Assembly: GCF_010993965.1 (NCBI RefSeq)
Contig: NZ_WIXM01000012.1
Span: 1 to 64,000 of the forward strand
DNA from: Gracilibacillus sp. YIM 98692
GTDB taxonomy: Bacteria; Bacillota; Bacilli; Bacillales; Amphibacillaceae
Reading direction: 5' to 3'
DNA: 64,000 bases
The notes beneath the pieces are model-generated. The model worked only from the letters and a program-made list of their open reading frames with translations. It was not told the DNA's origin and did not search any database. Shown here piece after piece: positions 1-64,000 of this stretch. The position numbers and the translations under genes are program-made. Position 1 is the first letter of the stretch. Every line of letters begins with the position of its first letter.

Positions 1-39
1 ACTTTCACCAATTAGCAATGAACGGCTTGCTAGGCACGC

Positions 40-317
40 GGCACGGCTTCAGCTTCCTCGGCAGAAAACCACTGCCTGCGGGATCTTCAGCTCGCGCTAT
101 TCCCCCAGGAGTGTCGCATTTTTCCGCAGCTTATTGTGGTATTTCTGTTCAAGCGAGAGAAACTCCATGGAACACTGATATTACAACCTTTCTTCTTTCA
201 AAAATCAGATCATCACTACTAGCGGAGACAACATACGTAGACTCCTGCGGGAACAGCACGTGTCCGAAGACCCCGGAAGAAGCGTTCTTTGCTTCTGAGG
301 AGGCTGAGGCCGTGCCC
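40..317. repeat. Long imperfect inverted repeat, intergenic
   Basis: The stretch at about 40-118 (starting GGCACGGCTTCAGC) reappears in reverse complement at about 228-317 (ending GCTGAGGCCGTGCC). The arms are roughly 80-90 bases with mismatches. This stretch is visibly more GC-rich than its surroundings. The 113-codon plus-strand frame that covers it has no recognisable protein character, so I treat the region as a non-coding palindromic repeat. Its left edge may lie outside the window. Confidence 0.55.
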
Positions 318-483
318 GCGGAAAGCGTAGTATGTTGTCGGAGCGTATTCCAACACTAATTTTCAAAAAGAATGGTAGGAAACCTAAATCGCATTTTTTG
401 GATATTACGAACGAATTTGATGGTTGATACTTTCTTCTCTTACATGGCATTGGCTTTTCTATTATTATTTTTTCTTAACATGA

Positions 484-521
484 AAAAAAATAGTTACCGC
501 CAATTAGCGATAACTATTTTT
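484..521. terminator. Rho-independent terminator of the response regulator operon
   Basis: A stem AAAATAGTTA / TAACTATTTT flanks a short loop, with A and T runs on both sides, so it could work in either direction. The minus-strand gene's TAG stop at 514-516 lies inside the 3' part of the hairpin. Confidence 0.8.
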
Positions 522-1677
522 GATGCTTCTTACGGTATTCGGTTGGGGTCATCCCTACTTTTTTCTTAAATACTTGACTGAAATAACGTTGATCTACATA
601 GCCTACTTTGTTTGCAATCTGATATGTCTTCCAATCCGACTCGATTAAAAACTGACAAGCATATTGGATACGTATATCGGTTAAATACTCTAAAAAAGTC
701 ATGTTCATCGCTTTTTTAAAAATACAGCTGAAATAACTAACACTTAATCCTATTTTTGCCGCCACTTCTTCATTTCCAATATCTTGATCAAAATGGTTTT
801 CCATAAACTCAAGTGCTTGATCTATTAAATAAGCAATAGACTGTTTATTTTTATAAAACTCTTCCATATAACTCTTGGTAATAAGCTTTTCATCAGTGAA
901 TTTTTCCATTTCCATTAACTTGGCATTTTGCTTCACCGCATCTTTTAGTTCCTCTAATCGAACAAATTCATCATATAAAACAATCGTTTGATAATCATCC
1001 GTCATTTCTTTCAACCCATTCATGACCTGTTCTTTTAGTTTAGTTAACCTCTCCGTATCAAAAGAATCACACTCAATCATGACGATATAATAGTTATTTT
1101 TTTGGCTAAAAAGATAGGTATTGGCTGAAAAATCACCAATTCTATCATTCAATGTTTCTAGCATTTTCATTTCATCATCTGCATGCATTTCCATTGGCAA
1201 ATAAACGGAAGATGACGTGTTATAGGGATGATGGATATGTCCATTCGTAAAAGCTTCATAAATCATATTCTTTTTCACATCATACAATTCCTGCCTTTTA
1301 ACTCTTAACTGTTGGACAGCTTTTTCCACACATTGCTCCAATTCATCATAATCAATTGGTTTTAGAATATAATCAAACGCATTATATTTCAACCCTTCAC
1401 GAGCATACTCAAAATCATCATACCCGCTAATTAAGATGGATAGCGGTTTTTCTTCCATCCTTTGTGTTTCTTTAATTAAATCAATTCCAGAAGATTTAGG
1501 CATTGAAATATCTGTAATTAAAATATCAATCTCATAATCAGACATACACTCCATTGCTTGCCTGCCATTACTAGCTTTTGCCGCTACCTTACACCCCAGT
1601 TTCTCCCAATCGACACTATGCTCAACACTTTTTAAAATCAGTGGTTCATCGTCTACAAGCAATACATGTAATAACAT
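514..1677 (-). CDS. Response regulator, YesN/AraC type
   Basis: DNA-binding response regulator of a two-component system, 387 residues. The N-terminal receiver domain shows the acidic pair at D9-D10, the likely phosphate acceptor D56 in TDISMP and the conserved Lys in the LKP motif near residue 104. The C-terminal ~100 residues form an AraC-type double helix-turn-helix (EEVAAKIGLSVSYFS, then QIANKVGYVDQRYFSQVFK). The start codon lies one base after the stop of the upstream kinase gene, so the two are translated from one message. Known YesN-type regulators activate nearby carbohydrate uptake and glycoside genes. By inference this one controls the neighbouring ABC transporter operon. Confidence 0.93.
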   Translation of the reverse strand: MLLHVLLVDDEPLILKSVEHSVDWEKLGCKVAAKASNGRQAMECMSDYEIDILITDISMPKSSGIDLIKETQRMEEKPLSILISGYDDFEYAREGLKYNAFDYILKPIDYDELEQCVEKAVQQLRVKRQELYDVKKNMIYEAFTNGHIHHPYNTSSSVYLPMEMHADDEMKMLETLNDRIGDFSANTYLFSQKNNYYIVMIECDSFDTERLTKLKEQVMNGLKEMTDDYQTIVLYDEFVRLEELKDAVKQNAKLMEMEKFTDEKLITKSYMEEFYKNKQSIAYLIDQALEFMENHFDQDIGNEEVAAKIGLSVSYFSCIFKKAMNMTFLEYLTDIRIQYACQFLIESDWKTYQIANKVGYVDQRYFSQVFKKKVGMTPTEYRKKHQK

Positions 1678-1678
1678 A

Positions 1679-3430
1679 TTAATCCCCTTTAATCGGAAAT
1701 GTTAGTTTTATCAACGTCCCTTTATGTTGCTCTGAGCAAATAATTAACCCATAATGATCACCGTACAACATACGTAATCGATGATGGACATTCTGGATAC
1801 CGTGCCCTCCATTTTTCGGGGAAAGCCGCTCTTCCATGTTCTTATTTAACCGATGTAACTTGGAAGGTTCTATACCTGTTCCATTATCCTCAATCCAAAG
1901 AATACCCATTCCATTCTTTTGCTCCCCTTGAATAGTAATCATCGTTTTCTGTTCGTCATGTAACCCATGAAGCAATATATTCTCCACTAAAGGCTGTAGA
2001 ACAAGTTTCAGTATAAACGCATTTTTTAAAGAATCATCCAGCTTCACCTGATAAGAGAAGCGATTATCGTAGCGAACTTTTTGAATTTCTAAATAACTTT
2101 TCATATGACGTATTTCTTCTTCCACCGTCACTTCAAAACTGCCATTGATGCTTATACGCAATAATTTACCCAAATGGATCGTCATTTTACTTATCTCTCT
2201 CTGTCCATTTAAAGAAGCTAAAGCATTAATCGACTCTAACGTATTATAAAGAAAATGCGGGTTCATCTGTTGCTGGAGTACTTGAAATTCTGCTTTTCGT
2301 TTATACTCCTGTTCTTCTTTTATATTTTTTAATAACCTTTTAAAAGTATCCAGCATCTTATTAAAACTATGGGTAATCACATCTAATTCTTTAATATGAA
2401 AGGTTTTTAATTTATAATCTAACACACCGTGCTCTACTTGTTTCATAGATTGTAAGAGAGATCCCACAAAACGGTATACATGTCTTAAATACAATAGATG
2501 AAAAGCTCCCGCAATCGCTACAGCAAATAGAATTAAAAATATGCTCAAATTCCGAATATAATGGATATCTTCCGCTAACACATCCCAATCTTGAACCGAA
2601 ACTAACATTAATTCATTGGATCTTCCTGTTTGAAAATCGGTCGGCATATAAGTAATTAAACTGTTTTGACCATTCCAATCTGTTACCACATAACCTTGAT
2701 TACCTGATTGAATATCACTCCTATTTTCAATCTGTAAGGTTTCCCCTATTAAGTCATGATTCAAGGAATATAATATCGTTCCGTTTTCGTTGATGATCAT
2801 CTCTTGTGAGGATTCCCCTGCTATTTGGGTGAAAATATCATCAAAAAGAGCCATATTGACACTTAATACTAAATAACCGAGATCATTTAAGGTATTCATG
2901 TCTTTAATAACTCTAGAATGAATGAGTAATGGTTCATCATGAATAAACCATTGAGATTCCGATGGTGCTAACCATACCGGCTTTCCTTTAGCTTGTACCA
3001 GTTTCTCGTAGTAAGTGCTATTTTTAAACTGATCCAACTCAGGAATAGGATTGTTTTTCAGTTGAATGTGATGCCCATACTCACTATAGATGACAAAATC
3101 ATCTACCTCCGAATTACCTTGCATCATACTGGCGATTGATTGCTGTTGATTATAAAACTGATAGATTGACGAGTAATTGTTCGTCTTTAAAAACGACTGG
3201 ATATCAGGAGAAGATACAACATAATCCGAAAACATATTTACTTTTTCTACCGATTCTTTTAAATTTAGATTTAATGAGCTTAATGTTTGAATGGTTTGTG
3301 CACTAATATTTCTAGACAATGTATCAGAAAAGTATTTATACGATACATAACCTGTTAAAATAACGGGCAATACAATAAATAATAAAAATCCAAGTAACAT
3401 CTTTTTTTGAAAGGTTATCATCATGAACAC
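1679..3430 (-). CDS. Sensor histidine kinase, YesM type
   Basis: Membrane histidine kinase of 583 residues. There is an N-terminal membrane segment (about 9-31), an extracellular sensor of roughly 260 residues, a second membrane segment near 293-315 and a HAMP-like linker. The His_kinase domain has QQQMNPHFLYNTLESI, where the His before FLYN is the phosphorylation site. The ATPase domain shows LQPLVENILLHG (N box), EDNGTGI and GGHGIQNV (G boxes). The gene sits between a solute-binding lipoprotein gene 11 bases upstream and the YesN-type regulator 1 base downstream. The ligand is unknown. The linked lipoprotein may present it to the sensor domain. Confidence 0.93.
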   Translation of the reverse strand: MFMMITFQKKMLLGFLLFIVLPVILTGYVSYKYFSDTLSRNISAQTIQTLSSLNLNLKESVEKVNMFSDYVVSSPDIQSFLKTNNYSSIYQFYNQQQSIASMMQGNSEVDDFVIYSEYGHHIQLKNNPIPELDQFKNSTYYEKLVQAKGKPVWLAPSESQWFIHDEPLLIHSRVIKDMNTLNDLGYLVLSVNMALFDDIFTQIAGESSQEMIINENGTILYSLNHDLIGETLQIENRSDIQSGNQGYVVTDWNGQNSLITYMPTDFQTGRSNELMLVSVQDWDVLAEDIHYIRNLSIFLILFAVAIAGAFHLLYLRHVYRFVGSLLQSMKQVEHGVLDYKLKTFHIKELDVITHSFNKMLDTFKRLLKNIKEEQEYKRKAEFQVLQQQMNPHFLYNTLESINALASLNGQREISKMTIHLGKLLRISINGSFEVTVEEEIRHMKSYLEIQKVRYDNRFSYQVKLDDSLKNAFILKLVLQPLVENILLHGLHDEQKTMITIQGEQKNGMGILWIEDNGTGIEPSKLHRLNKNMEERLSPKNGGHGIQNVHHRLRMLYGDHYGLIICSEQHKGTLIKLTFPIKGD

Positions 3431-3441
3431 CTTATCCTAGA

Positions 3442-4671
3442 TTACTCATAATATTTTTGAAACATGTTATCTAAGTTATTCAAATAATCGTCTATATCTT
3501 GTTCATAAAAAAACTCTAAACTATAATTTCGAAAGTCTAATTCCGCCGCCGTACCGCCTGGCCAATAATGATTAGGCCAATTAATACTTTTCCCTTGTTC
3601 CATCATTTCCACTAAAAGTTGTATTTCTTCTTTTGTATTTTGTACATTCTTAACTGCACTGATAGACCCTTCATAATGAGATAAACGACGAGCATTTTCC
3701 TTCCTGGTTAAAAACTCCAAAAATTTCTTGGCTGCATCTGGATACTTCGTTTCAGCATCTATGGCTAAGCCAATATCGACCCCGCCTAGGACAGGATGTT
3801 GCGTTGTCTGATTATTTGCTGGAAACGGGAAAATACCATAATTTAAATTTGGATTATGTTGTTCTATTAAGGGCAAGGCCCATGTTCCCATAATGTAATA
3901 GGAGGCTTCCCCGTCTGCAAACTTTTTATTTGCTTCATAATAACCGGTTTCATAGGAAGCTGGATCGACATACTGCAAGACATCTAATATTTTCTGTGAT
4001 GCCTTTTTCCAATCATTACTATCTTTAATAGATAAACGATCTTGCAGCCAATATTCTTCCCCAAATGTATTCGCAACAATATTTAATGTAAAGATACTCG
4101 TTTGCATGGCTTCTTTATTTGGCATGATAAGAGGATTATAACCTGATTCTTCTAACTTGTTCATACTTTGCAAAAATTCATCCCATGTTTGCGGGGCACT
4201 CAATCCAAGATCTGAAAGGTGTTCTTTATTATATAACACACCAACCGCATTTTGCGTTAACGCAACACCATAAATATCACCATCTACTGTGTAACGTTTT
4301 TGTATGATCGGATTTATATCATGAATAAACTTCTCTTCTGTTAAATCTAAAAGATATCTTTTCTTTGCCCGAATGACATAATCAGCTTCCATCGGATAAG
4401 TGATAAAAATATCCGGAACATCGCCTTTTGCAATTCTCGATTTCAGAACAGAAGCACCGTTAGGATCTATTACTTGCTTTATTTTAATATCAGGATGGTC
4501 GGATTCAAATTCGTTAATGAGTTCATTAAAAATCGGCTCTGTCTCTGTTTTAAATGAGAAGAATTCAAGCTCCTTAGGTTGTTCTGCCTCTTGGGCTTCC
4601 TTTAAATTTCCGGCATCACACCCTATTAATACAAACATCATGTAAACGATGCCATAAATGACATATCTCAT
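3442..4671 (-). CDS. Extracellular solute-binding lipoprotein linked to the two-component system
   Basis: Family 1 extracellular solute-binding protein, 409 residues. It has a lipoprotein signal with lipobox LIGC (Cys18), so it should be anchored outside the cell membrane. Motifs such as NPLIMPNKEAM, GTWALPLIEQ and GGVDIGLAIDAETK fit carbohydrate-binding ABC lipoproteins. It is the first gene of the operon with the kinase and regulator and has no permease beside it. A separate binding protein (6961-8313) belongs to the permeases. I infer that this copy may serve in sensing, as in known three-component XylFII-LytS-type systems, but it could instead be a second transport protein. Confidence 0.88.
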   Translation of the reverse strand: MRYVIYGIVYMMFVLIGCDAGNLKEAQEAEQPKELEFFSFKTETEPIFNELINEFESDHPDIKIKQVIDPNGASVLKSRIAKGDVPDIFITYPMEADYVIRAKKRYLLDLTEEKFIHDINPIIQKRYTVDGDIYGVALTQNAVGVLYNKEHLSDLGLSAPQTWDEFLQSMNKLEESGYNPLIMPNKEAMQTSIFTLNIVANTFGEEYWLQDRLSIKDSNDWKKASQKILDVLQYVDPASYETGYYEANKKFADGEASYYIMGTWALPLIEQHNPNLNYGIFPFPANNQTTQHPVLGGVDIGLAIDAETKYPDAAKKFLEFLTRKENARRLSHYEGSISAVKNVQNTKEEIQLLVEMMEQGKSINWPNHYWPGGTAAELDFRNYSLEFFYEQDIDDYLNNLDNMFQKYYE

Positions 4672-4730
4672 CCTACCTCTCCTTATCCGATTAACAATTG
4701 TGAAAGAGAAATGATTAAATCTATGATACT

Positions 4731-4759
4731 ATTATATCTGTTTTATCACAACACAGTAA
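4731..4759 (-). promoter_or_regulatory. Promoter of the binding protein-kinase-regulator operon
   Basis: Read on the minus strand this is TTACTG, 17 bases, TATAAT, a good sigma-A spacing. It lies about 60 bases upstream of the lipoprotein start. Confidence 0.6.
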
Positions 4760-4906
4760 TTGTTTCCTCTGTTTAAAAACAACCGCATGCCATGCAACAC
4801 AATTATAATGGTGATATTTTGGGAATTTCAGTAAAATATACACTAGAGAAATGACGACTGGAATGATGATGGGTAACCTTTTCATAACTGATAAGGAGAT
4901 GGAAAT

Positions 4907-5026
4907 ATGTTGGATTTTATGACAGATTTACTTTCTTTTATACTATTATTTGGAATTGTTCTAGGTGGGATGGTTGGACTAGTGTGGTTTTTTTGGCGCC
5001 TGTTTAATAACCTCATAAAACGATAA
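4907..5026 (+). CDS. 39-residue hydrophobic membrane peptide
   Basis: A small reading frame missed by length filters. It starts with ATG preceded by AAGGAGATGG at a good distance and encodes 39 residues. After MLDFMTDLLS comes a single hydrophobic stretch of about 22 residues rich in Leu, Gly, Val and Trp, then a basic tail ending NNLIKR. This is the profile of a single-span membrane peptide. It is alone on the plus strand between two minus-strand operons. I do not recognise the family. It could be a regulatory membrane peptide, a small toxin or a chance frame; the clean ribosome binding site argues for translation. Confidence 0.55.
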   Translation: MLDFMTDLLSFILLFGIVLGGMVGLVWFFWRLFNNLIKR

Positions 5027-5098
5027 AATCTGCCACTTCCCCAATCCACCATTCTTAAAAATGTGCAAATATTCGGGAAGTGACAGGCACTGAAAATA

Positions 5099-5926
5099 TC
5101 ATTTTACCGCTCCGGAAGCAACTCCTTTTGTAATTTGTTTAGAGAAAACAAAATAGATAATCAGCATGGGGATCGTAGCAATGCCTAAAGATGCAAAGAA
5201 TATACCATGATCAAACCCTGCATTACCAGAACTTACGGCACCTACAGCTACTGGCAAGGTTCTGGATTCAGGTCTAGTTAATAATACAGATGCAAATAAA
5301 TATTCACTCCATATGGTGATGACATTGATAATAGCAACGGTAGCCATCCCTACTTTCGTCATGGGCAAAGCGATATACCAAAATGTTCTGAATTCACTGC
5401 ATCCATCTATTCTTGCAGCTTCTTCCACCGCATTTGGAACATTTTCAAAAAATGACCGCATAATAAGAATACTAATAGGCAAATGAAAAGCTGCGTAAAT
5501 AATCATCACTGCCACTAAATTATTGGATAAACCAAGATTTTCAATAAAATAATAGACTGGTACAACAAGTGCGTGAATCGGGATGGCAATAAAAGCAACC
5601 ATCGTAATAAAGAATATCTTATTTCCAGGAAAAGCTTTTTTCGCTACGGCATAGCCTGCTAAAGCAGCCACTAAAATCAGAATAATTAATGAACCAGCCG
5701 TAACTAGAATACTATTGATTAAAGCTTCCCCCATTTCATATTCCGTTAATGCCGTAAGATAATTTGATATTTTAATATTTTCTGGTAAACCAAATGGATT
5801 TTGTAATATTTCACCGTGTGATTTCACGGATGTCAGAAACATATAAATCAATGGATACGTTACAAGAACTGTCCATAGGATTAGTAAAAAATACACAACT
5901 GGTTTCGATAAATTTTTAAAGAACAC
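5099..5926 (-). CDS. Carbohydrate ABC transporter permease, MalG type
   Basis: Inner-membrane permease of 275 residues with about six membrane segments. The cytoplasmic EAA loop is visible as EEAARIDGCSEFRTFWYIALP around residue 180, the site that docks the ATPase. The start is GTG, preceded by AGGTGAT. The gene follows the MalF-type permease by 9 bases and completes a binding protein-permease-permease set. No ATPase gene is present, which is usual in Bacillaceae, where a shared MsmX-like ATPase serves several such importers. The substrate is a sugar or oligosaccharide that cannot be named from sequence. Confidence 0.92.
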   Translation of the reverse strand: MFFKNLSKPVVYFLLILWTVLVTYPLIYMFLTSVKSHGEILQNPFGLPENIKISNYLTALTEYEMGEALINSILVTAGSLIILILVAALAGYAVAKKAFPGNKIFFITMVAFIAIPIHALVVPVYYFIENLGLSNNLVAVMIIYAAFHLPISILIMRSFFENVPNAVEEAARIDGCSEFRTFWYIALPMTKVGMATVAIINVITIWSEYLFASVLLTRPESRTLPVAVGAVSSGNAGFDHGIFFASLGIATIPMLIIYFVFSKQITKGVASGAVK

Positions 5927-5935
5927 TTATATCAC

Positions 5936-6874
5936 CTACTCATCTATTTTTGCTAATTTAGAAACTTTAATGTAATATGCACAAATGATCATTACCACAA
6001 CGGTCATAGTAACGGATATAGCTGAAGCATATCCAAAACTTTGCTGAGAGAAAGCTGTACGATATAAAATCGTTCCCAATACATCGGAAGCATAGTTTGG
6101 TCCGCCTTGCGTCATTACCCAAATCAAGTCGAACGTTTTTAGAGAATTAATAATTTGAAGCATGATGATGACATAGGCCATTCTTTTGACCATCGGAATC
6201 GTAATGTATAAAATTCTTTGCCATTCCGATACCCCATCAAGAGTTGCCGCATCATGAATTTCCGTTGGTATTCCTTCTACAGATGATAAAAACAATAACA
6301 TTGTCCAACCAGTAATTTGCCATATCGCTACAGCAATAATAGAATATACAGTTAGATTAGGATTTCCTAACCATAATTGTGTATATTCACCTAACCCTAC
6401 AGTTTTTAGTAAAGTATTTAAAATACCAAAATTCGGTTCAAAAACTTGAGCAAATAAAGCAGATATAACTGCCGTAATTAACATAACCGGAATGAAAAAG
6501 ACAAACTTATAGATTCTCCAACCTACCATTCTTCGATCAATGGCAACCGCAAATAGAAATCCTAAAACTACCGTAAAAGTTGCAAATAATAGAATATATT
6601 TTAAATTGTTCGTTAAAGCATTCCAAAAAAGACTATCTGTAAGTAGTTTTATATAATTCTGTAAACCAACAAATTCAGCTTCACTATAACCATCCCATTT
6701 AAAAAAACTAAGACTAAAAGAATGGATTAAAGGTACGACCATCGCAAGTAATATGAGTAAAATAGAAGGTAAAATGAATAAATAGCTCATTTTGTGTTGT
6801 TTGAACGTATCAACCAAACTGGATACTTTACTTTTTTTATGAGTATTCACTACTAGTTCACTAGATTTATCCAT
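5936..6874 (-). CDS. Carbohydrate ABC transporter permease, MalF type
   Basis: Permease of about 312 residues with a long hydrophilic N-terminus and about six membrane segments. The EAA loop reads HDAATLDGVSEWQRILYITIP, and the family-typical TQGGPNYASD follows. I prefer the ATG at 6874, five bases after GGAGAT, over a TTG two codons upstream. It pairs with the downstream MalG-type permease and the upstream solute-binding protein. A hairpin in the gap to that protein (6918-6944) probably lowers read-through so that the binding protein is made in excess. Confidence 0.92.
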   Translation of the reverse strand: MDKSSELVVNTHKKSKVSSLVDTFKQHKMSYLFILPSILLILLAMVVPLIHSFSLSFFKWDGYSEAEFVGLQNYIKLLTDSLFWNALTNNLKYILLFATFTVVLGFLFAVAIDRRMVGWRIYKFVFFIPVMLITAVISALFAQVFEPNFGILNTLLKTVGLGEYTQLWLGNPNLTVYSIIAVAIWQITGWTMLLFLSSVEGIPTEIHDAATLDGVSEWQRILYITIPMVKRMAYVIIMLQIINSLKTFDLIWVMTQGGPNYASDVLGTILYRTAFSQQSFGYASAISVTMTVVVMIICAYYIKVSKLAKIDE

Positions 6875-6917
6875 GAACAATCTCCTTTCCTTATTTCCTT
6901 TCTAATCGTGAATGAGG

Positions 6918-6944
6918 GTGAACTCGCCATAATAGCGAGTTCAC
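6918..6944 (-). promoter_or_regulatory. Intercistronic hairpin after the binding protein gene
   Basis: Perfect 10-base arms GTGAACTCGC / GCGAGTTCAC with a 7-base loop lie between the stop of the binding protein and the start of the first permease. There is no T run, so it is more likely an mRNA-stabilising or partial stop structure than a full terminator. Confidence 0.65.
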
Positions 6945-6960
6945 TAAACTAATTGGTTAT

Positions 6961-8313
6961 TTATTCATGGACTTCATGTACCATATCGTTAAATTCTTCT
7001 GCAAATTCTTCTGGTGTGTATTGACCCATAATCAACCCTTGAATTAACGGAACGGCTGCTGGTCGATAAGCACCAGGCATCACGGTGTTAAAAATAACGT
7101 GAGTTCCTTCTTCTTGCATTTCTTGATACATTTCAGCCTCAACCTCTGAATAAACATCCAGGATTTCGTCAGATGTTAAATCTGTTCTGGAAGGGAAGTT
7201 AGAAGAATTTTCTCCCATCACTTTTTGACGATCAGCACTTAACACGAAGGAAATAAATTTCTTAGCCCATTCTTCTTTTCCAGTATCTTTAACAGCCATA
7301 ATCGCTTGCCCATCATAGTATCCAATGGTTCTGCCCGCATCTTCTCTGAATTCAGGATAGAAGAACATGCCTAATTCAAAATCATCAGGTAATTCACTTC
7401 CTAACATTCCAGGTCCTGCATTTACTGATGCATCACTATACATGGCCGCTTGTTCTTGTGCAAATATGGCTCTTGCTTCATCCGCTTGCACCCCGGCTAC
7501 ACCTTCAGGCATTAGATTATTGCCCATTTCTTGCATTAAGCGAAATGCATCCACAATATCTGGATGTGTATAATCCATCTCTTCCTTATCTAGTAATCTT
7601 TGATAATGATCAGGACTAACCGTTCTTTTGATCGCAATATCTAATAATGCTGTTGCCTGACTTGGATTCGCCATACCGGAAGTCCATGGAATATACCCTG
7701 CATTCTTTAGCGGCTCTCCCATTGTTAGAAAATCTTCGAAAGTTTCAGGTTCTTCAATCCCTGCTTCTTCAAAGGCTTTTTTGTTATAAAAGATAATCGG
7801 ATTTAATACGACAGATTCAGGAGCTGCATATTTATGTCCATCCTCCGAAGTAAACGTTTCTAATGTTTGTTCTGTCAACACGCCGTTCCAGCCTTCGCTT
7901 TCGTACATGTCATCTAGGGGTAAAAGTGCACCAGAATCTACGATGTCATGATAAAATCCATTCGCCCAAAACCAAGCAACGTCTGGCTTATCATCGGAAT
8001 TAAATAGTCTTACAGCATTTTGATTATAGTAATCATCATCATAATCTCTCATTTCCACCGTGACATTAGGATATTCTTCTTCAAAAGCTGCAATTTCTTC
8101 TTCCCAACGAACTAAACTCTCCCCACTTACTGTTGCAAATGTTAAGTTTACATTATCTTCCGAATTGTTATCAGTGCCATTGCTTTCCGATTCGTTATTT
8201 TCCGCATTTCCAGCATTATTTTCCGTTTCTGAACTACAACCCACAACTAGAACAACCAAAGAGAAAACGATTACAAATATTGCAAAAAAACTTTTCCGAA
8301 AAGAGAATAACAT
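6961..8313 (-). CDS. Sugar-binding lipoprotein of the ABC transporter
   Basis: Family 1 extracellular solute-binding protein, 450 residues. The lipoprotein signal ends at VVGC (Cys26), followed by an Asn/Glu/Ser-rich linker typical of Gram-positive lipoproteins. The start is supported by AGGAGGTATCATA before the ATG. It delivers sugar to the two permeases encoded just downstream. Hairpins flank the gene on both sides (8346-8372 and 6918-6944), consistent with differential expression inside the operon. It differs clearly from the binding protein at 3442-4671 and is not its recent duplicate. Confidence 0.92.
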   Translation of the reverse strand: MLFSFRKSFFAIFVIVFSLVVLVVGCSSETENNAGNAENNESESNGTDNNSEDNVNLTFATVSGESLVRWEEEIAAFEEEYPNVTVEMRDYDDDYYNQNAVRLFNSDDKPDVAWFWANGFYHDIVDSGALLPLDDMYESEGWNGVLTEQTLETFTSEDGHKYAAPESVVLNPIIFYNKKAFEEAGIEEPETFEDFLTMGEPLKNAGYIPWTSGMANPSQATALLDIAIKRTVSPDHYQRLLDKEEMDYTHPDIVDAFRLMQEMGNNLMPEGVAGVQADEARAIFAQEQAAMYSDASVNAGPGMLGSELPDDFELGMFFYPEFREDAGRTIGYYDGQAIMAVKDTGKEEWAKKFISFVLSADRQKVMGENSSNFPSRTDLTSDEILDVYSEVEAEMYQEMQEEGTHVIFNTVMPGAYRPAAVPLIQGLIMGQYTPEEFAEEFNDMVHEVHE

Positions 8314-8345
8314 TATGATACCTCCTATTATTTTTTATCAATCAT

Positions 8346-8372
8346 AGTCAGTAATTTTAAAAATTACTGACT
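8346..8372. promoter_or_regulatory. Perfect 13-bp palindrome between isomerase and binding protein genes
   Basis: AGTCAGTAATTTT is followed after one base by its exact reverse complement. The TAA stop of the isomerase (8364-8366) is inside it. There is no strong T run, so it may be an RNA-processing or attenuating hairpin separating the first gene from the highly expressed binding protein gene. A symmetric protein-binding site is also possible. Confidence 0.65.
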
Positions 8373-9362
8373 GATTTGCACTTGATCCGCAGTAAATGTA
8401 TTTAAGATAGTCAACAACATATTTTGACTTTCGATAGAGTCCTTATTTTGGATCATTTGAGCAATATGTTCTACACCGATCTTATCAATTAATTCACTCA
8501 TTTGTTTGAAAACCTTTATGTTCGTTTCACATTCTTTGATAGGATCTTCTCGCACTGGGAATGTATCAAAATAAATAAGTCCGTCATAATTATATTTTTT
8601 GAGATAATAGATAAATTCTAAAGTCTGCATAAAGTGAACAGAACTTAGCATCATCCCATCATCGTTATCTTGATAACCATCATTTAAATGAACCCCCATT
8701 AATTTACCTCGCGACTGAGCTAACGCAAGCGAAAGGGCCGGATTTTCTTTCTTCATTAACATGTGGCATAAATCTAATGTAATCCCTACATTGTCACAAT
8801 TGATATCCTCTATTCCTAAAAGTGTAGTCCCGATATCACTGAAAAGCGTAAAAGCTCTAGGTTGATATGGTTTGTATTCTATGCTGATTTGAGACGTCGG
8901 ATTTTTTTGTGCCACTTCTCTAATCGCTTCCACTTGCATGTTCCACGCTTCTTGATAGTTTAATTGGAAAGAATAATCAAATCCATCATTCGCCATCCAA
9001 ATGGTCGTAACAGATCCCCCTAGTTCATTACATATATCGATTGCTTCTTCAGTTAGTGTAATCGCTTTTTGTCTGATGGAATCATCGCTATTGGTGAATT
9101 CTCCCTTATAAAAAGTTTGATCATACCTCAAAGCGATACCGCTTACTTGTAAATCAAGTTCTTGAAGTTTTTCTTTAATCTGATCAATGGTAACGCCTTC
9201 AAAATGTTGTGGATAATTGAGCTCCACATGAGTAAGCCCCTCGACCTTCGACATTCTTTCAATTAAATCCAAAGTTGAAATACTCTCTTTTGATTCGTCC
9301 CAAAAATAATTAGGCTCTGTAAAAAATGAGTTTAACCGAGATGAAAATTTTAGGTTATGCAT
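8364..9362 (-). CDS. Sugar (phosphate) isomerase/epimerase, TIM barrel
   Basis: AP-endonuclease-2-like TIM-barrel protein of 332 residues. Likely metal ligands are in the motifs SIEYKPYQP (Glu), TLDLCHMLM (Asp/His), HLNDGYQDNDDG (His, Asp) and YFDTFPVRED. Members of this family interconvert ketoses or epimerise sugars and inositol derivatives. The gene is first in the operon with the ABC importer and has AGAGGAGGT before its ATG. It is divergent from an RpiR regulator and a PfkB kinase. A path of import, isomerisation and phosphorylation is inferred; the sugar is not identifiable. Confidence 0.82.
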   Translation of the reverse strand: MHNLKFSSRLNSFFTEPNYFWDESKESISTLDLIERMSKVEGLTHVELNYPQHFEGVTIDQIKEKLQELDLQVSGIALRYDQTFYKGEFTNSDDSIRQKAITLTEEAIDICNELGGSVTTIWMANDGFDYSFQLNYQEAWNMQVEAIREVAQKNPTSQISIEYKPYQPRAFTLFSDIGTTLLGIEDINCDNVGITLDLCHMLMKKENPALSLALAQSRGKLMGVHLNDGYQDNDDGMMLSSVHFMQTLEFIYYLKKYNYDGLIYFDTFPVREDPIKECETNIKVFKQMSELIDKIGVEHIAQMIQNKDSIESQNMLLTILNTFTADQVQISQ

Positions 9363-9381
9363 AATTTACCTCCTCTTTTTT

Positions 9382-9413
9382 ACAACAAAAACTTTATTTA
9401 TAAAATTTGTTGT
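9382..9413. promoter_or_regulatory. Inverted repeat, probable operator of the RpiR regulator
   Basis: ACAACAAA and TTTGTTGT form a dyad with a 16-base AT-rich centre. It sits between the minus-strand -10 box and the ribosome binding site of the isomerase, where a bound repressor would block transcription. The divergent RpiR protein is the obvious candidate ligand (inference). Confidence 0.55.
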
Positions 9414-9420
9414 TGGTAAG

Positions 9421-9449
9421 AATATATAATATTTATTTTTGAATGTCAA
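9421..9449 (-). promoter_or_regulatory. Promoter of the isomerase-ABC transporter operon
   Basis: On the minus strand this is TTGACA, 17 bases, TATATT: a near-consensus sigma-A promoter about 60-90 bases before the isomerase start. Confidence 0.75.
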
Positions 9450-9542
9450 TAAGTAAAAAATAAATAATTTAAAACCGGTTAATTGTATATTAAATGAATT
9501 ATTTTTTTACTTTTTAAAATAAAATAATAAAAATATTATGAA

Positions 9543-9571
9543 TTGATGTAAACGTTTTTTTGTTTTATAAT
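9543..9571 (+). promoter_or_regulatory. Promoter of rpiR-pfkB with a cre-like site between its boxes
   Basis: TTGATG, 17 bases, TATAAT. The spacer carries ATGTAAACGTTTTTTT, which fits the left half and centre of a CcpA cre site (TGTAAACG) but lacks the final CA. A protein bound here would occlude the promoter, suggesting glucose repression. Confidence 0.7.
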
Positions 9572-9601
9572 GTATTTATATAAAAATAGGAGGTATGTTA
9601 T

Positions 9602-10489
9602 ATGGGTGATGACGAACATCAATTGAACGGAAGAGATATTATCATTTACACTCGCAGCCTTTATCCGTCTCTTAGTAATAAAGAAAAAAAAATAGCGGAA
9701 TTTATACTAGAAAACCATGTGGACCTAAGTAAAATGACGATTAATGAAGTTTCCGATAAATTGAAAGTAAGCGAAGCAACCATTGTCAAACTTAGTAAAA
9801 AGCTGCATTGTGAAGGTTATCTATCTTTAAAAAAAATCCTTTCTGATTATGTACAAAATAAACAAGATGAGTATTTTCAAGAAGAATATGATGTAAACGA
9901 TCAACCGGAAGATATTTTCATGAAAGTCTTTCGTAACTCTATCATTGCCCTGCAGGATACCATGGCAGGATTTGATAAAAACGAATTTAAAAAAGCAGTC
10001 GATTCGTTAAAAAATGTCAACAAGGTTTTATTACTAGGTTTAGGCGGTTCGGGCAGTATAGCAGATGATATTGCACACAAATTCTTAAAAGTAGGGATTG
10101 AAGTGCAATCCTATCGTGATACGCATATGCAATTGATGGCTGCATCCTTATTAAATGAAGGAGATATTGCAATAGGGATCTCTCATTCTGGTGCTACAGT
10201 CGCTGTGAACTCTGCCTTACAAACAGCTAGAAGAGCTGGAGCTACCACCATTTGTATAACCAATCACGTCAAGAGTCCTATTACAGAAAATGCAGATATT
10301 CAACTGGTTTCTTATGCCAATAACTCCCCCATTACCGGCGAAAATGCGGTAACGAGGATTGTTCATTTAAACATCTTGGATGCCTTATACAATGCCGTCG
10401 TGTTAAATAATTACCAACAAACAACGCAAAACTTAGAAAGAACCAACCTTGCTGTGAAACATCAACGAATCCATAAAGATAATAAATAA
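9602..10489 (+). CDS. RpiR/MurR-family transcriptional regulator
   Basis: Sugar-phosphate-responsive regulator of 295 residues. An N-terminal helix-turn-helix of about 80 residues (EVSDKLKVSEATIVKLSKK) is followed by a SIS sugar-phosphate-binding domain (about 125-255) with LLLGLGGSGSIADDIAHKF and the IGISHSGATVAVN loop. Its ATG follows AGGAGGT. It is transcribed with the kinase gene 13 bases downstream and divergent from the isomerase-transporter operon. The likely effector is a phosphorylated product of this pathway, and the dyad at 9382-9413 is a likely target. Confidence 0.92.
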   Translation: MGDDEHQLNGRDIIIYTRSLYPSLSNKEKKIAEFILENHVDLSKMTINEVSDKLKVSEATIVKLSKKLHCEGYLSLKKILSDYVQNKQDEYFQEEYDVNDQPEDIFMKVFRNSIIALQDTMAGFDKNEFKKAVDSLKNVNKVLLLGLGGSGSIADDIAHKFLKVGIEVQSYRDTHMQLMAASLLNEGDIAIGISHSGATVAVNSALQTARRAGATTICITNHVKSPITENADIQLVSYANNSPITGENAVTRIVHLNILDALYNAVVLNNYQQTTQNLERTNLAVKHQRIHKDNK

Positions 10490-10502
10490 GGAGGGGAAAT
10501 AT

Positions 10503-11411
10503 ATGAAAGAAAATATAACGGTTTTAGGAAGTCTAAACTATGATTTTTTGGTCAAACAAGAGAGAATGCCTGAAAAAGGGGAAACCTATACTGGAGAAGA
10601 ATTAATAGAGTTAAGCGGAGGAAAAGGAGCCAATCAGGCAGCCCAATGTGGGAAATTAGGTCTTAACACTTATATGATCGGGAAAGTGGGCCAAGATCAA
10701 TATGGTACGATCATGATTGATAGTTTAAAAGAAAACCATGTAAACACGTCTTATCTTCAAAAAGCACATACACGATCTGGTATGTCCTTCGTGCATGTCA
10801 TGCCAGATGGCGAGTATTACAGTACTATATTAAAAGGTGCCAATTTTGAACTTACTACAAAGGATGTAGATGAAGCAGAAGATGTGATCAAACAGAGCAA
10901 AATCATGATTTTTCAACTAGAGAATCCCATTCCCATCATCGAATATGCCATGGCCAAGGCAAAAGAAAATGGATGTTACGTCGTATTAAACGCTGCTCCA
11001 GCAAAGACAATCACTCAAGAGATGTATGATTATATTGATTGTTTAATCGTCAATGAATCCGAAGCATCCTTTTATTGTTCACAAAAAGTAGATACAATAG
11101 AGGAAGCCAAAAAAGCGGGCCGTACATTACACGATTTATTCAATAGTTTAGTCATCGTTACTTTGGGCAAAAATGGTTCGATCGCTTTTGACGGTAACCA
11201 AGAATATTTTCAACCTGCCCAAAAGGTAAAAAGCGTTGATACTACTGGCGCAGGTGATGCCTATACGAGTGCGATAGCATATGGCATTTATCATCAATTT
11301 GATATACAAAAAAGTATGGCATTTGCAACAGAAGTAAGTGCTATTGCCGTAACCAAGGATGGGGGACATAGTTCTTTCCCAAAAATAGAGGATGTAATGG
11401 AAAAGATATGA
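10503..11411 (+). CDS. PfkB-family carbohydrate kinase (ribokinase-like)
   Basis: Cytoplasmic sugar kinase of 302 residues. The N-terminal PfkB signature is GGKGANQAAQCGKLG near residue 40. The C-terminal signature DTTGAGDAYTSAIAYG near residue 247 carries the catalytic Asp of GAGD. Length and motifs fit ribokinase-type enzymes that phosphorylate a sugar with ATP. It follows the RpiR regulator in the same operon, with AAGGAGGGG before the ATG. The phosphorylated sugar is probably the imported or isomerised one. A nucleoside substrate cannot be excluded. Confidence 0.9.
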   Translation: MKENITVLGSLNYDFLVKQERMPEKGETYTGEELIELSGGKGANQAAQCGKLGLNTYMIGKVGQDQYGTIMIDSLKENHVNTSYLQKAHTRSGMSFVHVMPDGEYYSTILKGANFELTTKDVDEAEDVIKQSKIMIFQLENPIPIIEYAMAKAKENGCYVVLNAAPAKTITQEMYDYIDCLIVNESEASFYCSQKVDTIEEAKKAGRTLHDLFNSLVIVTLGKNGSIAFDGNQEYFQPAQKVKSVDTTGAGDAYTSAIAYGIYHQFDIQKSMAFATEVSAIAVTKDGGHSSFPKIEDVMEKI

Positions 11412-11447
11412 GATAGACCCACCTTTACAAATCACTATTGATAGAAG

Positions 11448-11484
11448 TGAGCCACTACGATAAATAGGTAGTGGCTCAGTTTTT
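11448..11484 (+). terminator. Terminator of rpiR-pfkB
   Basis: Perfect 11-base stem TGAGCCACTAC / GTAGTGGCTCA with a 9-base loop, followed by GTTTTTG. Confidence 0.9.
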
Positions 11485-11521
11485 GTACTTGATTCCGTGA
11501 CAAATCTCTAAATATCAGCTG

Positions 11522-11702
11522 ACGGACATATGTTCCGCTATTTCTATTAAAAAAGCGCTTTTGTGTGGTGATGCGGACATACAGTTCCTTATTATCATAA
11601 ATATTTGAAGAATGAGGGATTCCTTTAGCAAATAAGGGATCTGATGTCCGTTTAGAGATAATATTGTCTGTATTTCCTATAATAACGTACCCGATGTCCG
11701 TA
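11522..11702. repeat. Four-unit GGACAT element, copy 1
   Basis: Two forward CGGACAT units (11523, 11574) and two reverse ATGTCCG units (11644, 11694). Each unit leads into a GTTCC/GTACC-TTATT stretch. Spacing within each pair is 51 and 50 bases. The same layout recurs at 37.7 and 47.6 kb. Confidence 0.75.
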
Positions 11703-11785
11703 AAAAGTAGTCTATTCTAATATAGAATATTTTGACTAGAAAAGTAAACAATAGTCATACTAGTTTGATAAAAGAGGTGAAACGT

Positions 11786-12025
11786 ATGAATCATGATCAA
11801 GATTATGATAGAGATCATGATCGTGAAGACCAGCTAACTGACATGAGTTTAAAGGGTATTCTGAAAAATTCTTATGAGATGGAGAATGAACTTATGAGAA
11901 GTTATATGATAACTGCTGAACGTATCCACGATAATGATACCTTAAAGGAAAGGCTTCAAAATTTTGCAGAAGGGAATGCCAAAAGAACACGTCAATTACT
12001 TGATGAACTGAATACGTTAGAATAG
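11786..12025 (+). CDS. Small acidic protein, possible spore coat-like
   Basis: A 79-residue protein if translation begins at the ATG at 11786, which follows AAAGAGGTG; upstream codons in frame lack a ribosome binding site. The first 20 residues are Asp/His/Arg-rich (NHDQDYDRDHDREDQL). The rest predicts two long helices (ILKNSYEMENELMRSYMI, then TLKERLQNFAEGNAKR) of the kind found in small ferritin-like or CotF-like proteins of spore formers. That relation is tentative. It is a single gene with a weak hairpin after it. Confidence 0.65.
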   Translation: MNHDQDYDRDHDREDQLTDMSLKGILKNSYEMENELMRSYMITAERIHDNDTLKERLQNFAEGNAKRTRQLLDELNTLE

Positions 12026-12041
12026 GGGTTAGACATAAAGA

Positions 12042-12066
12042 GCTGAAGTGTTAACAGCACTTCAGC
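12042..12066. terminator. Hairpin between convergent genes
   Basis: GCTGAAGTG / CACTTCAGC with a 7-base loop lies between the ends of two convergent genes. Only weak T tracts follow on either strand, so termination may be inefficient. Confidence 0.55.
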
Positions 12067-12078
12067 CCAGTTTATCCA

Positions 12079-13341
12079 CTATCCAAAAATATAATGATTT
12101 AAAAATGAATTGCGGAACTTTCCATCTGGATCATATTCTCGCAGCAGTTGTTGGAAATCTGGCAGTTTTTCATAGAGTGACCGAACTTGATCTGGTGCCA
12201 TCGTAAACAGCTTGCCCCAGTGTGGACGAGCATTAAATGGTGCAAGTTGTTCCTCTATTTTTGGTAAAACTTGCTTGACTGCTTCCCAATCATCTTTCCA
12301 GGTAAAATGGATACCTATCGAATCTTGTTTATAATTCATGCTCATCCACAGATTATCTGCAGCAATCGATCGAATCTCACAAATCAACAACAATGGTGCA
12401 ATTTGTTCGCGTAATTTTCCTATTGCCGTAATGGCGTCCGCAGTATAGGCGCGTGGGATAATATATTCACTTTGCAGTTCTTTCCCACTGCTTGGTGTAA
12501 AATTCATGCGAAAATGTGGTATACGATCATGCCACGAACCAGAAACACCTAACTGTTCGGTACAATGCTCAGCTCCATGATCAGATATAGGATGGAGGTT
12601 CTTTGTTGAAAGCTTTGCGCCAAAAAATTCCGATTCTGCTTCGATCATGTCTTCATCTGAAACAGTACGCTTCAGCCATACCTGTTTAAAAACCGGTCTG
12701 CTCCAATCTGTAAAGACACTAACACTGTAAGCACTGGAGAAAATAGTATGGAAATTTTTCTGAAACTCCTCTAATGATAAGTTTTCATACACGTCTTGTC
12801 TTATCTTATATTCTGGCACCAAATCGAGCGTAAGCTTTGTGACGATGCCGAAACCACCAAGTCCAACGACTAGAGCGTTCAGTTTTTCTTCCGATTCCTC
12901 ATAGATCACTTCTCCAGTAGCATTGACGAACTCCATTGCACTTACAACGGTAGCAAGGTTGCCGTTTTGGTTCCCTGATCCATGTGTTGCCGTAGCACAA
13001 GCGCCTGCCACCGAAATGTGTGGAAGTGATGCCAAGTTGTGCAATGCTAAACCAGTTCCTTCGAGATAGTGGCACAAATCACTGTACTTCATCCCTGCTT
13101 CTACTGTAATTTTTTGTTCACTGCGTTTAAAAGACACCACTTTGTTCAGTTTTTCAAGCGTCATAATCTGATCTGATGAGTCGGCAATACTATTAAACGA
13201 GTGTCGAGTGCCAACTACTTTCACATGATTAAAGCGCTTTACCAGTTGCTGTATTTGTTCCACGCTTTCCGGTGCATGCCAGTTGACCGTACTGTATGTG
13301 TAATTCCCTGCCCAGTTTCGTTGCTTTTCCACTATTCTCAT
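12079..13341 (-). CDS. FAD-linked oxidase, alditol/lactone oxidase type
   Basis: Flavoprotein oxidase of 420 residues in the VAO fold family. The N-terminal FAD domain shows VVGTRHSFN, in which His47 matches the residue that holds FAD covalently in alditol oxidases. The pyrophosphate loop is LPHISVAGACATATHGSG near 105-125. The C-terminal half, ending HWGKLFTMAP and DPDGKFRNSF, matches the D-arabinono-lactone/alditol oxidase domain. Expected reaction: oxidation of a polyol or sugar lactone with O2, giving H2O2. No signal peptide is present. It stands alone, with AAAGGAGT at its start. Confidence 0.86.
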   Translation of the reverse strand: MRIVEKQRNWAGNYTYSTVNWHAPESVEQIQQLVKRFNHVKVVGTRHSFNSIADSSDQIMTLEKLNKVVSFKRSEQKITVEAGMKYSDLCHYLEGTGLALHNLASLPHISVAGACATATHGSGNQNGNLATVVSAMEFVNATGEVIYEESEEKLNALVVGLGGFGIVTKLTLDLVPEYKIRQDVYENLSLEEFQKNFHTIFSSAYSVSVFTDWSRPVFKQVWLKRTVSDEDMIEAESEFFGAKLSTKNLHPISDHGAEHCTEQLGVSGSWHDRIPHFRMNFTPSSGKELQSEYIIPRAYTADAITAIGKLREQIAPLLLICEIRSIAADNLWMSMNYKQDSIGIHFTWKDDWEAVKQVLPKIEEQLAPFNARPHWGKLFTMAPDQVRSLYEKLPDFQQLLREYDPDGKFRNSFLNHYIFG

Positions 13342-13441
13342 ACTCCTTTATTTTTAGTTGTTAACATGAACCAATGTCAGTTTTTTTAAAATTCTATTAA
13401 TACTAGAATAGCATTTTATGCTGATAAAAAACACGTTTATC

Positions 13442-14797
13442 CTAGTTGGTATATGCCTCCTCACTTTTTAAAACTTTTCTCTGCTTTGACTTTTTAGATG
13501 TCGTATTTAAAAATAATAGCAAAATGATCAGTTCTGTTAAAAAGCCAATCGATTGCGCCAGCGCTCCAATCGATCCGCCTCCATTCGGAAAAACAAAAAT
13601 AAGAATAAATAATGCCGACACTGCCGCCACAACATTTCCGGTTTGTGAATAGGACATGACCTTTGTTTTACTTCTAACCATGAGGATCCCATTGGAAAAA
13701 TCAATCCATGGAAAGCAGAGAGTAAATAGAACGAAAAAGCGTAATGCAAGAATACTGTGATCAAGCAGCTCTCCAGAAACCCCAATAATATGTTGAAATA
13801 TCCATACACCAACAGGCGAATAGGCAATAACCGTCAGCATTATGCTAGGAATCAAGCTCATGAGCACCGTAAAACGCACAACAGCTCGTTGGTCTTTTTG
13901 ATAAAAATTGATTACAATTTGATGAATGTAAGAAGCAATACTATTCAGCAAATGCACAACAGACAAAGCGACAGCATAAGAAGCAATCGCCACTTCTGCT
14001 TTCGTACTCCAACCTAAGACAGCATTAATTGTTGGTGTGACACTAACGGCAATTAAAGATGCCACCATTAATGGGCTGTAAAAACGAAAGATCTGTGATT
14101 GTTGAACAATGCTATGCCTTTCCTTTTTTTGCGGTAATTCCTTCACGATCAGTCTTCCTTCCAGCACACTGACAAGTGCTTCAATCGCCATACCAGCTAA
14201 AAAGATATAAGCCCCTATATAGCCATGATTCACCCAACCATTCTTAAGCAAAAGCCAGGCTAAAAAAGACATAAATAAAAGTCGTACAATCATCCCAATA
14301 GTCAGCCATTTGGTTTTCAAATTCGATATAATCACACCTTGGTACAAACAACGAATACCTGAAAAAATCGTCACGAACATCAGCACGCGATAGGCATCGA
14401 TCGTTGGTTGAAGCATTCGATCACTAACGCCAAGCAATACGGAAAAAAAGGCTTTGCCTAAAGGTGAGTATGCTAGAGTAAGACTTAATAAAAAAATAGC
14501 GGACAACACATAAACAGTAGCATTTTTCATTAATTGGTAAGAAGTCTTATCGCGCACTAAGGTGGAACATGTTTGCCGTAATATAACGGCACAACGTTCC
14601 AGTAACCCAAAGAGACTCATGGCTACAGAATAACTGGCAATGACAATCGCCGGTTCAGGTGCCCGGGCCAGCGTACTGTTAATAATAACGTGTGAAATGG
14701 TCACTAAGCTCGCCGATAAGCCTAGCGGAATAAAAAAATAAAGAAGCGTACGAAACGTTACCTCACTATCATTTGAAATCGCTTTCCTTTTGATCAT
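13442..14797 (-). CDS. MATE-like multispan membrane transporter
   Basis: Integral membrane protein of about 451 residues with roughly 12 hydrophobic segments and short loops. It resembles the MATE/polysaccharide-flippase superfamily in length and in the repeated two-half pattern (LVTISHVIINSTLARAP in the first half, LIAVSVTPTINAVLG in the second). The start is ATG at 14797 after AGGAAGTG. It is a single gene next to the alditol oxidase with no clear functional link. The substrate (drug, lipid-linked sugar or other) cannot be told. Confidence 0.7.
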   Translation of the reverse strand: MIKRKAISNDSEVTFRTLLYFFIPLGLSASLVTISHVIINSTLARAPEPAIVIASYSVAMSLFGLLERCAVILRQTCSTLVRDKTSYQLMKNATVYVLSAIFLLSLTLAYSPLGKAFFSVLLGVSDRMLQPTIDAYRVLMFVTIFSGIRCLYQGVIISNLKTKWLTIGMIVRLLFMSFLAWLLLKNGWVNHGYIGAYIFLAGMAIEALVSVLEGRLIVKELPQKKERHSIVQQSQIFRFYSPLMVASLIAVSVTPTINAVLGWSTKAEVAIASYAVALSVVHLLNSIASYIHQIVINFYQKDQRAVVRFTVLMSLIPSIMLTVIAYSPVGVWIFQHIIGVSGELLDHSILALRFFVLFTLCFPWIDFSNGILMVRSKTKVMSYSQTGNVVAAVSALFILIFVFPNGGGSIGALAQSIGFLTELIILLLFLNTTSKKSKQRKVLKSEEAYTN

Positions 14798-14931
14798 CAA
14801 CTAACACTTCCTAAAACATGGTTTATAAAACATCTTAGAATAAATGACAAAATATTGCTAGCTATTAGCACCTTTCATTTTTTATAAGTAGTTTTGATAC
14901 TATGGATAAAAATAGAAAAAGAAGACACAGT

Positions 14932-14962
14932 AAAAACACTTGGGTTTAAGTCCAAGCGTTTT
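14932..14962 (-). terminator. Terminator of the small membrane protein gene
   Basis: AAAAAC-x-CTTGG / CCAAG-x-GTTTTT, with the T run on the minus strand downstream of the gene ending at 14999. The A/T symmetry also allows plus-strand action. Confidence 0.7.
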
Positions 14963-14998
14963 TCGTTTTCATCATATTATCTTGTTAAAAAAAAATGG

Positions 14999-15469
14999 TT
15001 ACTCCTTATTTGATATTTTACATACTAATTTCATCATTCCCCGGATAAACAACATGAGAAGAAATATACTGCTAAACGTATGAATCCATGTCCAAGCATG
15101 ATATTCAACTAACTCTGTATATTTTTCAAATACACCAACTTCTAATATGGTTAAACCTGCAGAATAGAATAAAGTTTGAATGATAATACCAAATAATTTG
15201 GAATGATATGTTGTCTGATAATAATAAATATTCACAACTGGAAAAAGGAGGTATTCATATAAAATACTTGTTTCAAAAAAATGAGGCAAAAACTTTACTG
15301 GATACTCTACCATTTTTTTCTCCACTACGATTACACCAATAAATGTTGAAAAATAAGCTTGCATAAAGAAAATAAGCAACCATTGTGTAATATTTCGTGA
15401 TTTTTTAAAGCTTAATATGAGTAATACCAGTCCTAATAATAATAGTCCCCAAAGAATATATTTTTCCAT
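14999..15469 (-). CDS. CBO0543-like membrane protein
   Basis: Membrane protein of 156 residues with about four to five hydrophobic segments. The order and aromatic character (a Glu-Tyr-Leu-Leu-Phe-Pro segment, a TILEVG turn, then an HAWTWIHTFSSIFL segment) are like the uncharacterised CBO0543 family of Bacillaceae. The longer proteins at 37042-37599 and 21559-22485 have similar character, suggesting a local paralogous set. The ribosome binding site before its ATG is weak. Function unknown. Confidence 0.6.
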   Translation of the reverse strand: MEKYILWGLLLLGLVLLILSFKKSRNITQWLLIFFMQAYFSTFIGVIVVEKKMVEYPVKFLPHFFETSILYEYLLFPVVNIYYYQTTYHSKLFGIIIQTLFYSAGLTILEVGVFEKYTELVEYHAWTWIHTFSSIFLLMLFIRGMMKLVCKISNKE

Positions 15470-15530
15470 AATAACATATTATTTCTAAACATTACTTTTT
15501 TATTCAAGGTTACTGCCTGTTTTTGTACTT

Positions 15531-15560
15531 ATGGACACTGAGTACCTTATTTCTAAACAA
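15531..15560 (+). repeat. Isolated unit of the GGACAT element
   Basis: GGACACTGAGTACCTTATTT matches the first forward unit of the four-unit elements at 37.7 and 47.6 kb, but the other three units are missing. It is probably a remnant. Confidence 0.6.
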
Positions 15561-15571
15561 ATGGGATTTTT

Positions 15572-15607
15572 TAAAAACCCCCTTACAGAAATATTCCATA
15601 AGGGGGG
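15572..15607 (-). terminator. Terminator of the LEA-like gene
   Basis: CCCCCTTA / TAAGGGGG stem with a 13-base loop; on the minus strand it is followed by TTTTTAAAAAA. Confidence 0.85.
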
Positions 15608-15625
15608 CTTCATCATACAGGAAGA

Positions 15626-16066
15626 TTACTGCTCATACATAAGATCATCTTCATCATTTACCGACTGCCAAGCATTCTGTGCAGTGTCTTGAACTCTATC
15701 TGCAGTGTTTTGAACTGTATTACCTGCATTTTGCGCTGTGTTTTGTACTGCATTACCTGCATTTTGCATGGTGTCTTGAACCGCATTGCCTGCGTCTTGC
15801 GCGGTGTTTTGTAATGCATTACCTGCATTTTGTGCGGTGTTTTGAACCGCATTGGCTGTAGATTGAATGATATTTTGGTCCTGATTTTGATTCATCATAT
15901 TCCGTATCGGCTGCGTAAACTGTTGCATTTGTCCATTATTATTGTTTAATGCATTATTAATCGTTTCCGGCAATCGCTGAAAAGTCCCGTTTTGCACACC
16001 TCTGGTAATCCCATAAACCGCTGCACCAGCCGCTCCAGCCGCTAATAACCTATTCATTACACCCAT
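15626..16066 (-). CDS. LEA-like protein with 11-residue Asn/Gln repeats
   Basis: A 146-residue protein. An Ala/Gly-rich N-terminus (LLAAGAAGAAVYGITRG, possibly a membrane-inserting helix) leads into an Asn/Gln-rich linker (NNALNNNNGQMQQF). Then come about six imperfect 11-residue repeats of the type NAVQNTAQNAG between residues 75 and 130, ending in an acidic tail. The 11-step pattern with TAQ-AG matches the periodicity of group 3 LEA desiccation proteins, but with Asn/Gln where Lys/Glu are usual. Start ATG follows AAAGGA. A role in desiccation or salt stress, or in spores, is an inference. Confidence 0.7.
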   Translation of the reverse strand: MGVMNRLLAAGAAGAAVYGITRGVQNGTFQRLPETINNALNNNNGQMQQFTQPIRNMMNQNQDQNIIQSTANAVQNTAQNAGNALQNTAQDAGNAVQDTMQNAGNAVQNTAQNAGNTVQNTADRVQDTAQNAWQSVNDEDDLMYEQ

Positions 16067-16210
16067 TTATCAACATTCCTTTCCATAAAATTTAGGAACA
16101 GTCATAGCTTTTTATGAAACCCGATTTTCTATACAACCATTCATTTTCCAAATAACCAGTGAGAATAAAGAAATCCAAGTTGCACAAAATAATGTTGAGT
16201 TTACTGTATG

Positions 16211-16276
16211 AAGAAAAAGTCAGAAGATACACCCAAATTCCCTGCTTCTGTAAATTACCGTTAGATATCCTGGCCT
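16211..16276 (+). repeat. GTCAGAA-CCCTGC element, copy 1
   Basis: AAAAAGTCAGAA, then CAAATTCCCTGCTTCTG, then ACCGTTAGA and TCCTGGCC. The same order occurs at 50937-51000 and 63480-63541, always on the plus strand and close to gene ends. Confidence 0.65.
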
Positions 16277-16332
16277 AGCCCCTTCGAGACAGAAATGGCA
16301 TTCTTTGCTTTTCCCATCCAAAACTGCATACA

Positions 16333-16370
16333 CAAAAAAAGATCACTCCCCAGCTAAACCGGGAAGTGAC
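16333..16370 (-). terminator. Terminator of aprX
   Basis: On the minus strand, TCACTTCCC / GGGGAGTGA with one G-T pair and a 9-base loop, followed by TCTTTTTTT. Confidence 0.85.
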
Positions 16371-16381
16371 CAAAAACTTTT

Positions 16382-17710
16382 TTATCGCGGTATTGACTTC
16401 TCTGCATTTAAATAACCAGCACCATAAATATTCCCATTTTCGTCTTCCCAAAGATCAGCCCCGCTTTTCAGCAACTCTTTGATTTCATCTGGTGTGAGAT
16501 CTGGATTGTATTGTTTCATCAAACTGACCACACCTGCACAAATCGGAGTCGCCATGGACGTTCCCGACATCGTAAAATAATGTTCGCCAACACGATTCGA
16601 TTTTTGCAGTTTATCTATATAAGAATACGGCGAACGTAACGATACAATATCCACACCAGGCGCAAGAATGTCCGGCTTCACTTCACCATAAATGGTTGGC
16701 CCTCTGCTGGAGAAGGTTGCCACGTCATCATCAAGCCGATTATTTGCTGTATCACGGTCATCCAATGCACCAATGGTTATCACCCGATCGCTTAGACCTG
16801 GGCTAGCAATCGTCTGCCGGTCTGGCCCGCTATTACCTGCTGCTACACAAACGGTTATCCCGCTTCGCCAAGCTTCCTCCACGATTTGCACCAGCGGATC
16901 CTGATCTTCTTCTCCATATTCCTGAGGCGGAGTTCCCAGTGACATACTTATAATGTCAATCGGCATATCCGGTTCGTTTTCATTATATCGTATACACCAT
17001 TCGACCCCTTGCATAATCGTATCTAAGGTCCCTGATCCAGTACTATTTAATACTTTTACGCCTGCTAAATCTGCTTCCGGCGCCGGCCCCATATACTTAG
17101 TAGATGACGCGTATCCATCTCCAGCTGCATCCCCAGCACAATGGGTGCCATGACCATTATCATCATAGGCTTCCTCTCGGTTATTAATAAAATCAACAAA
17201 ATCAGTAATTCTTCCTTCTAAATCCTGATGCGGATAAATTCCTGTATCAATAATCGCTATTTTCGTTCCTTTTCCTGTTAACATCGTATTATTTCGAACC
17301 ACTTGTTTCGCATTCGCTGATTCCACCCCAACATCTAATAAGGCTTGAACCGTTTTATTCCTATATACCTTTTTAATGTGGTGACAGTTGGTTAACAGCT
17401 CCTCCAAGCTGTTCGGGGTAATATCAGCGGAACAACACGAAATGCGAGAAAAATACTGGTTCACTTTATTTTTTCGATGTTTTTTCGTAATCGCTTCTAC
17501 TATATGGCAACCTGTATCGTAAGCCTCCGGATGAAATTGAATAATCACCGGAAGTTTGGTAGTTCGCTTTAACCGGTTCTCCAATATGCGATGCAAAAAG
17601 CATGGCGTATTTTTAAACGGCCGATACAGACTGATTAATTCATCGCGTAACGGTCGCTCTAACTGATTCCAGTAGGTACGCACTATTTGAACCATAGAAT
17701 AACCAAACAC
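16382..17710 (-). CDS. aprX: Subtilisin-like serine protease AprX
   Basis: Peptidase S8 family enzyme of 442 residues, the same length as I recall for B. subtilis AprX. It has no signal peptide, fitting an intracellular or late stationary-phase protease. The catalytic triad is visible as Asp155 (IAIIDTGIYP), His187 (DDNGHGTHCAG) and Ser385 (MSGTSMATP), with the oxyanion Asn293 in AAGNSGP. An N-terminal region of about 140 residues precedes the catalytic domain. The start is GTG after AGAAGGGATAAG. A strong terminator follows. It is a single gene with no operon partner. Confidence 0.92.
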   Translation of the reverse strand: MFGYSMVQIVRTYWNQLERPLRDELISLYRPFKNTPCFLHRILENRLKRTTKLPVIIQFHPEAYDTGCHIVEAITKKHRKNKVNQYFSRISCCSADITPNSLEELLTNCHHIKKVYRNKTVQALLDVGVESANAKQVVRNNTMLTGKGTKIAIIDTGIYPHQDLEGRITDFVDFINNREEAYDDNGHGTHCAGDAAGDGYASSTKYMGPAPEADLAGVKVLNSTGSGTLDTIMQGVEWCIRYNENEPDMPIDIISMSLGTPPQEYGEEDQDPLVQIVEEAWRSGITVCVAAGNSGPDRQTIASPGLSDRVITIGALDDRDTANNRLDDDVATFSSRGPTIYGEVKPDILAPGVDIVSLRSPYSYIDKLQKSNRVGEHYFTMSGTSMATPICAGVVSLMKQYNPDLTPDEIKELLKSGADLWEDENGNIYGAGYLNAEKSIPR

Positions 17711-17873
17711 CTTATCCCTTCTTTCTCATTTTTTACTAACATATGAGAATAGAAGGAGCTTGGCCTCCATGATTGTCCAGCCATTGTAAAAAACAGGCAC
17801 TTCCTTTGATGAAAAGTCATCCTGAATCACCACTAAATGGTTCTTCAAGTGAATCCGTAAATACTGTTTCACC

Positions 17874-18028
17874 AAGAAAAGCGCAAGCGCCTTGGTCACC
17901 CTAGGGTAATAAGTCGAGTCTCTATGTGGTGCTTTTTTGCCACAATGAGGCTCGACTTAAGACCTCGAGGGGGTAGGCGCTGGAGCTAGACAGCGAAACG
18001 TAAATTTTTATACTTTCTGATAGTGCAA
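17874..18028 (+). repeat. bcr1-like structured intergenic element
   Basis: It begins AAGAAAAGCGCAAGCGCCTTGG and ends near ACTTTCTGATAG. An outer GCGCC / GGCGC pairing encloses a strong inner hairpin, AAGTCGAGTCTC (17911-17922) with GAGGCTCGACTT (17947-17958), extended by TGTGG / CCACA. The layout (AAAGAAAA start, first short hairpin, CCTTGG, TTTCTGATA end) is shared with the pseudoknot elements at 36.6, 42.6, 48.3 and 63.3 kb. From memory it recalls the bcr1 repeats of the Bacillus cereus group. The rest of the gap 17711-18389 shows no gene I can support. Confidence 0.6.
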
Positions 18029-18389
18029 GAAAAACTTGACACATACCCTCAAGATGGGGAATTTCACTCCGAACGCTTATCATGATATGATAGACATATG
18101 CATTTAATGAAGGACTTATGATCAATCACCTATTAAATGATAGCGCTTCCTCTAATAGTGAATTCTTGTCTTTTCAAGGAATGGCTAATTAGCGGATGAT
18201 CGCCCTTTTTGTGTATGAGTGGTTGCTTTCTATTAAAGTACAAGCCTATGTTATACAACATGCTGGACATGCCCAATGTTCAAATGCATTGCCCAGCAAG
18301 ATATTGGAGTTTTGCACACAAATTTATATTAAGATAAAAATTTTTTTGTCAATAATGATAATAGTTCTCACAGGCAATGAGGTGAAAAT

Positions 18390-19430
18390 ATGTTTCAAGA
18401 CATTAAACTAGAACAATTACGAGAGCTACAACAAAAACAAAAAATAACATTGATAGACGTACGATCACCATCAGAATATAAACATTCTACAATCCCAGGA
18501 AGTATTAATATTCCAGTATTCTCAGATGAAGAACGGTCAGAAGTAGGAACTTTATATAAACAGGATAGTGTGGAGGCTGCCAAAGAACGCGGACTGGAAA
18601 TTATGTCCACTAAATTACCAGCATTTATCCAATCATTTAAGAACCTTCCCGGAACAAAAGTTGTCTATTGTTGGCGCGGCGGGATGCGTAGTAAAACAGC
18701 TGCAACTGTTGTCGACCTTATCGGGATTCCTGTGTATCGATTGGAAGGTGGAATCCGATCCTATCGACAGTGGGTCGTCGATTCGTTAGAAGGATTGAAT
18801 TTTCAACCAAAAGCTTTTTTGCTTAACGGTTATACCGGAACAGGGAAAACCATTTTATTAAAACAGCTGGAACAAGAAGGATATCCAATTCTCGAATTAG
18901 AAGGACTGGCAAATCATCGTGGATCCATTTTCGGTCAAATTGGACTGGAACCTAATAATCAAACAACCTTTGACTCTCTCTTGATGGAAGATATATTGCA
19001 AGTAAACCAATCTCCATACGTATTATTCGAAGCCGAAAGCAAGCGAATAGGAAAAGTGATGCTGCCGGAATTTCTATTAAAGAAGAAAGAAGAAGGTGTG
19101 CAAATCTTTGTTAATATGCCAGTCGAAGAACGTGTCCTAAATATTTTAGATGAATATCAACCATGGGAATACCATGAAGAATGCATTCGGGCTTTTCGAC
19201 TTATTAAAAAACGAATTCATACACCGATAGCAAAAAAAATTGAAGAACATTTACTTGCAGAAAACTATTCGAATGCGATTCGTCTATTATTAGAGTATTA
19301 CTATGACCCGCTTTATGATCATTCACGAAAAGAGTACGCTGAAAATAAAACGATTACGATTGATGCTAAAAATGCAGCAGATGCAGCGAACAAAATAAAA
19401 GAAGTGCTTGCTAGTATTTATGTTGGATAA
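18390..19430 (+). CDS. mnmH: tRNA 2-selenouridine synthase
   Basis: Enzyme of 346 residues that exchanges sulfur for selenium at the wobble uridine of certain tRNAs, using selenophosphate. The N-terminal rhodanese domain (about 1-130) carries the active Cys94 in VVYCWRGGMRS. The second half is a P-loop domain with NGYTGTGKT (G147-T154). Start ATG follows GAGGTG. It is a single gene bounded by a perfect terminator. Its presence implies that the strain can make selenophosphate; the needed selD gene is not in this window. Confidence 0.94.
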   Translation: MFQDIKLEQLRELQQKQKITLIDVRSPSEYKHSTIPGSINIPVFSDEERSEVGTLYKQDSVEAAKERGLEIMSTKLPAFIQSFKNLPGTKVVYCWRGGMRSKTAATVVDLIGIPVYRLEGGIRSYRQWVVDSLEGLNFQPKAFLLNGYTGTGKTILLKQLEQEGYPILELEGLANHRGSIFGQIGLEPNNQTTFDSLLMEDILQVNQSPYVLFEAESKRIGKVMLPEFLLKKKEEGVQIFVNMPVEERVLNILDEYQPWEYHEECIRAFRLIKKRIHTPIAKKIEEHLLAENYSNAIRLLLEYYYDPLYDHSRKEYAENKTITIDAKNAADAANKIKEVLASIYVG

Positions 19431-19592
19431 GTAATTTATGAATCCAATAGATGTTACCGTAGACATTTTACGCAAAGGTGTTTTAATCCTAACGTGTTCG
19501 GTTGAGAGGGAGAAAATACAATTTCACATGATAAATAACTTATAAATTAACATAGGTTTTAGCGGGCGAATCAACAATACAAATAGTAAAAC

Positions 19593-19623
19593 AAAAGGAT
19601 CAGATTATAATCTGATCCTTTTT
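19593..19623 (+). terminator. Terminator of mnmH
   Basis: Perfect palindrome AAAAGGATCAGATT / AATCTGATCCTTTT followed by more T. Apart from this, 19431-19837 contains nothing I can identify. Confidence 0.9.
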
Positions 19624-19837
19624 GGATTGGAAACCCAGTCTTCTTCAACGCACGCTGTGAGTATTATGTTAATGGTCCTATGAATAGAGAGATTAGGTCG
19701 GATATATATGATGAGAATAATAAACAATCAAAAGAGCAACTGGAATCACTTCTTCCACTGCCTTTGATTCATCTACCTTACTCCTTTAATCACTTACTTA
19801 ACAGGCCTAAACCCCCACCGATGGAAGTCTCACTTTA

Positions 19838-20767
19838 TTATACAAAAATACCTAACCATATTGCGATAGCAAGAGCGAGGCAAAGCAGCCGCTTCTCAAC
19901 TGCTGTTAATTCCTCTACATTCTCTCCATTTACTCTTAAGACAATCCAGATTGCATAAACTAAGATTATACCAACACCTATTGCGGCAACCGGACGCGTA
20001 CAAGCAATCCAGATCAATAGCAATCCTACAATCATGAAGTAAAGTAAAACAGGAAATTTAGCTCCTTTAGTTCCCATACGTTCTACTGCCCATACGACAG
20101 ACGTTCGTTTCATTGGTTTTGCTTTTTGGTCTGCATGTCTGTCAGGAATATGATGAAACATGACCCATGCCATGCACCAAACGGCATTAACGAGCGCATT
20201 TTGCCATGCCCAATCTGGTATAGATTCTAGCATTATCCATGGCAAGGCAATGGCTATCGCTAGCATGGTAGGAAATAAGCTCAACCATTCTCCTATAAAA
20301 GGAGTATAAGCAAATTGAAATGGCTTCAAAGAATACGACACTGCACCCCATATACCAACTAAGGTTAAAATGGCGAATTCTAGATAACCGAATACAGTAA
20401 AAAGAAATGCCATTAAAATTAAGAAAACACTCATCAATGTGCCAAGCTGCTTTAGCATGGTTACCGTCATTGTATTCGTTTGGATCACTCTACTTCCACC
20501 AGAAAGTATGCCTGGACTATATTGATCTGTTCCCGATTGATGGTCCGCTATATCATTTAACACATGCGTTAATACACCATGAATCAAAATAGCACCTACC
20601 AAAAGCACAGAAGTGGTTCCCAATAAGGTTAACCACGAAATTTGATAATAGAAAATCAACGGCAGGAGCGTAGATAGAATCGTTGCTACACTGGAGAATA
20701 CAACGGCAACTAGACGTAATAACATACCAATACCTTTTAGACTAAATGCTGATTGAGCTGGTATCAT
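19838..20767 (-). CDS. UbiA-family prenyltransferase
   Basis: Membrane prenyltransferase of about 309 residues with eight or nine hydrophobic segments. The first Asp-rich motif is NDIADHQSGTD near residue 75 and the second is HHIPDRHAD near residue 200; both bind the prenyl diphosphate through Mg2+. The preferred start is the ATG at 20767, spaced from AAAAGGAT; an ATG three codons upstream overlaps that site. Family members attach prenyl chains to aromatic acceptors in quinone, haem or lipid synthesis. The acceptor is unknown here, and there is no menaquinone gene nearby. Confidence 0.85.
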   Translation of the reverse strand: MIPAQSAFSLKGIGMLLRLVAVVFSSVATILSTLLPLIFYYQISWLTLLGTTSVLLVGAILIHGVLTHVLNDIADHQSGTDQYSPGILSGGSRVIQTNTMTVTMLKQLGTLMSVFLILMAFLFTVFGYLEFAILTLVGIWGAVSYSLKPFQFAYTPFIGEWLSLFPTMLAIAIALPWIMLESIPDWAWQNALVNAVWCMAWVMFHHIPDRHADQKAKPMKRTSVVWAVERMGTKGAKFPVLLYFMIVGLLLIWIACTRPVAAIGVGIILVYAIWIVLRVNGENVEELTAVEKRLLCLALAIAIWLGIFV

Positions 20768-20787
20768 AGCAAACATCCTTTTTATTT

Positions 20788-21174
20788 TTAATTATGGGGT
20801 ACAGACAACATTTTAACGAAAATATACGCTAAGACAATATTTGGAACACATTTTAATATATCAACCAGTACCAGGTCATAAAGAATAAATATCGCAGCAC
20901 CTGAACCCATTGATGAACCAGCAATAGAACCAGCTGCTCCATATACAGCTTTCCCCATCCTATTCGTCATTTCACCAGGTTTCAGCATACGTTCAGCACG
21001 AGTCGTTGTACCAGTATCCGTTCCAGTATTTGCCCCAACCGCTTTCTTTACATCTGGACTATCTTCGTTTCCATCTGCACCGTCACCAGAGCCGTCTTAT
21101 GTACCCATGACTGATTTACCGGTAAAGGCTCCTTTTGCAGCTCCATACACACCAATTGAACTGCCTGTTGCTTA
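20788..21174 (-). pseudogene. Decayed Gly-rich membrane protein gene
   Basis: One frame continues from 21174 down to the stop at 20788 but holds an in-frame TAA near 21097. Before it is SSIGVYGAAKGAFTGKS; after it comes an Asp/Gly/Thr-rich linker and then MGKAVYGAAGSIAGSSMGSG with a hydrophobic C-terminus. The two GVYGAAKGAF / AVYGAAGSIA segments look like repeats. Gly/Ala-rich C-termini of this sort occur in membrane proteins of conjugative elements, but I cannot assign a family. A 66-residue frame survives from 20988. Confidence 0.5.
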
Positions 21175-21211
21175 CAAAAAAGGAACTTATCCTTCTTGAA
21201 GATAAGCCCCT
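21175..21211 (-). terminator. Terminator after the decayed immunity-like gene
   Basis: On the minus strand GGCTTATC / GATAAGTTCC flank TTCAAGAAG, followed by TTTTTT. Confidence 0.7.
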
Positions 21212-21251
21212 TTTAGCTCAGTATCATTCCTTACAAAAACAGCTTGTTTAG

Positions 21252-21494
21252 CTATCCATTATTTTTTGTTGTTACAACAATAATATCTGTTGAACCAACC
21301 TTCCATTCGTCATCCCAATCACGAAAATACGAATGACTTAACTCTACTTCTCCACCAGTTCCTATACTATGTTGTTCTTTAACCTTTTGTCAAAACTTGA
21401 TTATTTTATCTAATTCTTAAATATCAGATTGAAAAGAAACCTCTTGTAATTCCACTAAATTCTCACTATCTTTTTGATAACCAAATACTTTCAA
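21252..21494 (-). pseudogene. Small cytosolic protein gene with two nonsense codons
   Basis: Eighty codons in one frame from TTG (after AGGAGA) to TAG, interrupted by in-frame TAA and TGA codons. Pieces read LKVFGYQKDSENLVELQEV, then ELDKIIKF, then GEVELSHSYFRDWDDEWK and STDIIVVT. This is the pattern of a common small Bacillus protein family that I know only as uncharacterised or immunity-like. Two separate stops show the gene is dead unless the assembly is wrong. Confidence 0.65.
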
Positions 21495-21532
21495 ACCATT
21501 CTCCTACTTTCCAAACTTTTTTCTAAGGTTCA

Positions 21533-21571
21533 ATTTGTTCTTCAACTCTTGCCACCCGTTAATTCAATAAG
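21533..21571 (-). repeat. Shared 3' element (cassette-like junction), instance 1
   Basis: On the minus strand TTGAATTAACGGGTGGCAAG leads on to GTTGAAGAAC. The TAA stop of the gene 21559-22485 is part of the motif. Similar strings recur after other minus-strand genes to 48.6 kb. Confidence 0.55.
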
Positions 21572-22485
21572 TGATTTTGTTTAGTTTCCCAACGGTCATA
21601 CCATACCATTATAATAAACGGGAAAAACCACCGTAGGGCAGTATAAAAGTGGTTCCAGTTGTGGTAAATAAGCCAGCTTTGCCAATATGAGAAATAAGCA
21701 AAAGCTAATACTAAGGTAGCTATCCCCATAAACAAAAGAGGTCTATATTTATGAACGGCTTTTGGAATTATAATTGCGAGAAGTAAGGCTAAAGTCCAAG
21801 ATAAACCCAAGTCCATAAACCTATCGTCAGCACCAACTTTTTTAAAAATCATAGGTCGCCATTGATATAAGTTAAATAAAGTACCACCTAATAATGCACC
21901 TATCCAAGCAGTAATACCATATGAAAAACTCCCAATTCTAATGAAGTAAGGTAGTGGCGGATTATATGTCAGCACCCTTTTAGCATATGGTCCAAATAAG
22001 CGAAAACTTGCCAAATAAATCAGCATTGAATACCATATACTCCAGTTTTCATATTTTAAATAACCCAACTTTAGATATACCCATTCCAAAGGGAAGTGCC
22101 ATAAAAAAGTAAAAATAAATGCCAAACTCCAATAGTATTGTTTTTTTGTAGCGTAATGACAAAAAATTATAGCTGTAAGAGGTAGTATTATACCATCACT
22201 AAATATCACCCCTAACTGATTATCTTTAGTGAAATCAGATAAGAGGAAAGTGGGAAATTTGTAAAAAGATAATAATTGATTAAAAATAATTTCTAGAACA
22301 TCAACTATTAGTAAAGTAAAAAAGTAAGTACATAAAATGCCATGCCAATTATATTTTTCCTTTTTTATTATGTAAATTGCCCAAAAAAGTACAATTATTG
22401 AATTTATGATATAAAGCATAGTACATATGCACTTCCTATAAATGTTGTTTTCAATATTATTGTTCCAAACTGCAATATTTCTCAT
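21559..22485 (-). CDS. Multispan membrane protein, CBO0543-like
   Basis: Integral membrane protein of up to 308 residues with eight or nine hydrophobic segments and many Trp/Tyr residues. The first 22 residues are polar, and a second in-frame ATG (22419) follows AGGAAGTG, so the true protein may start there (MLYIINSIIVLFWAIY). The central part (HFPLEWVYLKLGYLKYENW) resembles the CBO0543 group of uncharacterised Bacillaceae membrane proteins. Its stop codon is embedded in a shared 3' element. Function unknown. Confidence 0.6.
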   Translation of the reverse strand: MRNIAVWNNNIENNIYRKCICTMLYIINSIIVLFWAIYIIKKEKYNWHGILCTYFFTLLIVDVLEIIFNQLLSFYKFPTFLLSDFTKDNQLGVIFSDGIILPLTAIIFCHYATKKQYYWSLAFIFTFLWHFPLEWVYLKLGYLKYENWSIWYSMLIYLASFRLFGPYAKRVLTYNPPLPYFIRIGSFSYGITAWIGALLGGTLFNLYQWRPMIFKKVGADDRFMDLGLSWTLALLLAIIIPKAVHKYRPLLFMGIATLVLAFAYFSYWQSWLIYHNWNHFYTALRWFFPFIIMVWYDRWETKQNHLLN

Positions 22486-22563
22486 TCTACTCTACTACCT
22501 CGATACCTCAATAAGAAAAACGGTGACACATTATCGAAGTATCGCATCCCGTTAGTAAAAATA

Positions 22564-22899
22564 TTATCGTGGATAACTTTCTACCATAGTTGAAGAAGAA
22601 AATATAACTTCATAATCTTCTCCAAGTTCTTTCTTCACCTTCTCTGTTAATTCCCTTCCAAGTTGATTGTGTTTTTCTTCAAGTTCAACCCCATGAGGAA
22701 CAAATTTATCTTTACTCCAGTCAATCCATTCCCCGTACTTCATTATCCATCTCATAAGTTCATCTTTTAATTCATTTGAAACTGGAATTTCTCCAAAGTC
22801 TAAATTACAACCGCATTTATTACACCAAATTGGGTCTGCACCAACATCACCTTCAATTTTTAAATTATAAGTTTCCTTTTGTTCACAGAAACATTTCAT
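22564..22899 (-). CDS. Small zinc-ribbon-like protein
   Basis: A 111-residue soluble protein. The N-terminal CFC pair and WCNKCGC form four or five Cys ligands typical of a zinc ribbon. The remainder is charged and helical (ELKDELMRWIMKYGEWIDW, then QLGRELTEKVKKELG). I do not recognise a functional family; such genes are frequent in accessory arrays of Bacillus. An AT-rich leader with a shared 3' element precedes the ATG. Confidence 0.6.
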   Translation of the reverse strand: MKCFCEQKETYNLKIEGDVGADPIWCNKCGCNLDFGEIPVSNELKDELMRWIMKYGEWIDWSKDKFVPHGVELEEKHNQLGRELTEKVKKELGEDYEVIFSSSTMVESYPR

Positions 22900-22959
22900 T
22901 TATTTTTAACACTCCTCAAAACTGAAATATTTAACTGTATTTTGTGGAAGTTCTTATTC

Positions 22960-23035
22960 CACTATTCTGCCCTTTAACGCAATAGGAGCTGCCGCATCGA
23001 CAACTTCTTGTTACACTCTTGCCACCCTTATCTAC
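22960..23035 (-). repeat. Shared 3' element, instance 2
   Basis: On the minus strand GATAAGGGTGGCAAG, then GTGTAACAAG, a hairpin AGAAGTTG / CAGCTCCT, and a GGGCAGAATAGTGG edge. It is close to instance 4 at 26130-26215, which has the same hairpin sequence. Confidence 0.6.
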
Positions 23036-23933
23036 AGTATGATTTTTCACCGTATTCAACGTTCGTAAAGATAGTAAAAACACTAGTTTTCTATCTTTGT
23101 AGAAGTATTATCTGCAGTAAGTTATTATAGTTTTCAACGTATGTAACGATAGGACTTTACTTGGAGGGGGGGGGATGGCTAGATCCACTTGTTTGTTATT
23201 GCTTAATAAAGCCACAGCATAGCTGCTTGCTCTTGACTGACGTGCCACTTCTTAGCTCTCGGTGGTTGGATGCAGGGTCCCGACCACTGAAGGCTTAGAA
23301 GTGATCGGTCGTGGTACGCTATCTGTGCGGATGGAGCCAAAAAGGCTGAATTTTTGCCATCCGCCAAAAGGACTCATTACCACGACCGCAAAAAAAGTCA
23401 AGGGTGCCGAGTTTTTTTACCTAATATTTTTATGTAGCTCACTTCATGGCACAAGTAGATCAAAAAGATGGCAAGCGTGGTTACTCGTTGTCTTTATTCA
23501 GCTTATGTACACAAAGATAAACGGTGCTTCATTTCAATGTTTTATTGCTAATACTATAGATAACGTGCTCGTTAATATAATAAGAAAGGGGTCACAGCAG
23601 CAATCCCCTCTTTTAAACTCAAGCATCCCGTTAAAGATGTGGTGGATATATCTATACAATAACCCCCACCAACACCTTTGCAGGGTCTCCATTATGTAGC
23701 GTTGGTGAGGACGTATCAGGGACGAGTACTCCCTTAAATTGGATTTTACCACAAAATGTATAACAATGGAAAACAACTTACCATCAAATTTTATTCTATA
23801 TAGTAGTATGAAATTGTTAAATAATTACCAAGCAAAAAACTCTGCAAAAAAACTACAGCATTCGTCTATACACCATTTTCTGCTTTACATAGATTATTTA
23901 ATGTAGTTAAAATCTTTTAGGAGTGAAGCGAAT
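23036..23933. other. Non-coding stretch with structured core
   Basis: About 0.9 kb without a credible gene. It contains a hairpin AAGATAG / CTATCTT near 23080, a run of nine G at about 23166, the nested hairpins at 23246-23388, and a CACCAAC / GTTGGTG dyad at about 23660-23710. The reading frames of 80 and 145 codons here look like translations of structured DNA, with no protein-family character. Confidence 0.5.
23246..23388. ncRNA. Nested-hairpin region, candidate structured RNA
   Basis: Two adjacent stem systems. The first is CACTTCTTAGC (23246) with GCTTAGAAGTG (23293), enclosing a GGTGGT / ACCACT stem. The second is CGGTCGTGGTA (23306) with TACCACGACCG (23378), a perfect 11-base pair, enclosing GCGGATGG / CCATCCGC and AGCC / GGCT. 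Three concentric perfect stems are unlikely by chance. It matches no RNA family that I can recall, and the strand is not decided. It could equally be a transposon end. Confidence 0.45.
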
Positions 23934-24410
23934 ATGGGTAGAACCAAAAATAAAGAAGTAAGTCCTGCTCGTGATAATAATTGTGTATGCGATGTGGTTG
24001 AAGCAATCGCAGATGCTCAAGATGACGTGTTAGATCAACATTGTGATATTAGCTGTGCTCGATCGATTCAAAACCTAGTTTCACCTGTTGCTGGTAACGG
24101 TTTGGATACTGTACCTTTTATTTTATTTGATAAAAAAGGTAAGCCATTTAAGGGTGTAGGTGTTGAAGTACAACAAAATGGCTCACCTACTTTTGAATGT
24201 GTAGAAAGCTTTATTTTCCGTGTGAATAAAGTAGATGATTGCTGTGCAGTACTTGAATTGCTTATTTTTGATGACGAAACAGATCCTTGCCATGACCCTT
24301 GTCAGCAACTAGGAAAAGTAGAAGACCTTGAACGTACAGGTATCTGTATCACAGTTGATTTAAACTGTTTCTGTGCTATTACTTGCTTACCTGCAGTTTC
24401 TGTACTTTAA
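23934..24410 (+). CDS. CotY/CotZ-family spore coat or exosporium protein
   Basis: Cys-rich structural protein of 158 residues matching the CotY/CotZ family of the outer coat crust and exosporium. Signature parts are CVCDVVEAIADAQDDV near residue 18, CDISCARSIQ, TVPFILFDKKGKPFKGVG and the Cys-dense C-terminus ICITVDLNCFCAITCL. The many Cys residues are thought to crosslink the crust. ATG follows AGGAGTGAAG and a terminator follows. Expression late in the mother cell (sigma-K) is expected from the family, but I could not confirm a promoter. Confidence 0.88.
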   Translation: MGRTKNKEVSPARDNNCVCDVVEAIADAQDDVLDQHCDISCARSIQNLVSPVAGNGLDTVPFILFDKKGKPFKGVGVEVQQNGSPTFECVESFIFRVNKVDDCCAVLELLIFDDETDPCHDPCQQLGKVEDLERTGICITVDLNCFCAITCLPAVSVL

Positions 24411-24415
24411 GTTTC

Positions 24416-24453
24416 AAAAAACTCTTTTGCTGTAATGGTGAAAGAGTTTTTTG
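24416..24453 (+). terminator. Terminator of the coat protein gene
   Basis: AAAAAACTCTTT / AAAGAGTTTTTT stem with a loop of about 13 bases. Confidence 0.88.
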
Positions 24454-24471
24454 CTAATTGTGGGGAGTATC

Positions 24472-24747
24472 TTAAAAATAAAAAAGAGCCAGGCTTTCCA
24501 CACCATGGCTCGCAACCTTTGTCACATATATTTCTTTTATTCGATTCTGCAACATGCGGAAAGTGGCCATTATCTCGTCTTCAGTAAACTCCGTAAAATC
24601 ACCAAGTTCCACTTCTTTACGACCAGCACGTTTGATAGGTTTCCTTTGTGCATGCACCCTTGCTTCCAAAGGTGGGTTAAATTTTATTGGACGTGTGGAA
24701 TTCGGAGTAGGACTGGGTTTAAAAGCAATAATAAGCAGTGATAACAA
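24472..24747 (-). CDS. Short membrane-anchored hypothetical protein, start uncertain
   Basis: Open frame of 91 codons whose N-terminus is the end of a hydrophobic segment (LSLLIIAF), followed by a Pro-rich link and a charged body with FTEFTEDEIMATFRMLQ. The frame stays open to about 24799, where KNDKFTKIILAGILL would supply a complete membrane anchor. However, the ATG next to AAAGGAGAGTG (24786) is in another frame and stops after six codons. The gene may have lost its start by a small indel or may use a rare start. Confidence 0.45.
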   Translation of the reverse strand: MLSLLIIAFKPSPTPNSTRPIKFNPPLEARVHAQRKPIKRAGRKEVELGDFTEFTEDEIMATFRMLQNRIKEIYVTKVASHGVESLALFYF

Positions 24748-24823
24748 AATACCTGCTAGAATTATTTTTGTGAATTTATCATTCTTTAAAACACTCTCCT
24801 TTATGCGCTCAATAGTGTTAAAT

Positions 24824-25675
24824 TCATATCACCATGTTTACAATTTTATTTAACCAATCAGCGTTCTCTTCAATCTCCAATTTATTACAAAGCGATCTAT
24901 GAACTATTTTAAATTCATGCACAATACTTTTCATAATATTTAAAATTTCTACTGTGCTTCTTCCACATTCCCAACTTTTAAGAAGGGACTGCTGCCAGCT
25001 TTCCAACTGACTTCTTTTGCCTTCATATTTAGCCCAATCACCAAATGTATTTGGTTGAATTCCCGCATCCATATACCATGCAGTTGACATTAATAAACGT
25101 AAGTTATCTATACAACTTAAAGCATAATAATACTCTTTTCTCATAACTCTTCTATACGCTTCGTGTAAATATGCAAAAAATTTAGATCTCCACAACTCAA
25201 ATTCTTTCAGTGACGGTTCATAAGTAAGGAGCATTGATGTTTCTAATATTTCTGCCATCTTTCCATCAGTATCTTTTATAACCTTTATATTTTTCAACCA
25301 AACAGATGGTCGAATATCGTCTGGCTCATAATAAAAGGTGTCTACTTTAACAAAACAATCATAGTGAGCAACAGTATAAATTGATAAAGGATTTACATCT
25401 TCATAATAAAGAACATTTCCCCAATTTCCGGGACGCGTTTTTTTGTTTGAAATATATTCCTTTATTTTTTCAGGCACAACAACTACTCTAAGGTCAATAT
25501 CAGAATAATCATCTGTATTTTCATTTCCAATGGATCCACCGTAAAAGAATGCTAGAACATTATCATCATATAAAAAATCTTTCTCGATTGAATCTAACAA
25601 TTTTTTACGGTATTTGGGTAATTCTAGATCTCTTTCTTTGTGCTTACTCACAAATCCCACACATTCAAAACCCAC
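24824..25675 (-). CDS. Nucleotidyltransferase-fold protein, aminoglycoside adenylyltransferase-like
   Basis: A 283-residue protein with the polymerase-beta-type nucleotidyltransferase motif: Gly46-Gly47-Ser48, then Asp59 and Asp61 in SDIDLRV, which would bind Mg-ATP. The C-terminal half is helical, as in AadE-like enzymes. It may adenylylate a small molecule such as an aminoglycoside; the substrate cannot be told and resistance should not be assumed. GTG start with further in-frame GTG codons at residues 6 and 9. A fragment of a true ANT(6)-type gene lies just upstream on the same strand. Confidence 0.75.
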   Translation of the reverse strand: MGFECVGFVSKHKERDLELPKYRKKLLDSIEKDFLYDDNVLAFFYGGSIGNENTDDYSDIDLRVVVVPEKIKEYISNKKTRPGNWGNVLYYEDVNPLSIYTVAHYDCFVKVDTFYYEPDDIRPSVWLKNIKVIKDTDGKMAEILETSMLLTYEPSLKEFELWRSKFFAYLHEAYRRVMRKEYYYALSCIDNLRLLMSTAWYMDAGIQPNTFGDWAKYEGKRSQLESWQQSLLKSWECGRSTVEILNIMKSIVHEFKIVHRSLCNKLEIEENADWLNKIVNMVI

Positions 25676-25749
25676 TCTCCCTGTACATTGATATATAGAT
25701 ACTATTCAATAAAAATTTGATTTATCCTTTTTAAAACTATACTGACCAT

Positions 25750-25815
25750 AACAAAATAAGCGACTGCCCTTACTCAGCAATCGCCACCGTTAATTGAACA
25801 AGCACCCTACTATTT
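25750..25815 (-). repeat. Shared 3' element, instance 3
   Basis: On the minus strand TTCAATTAACGGTGGCGAT, then a hairpin GCGATTGC / GCAGTCGC followed by TTATTTTG. A GCACCCT / AGGGTGC hairpin precedes it. Confidence 0.55.
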
Positions 25816-25834
25816 TTGCAGGGTGCTATATCAT

Positions 25835-26094
25835 TCACTTAATATATCCTCGTTGCATTAGAATAACATCTTTAAGGTATTTAGTCATGTTTTTATCATC
25901 ATCAATTGGATACGTGAAGTTAAAATGTTCAGCAACATCTTGAGATAAGATTCTAAACAAGTCACAAGTAATAAATATTGATTCCCACATATTTTTATAA
26001 TTAGAATTAGAATTAGAATAAGTTTCTTTGTACATCTTCCAATATGATTCTGGAAGGTATTCCTTAAAATACTTCCCTAAATTCCCAGTGGAAA
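25835..26094 (-). pseudogene. C-terminal remnant of an aminoglycoside 6-adenylyltransferase gene
   Basis: The frame from about 26094 reads GKYFKEYLPESYWKMYKETY, then WESIFITCDLFR, VAEHFNFTYPIDDDK and TKYLKDV. This fits the C-terminal ~75 residues of ANT(6)/AadE enzymes. The nucleotidyltransferase half is missing and an in-frame TAA precedes the fragment. A surviving ATG frame of 66 codons starts at 26035, but the product would lack any active site. Confidence 0.7.
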
Positions 26095-26129
26095 CTTAAA
26101 TAGAAATTCGGTTACATTAGCCTTAAACA

Positions 26130-26215
26130 AATTCCCACTCCCTTTATTTAATTAAACTGCTTCATAAGCAAAACAGGAGTTCCGCAACGACAACTCCTTG
26201 TTCCACTTTAGCCCC
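26130..26215 (-). repeat. Shared 3' element, instance 4
   Basis: On the minus strand GTTAACAGGGGCTAAAG, GTGGAACAAG, a hairpin AGGAGTT / AACTCCT with TGTTTTG, then the edge GAAGCAGTTTAATTAAAT. It is the most complete match to instance 2. Confidence 0.6.
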
Positions 26216-26320
26216 TGTTAACACAACAAGCAATGAGCTTAGCTATTTAGTTCAATTAACCATTATGTTCTTAATCAACAAAAAAACCATTCTCCAACTT
26301 CTGAAGAATAGCTCCATTAC

Positions 26321-26656
26321 TTAAAATAAATTTCTGCACATATGTAATACTCTTTCAAGGTCATGATTATGTAGTACACCTAAATGTCGTTTCAATTCAG
26401 AACCATGTACAGAAATAATCTTAGAAGTTCGGGCAACAGAAGGCTTTAACAATCCAGCTTCTTTCCAATATTCAATAACAACATCAAATTTATTCCTTGG
26501 TTGCTGACTAGTTACAGGTGCAATAATTACATCAATATCCAAAGCTAATTCATTACCGACAATAATAACAGGACGTTGCTTTGTTTGGCGGGTGCCCTTA
26601 AAGACAACATCTGCCAAACAAACATCGCCCTGTTTCACTTTCATCTTATTACTCAT
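26321..26656 (-). CDS. PemK/MazF-family toxin endoribonuclease
   Basis: Type II toxin of 111 residues from the ATG at 26656. MazF-fold landmarks are VKQGDVCLADV at the start, TRQTKQRPVIIVGNE (the conserved RPVIIV strand), VIIAPVTSQ, and KPSVARTSKIISVHGSEL with the family's Ser/Thr and the RTSKI segment. It would cleave mRNA when free. I chose the start that overlaps the antitoxin stop (ATGAGTAA) by eight bases, preceded by GAGGAGGATG, rather than a longer ATG at 26692. It forms an operon with the antitoxin. The product looks intact. Confidence 0.85.
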   Translation of the reverse strand: MSNKMKVKQGDVCLADVVFKGTRQTKQRPVIIVGNELALDIDVIIAPVTSQQPRNKFDVVIEYWKEAGLLKPSVARTSKIISVHGSELKRHLGVLHNHDLERVLHMCRNLF

Positions 26657-26816
26657 TATAGATGTCATCCTCCTCATTATCCCACCAATCAAAACTTTTA
26701 CTTAGTAAAATGACATCTTTAGCCATATATTTTTCTTTAATTTTATCGAGTACCTTTTGTCTTTCCTTTTCACTCAACATGTCAATTTCCTCAATGATTT
26801 TTTCTGAGTTAGACAT
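26649..26816 (-). CDS. Antitoxin partner of the PemK/MazF toxin
   Basis: A 55-residue acidic protein directly upstream of and overlapping the toxin gene. ATG follows GAGGAGGTATTC. The N-terminal half is helical (KIIEEIDMLSEKERQKVLDK). The C-terminus is acidic with aromatics (SFDWWDNEEDDIYNE), the type of tail that fills a MazF active site. There is no evident DNA-binding motif beyond the helical N-terminus. It is identified by position, overlap and composition rather than by family match. Confidence 0.75.
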   Translation of the reverse strand: MSNSEKIIEEIDMLSEKERQKVLDKIKEKYMAKDVILLSKSFDWWDNEEDDIYNE

Positions 26817-26875
26817 TTGTTGAATACCTCCTCAGTTAATATCCTACTCTTATTATACCTTATATTCAGTGTTGC

Positions 26876-27087
26876 ATAAAATATTTACGTATAGGGTACT
26901 TATCCTTCTTGTTGAAGAAAGGGACTTAAATTCCCTGCTAATGTGTTTTCAATTAACTGACCAAGCTGTTGATCATATCACAAGGTTAAGTACCAAAATG
27001 AATAACTACACGACCAAAAATGACTCTTATAACGATGATAAGTGCCAAAATCAAGACTAGATCTCATAAACTTGGTACTTAACAACT
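26876..27087 (+). repeat. AAGTACCA repeat, copy 1
   Basis: It begins GGTACTTATCCTTCTTG, continues AAAGGGACTTAAATTCCCTG and GTGTTTTCAATTAACTGACC, then a section bounded by inverted GTTAAGTACCAA and TTGGTACTTAAC about 90 bases apart. It is nearly identical in order to 42531-42899, which is interrupted by another element. The 63-codon frame over it is not a gene. Confidence 0.75.
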
Positions 27088-27144
27088 GAATAAAAACCAT
27101 TTATGTTACAAAGTTCTAAAAATCGGTTTATAAATCCAGTCTTC

Positions 27145-27230
27145 TACTAACTTGCTTCTTTAGCCGGATCAACAGCTGCTCTTACTTATTTAAAATAAGC
27201 AATCCTTTAGTTGAAGATCAATATATTTTC
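27145..27230 (-). repeat. Shared 3' element, instance 5 (divergent)
   Basis: On the minus strand TTCAACTAAAGGATTGCTTA, then AGAGCAGCTGTTGATCC and a GGCTAAAGAAGCAAG edge, lying 3' of ctaG. Weaker match than the others. Confidence 0.4.
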
Positions 27231-27290
27231 ATTACTTATTCCACACCCTATAAATGCCTAATAAAAAAACTCTTCGAAACCATTTTAACA

Positions 27291-28067
27291 TTAAATAGAT
27301 ATTTCTATTCGAGGGCGGGTTGCTCTAAACCATTGTAAGCAAAGTATAAAGATAATAACAATGTCGATGATATCCCCACCATAGTACATGAGCATTGCTC
27401 CTATTTCTGCTTGTGCTGCAGGCACGCCAGGAGGCGGTTCAACGTATATGTACTTGGATAAGATACCGTGTCCTGCTAAGGCAACAACTAATACGATTGC
27501 ACGGTACAAGAAAGAAATCCGGTGAGGTATTGGATCAATATAGATTATAGACACTGTAAATAAATAACCAGCCAAGAAAACGTGGAAATGTACGATCAGA
27601 TGCAAAAGGATATTTTCTTGCATAAGCAAGTATAGGTTGGTAGTATACAATAACCAAAGCCCACCTATATTTAGGAAGGATGCCACAACTGGATGCGTAA
27701 ACATTCGCGATGGCCAACTCCTTAAAACCCTCGAAAACCGTCTTGCTAAGGGAACGCTTAACGTTCGGAGCACAAGCGTCATAGGCGCAGCCAGTGCCAT
27801 CAGCAATGGAGCAAGCATCCCTAAAAACAAATGACCAAACATGTGCGCTGTAAAATCTACATGGGCACGATTAGCTAGGGGGCCTGCAACTGCAATAGTA
27901 GCGAAGAAAACTCCAAAAACCCAACAAACAGTACGGTATATCGGCCATGACTTGTAACGCCTATTAGAAACCACTACAGCAAGAAAATACAAAACCAAAG
28001 CCAACAAAATCAGTAGTGCAAAGAGTAGCTGAGGTATTAACCCCATTACGTGATTATGAACGTTCAT
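27291..28067 (-). CDS. ctaG: Cytochrome c oxidase assembly protein CtaG
   Basis: Membrane protein of 258 residues with about seven hydrophobic segments, of the caa3-type CtaG family. Landmarks are HMFGHLFLGMLAPLLMALAAP near residue 75, LRTLSVPLARRF, IVHFHVFLAGYLFT and a late GGDIIDIVIIF segment. His-rich membrane edges suggest copper handling for Cu delivery to cytochrome oxidase. Its start overlaps the end of the DUF2243 gene by 14 bases, so the two are coupled. No oxidase genes are present, so this is an extra copy carried in the accessory region. Confidence 0.87.
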   Translation of the reverse strand: MNVHNHVMGLIPQLLFALLILLALVLYFLAVVVSNRRYKSWPIYRTVCWVFGVFFATIAVAGPLANRAHVDFTAHMFGHLFLGMLAPLLMALAAPMTLVLRTLSVPLARRFSRVLRSWPSRMFTHPVVASFLNIGGLWLLYTTNLYLLMQENILLHLIVHFHVFLAGYLFTVSIIYIDPIPHRISFLYRAIVLVVALAGHGILSKYIYVEPPPGVPAAQAEIGAMLMYYGGDIIDIVIIFILCLQWFRATRPRIEISI

Positions 28068-28572
28068 GTGAGACAGCCTTTCCCGGTTGTCGTCTACTAC
28101 GAGTACGAGAAATAAGGCTAAGACCGACTATGATCATCAAAACAGCTAATACATTCCATATGAGATCATAGACAAATACATTTTCTACATAACGAATCTG
28201 ATGGATCCGCATCAGTTTATGCTGGATTGTACCATCGTATAACTGAAATCCACCTGCACCGAGCAGCAATCCTCCCCACCATCTTCTAAGCCACAATGCA
28301 TTTCGTCTTCGGAGATCAGCTAAAATAAACAATCCCCCAATGGTCGCAAACCAACTAAAAGCGTGAAACAGTCCATCAGAGATTAGTCCAATATCGGTTG
28401 TAGACTTGTCATAAAAATGATGCCAACGCAATAGTTGATGAAAAATGGTCTCATCTATAAAGGCAGCCAAACCAATTCCAAACAGAAAGCCCGACCATAG
28501 ATTACGACTTTTGTACTTAGAGCTATTCATATAATTTGAATTATTTTTTGAATTTCCATTTTTAACAGCCAT
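28054..28572 (-). CDS. DUF2243 membrane protein
   Basis: A 172-residue membrane protein with four hydrophobic segments. FGIGLAAFIDETIFHQLLRWHHFYD near residue 33 and LLLGAGGFQLYDGTIQHKLMRIHQIRY near residue 100 form two matching halves, each with His residues, as in DUF2243 proteins. It is translated with ctaG (overlapping ends), a pairing seen in other Bacillaceae. A role beside CtaG in copper or oxidase assembly is plausible but unproven. Confidence 0.82.
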   Translation of the reverse strand: MAVKNGNSKNNSNYMNSSKYKSRNLWSGFLFGIGLAAFIDETIFHQLLRWHHFYDKSTTDIGLISDGLFHAFSWFATIGGLFILADLRRRNALWLRRWWGGLLLGAGGFQLYDGTIQHKLMRIHQIRYVENVFVYDLIWNVLAVLMIIVGLSLISRTRSRRQPGKAVSHERS

Positions 28573-28805
28573 CTTCTTCTCCTATGTTTAGATCATACAT
28601 ATCATTCATTTTCTCCACATACTTCTCCTGATAAACATCTACAGAACCCCCTCATTTACTACACCTTGTCAATGATGCTGGAGAAGTAACTACCGAAGAT
28701 TAATTTTGGAGATGTTCCTGTGGTTGAAGAAGATGTGAACGCATTATAAACGAATTAAGAAAGGAACATGACTGTAGATACAGTTCACAACCAGTTTGTT
28801 TTTGA

Positions 28806-29027
28806 TTATCCTTGAGTTTCTTCGTCACTTTTGTACTCTAAAATATCCCCTGGTTGGCAATCCAATGCCTTACAAATCGCCTCTAAAGTAGAAAATCGAA
28901 TGGCTTTTGCCTTCCCATTTTTCAAAACAGAAAGATTAGCCATCGTGATTCCAACCTTCTCTGATAGCTCCGTAACGCTCATTTTTCTTTTCGCCAACAT
29001 CACATCAATATTGATTATAATCGCCAT
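28806..29027 (-). CDS. Cro/C1-type regulator, YozG-like
   Basis: A 73-residue helix-turn-helix protein (MLAKRKMSVTELSEKVGIT, then MANLSVLKNGKAKAIRFST and LEAICKALDCQPGDILEY). It matches the short single-domain regulators paired with DUF2975 proteins, such as YozG with YoaS in B. subtilis. The start is ATG at 29027 after GAGGTGAATAAA, three codons inside the longest frame. It lies directly after the DUF2975 gene and probably regulates this two-gene unit. Confidence 0.85.
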   Translation of the reverse strand: MAIIINIDVMLAKRKMSVTELSEKVGITMANLSVLKNGKAKAIRFSTLEAICKALDCQPGDILEYKSDEETQG

Positions 29028-29037
29028 TTTATTCACC

Positions 29038-29514
29038 TCAGACTATTAAATCATTTTCTGCTTTTATATGAATCGCTTCTTGTAAAAGTTTTTGAAGAAC
29101 AGCGGCGAATACCGCGATTACCATCGAAGCAAAAGCAGGGACCATTCCGATTATGATGAGACCTGGTGCATCATCTAGCTCTGCTACGAGATAAACAAAT
29201 GGCATTATCACCACATACAAACCACAGATTATCATTGCACAGAATTTGATATTCTTTAGGGCTTTAACAGACAATTTAGAGAAAGCTTGGTTCTTGTCAA
29301 TATAGCTTAAAAGTTTAAAAGCCTGATACAATGCAACGAAAAACGGTATCACTGATATATACATACCTATTAAAATTGGATATAGTATATGGGCATAATC
29401 TGGATTCACAGGGTTATTAGCTAAAAAATATAACCCAAATAAACTTAAAGCAAGAACTGGAAGTCCTATTAGAAAAACAGTTATTTTTAAAAACAAAGTA
29501 GTTCCTTTTTTCAT
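29038..29514 (-). CDS. DUF2975 membrane protein, YoaS-like
   Basis: Membrane protein of 158 residues with four hydrophobic segments. The family signature is the internal linker with LLSYIDKNQAFSKLSVKALKNIKFCA before the third span. ATG at 29514 is eight bases after AGGAGAGG. It is followed within a few bases by the YozG-like regulator. Function unknown; such pairs are often seen as small regulatory or stress units. Confidence 0.82.
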   Translation of the reverse strand: MKKGTTLFLKITVFLIGLPVLALSLFGLYFLANNPVNPDYAHILYPILIGMYISVIPFFVALYQAFKLLSYIDKNQAFSKLSVKALKNIKFCAMIICGLYVVIMPFVYLVAELDDAPGLIIIGMVPAFASMVIAVFAAVLQKLLQEAIHIKAENDLIV

Positions 29515-29587
29515 AACAAGCACCTCTCCTAAAATTATTAGTAATTTGATTTTAATACATTATTTATCGATTATCAATAAATAATTA

Positions 29588-29615
29588 TTGATTTTAACTA
29601 TATATTTATTATAAT
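29588..29615 (+). promoter_or_regulatory. Promoter-like sequence of a non-coding unit
   Basis: TTGATT, 16 bases, TATAAT, pointing into a 190-base stretch that ends in a strong terminator and has no reading frame on this strand. Confidence 0.5.
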
Positions 29616-29621
29616 ACATTA

Positions 29622-29806
29622 AAGAAACGCCACTACGGCGTCGGAGAAAAAAGATTAATCGACTAATCCCTATTAACGAAAGACTTTTCCTATGGATCTT
29701 TATCAAGGCTTTCTGGCTACTCAGGCAGAAAGTCTCAGCAAAATAATCCCTTAAGAAAAGTGGTAAAGACCAGAAACTGCCTGTAGGCATTTTCTGGTCT
29801 TTTTTT
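29622..29806 (+). ncRNA. Candidate small RNA between promoter and terminator
   Basis: About 185 bases with several internal hairpins (CGCC / GGCG; GATTA / TAATC; CTTTCTG / CAGAAAG) ending in the terminator AAAGACCAGAAA / TTTCTGGTCTTTTTTT at 29765-29806. No protein is encoded on this strand. The minus strand carries a 115-codon frame that I judge spurious. It matches no riboswitch class I can recall, and it may instead be a dispersed repeat. Confidence 0.4.
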
Positions 29807-29852
29807 ATGTTAGAGCTCGGATGTGTGCGACGACTTGTGTCTGTGGTAAAAC

Positions 29853-29968
29853 TTTTGCGCCACAATTTGGTGTTTTCGCGCCACTTTTTTTGCTTTTCGA
29901 GCCACAATCTTCCGGTTTCGAGCCAAAAATCAGGTGATTCGAGCCACTATTTAGCTTTTTCGCGCCAC
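29853..29968. repeat. Six direct repeats with exact 21-bp period
   Basis: GCGCCAC/GAGCCAC cores begin at 29857, 29878, 29899, 29920, 29941 and 29962, each 21 bases apart. Each is preceded by TTT and followed by variable AT-rich sequence. The fourth core ends in A instead of C. Confidence 0.8.
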
Positions 29969-30107
29969 TTCATTACAAAGAAATGCTTTTCCCAACTAAA
30001 AATAGAAATAATTTTTGCCATATTCAATTCATAGAGAATGACAGATTAACAGTTTTCATATTCTACATACAATGTATTAAGTTATATACCCTATGGAGGT
30101 GTTTCAA

Positions 30108-30602
30108 ATGATTCATAAAGTTCAATCCGGTGAAACCCTAACTCAGATATCATTAGATTATCGAACACCACTAAACGAAATCATCCGTGCTAATCCATCT
30201 ATTAACCCCAACCTGATATATCCCGGCCAATCTATTGTTATTCCAGGTTTCCCGTCACCTAGTACCATTCCATACCAGATTGATGTTTCTATTAACAATC
30301 GATGGCTCAGATTACTAAAGGATGGAGTTCAGCAAAGACAATATCCCATTGCTGTTGGAAGAATGCTGAATGATACACCGATTGGAAATTTTATTATTAT
30401 TAACAAAGCTCCTAACCCTGGAGGTCCATATGGTACAATGTGGATGAGCTTATCCAAACAACATTATGGAATCCACGGAACAAATGACCCAAGTTCAATC
30501 GGTAAAGCTGTGTCTAAAGGTTGTATTCGGATGTATAATAGTGATGTGGAGGAATTAGCGAGTATTATTCCAATCGGAACACCAGTCACCATCCACCCAT
30601 AA
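30108..30602 (+). CDS. ykuD: L,D-transpeptidase with LysM domain
   Basis: Cell-wall enzyme of 164 residues, the same length as I recall for B. subtilis YkuD and similar throughout. The N-terminal LysM domain ([17 protein letters not shown] to PGQSIVIPG) binds peptidoglycan. The catalytic domain has [14 protein letters not shown] with His123 and SKGCIRM with the nucleophile Cys139. It would form 3-3 crosslinks in spore or cell wall. I start it at the ATG at 30108; the ATG 15 bases upstream overlaps the ribosome binding site ATGGAGGTG. No signal peptide is evident, as in YkuD. Confidence 0.93.
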
Positions 30603-30608
30603 TTTCCT

Positions 30609-30636
30609 GAAGTGTATAGATAACCTATACACTTTT
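30609..30636 (+). terminator. Terminator of ykuD
   Basis: AAGTGTATAG / CTATACACTT with a 5-base loop, followed by TTAG; the T run is short. Confidence 0.7.
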
Positions 30637-30655
30637 AGCTTTGTTTTTACTGCAA

Positions 30656-30838
30656 TTATTTTTTTGCAGTTAACCTTTCTACAAAAACCATTGCAAAAGC
30701 AGAAGCAGAAGAGATAACTAATGCCCTAACTATTCCTTCAAACACTATATCTGAAGGTTTGAATATTACCCCAAAAAGCATTATCAAGAAAAACCATACT
30801 ACAAAATAAAGTAAAAACCTTCCTATTGCTCTCTTCAA
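30656..30838 (-). CDS. Small two-span membrane protein
   Basis: About 60 residues from a TTG at 30838 that follows GGAGAGG. The longer ATG frame from 30892 begins inside the AGCAGG edge motif of a shared 3' element and is unlikely to be translated. Two hydrophobic segments (FLLYFVVWFFLIMLFGVIF and VRALVISSASAFAMVFV) are separated by a short polar loop. Family unknown. Confidence 0.55.
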   Translation of the reverse strand: MKRAIGRFLLYFVVWFFLIMLFGVIFKPSDIVFEGIVRALVISSASAFAMVFVERLTAKK

Positions 30839-30879
30839 AACATAGCCCTCTCCTCTGCTGTTTAGGTAAATAATTATAC

Positions 30880-30922
30880 AATCCTGCTTCATCGTAAAAA
30901 AGGACCGCTGCTTATTCTTTAA
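30880..30922 (-). repeat. Shared 3' element, instance 6
   Basis: On the minus strand GTTAAAGAATAAGCAGCGG, then TCCTTTTTT and the edge GAAGCAGGATTG. It directly follows the stop of the gene 30923-31225. Confidence 0.45.
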
Positions 30923-31225
30923 CTATTTAGTAAGAGCCGCGAATAAAACCATAGCCACTAGCGATAAGAAAAACAAAGCATAAAAAAACAGCCATAACTT
31001 TAATAATGTAGAGCTGCTTTTTATAACCTTTATTAAGCCACGTAAATCCGAAAAAGTTACTGCCTTTTCTTCTTCTTGAAGTTCTTCCATATTTATCCTT
31101 TTTATTTTGGTTCTCCAGAATTTCTTTCCTTCATCTGTAAATTGAAACCAATAAACAGACAATGTTCCTGCTAAAACAATGGAACTTATACTTATTAAGA
31201 AAATGATTAGTTTAAGGCTATCCAC
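30923..31225 (-). CDS. Two-span membrane protein
   Basis: About 100 residues from the GTG at 31225, six bases after GGAGGTG. Hydrophobic segments at each end (LIIFLISISSIVLAGTLSV and LWLFFYALFFLSLVAMVLF) enclose a basic, then acidic loop (KIKRINMEELQEEEK). No family recognised. It lies in the array of short minus-strand genes. Confidence 0.6.
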   Translation of the reverse strand: MDSLKLIIFLISISSIVLAGTLSVYWFQFTDEGKKFWRTKIKRINMEELQEEEKAVTFSDLRGLIKVIKSSSTLLKLWLFFYALFFLSLVAMVLFAALTK

Positions 31226-31386
31226 TTTATTCACCTCCAATTAAATCATCCTGGCTGAAAAAAGCATAAAACTATAATTATTCGTGCCATCCTCTTAGAC
31301 TTTCACTTACCTTTTTTTTATTTTATTTGGTCATATGTTTTCTACATAAACTCCTTTTCTTCAATTCAAGCAACCTACTTACAAAA

Positions 31387-31815
31387 TTATTTTTTTCGAT
31401 GTTTTACATCTTCCTGTTCTGCAAGTTTTTTTATATAAGGTTTAATTTTTGACAATTTTATTACGATGCCAAGTACCACAAAGACAAATAAACTAACAGG
31501 GCCTCTTCCCCTTGCAGTATCTATTGAAATCCATTGTTCATAAATGTCGGTAGGAATTAATTTAAGCAATTCAGGCAAAATAATTATAATTGCACTAGGT
31601 ATTAATGTAAGACTCATTCCTTTTATGATGGGATTAACACCAAGAAACACCATTAGATAAATCATGGTACTCAGACAAACTATTAAAAGTCGTTGCCCCC
31701 ATATTAATGATACACTTGTCCATATTGCCGAACCGATTAATGAAACAAATACAATAATAAGTGCGATTAAATAGTACACGTTATTTTCTCTAAGTAGATA
31801 TATTAAATTCTTCAT
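31387..31815 (-). CDS. Four-span membrane protein
   Basis: A 142-residue membrane protein with four hydrophobic segments (for example YLIALIIVFVSLIGSAIW and LTLIPSAIIIILPELLKLI) and a Lys-rich C-terminus ending RKK. No recognised family. It is bracketed by junction-like sequences of the accessory array. ATG start has only a weak purine stretch before it. Confidence 0.55.
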   Translation of the reverse strand: MKNLIYLLRENNVYYLIALIIVFVSLIGSAIWTSVSLIWGQRLLIVCLSTMIYLMVFLGVNPIIKGMSLTLIPSAIIIILPELLKLIPTDIYEQWISIDTARGRGPVSLFVFVVLGIVIKLSKIKPYIKKLAEQEDVKHRKK

Positions 31816-31879
31816 TTTATATACACACCTGTTTAATATTTAGGAAAATTTAGTGGTAGTCTATCCATACAGCTATTAA

Positions 31880-31955
31880 ATTATCCTGCTTCAATTGGTA
31901 AGAAAAGCGAATCAACAGCAGCTGACCCTTTTGCTTTCTCGATGAATTCGCTTAT
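31880..31955 (-). repeat. Shared 3' element, instance 7
   Basis: On the minus strand GAATTCATCGAGAAAGC, AGCTGCTGTTGATTCGC with TTTTC, and the edge GAAGCAGGATAATTTAATAG, next to the start region of the gene at 31387-31815. Confidence 0.45.
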
Positions 31956-32055
31956 GACAGAACTTGTCGCGCTCTCCGTTAAATAAAGCACCTAACGCAT
32001 CAATTTTTTTCGATATATTACTCGCAATTTTTTCCAGTTTAGTGTAAAGTTAATT

Positions 32056-32075
32056 ACATCTAAAATATTTGATGT
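32056..32075. promoter_or_regulatory. ArsR operator upstream of arsR
   Basis: ACATC and GATGT enclose TAAAATATTT. This is the ATC-A/T-GAT type of dyad used by ArsR repressors. It overlaps a likely -10 box TAAAAT that lies 17 bases after a weak TTTAGT. Confidence 0.65.
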
Positions 32076-32091
32076 ACATAAGGTGAGGTAT

Positions 32092-32400
32092 ATGAAAACT
32101 ATAGCTGTCAATGAATATACATTTGAACATTATGCGAATGCTTTTAAAGCATTGGCTGACTCAAAACGTTTAAAACTATTGAATGAATTATGTTCTCGTG
32201 GTCAAGTTTGCGTATGCGATCTTTGTGAGATTATGGAGATGACCCAATCTAAACTTTCGTATCATCTAAAAATCTTATTAGATGTGGATCTTATTACACA
32301 AGAAAAAAAAGGGAAATGGAATTATTATGAATTGAATCAAATGCAGGTTAATCACTTATTGTCACCTGAATTATGTTGTTTGTTTCGTCCTACTTGTTAA
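32092..32400 (+). CDS. arsR: Arsenic-responsive repressor ArsR
   Basis: Winged-helix repressor of 102 residues from the ATG at 32092, placed correctly after AAGGTGAGG. The CVCDLC motif in the recognition-helix region matches the As(III) site of ArsR proteins. More Cys lie at the C-terminus (LCCLFRPTC). The recognition helix is MTQSKLSYHLKIL. It represses arsR-arsI until arsenite or an organic arsenical binds. Dyads at 32056-32075 and 32422-32437 are its likely targets. Confidence 0.92.
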   Translation: MKTIAVNEYTFEHYANAFKALADSKRLKLLNELCSRGQVCVCDLCEIMEMTQSKLSYHLKILLDVDLITQEKKGKWNYYELNQMQVNHLLSPELCCLFRPTC

Positions 32401-32421
32401 ACAAATTTTTTTGGTGAATAC

Positions 32422-32437
32422 ATCAAAAAAATTTGAT
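32422..32437. promoter_or_regulatory. Second ArsR operator, between arsR and arsI
   Basis: ATCAAA and TTTGAT separated by four A residues, next to TATAAAAT. It suggests arsI has its own ArsR-controlled promoter as well as read-through from arsR. Confidence 0.6.
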
Positions 32438-32469
32438 ATAAAATAATCCATTAGGAGGAATTCAGAATA

Positions 32470-32865
32470 ATGAATATCCATATTGGTTTAAATGTCACAA
32501 ACTTAGAGTCATCTATTTCTTTTTATTCGAAGTTATTTGGCGCAGACCCTGTAAAGGTGAAAGCGGATTATGCGAAGTTTCTATTGGAAGATCCAGGTCT
32601 AAATTTCACATTGCGCCCCGTTGAACGTGTGGAAGGGAACCATATCAATCATTTTGGTTTCCAAATTTCGAACACAGAAGAATTAAAAAAGCAAAAAGAT
32701 AGACTAGATAAGCTAGGATTCTTTTCACGAGATGAGAATGATACAACGTGCTGCTATGCGAGACAAGATAAATTTTGGATTACTGACCCAGATGGACATG
32801 AATGGGAATTTTTCTACACCAAAGAAGATACAGAAGTTGACGCCATTAATATCTGTTGCAGTTAA
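32470..32865 (+). CDS. arsI: ArsI/CadI-type VOC enzyme (C-As lyase family)
   Basis: Vicinal oxygen chelate protein of 131 residues. It matches the ArsI family by the Cys pair Cys94-Cys95 in TTCCYARQDKFW, the metal ligands His4, His61 and Glu113, and the ending DPDGHEWEFFY, with extra Cys at the C-terminus. ArsI cleaves the carbon-arsenic bond of trivalent methyl or aromatic arsenicals with Fe(II) and O2. Placement behind arsR supports this over a cadmium-induced role. No arsenite pump gene is adjacent. Confidence 0.9.
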   Translation: MNIHIGLNVTNLESSISFYSKLFGADPVKVKADYAKFLLEDPGLNFTLRPVERVEGNHINHFGFQISNTEELKKQKDRLDKLGFFSRDENDTTCCYARQDKFWITDPDGHEWEFFYTKEDTEVDAINICCS

Positions 32866-32871
32866 TACGTT

Positions 32872-32906
32872 AAACAAACCGATTTTTGGAATCGGTTTGT
32901 TTTTTT
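32872..32906 (+). terminator. Terminator of arsR-arsI
   Basis: AACAAACCGATT / AATCGGTTTGTTTTTTT with a 5-base loop. Confidence 0.92.
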
Positions 32907-32989
32907 ACCATTTTTTTAATTAGCCTGCTTTTAACTTAAGTTACAATTATTCACAATGAAATCAGTTTTTGCTTCTATTTTTATATCAT

Positions 32990-33460
32990 TTATTTATTTC
33001 CTTTCTCCCGGTTGATTCTGCGTTGGAAGAATATAAAGATAGGAAGCGGAATAATAATCCATCCTAAACTTTTAACAAAGCTATTTAAAGCACGTTGTTT
33101 GTTACTTTCCGTTCGCTGTTCCACCATCGCATCATATTGTCTTCTTAGTTCTTCTTCACTGACATCTTCTGTTTCATCTTCACTATTTTCGACTTTTGGT
33201 TGATGTTCTCTCATATTTTTATACTCTTCAAATGTTTCGATATAAGTATTCGGTGATACATAGTCTGCGACTGCCATAAAAGCAAACACACCACCACCAA
33301 TAACCATAACCAAAGTAATAAATGCCACAGCATAATAATACACTTGCCTAATCACAACTTCCCCCTCCTCATCATTAAACTTATTTAATTGCTTTCCACC
33401 CACACCCATTAATAAAACAAAGAATACGACTAACAAAACAGCCAAAGTAATGAACACCAT
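32990..33460 (-). CDS. Three-span membrane protein with acidic loop
   Basis: A 156-residue protein. Two N-terminal spans (VFITLAVLLVVFFVLLMGV and YAVAFITLVMVIGGGVFAF) are followed by an acidic, coiled-coil-like loop (ENSEDETEDVSEEELRRQY) and a third span near the C-terminus (GWIIIPLPIFIFFQRRI). No family recognised. It is a single gene on the minus strand. Confidence 0.6.
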   Translation of the reverse strand: MVFITLAVLLVVFFVLLMGVGGKQLNKFNDEEGEVVIRQVYYYAVAFITLVMVIGGGVFAFMAVADYVSPNTYIETFEEYKNMREHQPKVENSEDETEDVSEEELRRQYDAMVEQRTESNKQRALNSFVKSLGWIIIPLPIFIFFQRRINREKGNK

Positions 33461-33671
33461 CTACTCACCTACACTTTAGTTAAATCAAGTACTGAACTTA
33501 AATGTTGCCCTATCTATTAGACGAAATGAAATCCTAATGCGTTTCATGGGATATTTTACCACATAATTTAAACTCGTTTGTTGCATAAAGAAAATTGCCT
33601 AATTATCGGGATATACCAAGTGTTTGTTGTAAATAATATAATTGTTTCACATTAAATGGAGGAGGATTTGT

Positions 33672-33827
33672 ATGCGTGAAGATCAACAAGCTAAAGAAAA
33701 CTTAGGTACTAAGAAACCAAAAGCTTTTGGAACGGATGCACAAAAAGTAAAACAACAAATTCAAAGAGATGTAAGGGAAGGACAAGGTGCAATGACTTCA
33801 CGAGAGGCTGGAGCAATGCGTGATTAA
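33672..33827 (+). CDS. Small spore-type protein
   Basis: A 51-residue protein from the ATG at 33672, six bases after GGAGGAGG. The longer frame upstream has no start signal. It is polar and basic with no hydrophobic core (KAFGTDAQKVKQQIQRD, then GAMTSREAGAMRD). The TDAQKVKQQIQ segment resembles repeats of gamma-type small acid-soluble spore proteins, so a spore role is likely but not certain. Confidence 0.6.
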   Translation: MREDQQAKENLGTKKPKAFGTDAQKVKQQIQRDVREGQGAMTSREAGAMRD

Positions 33828-33844
33828 AAACCACTAAAGATGAA

Positions 33845-33954
33845 GAGAGACTTCCCCTTGACGGTTAGCGAAACTTATCAGGGTGCTAGCGTCCGTTCTC
33901 CCCCACTTATACTTCTTTCATTATTCGAAGTCTGAAAGTGGGGGTCTTACGGAC
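33845..33954 (+). repeat. Palindromic intergenic element with CCCCCACTT stem
   Basis: GTCCGT (33891) and CCCCCACTT (33900) pair with AAGTGGGGG (33936) and ACGGAC (33949). This makes a long double stem around a 27-base AT-rich loop. It is preceded by a GGTTAGCGAAAC and GCTAGCGTCC segment. No T run follows, so it is not a normal terminator. Confidence 0.6.
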
Positions 33955-34282
33955 GATTGTTCACCGTGGCATATATATAAGGGCAACTAGTTAACTCCAA
34001 AAAAATAACAGCTATTTTTAAAAATAACGTTTTGCTTTTTTCATAAAAAGCACTTCACTTAAAATTGTTCGTACTTTGATTTTAATCCGTCATAAATTTA
34101 TTCCCCTTTTCAATATATAATTATCGATTAATTATATTCCACCAATTTTCCAAAAATATCAGAATGCCGAACATTCCTAGAGTATTAATCATACTATAAA
34201 TATCCTAAGTCATTGTAAGTTTAATCATGAAATTTGATATGTATGGTTTCATACTATGTTTAACAATATCTTTAAGGGTTTC

Positions 34283-34298
34283 ATTGAAAGCGTTTACC
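34283..34298. promoter_or_regulatory. CcpA cre site upstream of the secreted GH-like gene
   Basis: ATTGAAAGCGTTTACC matches the cre core TGAAAGCGTTTAC closely. It lies about 125 bases before the start codon, fitting carbon catabolite control of a glycan-degrading gene. Confidence 0.65.
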
Positions 34299-34324
34299 TA
34301 CAATTTATAACCTCGTCAGTTTTA

Positions 34325-34384
34325 GGTATATCGAACGATTATTGTATTTTACCTTTAGAAATAGATTGATTCGTTCGATATACC
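34325..34384. promoter_or_regulatory. Perfect 14-bp inverted repeat with 32-bp spacer
   Basis: GGTATATCGAACGA (34325-34338) and its exact reverse complement (34371-34384) lie just upstream of the ribosome binding site of the gene at 34422. It could be a paired operator for a regulator forming a loop, or a leader RNA stem. Confidence 0.65.
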
Positions 34385-34421
34385 AGATGTAAAAATAAAA
34401 AATAAAGGAGTTACATCAAAG

Positions 34422-35837
34422 ATGACATCCATTAAAAAATGGTCAATAGCTTTATTGATCATATTGTTCTTCGTCGGTTTGTTTTTGGGTTCAAAAGTTT
34501 TTGGGGAGAGTGCCATATATACGCAAAATGAAGTTATATGTGAAAGTTGTTGGGAGTTATCATATATGGATTATCAATCAGACGTATTCATTAACGGAAA
34601 AGAAGATGGAATCTTCCTTCCAACTTCATCACTGATCGCAGAAGCTTCAAGTGAAGATATTTATAATCACTATGCTGTTCGAGATGTTACATCTTCTGCA
34701 ACTGAGATTGGAGCAGATACAAAAAAGAGTCAAGACATTTCAACCCTTGTTACTATACAAGGCATAAGCGGAAGTACTCCAACTACGTACCTTAGCGGGA
34801 ACAACTTAGAGTTAAAAAATGTTGTAAAAAAACATTTAGAAATGAATGGCTTTGCCGTTAATATGGATTCAGATGGAACCAATCAAAGTTCTACCACAGA
34901 CGTTTCTATTACTTATACAGAAGCACAAGGCAAAGCTTTTTTTACTGACGGTAACCTAACTTCTTTCTTATCACTATCTGAAGCTGCCAAAACGCAAAAG
35001 TTCAAGGATTACACTAAATCCATACAAGATGCTATCCATGAATATAAAACAGAGAAGAATGTCTGGATCTGGGATCGTACCGCCGTCTCTGAAACGCCTG
35101 ATGAAACCATTAACTTTTTAGTCCAACACCACGTTGATAATCTTTACTTGCATTTTAATCCGCTAATTAAAGAAAGCTATCCTTATTTCATCCAAAAGGC
35201 GACAGAAAATGGGATGAAAGTCCATGCCTTAATGGGAGCTCCTCAATGGGGGCTTGAAGCTAATATTCCGGATGGGAAACATCGAATGGATTTAGTGAGA
35301 GAGTATAACGAAAATGCTCCAGCGGATGGAAAATTCATTGGGATTCATTTTGATATTGAACCCCATGTACTGGATGAATGGGATCAGGATCGTGCAGATG
35401 CTGTACAACAATGGGCAAATTCCGTACAAGAATATATTCAGTATGCGAAGGAGTTTGGATTTACTGTAGGTACTGATTTGCCATTTTGGACAGATGGACC
35501 AAGTGTGGAGCCGTATTATCCAGGCTTTTATCAAAAAATGATTGATATGAATGATTATGTAACGGTGATGGCTTATCGAAATACAGCGTTAGGATCCAAT
35601 AGCATCACTTCTTTATCTGAAAATGAAGTGTTATATGCGAATTCGCCAAAAGTAGAGATTGGGGTTGAACTAAAGCCACATTATTTAGATTATGTAAGCT
35701 TTGATGACAAAACGAATCTCGAAATGGAAAAAGAACTCGCCTTAGTAAGAGATTATTATAAAGATTTAAAGGCGATTGGTTTTAAAGGTATTACTTATCA
35801 CAGCTATCGAGAATGGAGAGATTTAACCAATCGATAA
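34422..35837 (+). CDS. Secreted TIM-barrel protein, putative glycoside hydrolase
   Basis: A 471-residue protein with an N-terminal signal/anchor segment (WSIALLIILFFVGLFLGS), so it should act outside the cell. The first ~170 residues form an unassigned domain with a CESCWE Cys pair. The C-terminal ~270 residues look like a TIM barrel: NVWIWDRTAV, DNLYLHFNP, GIHFDIEPH with likely catalytic Asp/Glu at a strand end, VTVMAYRN and GITYHSYREW. I cannot name the GH family. ATG follows AAAGGAG. A cre site and a long inverted repeat upstream indicate carbon-source control. Confidence 0.7.
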   Translation: MTSIKKWSIALLIILFFVGLFLGSKVFGESAIYTQNEVICESCWELSYMDYQSDVFINGKEDGIFLPTSSLIAEASSEDIYNHYAVRDVTSSATEIGADTKKSQDISTLVTIQGISGSTPTTYLSGNNLELKNVVKKHLEMNGFAVNMDSDGTNQSSTTDVSITYTEAQGKAFFTDGNLTSFLSLSEAAKTQKFKDYTKSIQDAIHEYKTEKNVWIWDRTAVSETPDETINFLVQHHVDNLYLHFNPLIKESYPYFIQKATENGMKVHALMGAPQWGLEANIPDGKHRMDLVREYNENAPADGKFIGIHFDIEPHVLDEWDQDRADAVQQWANSVQEYIQYAKEFGFTVGTDLPFWTDGPSVEPYYPGFYQKMIDMNDYVTVMAYRNTALGSNSITSLSENEVLYANSPKVEIGVELKPHYLDYVSFDDKTNLEMEKELALVRDYYKDLKAIGFKGITYHSYREWRDLTNR

Positions 35838-35877
35838 AGATTTCCCTAAAAAGTTGCCTCACAAAAATGAGTATATC

Positions 35878-35910
35878 ATCACCACTACCAAATGTAGTGG
35901 TGATTTATTT
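35878..35910 (+). terminator. Terminator of the GH-like gene
   Basis: ATCACCACTAC / GTAGTGGTGAT with a 5-base loop and TTATTT. Confidence 0.88.
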
Positions 35911-36091
35911 AATATGGGAACATCACGAGACATTAGTAAATGGTGAAGTTCCATGTCTAATCAGTGATATTTCCATAATCAATCTAACTATTCCCATCTT
36001 TGAGACAAGAGCCCGTACATTAATTTCTCATTTTTGGTAAATATAAAGATAATCATATATAGAACTATATCTTTTCAGAAAGGGTTCACAA

Positions 36092-36625
36092 ATGTCTAGC
36101 ATCCTTTTAATTTTTTTATTACAAATTATATTAGTACCAACATTATCTCTTCGAATTATTTTTGTTGTTAAGAATATGAGCGTATTTGCTTCTATTTTTG
36201 GATTTCTAGAAGCCTTAATTTATGTATTTGGTTTATCCATTGTCCTAAGCGGTGAGCAAAGTATTCCAGAGATGCTTGTTTATGCCTTGGGTTTTGCAGC
36301 GGGAATCTTTTTAGGAAATTACATTGAAAATAAATTGGCTTTAGGATATACAACTCTTACTGTTAACTTAATGAATATGAATACTGACCTGGTTTCAACT
36401 CTTCGGAACAATGGCTTCGGAGTAACCGTATTTGAAGGAATGGGAAAAGATAGTGTACGTTACCAGCTTCAGATTTTGACAAAAAGAAGCTTGGAAGAAA
36501 AAGTATTGCACATGATCGAAGAATATGAGCCGCATGCATTTATCATTTCATATGAACCACGTAGGTTTAAAGGGGGCTATCTATTAAAAGCGATGAAAAG
36601 AACAAAGAAAAAGAAAAGTCTATAA
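36092..36625 (+). CDS. yebE: UPF0316 membrane protein, YebE-like
   Basis: A 177-residue protein of the UPF0316/DUF2179 family. Two or three N-terminal membrane segments (with VPTLSLRIIFVVKNM) and the motif GFAAGIFLGNYIENKLALG lead into a soluble DUF2179 domain (NNGFGVTVFEGMGKDS), ending in a Lys-rich tail. Function unknown. Its TAA stop is the first TAA of the pseudoknot element that follows immediately, so that element has replaced the original 3' flank. Confidence 0.88.
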   Translation: MSSILLIFLLQIILVPTLSLRIIFVVKNMSVFASIFGFLEALIYVFGLSIVLSGEQSIPEMLVYALGFAAGIFLGNYIENKLALGYTTLTVNLMNMNTDLVSTLRNNGFGVTVFEGMGKDSVRYQLQILTKRSLEEKVLHMIEEYEPHAFIISYEPRRFKGGYLLKAMKRTKKKKSL

Positions 36626-36750
36626 AGAAAACTCGTCGATTGACAAGCCTTTGGCGAAGTCAGAGACGTAGTTGCTCTTATCTATCTTCCTAAAATGGTC
36701 TACTACGTCGAGTATTCTTCCTTGCTGACCATTTATACATTCTGATACGG
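36626..36750 (+). repeat. Pseudoknot element, copy 1
   Basis: It starts AAAGAAAACTCGTCGATTG (hairpin CTCGTC / GACAAG). Stem A is GACGTAGT (36665) with ACTACGTC (36702). Stem B is AAATGGTC (36693) with GACCATTT (36727). The arm order A-B-A-B gives an H-type pseudoknot. It ends TTCTGATACGG. It adjoins the stop codon of yebE and is in tandem with copy 2. Confidence 0.75.
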
Positions 36751-36878
36751 TAAAGAAAACTCGTCGATTGACGAGCCTTTGGCGAAGTCAGAGACGTAGT
36801 TGCGCTTATCTATCTTCCTAATCGTGGTATCTACGACGAATTTACTTCAACTGTAACACGATATAAATTCTGATCAGG
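36751..36878 (+). repeat. Pseudoknot element, copy 2
   Basis: Same start hairpin (CTCGTC / GACGAG) and stem A GACGTAG (36793) with CTACGAC (36831, one mismatch). Stem B has a wholly different sequence, ATCGTG (36821) with CACGAT (36857), and still pairs. This is good covariation evidence. The element ends TTCTGATCAGG. Confidence 0.75.
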
Positions 36879-36934
36879 AACTAAAGAACGTTTTTTTTAG
36901 ATTAACGTCACTTTAACATTCTTGTAGTTAAATT

Positions 36935-37035
36935 AACCTGCTTCCGCAGCACATGAGATCTTTTCAGTTCAATATTAGTATTCCAATCAATATGACGATC
37001 ATTTGATGACTGTCTTTTTAGCTCTTGTCCCTTTT
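36935..37035 (-). repeat. Shared 3' element, instance 8
   Basis: On the minus strand CTGTTCAAAAGGGACAAG, GCTAAAAAG, a hairpin GACAGTCAT / ATGATCGTC, and the edge GAAGCAGGTTAATTTAAC. It directly follows the gene 37042-37599. Confidence 0.55.
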
Positions 37036-37041
37036 GAACAG

Positions 37042-37599
37042 CTATTTATTTACGATTCTTCTAATAAATTTTGTAAACCAAAAAGAAATAAACGCTATTA
37101 CTATATCGATGAGGAAAATGTAGAAATTATTCAATCCTTTATTAAATTCCAGCAATCCTAAATGGACTTCTATCGTAGCAAAACCAAATGCAAATCCTGC
37201 ACTTAATATTATAGTATATAAATAGAAGTTTTTCTTATTATTAGAACAATATTGATATATAAGTAAGAAGCCTACCGGAAGTGCTGAAGCAGTCATATTT
37301 AGTGCCATAGGTAATACTGGTGTAAGAAAATATGTGTGAACGAAATAGCCGTACCTTTCGAGTACAATATCCATGTATGTCCAAAGCATATGAACAGTAT
37401 AACCAAAGAAGAACAGCTCAAATATTCTTTTTCTATCTACGGTAAAGTAGAGCAAGATCAAGGGAAATATTAATAAAGAAACTACCATCCAAAATTGCCA
37501 AGTTCCTAAGTTGGAGTAATTACTCCAATAAGATGATATTAACGAATTTAACTCTTCGCTCTTGCCATAAATCTGTTCCCAATACTCCCTATATTCCAT
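37042..37599 (-). CDS. CBO0543-like membrane protein
   Basis: A 185-residue membrane protein. A polar N-terminus (EYWEQIYGKSEELNSL) is followed by about five hydrophobic segments with conserved-looking HMLWTYMDIVLERYG and AGFAFGFATIEV. The length and pattern fit the uncharacterised CBO0543 family. It is a likely distant paralogue of the proteins at 14999-15469 and 21559-22485. ATG follows AGGAGG. A shared 3' element follows the stop. Confidence 0.65.
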   Translation of the reverse strand: MEYREYWEQIYGKSEELNSLISSYWSNYSNLGTWQFWMVVSLLIFPLILLYFTVDRKRIFELFFFGYTVHMLWTYMDIVLERYGYFVHTYFLTPVLPMALNMTASALPVGFLLIYQYCSNNKKNFYLYTIILSAGFAFGFATIEVHLGLLEFNKGLNNFYIFLIDIVIAFISFWFTKFIRRIVNK

Positions 37600-37698
37600 A
37601 ATAAGCCTCCTTTTATTTTTAGCATTTCCATAACTTGGACACTAATACAAGGAATATATTGATGAATGTTTGGCATAATTTGGCCCTGCTGCGTTAGT

Positions 37699-37874
37699 AC
37701 GGACACTGAGTACCTTATTTCTAGAAAAATAACATTTTCGAAGGAGGTTTCGGACATCAGGTACGTTATATGCTCATATGGAAAAACGAATGCCTTTTCT
37801 CTGAATAAAGGAACCAATGTCCATTAGTCATCTAAAAACACCTTTTTTGATACAAATAAAGGAACAGATGTCCG
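37699..37874. repeat. Four-unit GGACAT element, copy 2
   Basis: Forward units at 37700 and 37751 and reverse units at 37817 and 37868, each pair exactly 51 bases apart. The reverse units read AAATAAAGGAAC before ATGTCC. A 89-codon minus-strand frame crossing it is spurious. Confidence 0.78.
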
Positions 37875-37939
37875 CCGACCGCAGCAAAAAAGAAATCCCA
37901 ACTCACTAAGAGAATGTATAACACTAACATCAGCAACAT

Positions 37940-38533
37940 TCATTGAAGCGGGTCTTTTTCCTGTACTTCTTCCACCTGGTTAAAAAGATTTTGATTAAGA
38001 TCGCTGGATCGCGAATTAAAAGTAACTGGTGCACCTACTTTTTGCCCAATCATCTCAATTGCTCTTTTGATGTCATCGATATCTTTCTGTGTAGCTGGTT
38101 GATCTAATAACTCCAACCCTATTTCACCACTCACTTCTAATGTGACTGATTTAAGTTTCGTTATATCGTTTATTTTTTTTACTCTTAACTTCATCTTTAA
38201 TTCATCTTCTGTAATTCGAGCTTTCTTCAAATTTTTATGTAAGACTTCTCCATTCTGCACAACAAGTAGCGGCTCACCCATTACCCATTTTTGAACCTTT
38301 GGAATATAAATTTGCAGAACGGAAACCAAAATAACACCCAGAACAATCAACATGCCATGATAAACGCTAATCCAGGGATCTTCTGATTTTAACGGATGAA
38401 CTAAAACGGTACCAATTCCAATCATAATAACTACTTCACTGGGTGTCGCTTGAGAAATTGTTCGTTTCCCACCAAATCTCAACAAAATAAGTGCCGCAGA
38501 AAAATAAATAATTGCCTGTATCCAACCTGGCAT
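37940..38533 (-). CDS. DUF421 membrane protein
   Basis: A 197-residue protein with three N-terminal membrane segments (AIIYFSAALILLRFGGKRT and VVIMIGIGTVLVHP), then a cytosolic DUF421 domain with GEPLLVVQNGEVLHKNLKKARIT. This fits the YetF/YrbG-type family. The start ATG follows AGGAGG. A second, more typical DUF421 protein is encoded at 51085-51783. Function unknown. Confidence 0.85.
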   Translation of the reverse strand: MPGWIQAIIYFSAALILLRFGGKRTISQATPSEVVIMIGIGTVLVHPLKSEDPWISVYHGMLIVLGVILVSVLQIYIPKVQKWVMGEPLLVVQNGEVLHKNLKKARITEDELKMKLRVKKINDITKLKSVTLEVSGEIGLELLDQPATQKDIDDIKRAIEMIGQKVGAPVTFNSRSSDLNQNLFNQVEEVQEKDPLQ

Positions 38534-38683
38534 AATAATACCTCCTTACCCCTATATCATTTGTTACAAAAATTTATTTATAAGGAGATTTTAAATTTTT
38601 CATGCCAGGCCCCCGATTTTATGGGTGATTTTCTTAAATCGCAAGTTGACATAACACTCTTTTTAACACAGTTTTCTTCTTTT

Positions 38684-38722
38684 TTAAATAATTAAGCGAT
38701 TCCTCTAATTGAAGAATCGCAC
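38684..38722 (-). terminator. Terminator/hairpin of the array, instance 9
   Basis: On the minus strand GCGATTCTTCAA / GAGGAATCGC followed by TTAATTATTT, about 20 bases after the stop of the gene 38744-38875. Confidence 0.6.
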
Positions 38723-38743
38723 CTATTTTGCAATAAGAGATGG

Positions 38744-38875
38744 CTAATTTTGGTAACAAGTCTCATATTCGTATTTCATTAACAAGCTTTTACAAGCCAA
38801 ACCATTTTCGTGATAAATCTCTTTACCAATTTCTAATTTGATAATACCCCCGTTCTTAAGTTCAATAACAATCAT
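38744..38875 (-). CDS. Short hypothetical protein
   Basis: About 43 residues from the ATG at 38875 (MIVIELKNGGIIKLEIGK, then CKSLLMKYEYETCYQN). The longer frame from 38947 begins inside the terminator of the previous gene and is unlikely. It predicts small beta strands. The ribosome binding site is weak, so translation is uncertain. Confidence 0.4.
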   Translation of the reverse strand: MIVIELKNGGIIKLEIGKEIYHENGLACKSLLMKYEYETCYQN

Positions 38876-38911
38876 CTCAAATAATATTTCTTCACGTAAA
38901 TTGCCATTCAG

Positions 38912-38945
38912 TAAAAAAAGCGTATTTGCTTGTTGCAGATACGCC
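38912..38945 (-). terminator. Terminator of the gene at 38979-39269
   Basis: On the minus strand GCGTAT / ATACGC with a 13-base loop followed by seven T. It is preceded by AAAAGGTGGC, the same lead-in as the shared 3' elements. Confidence 0.75.
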
Positions 38946-38978
38946 ACCTTTTAGCATAAAAATTTTTGTTTGTAAATT

Positions 38979-39269
38979 TCATTTTGGTTTTGAAAATATA
39001 TACCCAGCTAATGAAACTAAAGCGAGAATTAAGGAAATATAAAAAATGAATTCAACTTCTGAATGCTTTATTGTTAATACCCCTAAGTATTTCATCCTTT
39101 TACCTTCGTTTAAAATTGGATCAAGATAAAGAGCATTAATTATGGAAAGAACAATGATGGAAAAAAATATCTGATTATAAAAAGTTCGTTTGTTAACCTC
39201 CATTTTGTAGAAAAATACAAAAAAGAAGAGGGAACACATTCCTAAAATAAACACTAAGATAATTAACAC
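38979..39269 (-). CDS. Three-span membrane protein
   Basis: A 96-residue membrane protein with hydrophobic segments LIILVFILGMCSLFFFVFF, QIFFSIIVLSIINALYL and FIFYISLILALVSLAGYIF, joined by short polar loops. No family recognised. It is a typical member of the short minus-strand gene array, with its own terminator. Confidence 0.6.
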   Translation of the reverse strand: MLIILVFILGMCSLFFFVFFYKMEVNKRTFYNQIFFSIIVLSIINALYLDPILNEGKRMKYLGVLTIKHSEVEFIFYISLILALVSLAGYIFSKPK

Positions 39270-39324
39270 AACAACTCCCCCCTAAGTTATAACACGTGCA
39301 TATTATTTCCTGCTTACCTGCTGC

Positions 39325-39440
39325 ATTATATCAACACTTCTATATCCCAAAAACCACAATTGATTTTTCATACCTGAAAAAGACGATCAGATTGATAATC
39401 CCCTTCTTGACGCCTGTTAATTGAATAAGACATTTTCAAT
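39325..39440 (-). repeat. Shared 3' element, instance 10
   Basis: On the minus strand TATTCAATTAACAGGCGTC, AAGAAGGGG, a hairpin GATTATCA / TGATCGTC with TTTTTC, and further on the edge GCAGCAGGTAAGCAGG. Confidence 0.55.
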
Positions 39441-39496
39441 ATCGAACAAACCGTTATCGTGTAAGTATTTTTGTGTATCACTATCAAAATCAACAA

Positions 39497-40132
39497 CTAA
39501 ATTACCCAAAAATCATCAGATAAACTGTATTCATCGTAATGGTTTCGAAACTGCTGTCTATTAAAGACTAAATCACCTTGTTTATCCGTTACACCGAATA
39601 CATTGTTTTTTACCGAACTTACCCATAATGAATTCAATTCTTTCAACTTCATAACTTTTTGTTTCATATCATCATTAAGTTCGATTTTTATCTCATCCAA
39701 GTTACTACTATCTATACTTTCCTCTCTAATCATTTCACCAAAAAAAGCACTTATTTCTTGAGCAACTCCAGCGGTTGTATTTTGTGTAGTTCCGTGCTCT
39801 AAATGTTCAAACCTTTTCGCTAGACCATCATATTTTTGATAAAGCTTCATCACACTACCGCTATTGTTTGCTAGAAAGTAAGCATCTCCTTTAGTTATGA
39901 CTTCTTCATCTAATATATTTTCATATATTTTTTGACTATCAACAATTGCATTAACTAATTGTTGCATATCATTTTTAACACTTACTGAGATATATGCTTC
40001 GTACATTTTTTTATCTTTATATTGGGAATAGCCTATAAAAACTAAAACTACGATAATAAGTGCAACAAGTAAACCTTTATAATATTTCGTTATAAAAATA
40101 GCACGTCCCCCCCTATTCCTAAGTATTATCAC
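39497..40132 (-). CDS. Single-span hypothetical protein
   Basis: Up to 211 residues. One membrane segment (GLLVALIIVVLVFIGYS) near the N-terminus precedes a soluble, charged domain of about 170 residues facing outside by the positive-inside rule. No family recognised. The start is unclear: the first codons lie over a GGGGGGG stretch that may be the ribosome binding site, with translation beginning near residue 12. It follows the MFS gene by two bases, so the two are probably co-transcribed. Confidence 0.55.
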   Translation of the reverse strand: MIILRNRGGRAIFITKYYKGLLVALIIVVLVFIGYSQYKDKKMYEAYISVSVKNDMQQLVNAIVDSQKIYENILDEEVITKGDAYFLANNSGSVMKLYQKYDGLAKRFEHLEHGTTQNTTAGVAQEISAFFGEMIREESIDSSNLDEIKIELNDDMKQKVMKLKELNSLWVSSVKNNVFGVTDKQGDLVFNRQQFRNHYDEYSLSDDFWVI

Positions 40133-40134
40133 TT

Positions 40135-41283
40135 TTACCTAGATAGTTTTACCTTCAAACCACCTAACAACACCACAACACCTAATATCCAGAATACACT
40201 TGCTATGCTTGCTATTTGTGCAATACCTCCAAAAAGGACTGGTCCGGAAAGCTGTGTTAAGCGATTACCTGTTAACCTTAATCCCAATCCTTCCCCCACT
40301 CGTTCCTCAGGTAAGGCCTCAACGGTTGTTGATATCGACAATGGCTGCCCAATCCCTAACCCAAGTCCAAGAATGAAGGATAACATTCCTAATAATAGGG
40401 CACTATGAAAGAACGGTAATAGGATAAATAAAACACTTGAAGCAAATATAGAAGCTAGCATAATCTTCTTTACACTATATTTGTCAGATAACTTAGACAT
40501 AAAAAAACGAATAAATATACCACCCAATGCATTTAGAGAAACAATCAATCCTATCGTTGAACTAGATAGTCCATACTCCTGAGCTAATAATGGAAAATAG
40601 GCAGTGTACATATCTTTTCCTAACAAAATAAGGACACTAACTAAAAAAGCGACTCTCAAATTTTTAATTTTTAGTAGTCGGAGAGAGTGAAGTAAATTAG
40701 GATGTTGTTTGGAACTTTTGGTTGCGGCTTTTTCTTTGATAAATATAGAAAGAATGCTAGCAAGTAGACCAAAGCAGGATAAGAATCCAAAGGCAACGGG
40801 ATAGCTCCAAATATCTGCAATGACTCCACCCAACATTGGTCCTGTAAAGCTTCCTAATGCAACTCCAATACTAAAAATCATAATACCTTCATTTTTATTC
40901 CCTGTGTGACTAACAGATGTTTGAGCAGAAACAGCAAATACGGTATGAGAAATACCAACGATGATTTGAGATATGTAAATAAAGAATAAACTTGGTAAAA
41001 AAAGAGGTAAGCTTAACGCAATTGCAGTAAAGAATGCGCTGATTATTAGTGGTTTCTTATAACCTATTCGATCAACTAGCTGCCCCATCTTAATAGCAAA
41101 GAAAAAAGGAAGCAGCGCAAAGAGAGCGACAATAACACCAATCTCTGCTTTATTCGCTTGTAATTGATCAGATAGTAACGGCACCAATGGTCGTGTACCC
41201 GCCATACCTGTAAAAAAAATAAGTGCAATCAATAAAATTCCATACTTGTTAAAAAAACTGCCAATACTCTGCAAATATGCCAC
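40135..41283 (-). CDS. Major facilitator superfamily transporter
   Basis: A 382-residue membrane transporter with 12 predicted spans. The MFS loop motif appears as GQLVDRIGYKKPLIIS near residue 66, with a second copy MSKLSDKYSVKKIMLAS near 265. The central loop is charged (KEKAATKSSKQHP). Its length and motif fit drug or metabolite efflux permeases. No regulator is adjacent and the substrate is unknown. It may form an operon with the downstream single-span protein. Confidence 0.9.
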   Translation of the reverse strand: MAYLQSIGSFFNKYGILLIALIFFTGMAGTRPLVPLLSDQLQANKAEIGVIVALFALLPFFFAIKMGQLVDRIGYKKPLIISAFFTAIALSLPLFLPSLFFIYISQIIVGISHTVFAVSAQTSVSHTGNKNEGIMIFSIGVALGSFTGPMLGGVIADIWSYPVAFGFLSCFGLLASILSIFIKEKAATKSSKQHPNLLHSLRLLKIKNLRVAFLVSVLILLGKDMYTAYFPLLAQEYGLSSSTIGLIVSLNALGGIFIRFFMSKLSDKYSVKKIMLASIFASSVLFILLPFFHSALLLGMLSFILGLGLGIGQPLSISTTVEALPEERVGEGLGLRLTGNRLTQLSGPVLFGGIAQIASIASVFWILGVVVLLGGLKVKLSR

Positions 41284-41349
41284 CTACTTTTATGTGATTC
41301 CCCTTATTTTACCATTTTGTATGTTTTTAAGGTTAATATTTAGCTTCCT

Positions 41350-41440
41350 GTCGAGAACGTAAAGATCAAAAGAGAGAATCGCCACGATAGACGATCCTCT
41401 TGTTTAATTGCATCTCTTTAGTGGATTAAAGAAAGGCTAC
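41350..41440 (-). repeat. Shared 3' element, instance 11
   Basis: On the minus strand TGCAATTAAACAAGAGG, then a hairpin GAGGATCGTC / GCGATTCTC and CTTTTGATC. It lies between the gene ending at 41470 and the MFS gene. Confidence 0.5.
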
Positions 41441-41469
41441 TTTTTGCTGCAGTCTTTAAGAAAAAAACT

Positions 41470-41952
41470 TTACTTATTTAGAGGAATTTCTGCCATTACC
41501 TTTACACCATCCATAATAATTAAAGTTCCATCCAATGCCTTTTGTTTAACATTTTCAAAATCAGTATCTTGACTTTCTTTTATTTTCATTTGATATTCTG
41601 CATGGAATTGACCTTCTTCTCCCGGTTTTAAAACTACACTTCCGCCACCACCCCTATAGACCATCTTTTTGTATTTAGTGTCTTTTTCCATTTCCATATG
41701 ATCGGCTAAACTGGAATTTGGTCTTACAGCAATGTTTAAACTTAAATGATGGTGTCCTGGATAATCTTGATTACCACCAACTCTACTTTTGCCTTGGTTT
41801 TTTATTGTAAAATCATAACGTAACACTCGTTCAGACTTAATAATGGTAACCTCTACATCTTTTAATTTAAGGTTAGTGTCATTTGAATCAAACCCAAGTA
41901 AAATCATTGAAGCAAAACACATAATCAATAGTAATAACAACCGTTTCATCAT
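41470..41952 (-). CDS. Secreted hypothetical protein
   Basis: About 160 residues from the ATG at 41952, which follows GGAGGGTTT; the 18 upstream codons in frame are not needed. An N-terminal signal (KRLLLLLIMCFASMILLGF) is followed by a beta-rich domain with LRYDFTIKNQGKSRVGG, a GGGGSVVLKPGEEG turn and HHHLSLNI. No lipobox is evident. Family unknown. Confidence 0.65.
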   Translation of the reverse strand: MMKRLLLLLIMCFASMILLGFDSNDTNLKLKDVEVTIIKSERVLRYDFTIKNQGKSRVGGNQDYPGHHHLSLNIAVRPNSSLADHMEMEKDTKYKKMVYRGGGGSVVLKPGEEGQFHAEYQMKIKESQDTDFENVKQKALDGTLIIMDGVKVMAEIPLNK

Positions 41953-42187
41953 AAACCCTCCAAAACCTTTTTGATTAGTGTTCCGCGGTATTTTCCACAC
42001 ATACATATCTGATTTTTATCATTATTTTTGTTTATGAGTTCGATTTTCAGAAAACCTTATCTTTTATTTATGGCTTTTTTTACTAAGTCTACCAGTTGGT
42101 CAATATATTCATCAATTCTGTTCATTGCCCTCTGTAATTTCAGCTATCCTATTATGTGTTTATTGGCATTCAAAGAAAATGTAAGAG

Positions 42188-42496
42188 CTAACGTAATTTC
42201 AGCTTTCTCAATTCCTCTTTAGGAATGTCTCTATGTTTATAATCAACAAGCTCGATATCGCTACCTTTTATTCGAAAAGTTATCGTTTCTTCACCATACG
42301 GCGGATTATGAGCACCTTCGTAAGTTTGAACTTGGACAGTTACAACAAAAACATTGTTCTTTTCATCGTTATCAATTTTTAATATTTTTTCAAAACCACG
42401 ATACCAAGGTCTTTCAACCATATTTGTAATTGATTCTAAATAATTCACCTCAACTTTATAATGGGACAGTTGAGATGATTTTATTAGTTTATTCAA
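42188..42496 (-). pseudogene. Truncated remnant of a small extracellular protein gene (DUF3888-like)
   Basis: The frame reads NMVERPWYRGFEKILKIDND, then VFVVTVQVQTYEGAHNPPYG and IELVDYKHRDIP. It recalls the C-terminal part of DUF3888-type secreted proteins of Bacillus. The first ~18 residues lack a signal peptide and look like unrelated sequence, and the start is TTG without a clear ribosome binding site. I judge it a 5'-truncated gene. If it is translated, it would be a 102-residue cytosolic protein. Confidence 0.5.
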
Positions 42497-42530
42497 TAAT
42501 TCTGCTATTTAGCATAATTACATTTATTCA

Positions 42531-42899
42531 ATAAAGAAGGTTACTTATTCTTCGTGTTGAAAAAAGGGACTTAAATTCCCTGTTAATGTGTTTTCAATTG
42601 ACTGACCATCACAAGGTAAGTACCATAAAGAAAACTCGTCGATTGACGAGCCTTTGGTGAAGTCAGAGACGTAGTTGCCCTTATCTATATTACTAAAATT
42701 GTCCACTACGTCAAAATTGCTTCCTTGCTGACAATTTATGCTTTCCTATACGGAAATAAAAAAGTACTTTGTCAAAATAGTACTTAAACCACCATTAAGT
42801 ACCAAAATGAATCACCACACAACCAAAAATGACACTTATAACGGTGATAAGTACCAAAATCAAGACTAGATCTAATAAACTTGGTACTTAACAGCTGAA
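42531..42899 (+). repeat. AAGTACCA repeat, copy 2, interrupted
   Basis: Same order of segments as 26876-27087 (GGTTACTTATTCTTCGTG; AAAGGGACTTAAATTCCCTG; TTTTCAATTGACTGACC; final TTGGTACTTAAC). It is split at AAGTACCA by 171 bases at 42626-42796. The right part continues as in copy 1. Confidence 0.75.
42626..42796 (+). mobile_element. Pseudoknot element copy 3, inserted with 8-bp duplication
   Basis: The element (42627-42753: start hairpin, stem A GACGTAGT 42668 / ACTACGTC 42705, stem B AAATTGTC 42696 / GACAATTT 42730) plus about 40 further bases sits between two copies of AAGTACCA at 42618-42625 and 42797-42804. The uninterrupted repeat at 26.9 kb has a single AAGTACCA at this point. This looks like a target-site duplication. 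Confidence 0.65.
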
Positions 42900-42939
42900 T
42901 AAATACCAAATCAATAAGAAATATAATGAAAATGACACT

Positions 42940-43040
42940 TATCGCCACGATTGCCGATCTACTTGTTAAGTATTCGCCACCCTTTAGCTATTTCACAAAC
43001 TAATAATGTTCCCTGCTAAATTATCAATTCTGGTAATTTT
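42940..43040 (-). repeat. Shared 3' element, instance 12
   Basis: On the minus strand AGCAGGGAACATTATTAG, then AAATAGCTAAAGGGTGGC, GAATACTTAACAAG, and a hairpin region with GATCGGCAATCGTGGCGAT. Confidence 0.55.
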
Positions 43041-43153
43041 AAAAAATTTTGAATATTCTATAAAAATAAATTTTTCGCTATCGGAACAGTCAAATACAGA
43101 CTATAATAGAAGATAGTACGATACATAAAATTTTCTGTCAGGAGGAATGCAAT

Positions 43154-43522
43154 ATGAAAATGGAACATGTGGGGATCATGGTCAATGACATGGACGAGTC
43201 TTTAGCGTTTTATCAAAACATCCTCGGTTTAGAATTAAGAAAAAGAGAGTGGTTAAATGACACTGTTGAGCTTGCCTTTTTGTTTTTCCCAGAGCAGCCA
43301 AGTGTAGAGGTTGAACTTGTCTACGGCGGCCCGGTTGAAAACGAAGGAATCGTGAACCATTTGGCCTTTACTGTTGAAAACATTGAAGCTGAACTCGTAC
43401 GCTTTAAAGAAGCGGGCGTTAAATTAGTAGATGAAGAACCTCGAAGCATTTTTAATGATACAGTTAAAATCGCCTTTTTCAAGGGACCGAATGGTGAGAA
43501 GCTAGAATTGGTTGAGAGATAA
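43154..43522 (+). CDS. VOC-family (glyoxalase-like) protein
   Basis: A 122-residue protein of two beta-alpha-beta-beta-beta modules. Metal-type residues are His5 in MEHVGIMVNDM, Glu near 52, His in NHLAFTVEN and Glu near 118 (NGEKLELVE). It resembles lactoylglutathione lyase or methylmalonyl-CoA epimerase-like proteins. The substrate is unknown. ATG follows AGGAGGAATGC. Single gene. Confidence 0.8.
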   Translation: MKMEHVGIMVNDMDESLAFYQNILGLELRKREWLNDTVELAFLFFPEQPSVEVELVYGGPVENEGIVNHLAFTVENIEAELVRFKEAGVKLVDEEPRSIFNDTVKIAFFKGPNGEKLELVER

Positions 43523-43636
43523 GTGAATATAGCAAAAAGAGAGCGAAAAAGAGGGATTTTTTTCAATCGCCAAAGTGATTAAGCGAGAGTGTCTCCATCT
43601 AAAAAAATAAGTTCGAATAAAGAGAAGGTAATAGAT

Positions 43637-43665
43637 AAAAAGAGCTCCCAAATGGGGCTCTTTTT
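43637..43665. terminator. Terminator
   Basis: AAAAAGAGCTCC / GGGGCTCTTTTT, symmetrical enough to serve both the VOC gene on the plus strand and the DUF3892 remnant on the minus strand. Confidence 0.8.
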
Positions 43666-43670
43666 AAATG

Positions 43671-43844
43671 TTAAAACGGTGGCAAATTATCTAAGTTATT
43701 GCTCGGGTCACCATCAGCATCGCTACGTAAATGCTTATCTCCATCCCGCACTTTAAAGGTATTGACGTTTTCAATCTCATCGTTATCTGCCATTTGTTGC
43801 GCTTGTTTATAATCGACGACTTGTCCGGTATTTTCTATTATGCC
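43671..43844 (-). pseudogene. C-terminal remnant of a DUF3892 gene
   Basis: Fifty-seven codons to TAA read NTGQVVDYKQAQQMADNDEI, then KVRDGDKHLRSDADGDPSNN and LDNLPPF. This is the characteristic ending of DUF3892 proteins. The N-terminal ~25 residues and start codon are missing; stop codons lie directly upstream. Confidence 0.7.
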
Positions 43845-43927
43845 TATTTTTTAAAATATATAACGGTACGACACACACTTATTTACATATAATTTTGGTT
43901 TCAGGGAATTGGGACAGCCCCTTTATA

Positions 43928-44245
43928 TTACGCCCATTGAGCTCCCCATAACTTCATTTCTTTTATGATTTTATGTAAAGCATGCCCTTTTTCAGTTAAT
44001 GAATATTCAACCGTTACAGGTACGGTTGGATACGCCTTTCTGATAACGATTTCATTCCTTTCCAAATGACGCAACGTATCTGTTAATGCTTTTGGACTAA
44101 TGTTATGAATCTTTTTTTGTAATTCTCCAAATCGTTTCGTCCCTTCAAATAATTCTCGCAACACGAGAAATGACCATTTTCCCCCGATAATATTAAGTGC
44201 TTTTTCAATGGAACATTCAACTTTTTGTTCTACTACATTTTCCAC
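43928..44245 (-). CDS. HxlR-family transcriptional regulator
   Basis: Winged-helix protein of 105 residues. The conserved Cys near residue 11 (VECSIEKALNIIGGKWSFL) and FGELQKKIHNISPKALTDTL are typical of HxlR/YodB-type regulators, many of which sense thiol-reactive or quinone stress through that Cys. It is divergent from three oxidoreductase genes, its probable targets; the 175-base gap would hold the operator. Confidence 0.88.
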   Translation of the reverse strand: MENVVEQKVECSIEKALNIIGGKWSFLVLRELFEGTKRFGELQKKIHNISPKALTDTLRHLERNEIVIRKAYPTVPVTVEYSLTEKGHALHKIIKEMKLWGAQWA

Positions 44246-44420
44246 TTAAATTCCTCCCCCATCCTAATGATAGTTACTATAAATTTTATATTAGATAACC
44301 TATTTTTTATTATATCAAAAATAATTCAGTACTTTAAATGAATGCTTTTACTATTTATACTAAAAATACAAGATTATTAATTTATTTAATAAACAATAGA
44401 CTGAATGAGGAGGATAATGA

Positions 44421-45287
44421 ATGAAAAAAGTTGTTGTAACAGGTGGAAGCGGCCGTCTTGGTCCATGGGTGATTAAAGAGTTTTTAGATCATGGTTATGA
44501 AGTAGTAAATGCAGATATAAAACAGCCAAAAGAAGCATTATGTAAGACCGTAATCACAGATTTAACAAACCTTGGTGAAGTTTACGGGGTATTAGCGGAT
44601 GCTGATGCAGTTGTACACACTGCTGCGATTCCAGTAGCTTATTCCCATCCTAATGAGGTAACGTTTCAAAATAATGTGATGTCTACATATAACATTCTTG
44701 AAGCTGCCGGCAATTTAGGAATAAAAAAGGCCGTCATCTCTTCTAGTGAATCCTCCTATGGTATTTGTTTTGCCATAAATGAGCTGGAACCACAATATGT
44801 TCCAATGGATGAAGAACACCCTCAATTACCACAAGACAGCTATGGACTGTCTAAGATTGCAAATGAAAAAACTGCCGAAATGATACATAACAGAACAGGA
44901 ATGCAAGTCGTTTCCATGCGATTAGGAAACGTCATCTCGCCTGAAATGTACGACAACTTCCCTGGATTTATCCATGATCCAGAACAACGAAAGCGAATTC
45001 TATGGAGCTATATTGATACGCGAGACGCTGCCAGTGCATTTCGTTTAGCTGTTGAAACAGATGGATTAGGGGCAGTTCCATTAAACATTGCTGCTGATGA
45101 AACGAGCATGGATATTAAAAGTAAAGAATTAATGGCAAAGGTATTCCCAAATGTAACAGATATTCGTGGACAAATTGATGGCTTTGAAACCCTATTAAGC
45201 AATAAAAAAGCGAAAGAACTACTTAACTGGCAACCTGTTCATTCATGGAGAAGCTACGTTCAAGTAGAATCAGTTAACACAAAATAA
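44421..45287 (+). CDS. NAD-dependent epimerase/dehydratase (extended SDR)
   Basis: Extended short-chain dehydrogenase of 288 residues. The Rossmann motif VTGGSGRLGPWV is at the N-terminus, and the catalytic Ser...Tyr-x-x-x-Lys is visible as SSSESSYG with DSYGLSKIANEK. It would act on a nucleotide sugar or similar substrate with NAD(P). First of three plus-strand genes with tight spacing (18 bases to the next) under likely HxlR control. ATG follows AGGAGG. Confidence 0.87.
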   Translation: MKKVVVTGGSGRLGPWVIKEFLDHGYEVVNADIKQPKEALCKTVITDLTNLGEVYGVLADADAVVHTAAIPVAYSHPNEVTFQNNVMSTYNILEAAGNLGIKKAVISSSESSYGICFAINELEPQYVPMDEEHPQLPQDSYGLSKIANEKTAEMIHNRTGMQVVSMRLGNVISPEMYDNFPGFIHDPEQRKRILWSYIDTRDAASAFRLAVETDGLGAVPLNIAADETSMDIKSKELMAKVFPNVTDIRGQIDGFETLLSNKKAKELLNWQPVHSWRSYVQVESVNTK

Positions 45288-45305
45288 AGTAAGGAGGCTA
45301 ATGAA

Positions 45306-46196
45306 ATGAATAAAATTGGCTTTATCGGATTAGGTACAATGGGCCTTCCAATGGCAGGACATTTATTAAAAAACGACTATAAAGTTATTGCGTATAATCG
45401 CACGAGACATAAAGCCGACTCCCTTGGAAAACAAGGAGCATTCATCGCATCCTCACCTGAAGAAGTTGCTAAAAAAAGCGACATTGTTTTCACTATGCTA
45501 ACTGCGGATCAGGCTGTTGAAGAAGTTTATTTAGGAGAAAAAGGCATTATTAAAGGAATACATGCCGGCTTAATTGTTGTCGATAGCAGTACAATTTCAC
45601 CGAATACAAGTAAAAAAGTAGCAGATAACCTTTTAAACGAGGGAATTGAAATGTTAGATGCACCAGTTACAGGTAGTGAACCTCAAGCCATTGAAGGTAT
45701 TTTAACTTTTATGGTTGGTGGAAAGAAAGAAATTTATGAAAAATGTGAACCTCTATTTTATGTAATGGGGAAACAAGCTTATTACATGGGAGAAAATGGA
45801 TCAGGTTCCTATACGAAATTAGCTAATAATACGATGGGTGCTATTAATCTATTATCCTTCTCAGAAGCCATAACGATGGCAGCAAAAGCTGGGGTTGATC
45901 CTGAGCTATTTATAAAAGTCGTCAGCGGCGGTGGTGCTCGAAGCGGGATGGCGGATAATAAAGGTCCGAAAGTATTAAATAGAGATTTCTCTCCTCATTT
46001 TATGACTGATCTTATCTATAAAGATCTAGGATTAGCAGCTGATGTTGCAAAAGAACTTGAACTGCCTACCCCTGTTTTATCCTTAGTAAAAGAAATGTTT
46101 CAAATGGCAAGAGCTAAAGGATATGGGGCCGAAGATATGAGCGCAGTAATAAAATGTTATGAAGAATTAGCAGGAATCGAAGTGAAAAAGGATTAA
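45306..46196 (+). CDS. 3-hydroxyisobutyrate dehydrogenase-family reductase
   Basis: Beta-hydroxyacid dehydrogenase of 296 residues. The nucleotide site is GFIGLGTMGLPMAG. The substrate motif is DAPVTGSEPQAIEGILTF, and the catalytic Lys lies in TKLANNTMGAINLL. It is similar to tartronate semialdehyde reductase or 3-hydroxyisobutyrate dehydrogenase; the exact substrate is unknown. ATG follows AAGGAGG. Second gene of the HxlR-linked operon. Confidence 0.88.
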   Translation: MNKIGFIGLGTMGLPMAGHLLKNDYKVIAYNRTRHKADSLGKQGAFIASSPEEVAKKSDIVFTMLTADQAVEEVYLGEKGIIKGIHAGLIVVDSSTISPNTSKKVADNLLNEGIEMLDAPVTGSEPQAIEGILTFMVGGKKEIYEKCEPLFYVMGKQAYYMGENGSGSYTKLANNTMGAINLLSFSEAITMAAKAGVDPELFIKVVSGGGARSGMADNKGPKVLNRDFSPHFMTDLIYKDLGLAADVAKELELPTPVLSLVKEMFQMARAKGYGAEDMSAVIKCYEELAGIEVKKD

Positions 46197-46265
46197 ACCA
46201 TTGTAAAAGGTTTCATTTAATACTATCAGGTTTACATTAAATATTATTATAGGAGTGATGAATCA

Positions 46266-47282
46266 ATGGAAAATCGCTATCTAGGGAAAACGGGTTTACG
46301 AGTAAGTGAGCTTTGTCTTGGAACGATGACATTAGGTCGTGAAACGAGTGAAAAAGATAGCTTCAGCATTTTAGACCGTTATGTTGAAGAAGGCGGAAAT
46401 TTTATTGATACTGCCGATGTCTATACTCGTGGTGTTTCTGAAGAAATCGTCGGTAAGTGGTTAAAGAACCAAAATCGTGATGACTATGTTGTTGCAACAA
46501 AGGTTCGTTTCCCTATGGGTGAAGGACCAAATGATGTTGGACTAAGCAGAAAACATATTATCTCCGGTGTTAAAGAAAGCTTACGCCGCCTTGGAACCGA
46601 TTACATCGATCTTTATCAGGTTCACGCATGGGATCCTCGAACACCTTTAGAAGAAACCTTAAGCACATTAAATGATCTTGTTCGCGAGGGCCTTGTACGT
46701 TACATTGGAGCAAGTAACTTTAAAGGCTGGCAGCTTCAAAAAGCAATAGACTTAAGTAAACAAAAAGGTTGGGAACAGTTTGTTTGCCTGCAACCTCAAT
46801 ACAATTTGCTATGTCGTGCTACCGAATACGAATTAATTGATGTCTGTGAAAATGAAGGATTAGGCGTCATCCCATGGAGTCCTCTTCGCGGTGGATGGTT
46901 AAGCGGAAAATTTACCCGTGACATGGTCAAGCCACCAGAAAATTCTCGTATATCTGTTGCGGAAGAAAAAGGTTATAGTGAGACATGGGATAAGTACAAT
47001 AATGATTTTACATGGAATTTGTTAGATACGTTATATAGTGTTGCAGAAGAAGCGGGTAAGACTCCAGCTCAGGCAGCAATCAACTGGCTTCTAAACAGCC
47101 GCGGTGTTACGGCCCCAATTATCGGTGCACGTACAATGGAACAGCTTGAAGCTAACTTAGGTTCTGCTGGATGGTCTTTAACAAATGATCAACTAGAACG
47201 CTTAAATAAAGCGAGTGAATTGTTTGTAAGTTATCCTTATAATACCGATGCAATAAATCAGCGCACAAAAGGCAGAGAATAA
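46266..47282 (+). CDS. Aldo/keto reductase
   Basis: A 338-residue TIM-barrel NADPH oxidoreductase. The tetrad is visible as Asp and Tyr in DTADVYTRG, Lys in VATKVRFP and His in YQVHAWD. Cofactor contacts are [15 protein letters not shown] near the C-terminus. It is of the YajO/Tas-like type acting on aldehydes. Third gene of the operon, 69 bases after the previous one, with its own AGGAGTG. A detoxification operon for carbonyl or electrophile stress is a reasonable inference. Confidence 0.9.
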
Positions 47283-47320
47283 AGGGACGTGGGGACAGGT
47301 TCCTTGTTCCGAAGCAAATT

Positions 47321-47350
47321 TAAAGGGACAGAATACCTGTCCCTTTCTAA
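47321..47350 (+). terminator. Terminator of the oxidoreductase operon
   Basis: AAAGGGACAG / CTGTCCCTTT with a 5-base loop, then TCTAAAA; preceded by a partial GGGGACAGG copy. Confidence 0.7.
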
Positions 47351-47435
47351 AACTTGAACTTTATCTATATAAGTCATGATCCATTGGTTTTCCACAAATT
47401 GTATATATGATTCCGCCTAGTATTCTTTCATTCGG

Positions 47436-47560
47436 TCATATAATTGCTTTGCTCTTTTGCCAGTTCCCTCTATCCATTACGACTTCTTCTTTTGTCACAA
47501 TTTTCTCGCCACCATCAATGTGAATAGGGCAATCCTCTGCTATTCTACATAAATTTCAAT
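47436..47560 (-). pseudogene. Short gene remnant
   Basis: On the minus strand KIEIYVE is followed, after a frame change, by CPIHIDGGEKIVTKEEVVMD and RGNWQKSKAII to a stop, with no start codon. It looks like the relic of a small conserved protein; the family is not recognised. Confidence 0.35.
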
Positions 47561-47592
47561 CTTACTTTGAGAAAGAGATACATATAAGAGAA

Positions 47593-47770
47593 CGGACACT
47601 GAGTACCTTATTTCTAAAAAATAGTCTTTTTCGAAGCGGGTGTGGACATCAGGTACGTTATATGCTCAAAACCTTTGGAATACGAATGTCTTTTCGCTGA
47701 ATAAAGGAACCAATGTCCGTCAGTCACCTAAATACACCTTTTTTGTCACAAATAAAGGAATGGATGTCCG
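47593..47770. repeat. Four-unit GGACAT element, copy 3
   Basis: Forward units at 47593 and 47643 and reverse units at 47713 and 47764, with pair spacings of 50 and 51. It is closely similar to copy 2, including AGGTACGTTATATGCTC. Confidence 0.78.
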
Positions 47771-47837
47771 CCAAAGTTATTTCACCCCTATGATGTTATC
47801 ATCCAAGAACGACCGAAAATGAAAACTCTTGCATCCC

Positions 47838-48218
47838 TTATAAGTTTTCTAAGAATGATTGCAATTTATCAAGTTTATTGGTTTGCAGAGCGATGCCATT
47901 ATGATCCAATACAACTATTTGAGGGTAAGTTTCTATTTCTAAAATAGCCTCATAATCAATCACTCTTTCTTCTCCCTCATACAAAATTTGATAAGAGAAT
48001 GATTGAACTTTACCTTCTTCCACTTCCCATAACACATCAATGTCCCCAACACTATCTTGGAACTCTTGGGATGGCATATTCTCTGTAAAAATAACAACAT
48101 TATATGTATCCTTTATATTTGGTTTTAATTTGTCAATCGCTTGTTCTTTTTCTGAAGAACAACCTGCAACAATAATAATAATAAATAAAGTTAACATGAA
48201 CAGTAGATTTTTTTTCAT
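47838..48218 (-). CDS. Small lipoprotein
   Basis: A 126-residue protein with a lipoprotein signal (LTLFIIIIVAGC, Cys20) and a small soluble domain (NVVIFTENMPSQEFQDSVGD; IETYPQIVVLDHNG) with a thioredoxin-like alternation of strands and helices but no CxxC. ATG lies a short distance after GGAGGAAG. Function unknown. Confidence 0.7.
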   Translation of the reverse strand: MKKNLLFMLTLFIIIIVAGCSSEKEQAIDKLKPNIKDTYNVVIFTENMPSQEFQDSVGDIDVLWEVEEGKVQSFSYQILYEGEERVIDYEAILEIETYPQIVVLDHNGIALQTNKLDKLQSFLENL

Positions 48219-48319
48219 TAAAAATATCTTCCTCCTTCAAACAAGATAGAAACAAGCTATTAAATACAATCTCTTCTCATGTTAACATATTATTCCAACA
48301 ATTAACTTTTATTTATAGA

Positions 48320-48447
48320 TAAAGAAAACTCGGCGATTGCGGAGCCTTTAGGTGACAGCAAAGCCGTAGTTGCCCTTATCTATCTTCCTAAAATGGTCTA
48401 CTACGTCGAGAATTCTTCCTTGCTGACCATTTATATTTTCTGATACG
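48320..48447 (+). repeat. Pseudoknot element, copy 4
   Basis: Start AAAGAAAACTCGGCGATTG, with hairpin CTCGGC / GCGGAG. Stem B AAATGGTC / GACCATTT is intact. Stem A has decayed to GCCGTAGT / ACTACGTC. It ends TTTCTGATACGG and continues into copy 5. Confidence 0.65.
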
Positions 48448-48545
48448 GTAAAGAAAAACTTGGCTTATCGCCAAATCCTAATGGCGAAAGCCTTAGTTTT
48501 ACTTATACTATCAACCTTAAACCATTTATAAATCCTGATAGTGAA
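48448..48545 (+). repeat. Divergent member of the pseudoknot family
   Basis: Same AAAGAAAA start, followed by a TTGGC / GCCAA hairpin, a CGCCA / TGGCG alternative, and ACTATCA / TGATAGT at the end. The core is shortened to about 98 bases. Confidence 0.5.
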
Positions 48546-48546
48546 A

Positions 48547-48605
48547 AAGACGATCAATCAAATGATGATCGCCTTGTTCAACACTTGCCCTTATCCAATT
48601 AAAAA
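48547..48605 (-). repeat. Shared 3' element, instance 13
   Basis: On the minus strand TTAATTGGATAAGGGCAAG, GTGTTGAACAAG, and a hairpin GCGATCATC / GATTGATCGTC with TTTTTC. It follows the stop of the gene 48617-49075. Confidence 0.55.
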
Positions 48606-48616
48606 TGTAATAACAT

Positions 48617-49075
48617 TTACTGTACTTTTGCTACCCCTAACGCATAGTGACTCCACAAAATATTTTCAACTAATTCTGCATATCCTTCCTCACAGTCAAT
48701 AATTAAAATAATTTCTGAGTGTTTCCCCTTTAGTAACCTATTTTTCTTTTTCAATACTTTTTCTGTAAAAAGACGAATGGCAAACCCAACCATAAAACCA
48801 ACAAACGCACCGATTAAGCCCCAATATATAGGCCCCCACGCTAAGTTAAAGCCTATACTGGCACCAATAACAGCAAATGCCGTTGCAAGTGCCATCCCAA
48901 TATCAATAAGTGAGGTTCCATCAGACCGATGAAGCGAATCAAAAACCTTTCGTACTTCCTTGCGGTTATCTAGTGGTACGGCGAATATGTTTTCTTTTTT
49001 TATCCCTTTTTTTTCTAGCATCGAAATAGCTATTTCTACAAAGGCATTATTTTCAAATGTGGAGAATACTTGCAT
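48617..49075 (-). CDS. Membrane-spanning stress-type protein
   Basis: A 152-residue protein. Soluble N- and C-terminal parts flank a central Gly/Ala-rich hydrophobic hairpin (GMALATAFAVIGASIGF, then WGLIGAFVGFMVGFAIRLF). The layout recalls general-stress proteins of the YflT type, in which a regulator-like fold surrounds a Gly-rich loop, but similarity is weak. ATG follows a poor site. It starts 4 bases after the upstream gene ends. Confidence 0.55.
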   Translation of the reverse strand: MQVFSTFENNAFVEIAISMLEKKGIKKENIFAVPLDNRKEVRKVFDSLHRSDGTSLIDIGMALATAFAVIGASIGFNLAWGPIYWGLIGAFVGFMVGFAIRLFTEKVLKKKNRLLKGKHSEIILIIDCEEGYAELVENILWSHYALGVAKVQ

Positions 49076-49078
49076 TTT

Positions 49079-49867
49079 TTACTTCACCTTTTGTCCTTTT
49101 AAAATTTGAAACGTGGATGATTGATAGTTTTCTTTCAAATACTTTCTTTGTTCTTTTTCAAAAAGCTTATTGTTCTCTACCGTATTGATGTATGAATCAA
49201 AAACTGAAAATCCGTATATCGAAGGGAAGAATAAAAACCATTCAGGTTTTAAGACAGATGTAGCTTCTTGGACATTTCCTAAAAACAAAAGAGAAATGGC
49301 TTCAAGACCATGAGAAAAATACGAAAATAAGACTACCCATATAATGACAAAAAAAGCTGTTACAATTCTATGAATATAAAGTTCCCCAAGACCTGGAACA
49401 AATAATGACCATATGACAGACATTACAGGATCTCTTTTATCTAAATAGTTGATTTCAAGTGCTCCAATACTAAAAGTGTTAAATGAATGTTCTTCACGTT
49501 CTGCTAATAGATAAACTTTGTTCATATCAATGGTTGTTCGGTAACTATCCCAAATTCCGAAGAAATAGACAGGGATATATATTAAAAGCCACCTAGTATC
49601 TAATATTTCTTTGGCCATTTCAATCTCACCTTGAAAGGAATAAATCATGGCTAAATTAAGATTTGCATTTACATTAATGATTACTTCCCAGATAAATAAA
49701 ACAAAACCACGCAAGTATTTCGATAAAAGTAAATGCCCAAACCCAGGAAATGCAGCACTCCACCAAGCAATGATGTATGGATTTCTTAAATGAATTTGAG
49801 TAGTTCCCAGAGTACTCACATGTGCTTTATAGCGTCTAGCGGTATTGTCATTAGTATAATTTTCCAT
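49079..49867 (-). CDS. Membrane protein with two repeated halves
   Basis: About 262 residues from the ATG at 49867 after GTGGTGAACATA. Two similar halves are visible: RNPYIIAWWSAAFPGFGHLL with YLRGFVLFIWEVIINV, and RDPVMSVIWSLFVPGLGELY with RIVTAFFVIIWVVLF. Each is followed by a Trp-Tyr-rich span ending WDSYRTTIDMNK or FDSYINTVENNK. This is an internal duplication of a two- to three-span unit. Function unknown; it forms an operon with the next gene. Confidence 0.65.
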   Translation of the reverse strand: MENYTNDNTARRYKAHVSTLGTTQIHLRNPYIIAWWSAAFPGFGHLLLSKYLRGFVLFIWEVIINVNANLNLAMIYSFQGEIEMAKEILDTRWLLIYIPVYFFGIWDSYRTTIDMNKVYLLAEREEHSFNTFSIGALEINYLDKRDPVMSVIWSLFVPGLGELYIHRIVTAFFVIIWVVLFSYFSHGLEAISLLFLGNVQEATSVLKPEWFLFFPSIYGFSVFDSYINTVENNKLFEKEQRKYLKENYQSSTFQILKGQKVK

Positions 49868-50070
49868 TATGTTCACCACTATAATTTTGTTTTTACAAGT
49901 TATTTCCATGATGGACGAACTATATACCTTGTTGCACTATACTGGATTCAACAGATTCTTTTTTAAATAAACAGTACCTATAAAACATATAGTAAAAAAG
50001 CGAGAACAGATAGAAGTAAGTTATAATAAAAGAAAGTACAATTGCGAATGGTAGGAGAAAGGGGTATACT

Positions 50071-50922
50071 TTGAAAAAAATTATTTTAACGACGGAAAGT
50101 GGAGCAGATTTACCAAGAGATTTAGTGGAAAAACATGAGGTGCAAGTAGTCCCGATGCACATCATCATGGATGGCAAGGATTATTTAGACGGTTCCTTAC
50201 CGGTTGAGGATATATATGACTACTATGATCGTACAAAACAAATACCCTCTACAACGGCCACCAATATCCATGAATATGAACAATTTTTCAAAAACATTCA
50301 ATCAGACTTCCCTGGATGCAGTATTATTCATATCGGTTATACGTCAAAAGCTTCTTCTTCTTTTCAAAATGCCGTTATTGCAGCAGAAGAATTTGATGAT
50401 GTTACTCTCATTGACACTTTAAATGTAACAGGTGGATTAGCTGCTATTGTGATGTATGCTGTTACCTTATTAGAAAAGGAACCAACCATTGAACCTGCCC
50501 GATTAGCAGAAGAAATTAAATCCAAAGTTCCCAAAGCAAGGCTGTCCTTTGTTCCCGGCAAGTTAGAATTTTTAAAAGCTGGAGGACGTGTAAGTAACGC
50601 GGCTTATCTCGGAGCATCTTTGTTAAAAATAAAACCACGCATTGACCTAGTGGAAGGACAGCTTGTTTCAACAAAAAAGTATCGTGGAAAAGGGAGTTCC
50701 GTGGCGGAAAAACTGATGCATGATTATTTAAAGCAATATAATATCGATCGAGAACAACTTTATTTTATATACTCACTTGGACTTGACGAAAAGATCAAAC
50801 ATCGGATGGATGAAATCGCAAAAGATTCCGGCTTCAAACACGTAAGATGGATACAAGCAGGCGCCGTGATCTCCACTCACGCAGGACCTGGAGGCTTCGG
50901 CATTGCAGGATTAGAAGTATAA
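50071..50922 (+). CDS. DegV-family fatty-acid-binding protein
   Basis: A 283-residue DegV protein. Motifs are ILTTESGADLPRDL at the start, PSTTATNIHEY near residue 55, IHIGYTSKASSSFQNA and GGRVSNAAYLG. The C-terminal STHAGPGGFGIAG contains the acyl-binding loop. Members deliver host or exogenous fatty acids to the FakA kinase. TTG start, supported by AGGAGAAAGGGG upstream. Single gene. Confidence 0.9.
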   Translation: MKKIILTTESGADLPRDLVEKHEVQVVPMHIIMDGKDYLDGSLPVEDIYDYYDRTKQIPSTTATNIHEYEQFFKNIQSDFPGCSIIHIGYTSKASSSFQNAVIAAEEFDDVTLIDTLNVTGGLAAIVMYAVTLLEKEPTIEPARLAEEIKSKVPKARLSFVPGKLEFLKAGGRVSNAAYLGASLLKIKPRIDLVEGQLVSTKKYRGKGSSVAEKLMHDYLKQYNIDREQLYFIYSLGLDEKIKHRMDEIAKDSGFKHVRWIQAGAVISTHAGPGGFGIAGLEV

Positions 50923-50936
50923 AATCCCAAACCTTT

Positions 50937-51000
50937 TTAAAAAAAGTCAGAAATATACCAAATCCTCTGCTTTTGATTGCTTTCGTCAGAAGTCCTGGCC
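50937..51000 (+). repeat. GTCAGAA-CCCTGC element, copy 2
   Basis: AAAAAAAGTCAGAAATATACC, then AAATCCTCTGCTTTTG, TCGTCAGAAGTCCTGGCC. Starts 15 bases after the DegV stop. Confidence 0.6.
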
Positions 51001-51023
51001 AAAAACATTGCCCACATATAAAA

Positions 51024-51060
51024 TCACTTACCCTTATGCGATTTACGTTAGGGTAAGTGA
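51024..51060. terminator. Hairpin between convergent degV and DUF421 genes
   Basis: TCACTTACCCT / AGGGTAAGTGA, an 11-base stem with a 15-base loop; T runs are weak on both sides. Confidence 0.65.
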
Positions 51061-51084
51061 CATCTCAGGATAATGGTAACAATA

Positions 51085-51783
51085 TTAATGAACCATATTA
51101 TCGTCTTTGTAATCGATATAGAGCGTTCCATCCGTTTGAATTTCCGCATAAAAAACTTCCGAAATGGAATTCACCCCAGAGTTCTGTAATTGCTGTTGCA
51201 GCCAATTTTCATCAAGATCCAGTCTTGAAAGGTTTGTCAAATGAACTTGACCATCACTTATAACTTGAGTAGCTGTAGGATAGACTTTAACTTTATTTGG
51301 GAAACTTAAATCACTTTTCGTCACCGGTAGCTTTTCTTGTTTTTTTAGTACCGATAGTTGCCCGCTAGTTTCAAAAATGGCATAATCTACATCTTGAACA
51401 GAAAACACACCACTTTGACGCAGTAAAGCGTTTAAAGCGTCCATATCCAAACGAGTGGATCTTAGGGAATTTTCCATTACCTTTCCTTCTTTTATAACAA
51501 TGATGGGTTCACCAGTTGTTAGCTTTCTTGCTTTTTTAAATTTTATATCGATATAACCCATTAGAAGGGTAATAATTGTCCATCCAACTAATGCAATAAT
51601 ACCATTACGAATACTGAGATTTTGGTTTATAACAAGACTTCCTGTTATGGTACCGATGGCTATTGCTGAAACAAAATTAAAAAAAGTCATTTGACTAATT
51701 TCTTTTCTACCCATCGTTCTTGCAAGAATAAACAAAACAATAAACCCAAGAAAAACTCTTAGCAATAATTCAGATAGTTGCAC
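51085..51783 (-). CDS. DUF421 membrane protein, YetF-like
   Basis: A 232-residue protein with three N-terminal spans (LLLRVFLGFIVLFILARTM; TFFNFVSAIAIGTITGSL). DUF421 is followed by the typical C-terminal double domain: GEPIIVIKEGKVMENSLRST, then LDENWLQQQLQNSGV and FYAEIQTDGTLYIDYK. Longer and more canonical than the paralogue at 37940-38533. Members of this family are linked to spore or envelope stress, but the function is unknown. Confidence 0.88.
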   Translation of the reverse strand: MQLSELLLRVFLGFIVLFILARTMGRKEISQMTFFNFVSAIAIGTITGSLVINQNLSIRNGIIALVGWTIITLLMGYIDIKFKKARKLTTGEPIIVIKEGKVMENSLRSTRLDMDALNALLRQSGVFSVQDVDYAIFETSGQLSVLKKQEKLPVTKSDLSFPNKVKVYPTATQVISDGQVHLTNLSRLDLDENWLQQQLQNSGVNSISEVFYAEIQTDGTLYIDYKDDNMVH

Positions 51784-51919
51784 TGTTTACCACCTCTTTT
51801 ACATTTGTATTCTTATAGTGCACTAAATACTTCCTATTATGATGGCAATGACTAACCGCCCACATCATACCATTAATCACAAAAATCCATACTTGATACC
51901 CTACCACATCCTGGCATTA

Positions 51920-52620
51920 CAGTGCTTTTATTCGCAGTTTTCCCTGCTTCCTCTTCTCTTACTGCTGTTAGAATGCTTCTATTCGCAGTTTTTCCCTGCT
52001 TTCTCTTCTCTTACTGCCGTTAGAATGCTTCTATTCGCAGTTTTCCCTGCTTTCTCTTCTCTTACTGCCGTTAGAACGCTTCTATTCGCAGTTTTCCCTG
52101 CTTTCTCTTCTCTTACTGCCGTTAGAATGCTTCTATTCGCAGTTTTCCCTGCTTTCTCTTCTCTTACTGCCGTTAGAATGCTTCTATTCGCAGTTTTTCC
52201 CTGCTTTCTCTTCTCTTACTGCCGTTAGAATGCTTTTATCCGCAGTTTTCCCTGCTTTCTCTTCTCTTACTGCCGTTAGAATGCTTCTATTCGCAGTTTT
52301 CCCTGCTTTCTCTTCTCTTACTGCCGTTAGAATGCTTCTATCCGCACTTTTCCCTGCTTTCTCTTCTCTTACTGCCGTTAGAATGCTTTTATCCGCAGTT
52401 TTCCCTGCTTTCTTGCCGTTAGAATGCTTCTATTCGCAGTTTTCCCTGCTTTCTCTTCTCTTACTGCCGTTAGAATGCTTCTATCCGCACTTTTCCCTGC
52501 TTTCTCTTCTCTTACTGCCGTTAGAATGCTTCTATTCGCAGTTTTCCCTGCTTTCTCTTCTCTTACTGCTGTTAGAACACTTCTATCCGTAGTTCCTCGC
52601 TTCTTCCCCTTCACAAACTG
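51920..52620. repeat. 51-bp minisatellite, about 14 units
   Basis: Tandem units carry GCAGTTTTCCCTGC, TTTCTCTTCTCTTACTG and CCGTTAGAATGCTTCTAT. TTAGA marks begin at 51968, 52020, 52071, 52122, 52173, 52225, 52276, 52327, 52378, 52419, 52470, 52521 and 52572. Most steps are 51 bases, two are 52 (extra T), and one is 41 (10-base deletion). Both strands stay open in long stretches because 51 is a multiple of 3; neither encodes a plausible protein. Confidence 0.92.
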
Positions 52621-52921
52621 CTAATAAAACGCTTCCATACCCCCTCTCTTGAAAAATCATTCTCTATCTTCATTATTTTGAAAAGTATACACTAGATATG
52701 AGACTTAAAGTAAAATGGTAAAAGCAACACTAGTCTTGACGGCATCCTTAGGTTATTTCAAATAGAATTCAACGTCATCAAAAACAATACGACCGAACAG
52801 GTATGTGCGCTGTCTGTATTTAGTCCTATTTTCTGATATCGGCTACTTGCTCATCATTTCACATATAATTAAACAAAAAAGCACCCATCCCCCTTTTTTC
52901 AGAAGTAACCGGCGCTCTACA

Positions 52922-53213
52922 CTAAATTTTTAGATACATATTTTTATCTTCCATAGTTCCATCAATAACAAAAGGAGTATCTAATGCTTTTGATAGTCGT
53001 AATAAAGTTTCTTACTTTTGGACTAGTTAAGCCTGCTTCTATTCTTCCTATTGTTGACTTTGGAATACCTGCGATATCAGCAAGTTGTTATTGTGATAAT
53101 TTCAAACTCTGTCGTACCGTTTTAATTTGTGCAGCAATTTTACCTTCGAGTTGCAAACTTTGCACCTGGTCATCACCACGAATTTGAGCATATCGCTTTA
53201 AGGAGTCATTCAT
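52922..53213 (-). pseudogene. Cro/C1-type antitoxin-like regulator, broken
   Basis: From ATG 53213 the frame reads NDSLKRYAQIRGDDQVQSLQ, then IKTVRQSLKLSQ, an in-frame TAA, QLADIAGIPKSTIGRIEAGL, TSPKV. A frameshift then leads to TLLRLSKALDTPFVID to the stop at 52922. One nonsense codon sits inside the helix-turn-helix and there is one frameshift. The layout matches antitoxin-type XRE proteins that follow a small toxin gene. Confidence 0.7.
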
Positions 53214-53226
53214 ATTTTATCATCCC

Positions 53227-53403
53227 CTAATATAAACTTGGATCTATAGCACAATAACTTTCATAACATTCCTCTGCAGGTACAACATCCTCTCGTCTTA
53301 TTAAACCAATATACTGTTTATCAAAATTATAAAGTAAAATGACTTTATTGTTAACCATAGCATGAAAGCTATCACTTTTCATTCCAAGAATTAACCTGTC
53401 CAC
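53227..53403 (-). pseudogene. Partner of the broken regulator, probably truncated
   Basis: Open frame of 58 codons from GTG: VDRLILGMKSDSFHAMVNNK, then ILLYNFDKQYIGLIRREDVV and CYESYCAIDPSLY. It ends 13 bases before the regulator start. The frame upstream is closed and the start has no ribosome binding site, so it is probably the 3' end of a lost gene. Family not recognised. Confidence 0.45.
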
Positions 53404-53492
53404 CCACGAAAAGTAATAGGAACACGAACAAATACATATTTTTTTCGTCCTTTCCCATAATAAAAATAACTATAGTTGAAGGAGGAATGAAA

Positions 53493-53720
53493 GTGGCAAA
53501 GCATCATAACCAGCCAAATCCAGATGACCGCTCAGATAATGTGGAAAAATTACAACATAAGGTACAAGATACGATAGAAAATATTGAAGCGGCACATGAC
53601 ACCATGGAATTTGCTTCACCTGAAGAAAAAGAAAAAATTAAAGAAAAAAATCGTCGTAGAGAAGAAGCCATTTCGGGAATGAGAGCAGAAATAAAAGACG
53701 AAGCACGCGATCAACAATAG
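53493..53720 (+). CDS. tlp: Small acid-soluble spore protein Tlp
   Basis: A 75-residue spore-core protein. NQPNPDDRSDNVEKLQHKVQ, DTIENIEAAHDTMEFAS and EEKEKIKEKNRRREEAI match Tlp of B. subtilis almost throughout. I start it at GTG 53493, six bases after GGAGGA; the ATG at 53487 touches that site. It is expected in the forespore under sigma-G. A strong terminator follows. Confidence 0.94.
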   Translation: MAKHHNQPNPDDRSDNVEKLQHKVQDTIENIEAAHDTMEFASPEEKEKIKEKNRRREEAISGMRAEIKDEARDQQ

Positions 53721-53756
53721 AATCCATTCTCATTTAAGAGGATCAAATAATAGATG

Positions 53757-53794
53757 GAATGCATACAGAATGAAACTTCTGTATGCATTTTTTC
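53757..53794 (+). terminator. Terminator of tlp
   Basis: ATGCATACAGAA / TTCTGTATGCAT with a 6-base loop and TTTTTTC. Confidence 0.92.
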
Positions 53795-53960
53795 GTAAAT
53801 ATGGTGAATATCAAACGCCCATTCTCCTAAAAAATACTGAAAGCCATTACCTTTTAATAAAATGGTATAATATATCATAGGAAAAATTTTCGTAAAGGAC
53901 CCATTGATTCATTTGCTTTTCAATAAATCATACATACAAAAGGTAGGTGATGAAGCACAT

Positions 53961-54482
53961 ATGCATTGGGTGAAAACAAAAATAAAGACGATCACTATTT
54001 GGTTTTCTATCCTAGTAGCAGCTGTGACTTGCTTTCTTTATTTTTATCCATTTCCTACAAAAATTAACGAAGAATTTTCAGCAATCCAATATCGCGTAGG
54101 AAAGCCAGATAGTGCGGAGAAAACGACAGTTAAAATAAATGGCACTTTGCAACGACCGCTATTTCGCAATCGCACCTTCAAGGGAGAATTCATGATCGAC
54201 AATTATGAATTTACAAAAAATTACAACTTAATCGAACTTACCTTTCATCAAAACACAAGAAACGGAATAGCATCATTAGTCTATACAACAGTGGAAGATG
54301 GAAAGCCTATCTTAGAATCATTCGGTGCCATGTGGATTTCAGAAGATTTTGAGGAGCTGAATATCGTCGTTCTAGAGCCAATAGGAGAAAGCAGAAAAAC
54401 TGGTACCGATTTAAGAATTTCAGCTCCCGCCAACAGTTATGAAGAAGCGATGGAGATCAATAAGAAATTATATAACGAGTAA
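53961..54482 (+). CDS. Single-span hypothetical protein
   Basis: A 173-residue protein from the ATG at 53961, placed after AGGTAGGTGATG. One N-terminal membrane segment (TIWFSILVAAVTCFLYFYP) and an external beta-rich domain of about 140 residues (TTVKINGTLQRPLFRNRTFK; FKGEFMIDNYEF; IASLVYTTVEDGK). It looks like a small envelope protein found in some Bacillus; no function known. Confidence 0.65.
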   Translation: MHWVKTKIKTITIWFSILVAAVTCFLYFYPFPTKINEEFSAIQYRVGKPDSAEKTTVKINGTLQRPLFRNRTFKGEFMIDNYEFTKNYNLIELTFHQNTRNGIASLVYTTVEDGKPILESFGAMWISEDFEELNIVVLEPIGESRKTGTDLRISAPANSYEEAMEINKKLYNE

Positions 54483-54538
54483 ACAGCAGTATCCACCTCC
54501 AGCTTATGATCAACCTTCATTCAACAAAATTCGATGAA

Positions 54539-55540
54539 CTACGTTAAATATCGCTCTATCTCCTTTAAATTTTGGTGTTCATAAACATTTTCGATAATCG
54601 TCTCCAATGTGGAAATGTCTTGTTTTTTTATTTGTTCTGCCATTTTTTCAGGTACAGGAGCTATATATTTTGCGATCAATTTTATCGCTGTTTTGGCAAG
54701 GGCCTTGGTTTCACCTTGATGTATTCCTTGCTGTCTCCCTTTTTCTTGGAATCTCTCCGCTAACGTCATTACCAATTCGCTCCCTTCTGGATAAGTTTTC
54801 TCTACATGTTCTATGATATCACGAAAATCTTGATCTGTAAGTTCCCCAGCGGTATGAAAAATATATCGAAAAAAGGTTTCAAAATATTGAATGGCTGTAG
54901 TTTGATCTTCCAACTCAAGCAAATATTCCGTGGAACGTTGGATCGAGTTGCGTAGTATATCTTGCTCTTCTGTAAAGATATCGCGAAATATCGTCAGTAA
55001 AATCTTTAACTGCGCAACTCCTTTGATCTCTTCATCTTCATAGCTTGAAATATCATATAATATATATTCATAATCTGGAACATATTTCTTTACTTTTTTA
55101 GGTAAACTCATATATCCATCGATCAACTCACCTAATGACCGGGGAGTGTTCCATTTATCTTTGCCATGAAAAATCACTAATGGAATAATTATCGGTACAT
55201 GAGACTGCTGCTCTTTCGTTTTTTTTGCCTGCCAAATTTCAATCATGTATTTCAGTAATTGAATGGAGATATTTTGACTGACAAAGCTTTTATGTTCAAA
55301 CAGAAGATACAAGTAGCCTTGTTGTTCATTGATGTTTAATCGGAATAGCATATCTGAAAAGTGTTCTTGAAGGTCTTTGTTAATGAAACTGTCTTTTTGT
55401 GGTTGAATGGAGTTTAAATCGACAAGATTCAAAAGTACTGGCGGGAAATAATGTTGGATAAAATCTTTAACTACTTCCGAATTAGAAAAAGTTTCTTTAA
55501 AAAACTTATCATGCGGATTTTGAACATTCAATGTTATCAT
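54539..55540 (-). CDS. Rpn-family recombination-promoting nuclease
   Basis: A 333-residue member of the PD-(D/E)XK transposase-like Rpn family. The N-terminal NPHDKFFKETFSNSEVVKDF and FSDMLFRLN with YLLFEHKS provide the Asp...Glu-x-Lys nuclease motif (about residues 62-80). The C-terminal part has the TLAERFQEKGRQQGIHQGE repeat-like tail often seen in the family. These proteins promote RecA-independent recombination or act as mobile nucleases. It is a single intact gene with no transposon ends seen. Confidence 0.88.
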   Translation of the reverse strand: MITLNVQNPHDKFFKETFSNSEVVKDFIQHYFPPVLLNLVDLNSIQPQKDSFINKDLQEHFSDMLFRLNINEQQGYLYLLFEHKSFVSQNISIQLLKYMIEIWQAKKTKEQQSHVPIIIPLVIFHGKDKWNTPRSLGELIDGYMSLPKKVKKYVPDYEYILYDISSYEDEEIKGVAQLKILLTIFRDIFTEEQDILRNSIQRSTEYLLELEDQTTAIQYFETFFRYIFHTAGELTDQDFRDIIEHVEKTYPEGSELVMTLAERFQEKGRQQGIHQGETKALAKTAIKLIAKYIAPVPEKMAEQIKKQDISTLETIIENVYEHQNLKEIERYLT

Positions 55541-55867
55541 CTACTTTCTGTATCATAACAATCAAGGAACACATGTTCTGTCAATAATATATCATGTACA
55601 TGCAAAAAACACAAGTATTATTTAATAATTGACAGTTATACAAAATTACCCTTTTATACAGCTAAAAAAAAGCCAGCCGCATGCTCCACACAACAACAAC
55701 TCCTCCAACAAATTCACCCACACCAAACAATCAATCACTAAAATCCCTATTCGACTTACTTATCGAATCTTGCCTTCATATATAGATATCAAGCTGTGAA
55801 TAATACTACACGTTCCGGTTATTATATGTACTGACTTACTATACTTAGAGGATAGTGGAGGGAAAAC
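55541..55867. other. Intergenic stretch without recognisable features
   Basis: About 330 AT-rich bases between the Rpn gene and a small spore-type gene. I see only runs of A and short purine tracts; no clear hairpin, gene or copy of the dispersed repeats. Confidence 0.5.
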
Positions 55868-55978
55868 ATGGTTAAGGATTCACATGCGCACAAGGAAAAA
55901 AGAAACGGTGTCGACAAAGTGCCAAATGAACAAAAAAGAAATAAAGGCAGATCAAATGCTCGAGGAGGAAGAAATTAA
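55868..55978 (+). CDS. 36-residue basic spore-type peptide
   Basis: Short gene with GGAGGG before its ATG and a strong terminator 65 bases after its stop. The product is very basic and polar (KDSHAHKEKRNGVDK, then NEQKRNKGRSNARGGRN), without hydrophobic residues. It resembles in composition minor small acid-soluble spore proteins. The family is not certain. Confidence 0.6.
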   Translation: MVKDSHAHKEKRNGVDKVPNEQKRNKGRSNARGGRN

Positions 55979-56042
55979 TCATTAGGAATTACCAAGCATT
56001 CATCTAATCCCCCCCATTGGATTCGAAAAATCCCCATTTCTC

Positions 56043-56078
56043 AGAATAAGCAGGAGCACTCAAACTCCTGCTTATTTT
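56043..56078 (+). terminator. Terminator of the small basic peptide gene
   Basis: AATAAGCAGGAG / CTCCTGCTTATT with an 8-base loop, then TTCG. Confidence 0.85.
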
Positions 56079-56153
56079 CGTACCCAAAAATCAGACAGCA
56101 AAACCTAATTACATATAAAATTATAATAAAACAAAAAAATATGTAATAAACCA

Positions 56154-56182
56154 TTGTAAATTTCAAACCTCCTCTTTATAAT
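56154..56182 (+). promoter_or_regulatory. Promoter of the GH43 gene
   Basis: TTGTAA, 17 bases, TATAAT, about 32 bases before the ATG at 56214. Confidence 0.65.
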
Positions 56183-56213
56183 TTAAATTAATTATCTGGA
56201 GAGGAGGCTTATA

Positions 56214-57242
56214 ATGCGTACATGGATAATAAATTTGTTTATTATCAGTTCATTTTTCCTTTTGTTAGGTTGTAGTGAACAAGAGCGAACAACAGAAGAA
56301 ACATTCCAAAACCCAGTGTATGAACCAGTCCTTGCAGATCCATCCATCATAAGAGCAGACGATGGCTATTTTTATGCCTATGGGACAGAAGATGCTTGGG
56401 ACGATGTCAGTAAACCAGTTCTTATTCCAATCGTACGATCAAAAGATTTAGTGGATTGGGAGTATGTTGGACCTGCTTTTGAAGAAAAACCGACTTGGAA
56501 AGGAGCCGGAAGTTTGTGGGCGCCTGATATTCAGAAAGTAGGAGATACCTATTATTTATACTATTCTCTATCCATTTGGGGAGATGCAAATCCGGGTATT
56601 GGCGTAGCTACATCTGAATCACCAACTGGTCCTTTTGAAGATAAGGGTAAGCTTTTTACAAGTGAAGAAATTGGTGTCCAAAATTCCATTGACCCTTTTT
56701 ATTATCAAACAGAGAATGAATCTTCTTATTTATTTTGGGGGAGTTTTCACGGGATTTATGGAGTTAGATTAACAGATGACGGATTAGCCGTCGATGGTGA
56801 GAAATTTCAAATCGCAGGAAATGCGTTTGAAGCACCTTATATCATCAAAAGGGATGGCTATTATTACTTTTTTGGTTCAACAGGTAGTTGTTGTGATGGT
56901 GAAAACAGTACATATCAAGTGACGGTGGGAAGAGCGGAACAGTTAGAAGGTCCGTATGTAGACAAAGAAGGAAATGACTTAAGAAATAGTAGTGGGACGG
57001 TTATTTTATCCAAGCAAAATGATGGGGCAATCGTTGGTCCTGGACATAATGCCATCATCACAGATGACCATGGGGATGATTGGATCGTCTATCATGGCAT
57101 TCATCGTGAAGACCCGACTTTATGGACAGGCGCTACAAGAAGACCTTTATTTATTGACCGTTTTAAATGGGAAGATGGCTGGCCTTATGTAGAAGGAAAC
57201 CAGCCAAACACAGCAGAACAACAAGCGCCTATTATAGAATAA
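56214..57242 (+). CDS. GH43-family glycoside hydrolase lipoprotein
   Basis: A 342-residue five-bladed beta-propeller hydrolase. It has a lipoprotein signal (SSFFLLLGC, Cys20), so it is held on the outer face of the membrane. GH43 landmarks are VLADPSIIRADDGYFYAYG (general base Asp), SIDPFYYQ (second Asp) and FEAPYIIKRDGYYYF (acid Glu), then GPGHNAIITDDHGDDWIVYH. GH43 enzymes cleave arabinan, arabinoxylan or related side chains. It is upstream of the regulator, transporter and GH2 genes, so it likely frees the sugars that are imported. Confidence 0.9.
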   Translation: MRTWIINLFIISSFFLLLGCSEQERTTEETFQNPVYEPVLADPSIIRADDGYFYAYGTEDAWDDVSKPVLIPIVRSKDLVDWEYVGPAFEEKPTWKGAGSLWAPDIQKVGDTYYLYYSLSIWGDANPGIGVATSESPTGPFEDKGKLFTSEEIGVQNSIDPFYYQTENESSYLFWGSFHGIYGVRLTDDGLAVDGEKFQIAGNAFEAPYIIKRDGYYYFFGSTGSCCDGENSTYQVTVGRAEQLEGPYVDKEGNDLRNSSGTVILSKQNDGAIVGPGHNAIITDDHGDDWIVYHGIHREDPTLWTGATRRPLFIDRFKWEDGWPYVEGNQPNTAEQQAPIIE

Positions 57243-57311
57243 GAATTAAAGATGAAATATCTATCCCATTCATGATATGATATTATTACAATATTTTATA
57301 TAATAAAAGGC

Positions 57312-58247
57312 GTGAGTGAATTGAGGAGTTTAGAATTATCATTTGAAGAGGCTCTAGAAGTTTGTAAAGCTATCTCTAATAAACATCGAATGGCAATCTT
57401 AAAATTATTAAGTGAGCGGCCGCATAATGTCAATGAACTATCTGAAAAGTTAGGCTTGCCTTTTTCCACAACTGCTGTCAATGTAAAAAAACTAGAAGAA
57501 GTTAACTTAATTAAGACTGAAATGGTCCCAGGCAGGGGGACACAGAAAATTAATACACGAAACTATGATCAAATTGTGATTGGTATTGGACCTATAGAAC
57601 AAACAAACGAAAACATGATTACCTATGAAATGCCAATCGGTGATTACTTAGATTGTCATGTAGAGCCAAGCTGCGGTATTGTCGGTCTTGATGATTATAT
57701 AGGCATGCAAGACGATCCTCGTTCTTTTTATGAGAAGGAGCGAACCGAAGCAGAATTAATTTTCTTCAGAATGGGATTTTTAGAATATCGTTTCCCTAAT
57801 CGTGTTCCATTTGGAAGCAGAGCAACCCAAATTGAATTTAGTACAGAATTATGCTCGGAAGCCCCGCTCTATAAGCTGGACTGGCCATCCGATATTACCT
57901 TTTGGATAAATGATATCGAAATTGGTACATGGACTTCACCTGGTGATTTTGGTGGAGAAAGGGGATTTTTAACTCCAGATTGGTGGATGTCCAACCATAC
58001 TCAATATGGATTGTTAAAAAACTGGAGGTTAAATGAAGAAGGAGTATTTCTTGATGGCGTAAAAATGTCGGACCAAATCACCATAAATGATATAAAAGTT
58101 CATGAGAAACCTTTTATATCATTTAAAATTGGAATAAAGGAAGATGCCGAAAATAAAGGTGGACTAAATTTATTTGGTTCAAAATTTGGTAATTATGAAC
58201 AAGGAATACTAATGAAGGTAAGTCATAACAGTACTTCTGAACAATAA
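57312..58247 (+). CDS. ArsR-type regulator with C-terminal effector domain
   Basis: A 311-residue regulator. The N-terminal ~95 residues are an ArsR-like winged helix (CKAISNKHRMAILKLLSERP; NVNELSEKLGLPFSTTAVNV). The remaining ~215 residues are a beta-rich domain with LDCHVEPSCGIVGLDDYIG and WPSDITFWINDIEIGTWTSP that I do not recognise but expect to bind a sugar. Start GTG 57312 or TTG 57321; the second is better spaced from AAAAGG. It lies between the GH43 and transporter genes and probably controls them. Confidence 0.82.
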   Translation: MSELRSLELSFEEALEVCKAISNKHRMAILKLLSERPHNVNELSEKLGLPFSTTAVNVKKLEEVNLIKTEMVPGRGTQKINTRNYDQIVIGIGPIEQTNENMITYEMPIGDYLDCHVEPSCGIVGLDDYIGMQDDPRSFYEKERTEAELIFFRMGFLEYRFPNRVPFGSRATQIEFSTELCSEAPLYKLDWPSDITFWINDIEIGTWTSPGDFGGERGFLTPDWWMSNHTQYGLLKNWRLNEEGVFLDGVKMSDQITINDIKVHEKPFISFKIGIKEDAENKGGLNLFGSKFGNYEQGILMKVSHNSTSEQ

Positions 58248-58253
58248 ACAGCT

Positions 58254-58292
58254 TAGCTGAACCATTATTTTATTAATGGTTCAGCTTTTTTT
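58254..58292 (+). terminator. Terminator of the regulator gene
   Basis: AGCTGAACCATTA / TAATGGTTCAGCT with a 6-base loop, then TTTTTTT. The transporter operon therefore has its own promoter. Confidence 0.92.
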
Positions 58293-58380
58293 AAAAACTT
58301 TTATTACAATAAAACTTGATATATGACAATTAAATATGTTACATTATGTTTGTTGGATCCAGTTATATATTATTTATAAG

Positions 58381-58390
58381 TAAGCGCTTA
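58381..58390. promoter_or_regulatory. TAAGCGCTTA palindrome, cre- or operator-like
   Basis: Perfect 10-base palindrome in AAGTAAGCGCTTAATA, 24 bases before the GTG of the binding protein gene. The AAGCGCTT centre is that of CcpA/LacI-type sites. A weak promoter, TTGATA, 18 bases, TACATT, lies upstream (from 58319). Confidence 0.6.
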
Positions 58391-58413
58391 ATAAAAAAAG
58401 AGGAGTGAACAAA

Positions 58414-59688
58414 GTGAAATTTTTTAAATTATCAATCTTTATGTTGTTGATGGCAGCCATTGTTGCTTGTAGTTCAGAAGGAGAAAATACGGATAGTGAC
58501 AATCAAGGTAGTGATGAGCAAGATAATCAAAATACAGAAACGCAAGATATCACATTTTGGGCACCTTTCTCAGGTCCGGATGGTCCTAAAATGAAAGAAA
58601 TTGTAGATGGATATAATGAATCTCAAGCCGATTACAATGTTGATTTTCAAATTGTTCCACAGTCCGATTATTATACAAATGTTGATTTAGCTTTTAATGG
58701 GGAAGAGAACATGCCGGATGCGATGATTATGCATGGGGATCAAATCTTCACATATTCTGAAAAAGGTGTACTTAAAAATTTAAATGATCTATTGGGCGAC
58801 GAAACAACTGATCAATATCATGAAACAGCAATCGAGGGTGCTACAGTTGATGGGAATCTATATGGATTACCATTGGATATTCATCCATTAATGCTTTATT
58901 GGAATAAAGATCTATTTGAAGCTGCAGGTTTAGATCCTGAAACACCGCCAACAAATCGTGAAGAATTTATTGAATATGCACAACAATTAACAGATCCAGA
59001 GCAAAATCAATATGGTTTTGCGGTACCGACGCTATGGCCGCAACAATTTATTTTCCCAACGATTGTGGCACAAAATGGAGGCTCCTTATATGAAGATGGG
59101 CAAGTCAACTTCACATCAGATGCTGTAGTAGAAGCATTACAATTTGAAAAGGCTTTAATTGAAGAATACGAAGTGTCTCCTAAAAATGTGCAACAGGATG
59201 GGGAAGTAACCTTATTCTTGCAAGGGAAAAGTGCGATGCAGCTCAATGGTCCTTGGATGATGCAGCAATGGGAAGATGCAGGTATGAATTATGGTGTTGC
59301 ACCAGTTCCGCAATTAGGTACAGAGCAAAATGCAGTTTTTGGTAACTCACACAATTTTGTGATTCCAGAGAAAACTTCAGATGAATTAACAGAAGGAATC
59401 TTAGATTTCTTAGGTTATGTACGTGATAATGGCATGGCTTGGGCAGAATCTGGACAAGCACCTGCTTCTAAACCTGTATACACAAGTGATGAGTTCCAAG
59501 AAGTGAATAAGCAGTCACCAGAGGTGGCCAAACAATTTGATTATGCTGTATTTAACCCGAAAGTTGAAAATTGGGGATTAGCAACAGATCCGTTAATGGA
59601 AGCTGTCAATGTTGCACTGTTAGGACAAGCAAGTGTGGAAGAAGCGTTAGAAGAGGCGCAAGAAAAAGCTTCCAACTCATTAGAGTAA
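58414..59688 (+). CDS. Sugar-binding lipoprotein of the second ABC transporter
   Basis: Family 1 solute-binding protein of about 424 residues, starting at the GTG at 58414 after AGAGGAG. Lipobox AAIVAC with an acidic Asp/Gln/Asn linker; body motifs TFWAPFSGPDGPKMK and LFLQGKSAMQLNGPWMM are typical of MalE/UgpB-like proteins. It is followed by a strong hairpin and two permeases. It supplies the second carbohydrate importer of this window, connected to GH43 and GH2 enzymes. Confidence 0.93.
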   Translation: MKFFKLSIFMLLMAAIVACSSEGENTDSDNQGSDEQDNQNTETQDITFWAPFSGPDGPKMKEIVDGYNESQADYNVDFQIVPQSDYYTNVDLAFNGEENMPDAMIMHGDQIFTYSEKGVLKNLNDLLGDETTDQYHETAIEGATVDGNLYGLPLDIHPLMLYWNKDLFEAAGLDPETPPTNREEFIEYAQQLTDPEQNQYGFAVPTLWPQQFIFPTIVAQNGGSLYEDGQVNFTSDAVVEALQFEKALIEEYEVSPKNVQQDGEVTLFLQGKSAMQLNGPWMMQQWEDAGMNYGVAPVPQLGTEQNAVFGNSHNFVIPEKTSDELTEGILDFLGYVRDNGMAWAESGQAPASKPVYTSDEFQEVNKQSPEVAKQFDYAVFNPKVENWGLATDPLMEAVNVALLGQASVEEALEEAQEKASNSLE

Positions 59689-59696
59689 ATTTAGAT

Positions 59697-59728
59697 GGAG
59701 AAAAGCAGCGACTTTGCTGCTTTTCCCC
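59697..59728 (+). promoter_or_regulatory. Intercistronic hairpin after the binding protein gene
   Basis: GGAGAAAAGCAGC / GCTGCTTTTCCCC, a 13-base stem with one mismatch, directly after the stop. It corresponds to the hairpin at 6918-6944 in the other transporter operon. An ATG at 59695 that begins the longest reading frame is part of it and is not the start of the permease. Confidence 0.75.
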
Positions 59729-59763
59729 AGATTAAACAGGCTTTGTCGGAGGTGATTGTAAGT

Positions 59764-60672
59764 ATGTACAATCAAAAAACAACATTAAAATCTAAATTTA
59801 CATCGTTTTTATTTGTAGTACCCTATCTCTTTTTATTTATTTCGTTTCTATTTTTCCCTTTATTGTATGGGATTTATATTAGTTTTCACGATTATAACTT
59901 ATTGTCTCAAGAGAATCCGTTTATCGGACTTGAAAACTATATGGAAATATTTTCTTTTGGGTCTTCGCTATCCGATTTATTTTTTGAAGGTTTATGGAAA
60001 ACCATTCAGTTTGTTATCTACTCTGTGCCGCTGCTAGTTATTATTGGTTTAGGGTTGGCATTATTATTAAATAGCTTGCCAGGTAAGATTAGAGGATTAT
60101 TTCGAACTATTTATTTTATCCCCTATGCGATTTCGGTTTCCGTTATATCTATTTTATTTCTATGGATATTAGATACGAATTCAGGTTTGCTTAACAATTT
60201 TCTGATGAAACTGGGCATATCGCCGATCGCATGGCTAACAGAACTGCCATATGCATGGATTTCCATTGTAGGGGCTACGATTTGGTGGACGATAGGTTTT
60301 AATATGATTATTTTTATCAATGCGCTTAATGAAGTTCCAGAAGAATTATATGAAGCATCTTCTATAGATGGTGCGGGTGCTTGGAGTAATTTTATTCATA
60401 TCACATTACCATCCATCCGTCCGATTATGTTGTTTGTTGTGATAACGTCTACTATTGCATCGTTTAATGTATATGGACAACCTTATTTAATGACCAGAGG
60501 CGGACCGGGTGACTCTACTGAGGTTTTATTAATGAGTATTGTTGATCAAGCCTTTAACCAAAGAGAATTAGGATCAGCATCAGCTATGGCGATTTTAATG
60601 GCACTTATTATGATTGTTGTCTCCATCATCCAATTTAAAATCTCTAGTCCAAAGAAACAAGGAGGCAATTAA
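59764..60672 (+). CDS. Carbohydrate ABC transporter permease, MalF type
   Basis: A permease of 302 residues from the ATG at 59764, which follows GGAGGTGATTG. Six spans; the EAA loop is ELYEASSIDGAGAWSNFIHI with TLPSIRP, and the late motif YLMTRGGPGDSTEVL is typical. The 23 codons upstream in frame encode the hairpin region and are not translated. Pairs with the MalG-type permease one base downstream. Confidence 0.93.
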   Translation: MYNQKTTLKSKFTSFLFVVPYLFLFISFLFFPLLYGIYISFHDYNLLSQENPFIGLENYMEIFSFGSSLSDLFFEGLWKTIQFVIYSVPLLVIIGLGLALLLNSLPGKIRGLFRTIYFIPYAISVSVISILFLWILDTNSGLLNNFLMKLGISPIAWLTELPYAWISIVGATIWWTIGFNMIIFINALNEVPEELYEASSIDGAGAWSNFIHITLPSIRPIMLFVVITSTIASFNVYGQPYLMTRGGPGDSTEVLLMSIVDQAFNQRELGSASAMAILMALIMIVVSIIQFKISSPKKQGGN

Positions 60673-60673
60673 G

Positions 60674-61507
60674 ATGAAACAATATGGGAAAAAGACGTTT
60701 CTAATTATTTTAGCCACCGTGATAGCCGCAATATTTTTAATTCCATTATTATGGATGATTTCGACTTCATTTAAAAATGACTTCGAAGCAATTGCTGGCG
60801 GTCTTAACTGGATCCCAAAGGATTTTACATGGGAGAATTATACCTATACTTTATTTTCGCAAGGTGTCGATGTCCCGATATTCACATGGATGTTTAATTC
60901 TATTTTTGTTGGTATCGCTGGCACAGTCATTATTGTAACCGTTGATGCGATGGCAGCTTATGCCCTTGCGAGGCTAGATGTTCCTTTTAAAAAGACGTTA
61001 TTTAGTATTTTTATTAGTACTTTAATGATACCATTTGTTATCACTTTTTTACCTTTATATATGCAATTCAGTAATTTAGGATTATTAAACACTTACGCAG
61101 CATTAATCTTTCCATACACCGCAAATGCTTTTGGAGTATTTTTATTATTTCAATTCTTCAAAGGTTTTCCGAAAGAGTTGGAAGAAGCTGCAGTATTAGA
61201 TGGAGCGAACAAATGGAAGATATTCACAAGGGTGGTAATCCCATCAGCAAGACCGATTATGTGGACGTTAGCGATATTTTCGTTTATGCAAATATATAAT
61301 GATTTTTTATGGCCATTGGTTGCGACAAACTCACCAGAAATGAGAACGATCACAACAGGTATTGCTGTTATGCAGCAAGGTAGTTTTGTATCATCCTACG
61401 GAAAATTAATGGCACTAACCACGATTGCTACTGTTCCGATTTTAATTATTTTTCTAATCGGACAAAAACAACTTATCAAAGGTATTACACAAACAGGAAT
61501 TAAGTAG
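60674..61507 (+). CDS. Carbohydrate ABC transporter permease, MalG type
   Basis: A 277-residue permease from ATG 60674, eight bases after AAGGAGG. Six spans, with EAA loop ELEEAAVLDGANKWKIFTRV and VIPSARP. It follows the MalF-type gene almost without gap. The operon lacks an ATPase gene, as does the first transporter, so a shared MsmX-type ATPase elsewhere is expected. Confidence 0.93.
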   Translation: MKQYGKKTFLIILATVIAAIFLIPLLWMISTSFKNDFEAIAGGLNWIPKDFTWENYTYTLFSQGVDVPIFTWMFNSIFVGIAGTVIIVTVDAMAAYALARLDVPFKKTLFSIFISTLMIPFVITFLPLYMQFSNLGLLNTYAALIFPYTANAFGVFLLFQFFKGFPKELEEAAVLDGANKWKIFTRVVIPSARPIMWTLAIFSFMQIYNDFLWPLVATNSPEMRTITTGIAVMQQGSFVSSYGKLMALTTIATVPILIIFLIGQKQLIKGITQTGIK

Positions 61508-61526
61508 ATTTGGAGGTTTATAGATT

Positions 61527-63290
61527 ATGGCAAACTTAAAAACAGAATACCCCACACCACAATTTCAGCGAGATAGATGGGTTAATCTAAACGGTGAATG
61601 GGATTTTGCATTCGATGATAACAATATAGGAATAAAAGAAAAATGGTATAAAGACTTTCCAAAAAAGATGAAAATCAATGTACCCTTTGCCTATCAAACA
61701 GAAAATAGCGGCATACATGACCCAAGTTTTCATGATACTGTTTGGTATCGTCGTTCATTTGATATCGATACGGATTGGAAAGGGGAACATATTCTATTAC
61801 ACTTTGGAGCGGTTGATTATCATGCAGCCGTTTATGTCAATGGACAGTTGGTTAAGCAGCATGAAGGTGGTCATACACCGTTTTATGTTGATATTACAAA
61901 TTTTGTGGAAGTCACAGACAATGAGTTAGTGATTAGAGTAGAAGATCCATCTGAGGATGTGACCATTCCAAGAGGTAAACAGTATTGGCATGAAAAATCT
62001 GCATCTATTTTTTATACGAGAACAACAGGTATATGGCAAACAGTATGGCTGGAACCAGTACCTGCTACTCGAATCAAAACCATTCGTTGGACACCTGATA
62101 TTGATGAGGGTAATGTCGATTTAGAAGCAGAACTAGCTAATCTATCTTTGGTGAATCAAGCACAATTACAAGTAGATATCTATTTTAATGAGAAAAAGAT
62201 AGTTTCGGATACATTTGAAATCATGGAAGATTACTTGAAACGCAGCATCAATATTCGCAACCGTTTCACAGATAGAAGTAATATCCATGGTCCGGGTTGG
62301 TACTGGAGTCCGGAACATCCTAATCTATTTGATGTACAATTGACACTCTTGAATGATGGGCAATCGGAAGATATCGTTCATAGCTATTTCGGCATGAGAA
62401 AAGTCTCCATCGAAAACGGGAAATTCATGCTAAATAATAAAGCCTATTATCAGAAGTTAATATTAGATCAAGGATACTTTCGAGAAGGATTATTAACGGC
62501 TCCCTCCGATCAAGCTTTAAAAGAGGACATTCTTTTATCAAAGGAAATGGGGTTCAATGGTGCCAGAAAACATCAAAAAATCGAAGATCCTCGCTTTTTA
62601 TACTGGGCAGATAAACTTGGCTTTTTAGTTTGGGGTGAGATGGCCAATTGCTCAGAGTATAGTGAGGATGCAGTAAGGAGAATTAGCAAAGAATGGGCAG
62701 ATGCCGTAACTCGCGATTACAGCCATCCTAGTGTTGTTGCCTGGGTACCATTAAATGAGAGCTGGGGCATTTCTAGAGTGGCTCATGACAAGCAGCAGCA
62801 AGACCATTCCTTAGCCATGTATTATTTAACGAAATCCCTAGATCAAACGAGACCAGTCATTTCAAATGATGGATGGGAGCATACGAAATCTGATTTATGT
62901 ACGATTCATAACTATAACGACCCAAGCAAAATACAAGAGCAATATAAAGATGTGAAGACTGCTATTCAAGCAGAACCAGCCAATCGCTCTATTTATGCTA
63001 ATGGTTTTGAATATAACGGTGAGCCTATTTTAATAACGGAGTATGGCGGTATCGCATATAAAGTAGATAACACAGACGGCTGGGGGTATTCCGCTGTAGA
63101 ATCTGGCGAACAATTAATCGAAGAATATGCGAAGGTAACCAACGCAATAGCTGAATCCCCTGTCATTCACGGCTTTTGTTACACCCAACTAACAGATGTT
63201 GAACAAGAAATAAATGGTCTGTTAACGTATGACCGAAAACCAAAATGTGACCTAAAACAAATTAAAGCCATTAATGATCGAATTAAATAG
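61527..63290 (+). CDS. GH2-family glycoside hydrolase
   Basis: A 587-residue enzyme with the GH2 order: N-terminal jelly roll (RDRWVNLNGEWDFAFDD; VWYRRSFDI; HFGAVDYHAAVYVNG), an Ig-like middle and a TIM barrel from about residue 300. The acid/base Glu lies in WVPLNESWG and the nucleophile Glu in PILITEYGG. No signal peptide, so it acts inside on imported oligosaccharides. The specificity (galactosidase, glucuronidase or other) is not clear; it is shorter than LacZ. ATG follows TTGGAGG. The TAG stop runs into a pseudoknot element. Confidence 0.9.
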   Translation: MANLKTEYPTPQFQRDRWVNLNGEWDFAFDDNNIGIKEKWYKDFPKKMKINVPFAYQTENSGIHDPSFHDTVWYRRSFDIDTDWKGEHILLHFGAVDYHAAVYVNGQLVKQHEGGHTPFYVDITNFVEVTDNELVIRVEDPSEDVTIPRGKQYWHEKSASIFYTRTTGIWQTVWLEPVPATRIKTIRWTPDIDEGNVDLEAELANLSLVNQAQLQVDIYFNEKKIVSDTFEIMEDYLKRSINIRNRFTDRSNIHGPGWYWSPEHPNLFDVQLTLLNDGQSEDIVHSYFGMRKVSIENGKFMLNNKAYYQKLILDQGYFREGLLTAPSDQALKEDILLSKEMGFNGARKHQKIEDPRFLYWADKLGFLVWGEMANCSEYSEDAVRRISKEWADAVTRDYSHPSVVAWVPLNESWGISRVAHDKQQQDHSLAMYYLTKSLDQTRPVISNDGWEHTKSDLCTIHNYNDPSKIQEQYKDVKTAIQAEPANRSIYANGFEYNGEPILITEYGGIAYKVDNTDGWGYSAVESGEQLIEEYAKVTNAIAESPVIHGFCYTQLTDVEQEINGLLTYDRKPKCDLKQIKAINDRIK

Positions 63291-63410
63291 AAAACTCGTC
63301 GATTGACGAGCCTTTGGCGAAGTCAGAGACGTAGTTGCCCTTATCTATCTTCCTAAAATGGTCTACTACGTCGAGCATTCTTCCTTACTGACCATTACTT
63401 TCTGATACGG
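63287..63410 (+). repeat. Pseudoknot element, copy 6
   Basis: ATAGAAAACTCGTCGATTG start, hairpin CTCGTC / GACGAG, stem A GACGTAGT / ACTACGTC, stem B AAATGGTC / GACCATT, end TTTCTGATACGG. The stop codon of the GH2 gene is formed at the junction, as for copy 1 and yebE. Confidence 0.75.
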
Positions 63411-63426
63411 AAATAGAAGTGATAAA

Positions 63427-63458
63427 GAAGTGGTAATTAATATTGCCACTTCCTTTTT
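63427..63458 (+). terminator. Terminator of the GH2 operon
   Basis: GAAGTGGTAATT / AATATTGCCACTTC imperfect palindrome followed by CTTTTTAA. Confidence 0.75.
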
Positions 63459-63479
63459 AACCCACATCCTCACCTTTTA

Positions 63480-63541
63480 AGAAAAAGTCAGAAATCCACC
63501 AAATTCCCTGCTTATAAACGCTACCGTTAGAATCCCTGACG
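63480..63541 (+). repeat. GTCAGAA-CCCTGC element, copy 3
   Basis: AGAAAAAGTCAGAAATCCACC, then AAATTCCCTGCTTATA, GCTACCGTTAGAATCCCTG. It has the best-preserved CCCTGCTT to CGTTAGAAT core, which is the same as in the minisatellite. Confidence 0.65.
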
Positions 63542-63569
63542 GGAGTGACAGTCACCCAAAACAATTCAT

Positions 63570-64000
63570 CTAATAACCTAATGCTGAGCCATCACTTCTA
63601 GGGTCTGACCCCGCAAATTTAACATTATTTTTATTAATTAATATAGCTCCTGCATGGCCCATTACATCGCTAAAAGCTTCAACAGTTTCTACTTTATGCC
63701 CATTAATCTCCAATGCTTTTCTCACTTTAGAAGGAATTCTATTTTCTACTTTCAACGTATTAGATGACACCCCCCAAGTTCTCCCATATAACCAACGAGG
63801 CGCTTCGATCGCTTCTTGTACAGTATAATTATAATCTATAATTCTTGTTACAAGAGCAGCTTGTGTTTGAGGCTGCCCTTCTCCCCCCATTGTCCCATAA
63901 ATTAAGCATGGACGATTCTTATCAAAAAGCATTGCAGGATTTAATGTGTGGAATGTACGCTTTCTAGGTTCCAATCGATTAACGTGATCTTTTTCTAGCG
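63570..64000 (-). CDS. Gamma-glutamyltransferase family protein, C-terminal part
   Basis: Partial gene; its start lies beyond the right edge, and the frame is open to the last base. The 143 visible codons give the small-subunit end of a GGT-type Ntn hydrolase: VNRLEPRKRTFHTLNPAML, YGTMGGEGQPQTQAALVTRI, EAIEAPRWLYGR, HAGAILI, and SDPRSDGSALGY. The catalytic Thr region is outside the window. It would hydrolyse or transfer gamma-glutamyl groups, or belong to an acylase-like branch. Confidence 0.88.
   Translation of the reverse strand, partial: LEKDHVNRLEPRKRTFHTLNPAMLFDKNRPCLIYGTMGGEGQPQTQAALVTRIIDYNYTVQEAIEAPRWLYGRTWGVSSNTLKVENRIPSKVRKALEINGHKVETVEAFSDVMGHAGAILINKNNVKFAGSDPRSDGSALGY

Follow-up and report, generated by a model that had tools for sequence, protein, structure and literature searches.

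A short, modular and apparently mobile repeat with a conserved fold tends to lie beside intrinsic terminators in Gracilibacillus and other Bacilli

Background

The small repeat bcr1 of Bacillus has terminal inverted repeats and duplicates its target, and insertion sequences of the IS200/IS605 family recognise a short tetra- or pentanucleotide as target. A table in a study of Bacillus repeats gives the size of bcr1 as 147-167 bp (PMC2267715). Group IIC introns are described as inserting at intrinsic terminator motifs (PMC4424553), and Table 1 of Weinberg et al. 2010 lists the Bacillaceae-1 motif as an RNA of Bacillaceae (PMC2864571). In this study, we describe a short, non-coding DNA repeat of 127-128 nt, apparently mobile and with a folded shape that is kept from copy to copy, which was met in a stretch of 64,000 nt from Gracilibacillus sp. 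YIM 98692 (contig NZ_WIXM01000012.1, positions 1 to 64,000; hereafter the window) and which recalls each of these systems in some respect. Searches of open-licence papers found neither a name for the element nor its sequence words in print; with Bacillus repeat families reported earlier it was compared by description, and the element is thus only possibly new.

Results

Copies, ends and spread of the element

The repeat unit, as read from the sequence, runs from TAAAG to ATACGG and spans 128 nt (Table 1). A first-pass annotation of the window had described a dispersed element of about 125 bp with copies at 36626, 36751, 42627, 48320 and 63287, and all five were recovered as full copies by a covariance model, which matched 36624-36750, 36752-36878, 42627-42753, 48321-48448 and 63287-63410 (E 1.8e-33 to 7e-27). 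It had added a divergent copy at 48448; a related element does lie there, matched at 48450-48543, but it scored just 21.9 bits (E 0.019) and, read by eye, has neither the A3 arm nor the covarying B arms. A start hairpin and the arm order A5, B5, A3, B3, which were also part of that description, are present in the sequence. The TAA of copy 1 is the stop codon of an open reading frame at 36092-36625, whose product presumably resembles UPF0316/DUF2179 proteins, and of the 38 own-genome copies that have a left-hand frame on the + strand, 12 show the stop codon of that frame within the first four modelled bases of the element.

The family proved larger than first stated. In the own genome it was placed at no fewer than 46 positions by blastn, where the best 40 of 115 candidates were scored, and at no fewer than 115 places at E<=0.001 by covariance model R1, which was built from 29 copies and with which the best 150 of 2000 candidates were scored, making the count a lower bound. 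A 5' pattern allowing up to three mismatches had 78 matches against 0 for its reversed control, and a shorter 3' pattern 45 against 7. The 115 model matches and the pattern counts are more than chance would give.

Matches to R1 were obtained in 23 of 61 genomes and, at E<=1e-6, in 13 of 299 genomes of the class, the own genome being included in both figures. The spread is patchy, with at least 55 matches in G052, at least 49 in G056, at least 37 in G044 and none in 38 of the 61 genomes; these counts are lower bounds, as the best candidates of each genome were scored (57 in the 61-genome scan, 11 in the 299-genome scan). A pattern scan followed by model matching named as carriers a metagenome-assembled genome (MAG) of Alkalihalobacillus macyae (3 stretches) and Salirhabdus euzebyi (1 stretch with three copies). 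Pattern stretches in Photobacterium and in a Lachnospiraceae MAG had no model match and were taken as chance (6 stretches in the scan overall). The element was not found in the phage and viral collections searched, and the plasmid search returned 1 record, labelled Arthrobacter citreus.

Table 1. Element copies, flanking features and helices in the window
Feature	Positions	Strand	Basis
Full copy 1, TAAAG...ATACGG	36623-36750	+	sequence, covariance model match
Full copy 2, in tandem with copy 1; stem B of the ATCGTG type	36751-36878	+	sequence, covariance model match
Full copy, within repeat X	42626-42753	+	sequence, covariance model match
Full copy, CTCGGC subfamily, A5 arm GCCGTAGT	48320-48448	+	sequence, covariance model match
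Short relative (about 95 nt), tandem to copy 48320-48448	48449-48543	+	sequence, covariance model match
Full copy	63287-63410	+	sequence, covariance model match
Repeat X piece, 3' flank of copy 42626-42753; other repeat X copies show the empty site	42754-42825	+	sequence
A-run and hairpin beside array, terminator side of - strand	48544-48573		by eye
A-rich stretch and hairpin GAAGTGG...CCACTTC beside copy 63287-63410	63411-63459		by eye
Start hairpin H1 of copy 1, arms 36632-36637 and 36642-36647	36632-36647	+	covariation
Alternative long nested 5' hairpin of copy 1: AACT/AGTT, CGTC/GACG, UUGAC/GUCAG, GCC/GGC	36630-36673	+	folding, covariation
Stem A of copy 1, arms 36665-36672 and 36702-36709; conserved, hardly covarying	36665-36709	+	covariation
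Stem B of copy 1, arms 36693-36700 and 36727-36734	36693-36734	+	covariation

Exact insertion without target duplication

Repeat X is a second dispersed repeat (...GTACTTTGTCAAAATAGTACTTAAACCACCATTAAGTACC..., with internal GTACTT words) that serves as a landing site for the element. Its long copies in the own genome (G000) number 17, the piece in the window and 16 further ones, and it forms the common 3' flank of loci L006, L016 and L017. Twelve of the 17 are empty, reading ...gtacca directly followed by AAATAAAAAAGTAC... with small variants and no element. Three carry a full element between the identical two bases, one of them as a relative of about 95 nt followed in tandem by an element of 127 nt, and two hold just the last 11 and 24 nt of the element at the same site. 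The comparison of filled with empty sites, made in this one host repeat, therefore indicates that insertion adds exactly TAAAG...ACGG (128 nt) and duplicates nothing. Across 162 flank pairs, the mean number of matching bases was 1.07 against 1.01 after shuffling, which gives no sign of target duplication. Orthologous empty sites were also sought for the first array of the window, where the flanks in G002, G014 and G015 failed by eye to align across the site. One repeat X copy (L162, G000:C26:8790) has acca-TAAAGAAAAAAG at the junction in place of acca-AAATAAAAAAG; an element that once stood there may have left this footprint when it was lost.

An A-run and hairpin at the 3' side

To the right of the element the bases are A-rich at positions 2-9, and the first ten bases beside the 3' end hold 6.3 A in own-genome copies and 6.1 A in other copies, against 3.7 upstream. 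With 19 tandem copies and 3 copies with short flanks left out, the share of copies with a hairpin scoring 7 or more at the 3' side was 63% in the own genome (86 copies) and 40% in the others (57 copies), compared with 16% for upstream flanks (142) and 12% for shuffles (715); the remaining 37% and 60% of the copies, respectively, score below 7. Where a right-hand reading frame of at least 70 codons was called (uncurated), it lay on the - strand beside 71 of 95 own and 41 of 59 other copies, 112 of 154 in all. Read on the - strand, the order thus tends to be gene, terminator hairpin, T-run, element, and the 3' end of the element tends to abut an A-run and hairpin, which on the opposite strand make an intrinsic terminator. 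With TAAAGAAAA and hairpin H1, the 5' end of the element is itself built of an A-run and a hairpin, so each insertion would set a new target in front of itself, which would explain head-to-tail arrays; those at 36623-36878 and 48320-48543 fit such an origin. Riboswitch-type matches were seen near some copies, namely TPP (L205:25-127), T-box (L234:1636-1851) and a purine match that is cut (L297:1-65).

Covariation of stem B and competing folds of the 5' domain

Structure was examined in an alignment (A4) of 149 distinct copies, obtained from 165 model matches by removing 9 (5 for their length, 3 as duplicates and 1 for an N) and 7 further rows (L011, L053, L022, L104, L121, L122 and L138:460-580). 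The arms of stem B read AAATGGTC/GACCATTT in copy 36623-36750, AAATTGTC/GACAATTT in copy 42626-42753 and ATCGTG/CACGAT in copy 36751-36878. In this stem 86.4% of cells are paired, and two-sided changes occupy 237 cells against 78.3 (sd 6.3) after shuffling, a figure to be read with the reservation that related copies inflate all covariation counts and that the shuffle controls take no account of kinship. The covariation score of 0.525 (0.158 shuffled) was reached by 0 of 500 shuffles, and versions of the stem slid out of register scored 0.03-0.15; simply counting the pairs that change on both sides (8, with 7.3 after shuffling) is uninformative. The first-pass view that stem B keeps its pairing through compensatory change is thereby upheld.

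Stem A behaves differently. Its cells are paired at 83.4% against 82.5% after shuffling, and its two-sided cells (16 against 8.2, reached by 7 of 500 shuffles), covariation score (0.151 against 0.137, reached by 8 of 500) and pairs with two-sided change (4 against 3.5, reached by 249 of 500) amount at most to a slight excess. Nor is stem A, given earlier as GACGTAGT/ACTACGTC, common to all copies in the window: in copy 48320-48448 the A5 arm has a C/T mismatch against ACTACGTC, in copy 36751-36878 about 5 bp pair and no more, and the short relative that follows the former is without A3. At L133 and L134 (G056) the A5 arm is GCAAGAG, unable to pair with ACTACG or ACTATG, and stem B is intact. 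Loops such as TTGC-CTTAT are nearly invariant in the alignment.

At the 5' end, hairpin H1 has 91.3% of cells paired over the 149 copies, with support mainly at position 13-20 (GC 52, UA 51, CG 31). RNA folding suggested in addition a long nested hairpin that uses the A5 arm; its helices have 82.6-93.6% of cells paired, and the two middle ones hold 158 two-sided cells. This long hairpin competes with stem A for A5 and is the better supported of the two. Of the 149 copies, 93 had the long hairpin as the minimum-energy fold of their first 62 nt, 40 had H1 and 16 had neither. The two hairpins are mutually exclusive, yet both are possible in many copies, which makes a two-state 5' domain a fair reading. 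From the "covarying H-type pseudoknot" of the first-pass annotation, what stands after the shuffle tests on the 149 copies is the covariation of stem B, joined now by that of the 5' domain; stem A shows a small excess at most, and its 5' arm also serves a better-covarying hairpin.

In 20 later copies from eight further genomes, complementary B arms in the expected register were seen by eye in 9 (L295, L297-L302, L313, L314), new arm sequences such as CATTTTCAAC/GTTGAAAATG being among them, and a script put the longest complementary run at the place of stem B in 8 of these 9, not in L297. Copy by copy this register check is weak, because shuffled 3' halves of the nine give runs of like length, averaging 6-9 and reaching 9-15 pairs. 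The other 11 have a different 3' half, with for example a long stem such as GGAAAGTATGAAC/GTTTATACTTTCC in G068; two G083 copies have a simple 3' hairpin without A3. The 5' domain is thus the constant part of the element and the 3' half is variable, and the pseudoknot arrangement, if real, belongs to a subfamily.

The + strand of the element may, with lesser confidence, be the RNA-like one. In favour of it are the Bacillaceae-1 matches described below, nine of nine on that strand, and position 17-40, where a U.G pair occurs in 97 rows, C-G in 17 and U-A in 10, with 17 unpaired. Departures of the G.U kind are nearly as many as those of the A.C kind in stem B (31/32) and in H1 (39/45), which does not tell the strands apart; stem A alone leans to the + strand (118/61).

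Bacillaceae-1 RNA within long forms

Long forms of the element (L097, L142, L205, L211, L226, L228, L231, L234, L064 and L096), some without part of an end, carry an insert roughly between ACTT... and the ...CTT of the 5' domain. In a scan for Bacillaceae-1 RNA (RF01690) of 11 loci around long or odd forms, 7 reached the gathering score (35 bits) and 2 fell just below it, all nine matches lying on the + strand of the element; L142 and L219 had none. The 127-nt element itself reached no Rfam gathering score, that of Bacillaceae-1 included, and at E<=10 the interval 36500-36950 gave three unrelated matches only, far below thresholds. The comparison with Rfam that had been proposed for the element places RF01690 as an inner module of some long forms.

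Bacillaceae-1 has at least 20 matches in the own genome and at least 67 in the richest genome, the best 69 candidates of each genome being scored, and is present in 43 of 61 genomes. It is a high-copy dispersed repeat also without the ends of the element (L255-L273), and by eye these ends were unrecognised in 18 of 19 Bacillaceae-1 copies from other genomes; L272 has a doubtful, diverged 5' domain of the element beside it. In the modules of L226, L228 and L234 the hairpin loops read ACAGGA(C/T)G on the opposite strand, which, we assume, may resemble a CsrA site.

Discussion

Dispersed copies with fixed ends, an exact 128-nt insertion in repeat X, an A-run and hairpin at the 3' side of the majority of own-genome copies, and covariation in stem B and the 5' domain are the observations to be accounted for. 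We consider, with a probability of roughly 0.7, that they represent a family of small non-autonomous mobile elements that have a structured single strand and are without terminal inverted repeats. A modular, terminator-side mobile repeat is a better description than a covarying H-type pseudoknot. Most likely a folded single strand, be it RNA, cDNA or single-stranded DNA, is mobilised in trans. An enzyme supplied in trans would recognise the folded element together with the A-run and hairpin of the target, and would join the ...ATACGG end to the A-run; as TAAAGAAAA and a hairpin stand at the start of the element, each insertion might remake the target, and later copies might land head to tail before earlier ones. 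The shifts of stem B sequence between subfamilies would then reflect selection on master copies for mobilisation rather than a host function at each site. Searches for RVT_1 and Y1_Tnp pointed to no mobilising enzyme, and a non-exhaustive search saw no gene-bearing parent element that shares these ends.

The element might alternatively be a SINE-like retroelement aimed at terminators, its + strand RNA being reverse transcribed from a primer that ends in the T-run. The polarity suits this proposal, since the 3' end of the element meets the T-run strand, as do the lack of target duplication and the two repeat X copies that keep the 3' end only. Of the 23 genomes with the element, moreover, 19 have an RVT_1 match, against 16 of the 38 without it. 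Group II-type reverse transcriptases are found in the own genome, G043, G044 and G057, but G056, with its many copies, has two reverse transcriptases only, nearest to the Drt4 and Drt5 models and below cut-offs, and G010, with 10 matches, has no RVT_1 match. Reverse transcriptase is therefore enriched, yet no type is common to the high-copy genomes examined, and it was set aside as the mobiliser; truncated copies, read by eye with no systematic count, show losses at the 5' as well as at the 3' end. We hold this retroelement unlikely, if with some chance of being right, and slightly less probable again its fullest version, a bacterial SINE-like element in which a small pseudoknotted or bistable RNA is mobilised in trans, the T-run end of a terminator acts as primer, long forms bear Bacillaceae-1 as cargo and the landing site is rebuilt at each insertion. 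An open frame of 1280 aa at L287:1236-5075 (G000:C14) contains a reverse-transcriptase domain that resembles the enzymes of retron St85 and Drt2 only weakly.

The covariation of stem B, the near-invariant loops and the presence of an Rfam small RNA candidate, Bacillaceae-1, in some long forms would also be expected if the copies were amplified regulatory RNA genes, a trans-acting small RNA family or a cis-regulatory RNA acting as an H-type pseudoknot; stem A hardly covaries, however, and precise insertion into repeat X and tandem arrays are properties of mobile elements, so that we give this interpretation little chance. It is improbable that the repeat derives, in the manner of a MITE, from an IS200/IS605-type element and is moved by a Y1 transposase that acts on single-stranded DNA hairpins: a hairpin near one end and the lack of both inverted repeats and target duplication agree with such an origin, but Y1_Tnp had 0 matches in the own genome (completeness 98.77, a missed gene being possible), which holds the at least 115 copies, and none in G002 and G010, and an A-run with a hairpin forms the conserved flank rather than a short tetra- or pentanucleotide. 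More improbable by far is a DDE-type MITE of the bcr1 kind, to which the locus was earlier to be compared, for in spite of the similar size the ends TAAAGAAAACTC and CTGATACGG are not inverted repeats and the 162 flank pairs reveal no target duplication, so that both of these features of bcr1 are absent here.

Preferring the non-autonomous mobile family, we see what had looked like an isolated pseudoknot become a group of mobile repeats that in Bacilli lie at the side of terminators; their ends are defined, an empty site is known and the insertion rule can be tested. Some occurrences of Bacillaceae-1 RNA fall within an element that is modular and mobile, and this may be one reason why that RNA is dispersed. 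The first-pass annotation had spoken of selection on RNA structure; selection on structure is plausible, in an element without a gene of its own, and may act on RNA or on folded single-stranded DNA.

As to known systems, bcr1, Bant-1, Bhal-1 and Bhal-2 of Bacillus are intergenic, dispersed and foldable like the element (PMC2267715); for the Bhal and Bant families the likeness is one of description, not of sequence, and kinship or even identity is possible. The BOX and RUP repeats of pneumococcus are likewise small interspersed repeats, compared here by description and not by sequence (PMC3049150). Bacillaceae-1 RNA is dispersed too and forms the inner module of some long forms on the same strand, although the 127-nt element fails its model. 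Group IIC introns differ in that the 128-nt element contains no Rfam group II ribozyme match and no intron-encoded reverse transcriptase, being too small for such a protein, and in that its RNA-like strand is apparently the opposite one; like these introns, as they are described in PMC4424553, the element inserts just past the T-run of a terminator, as a tendency and not in every copy.
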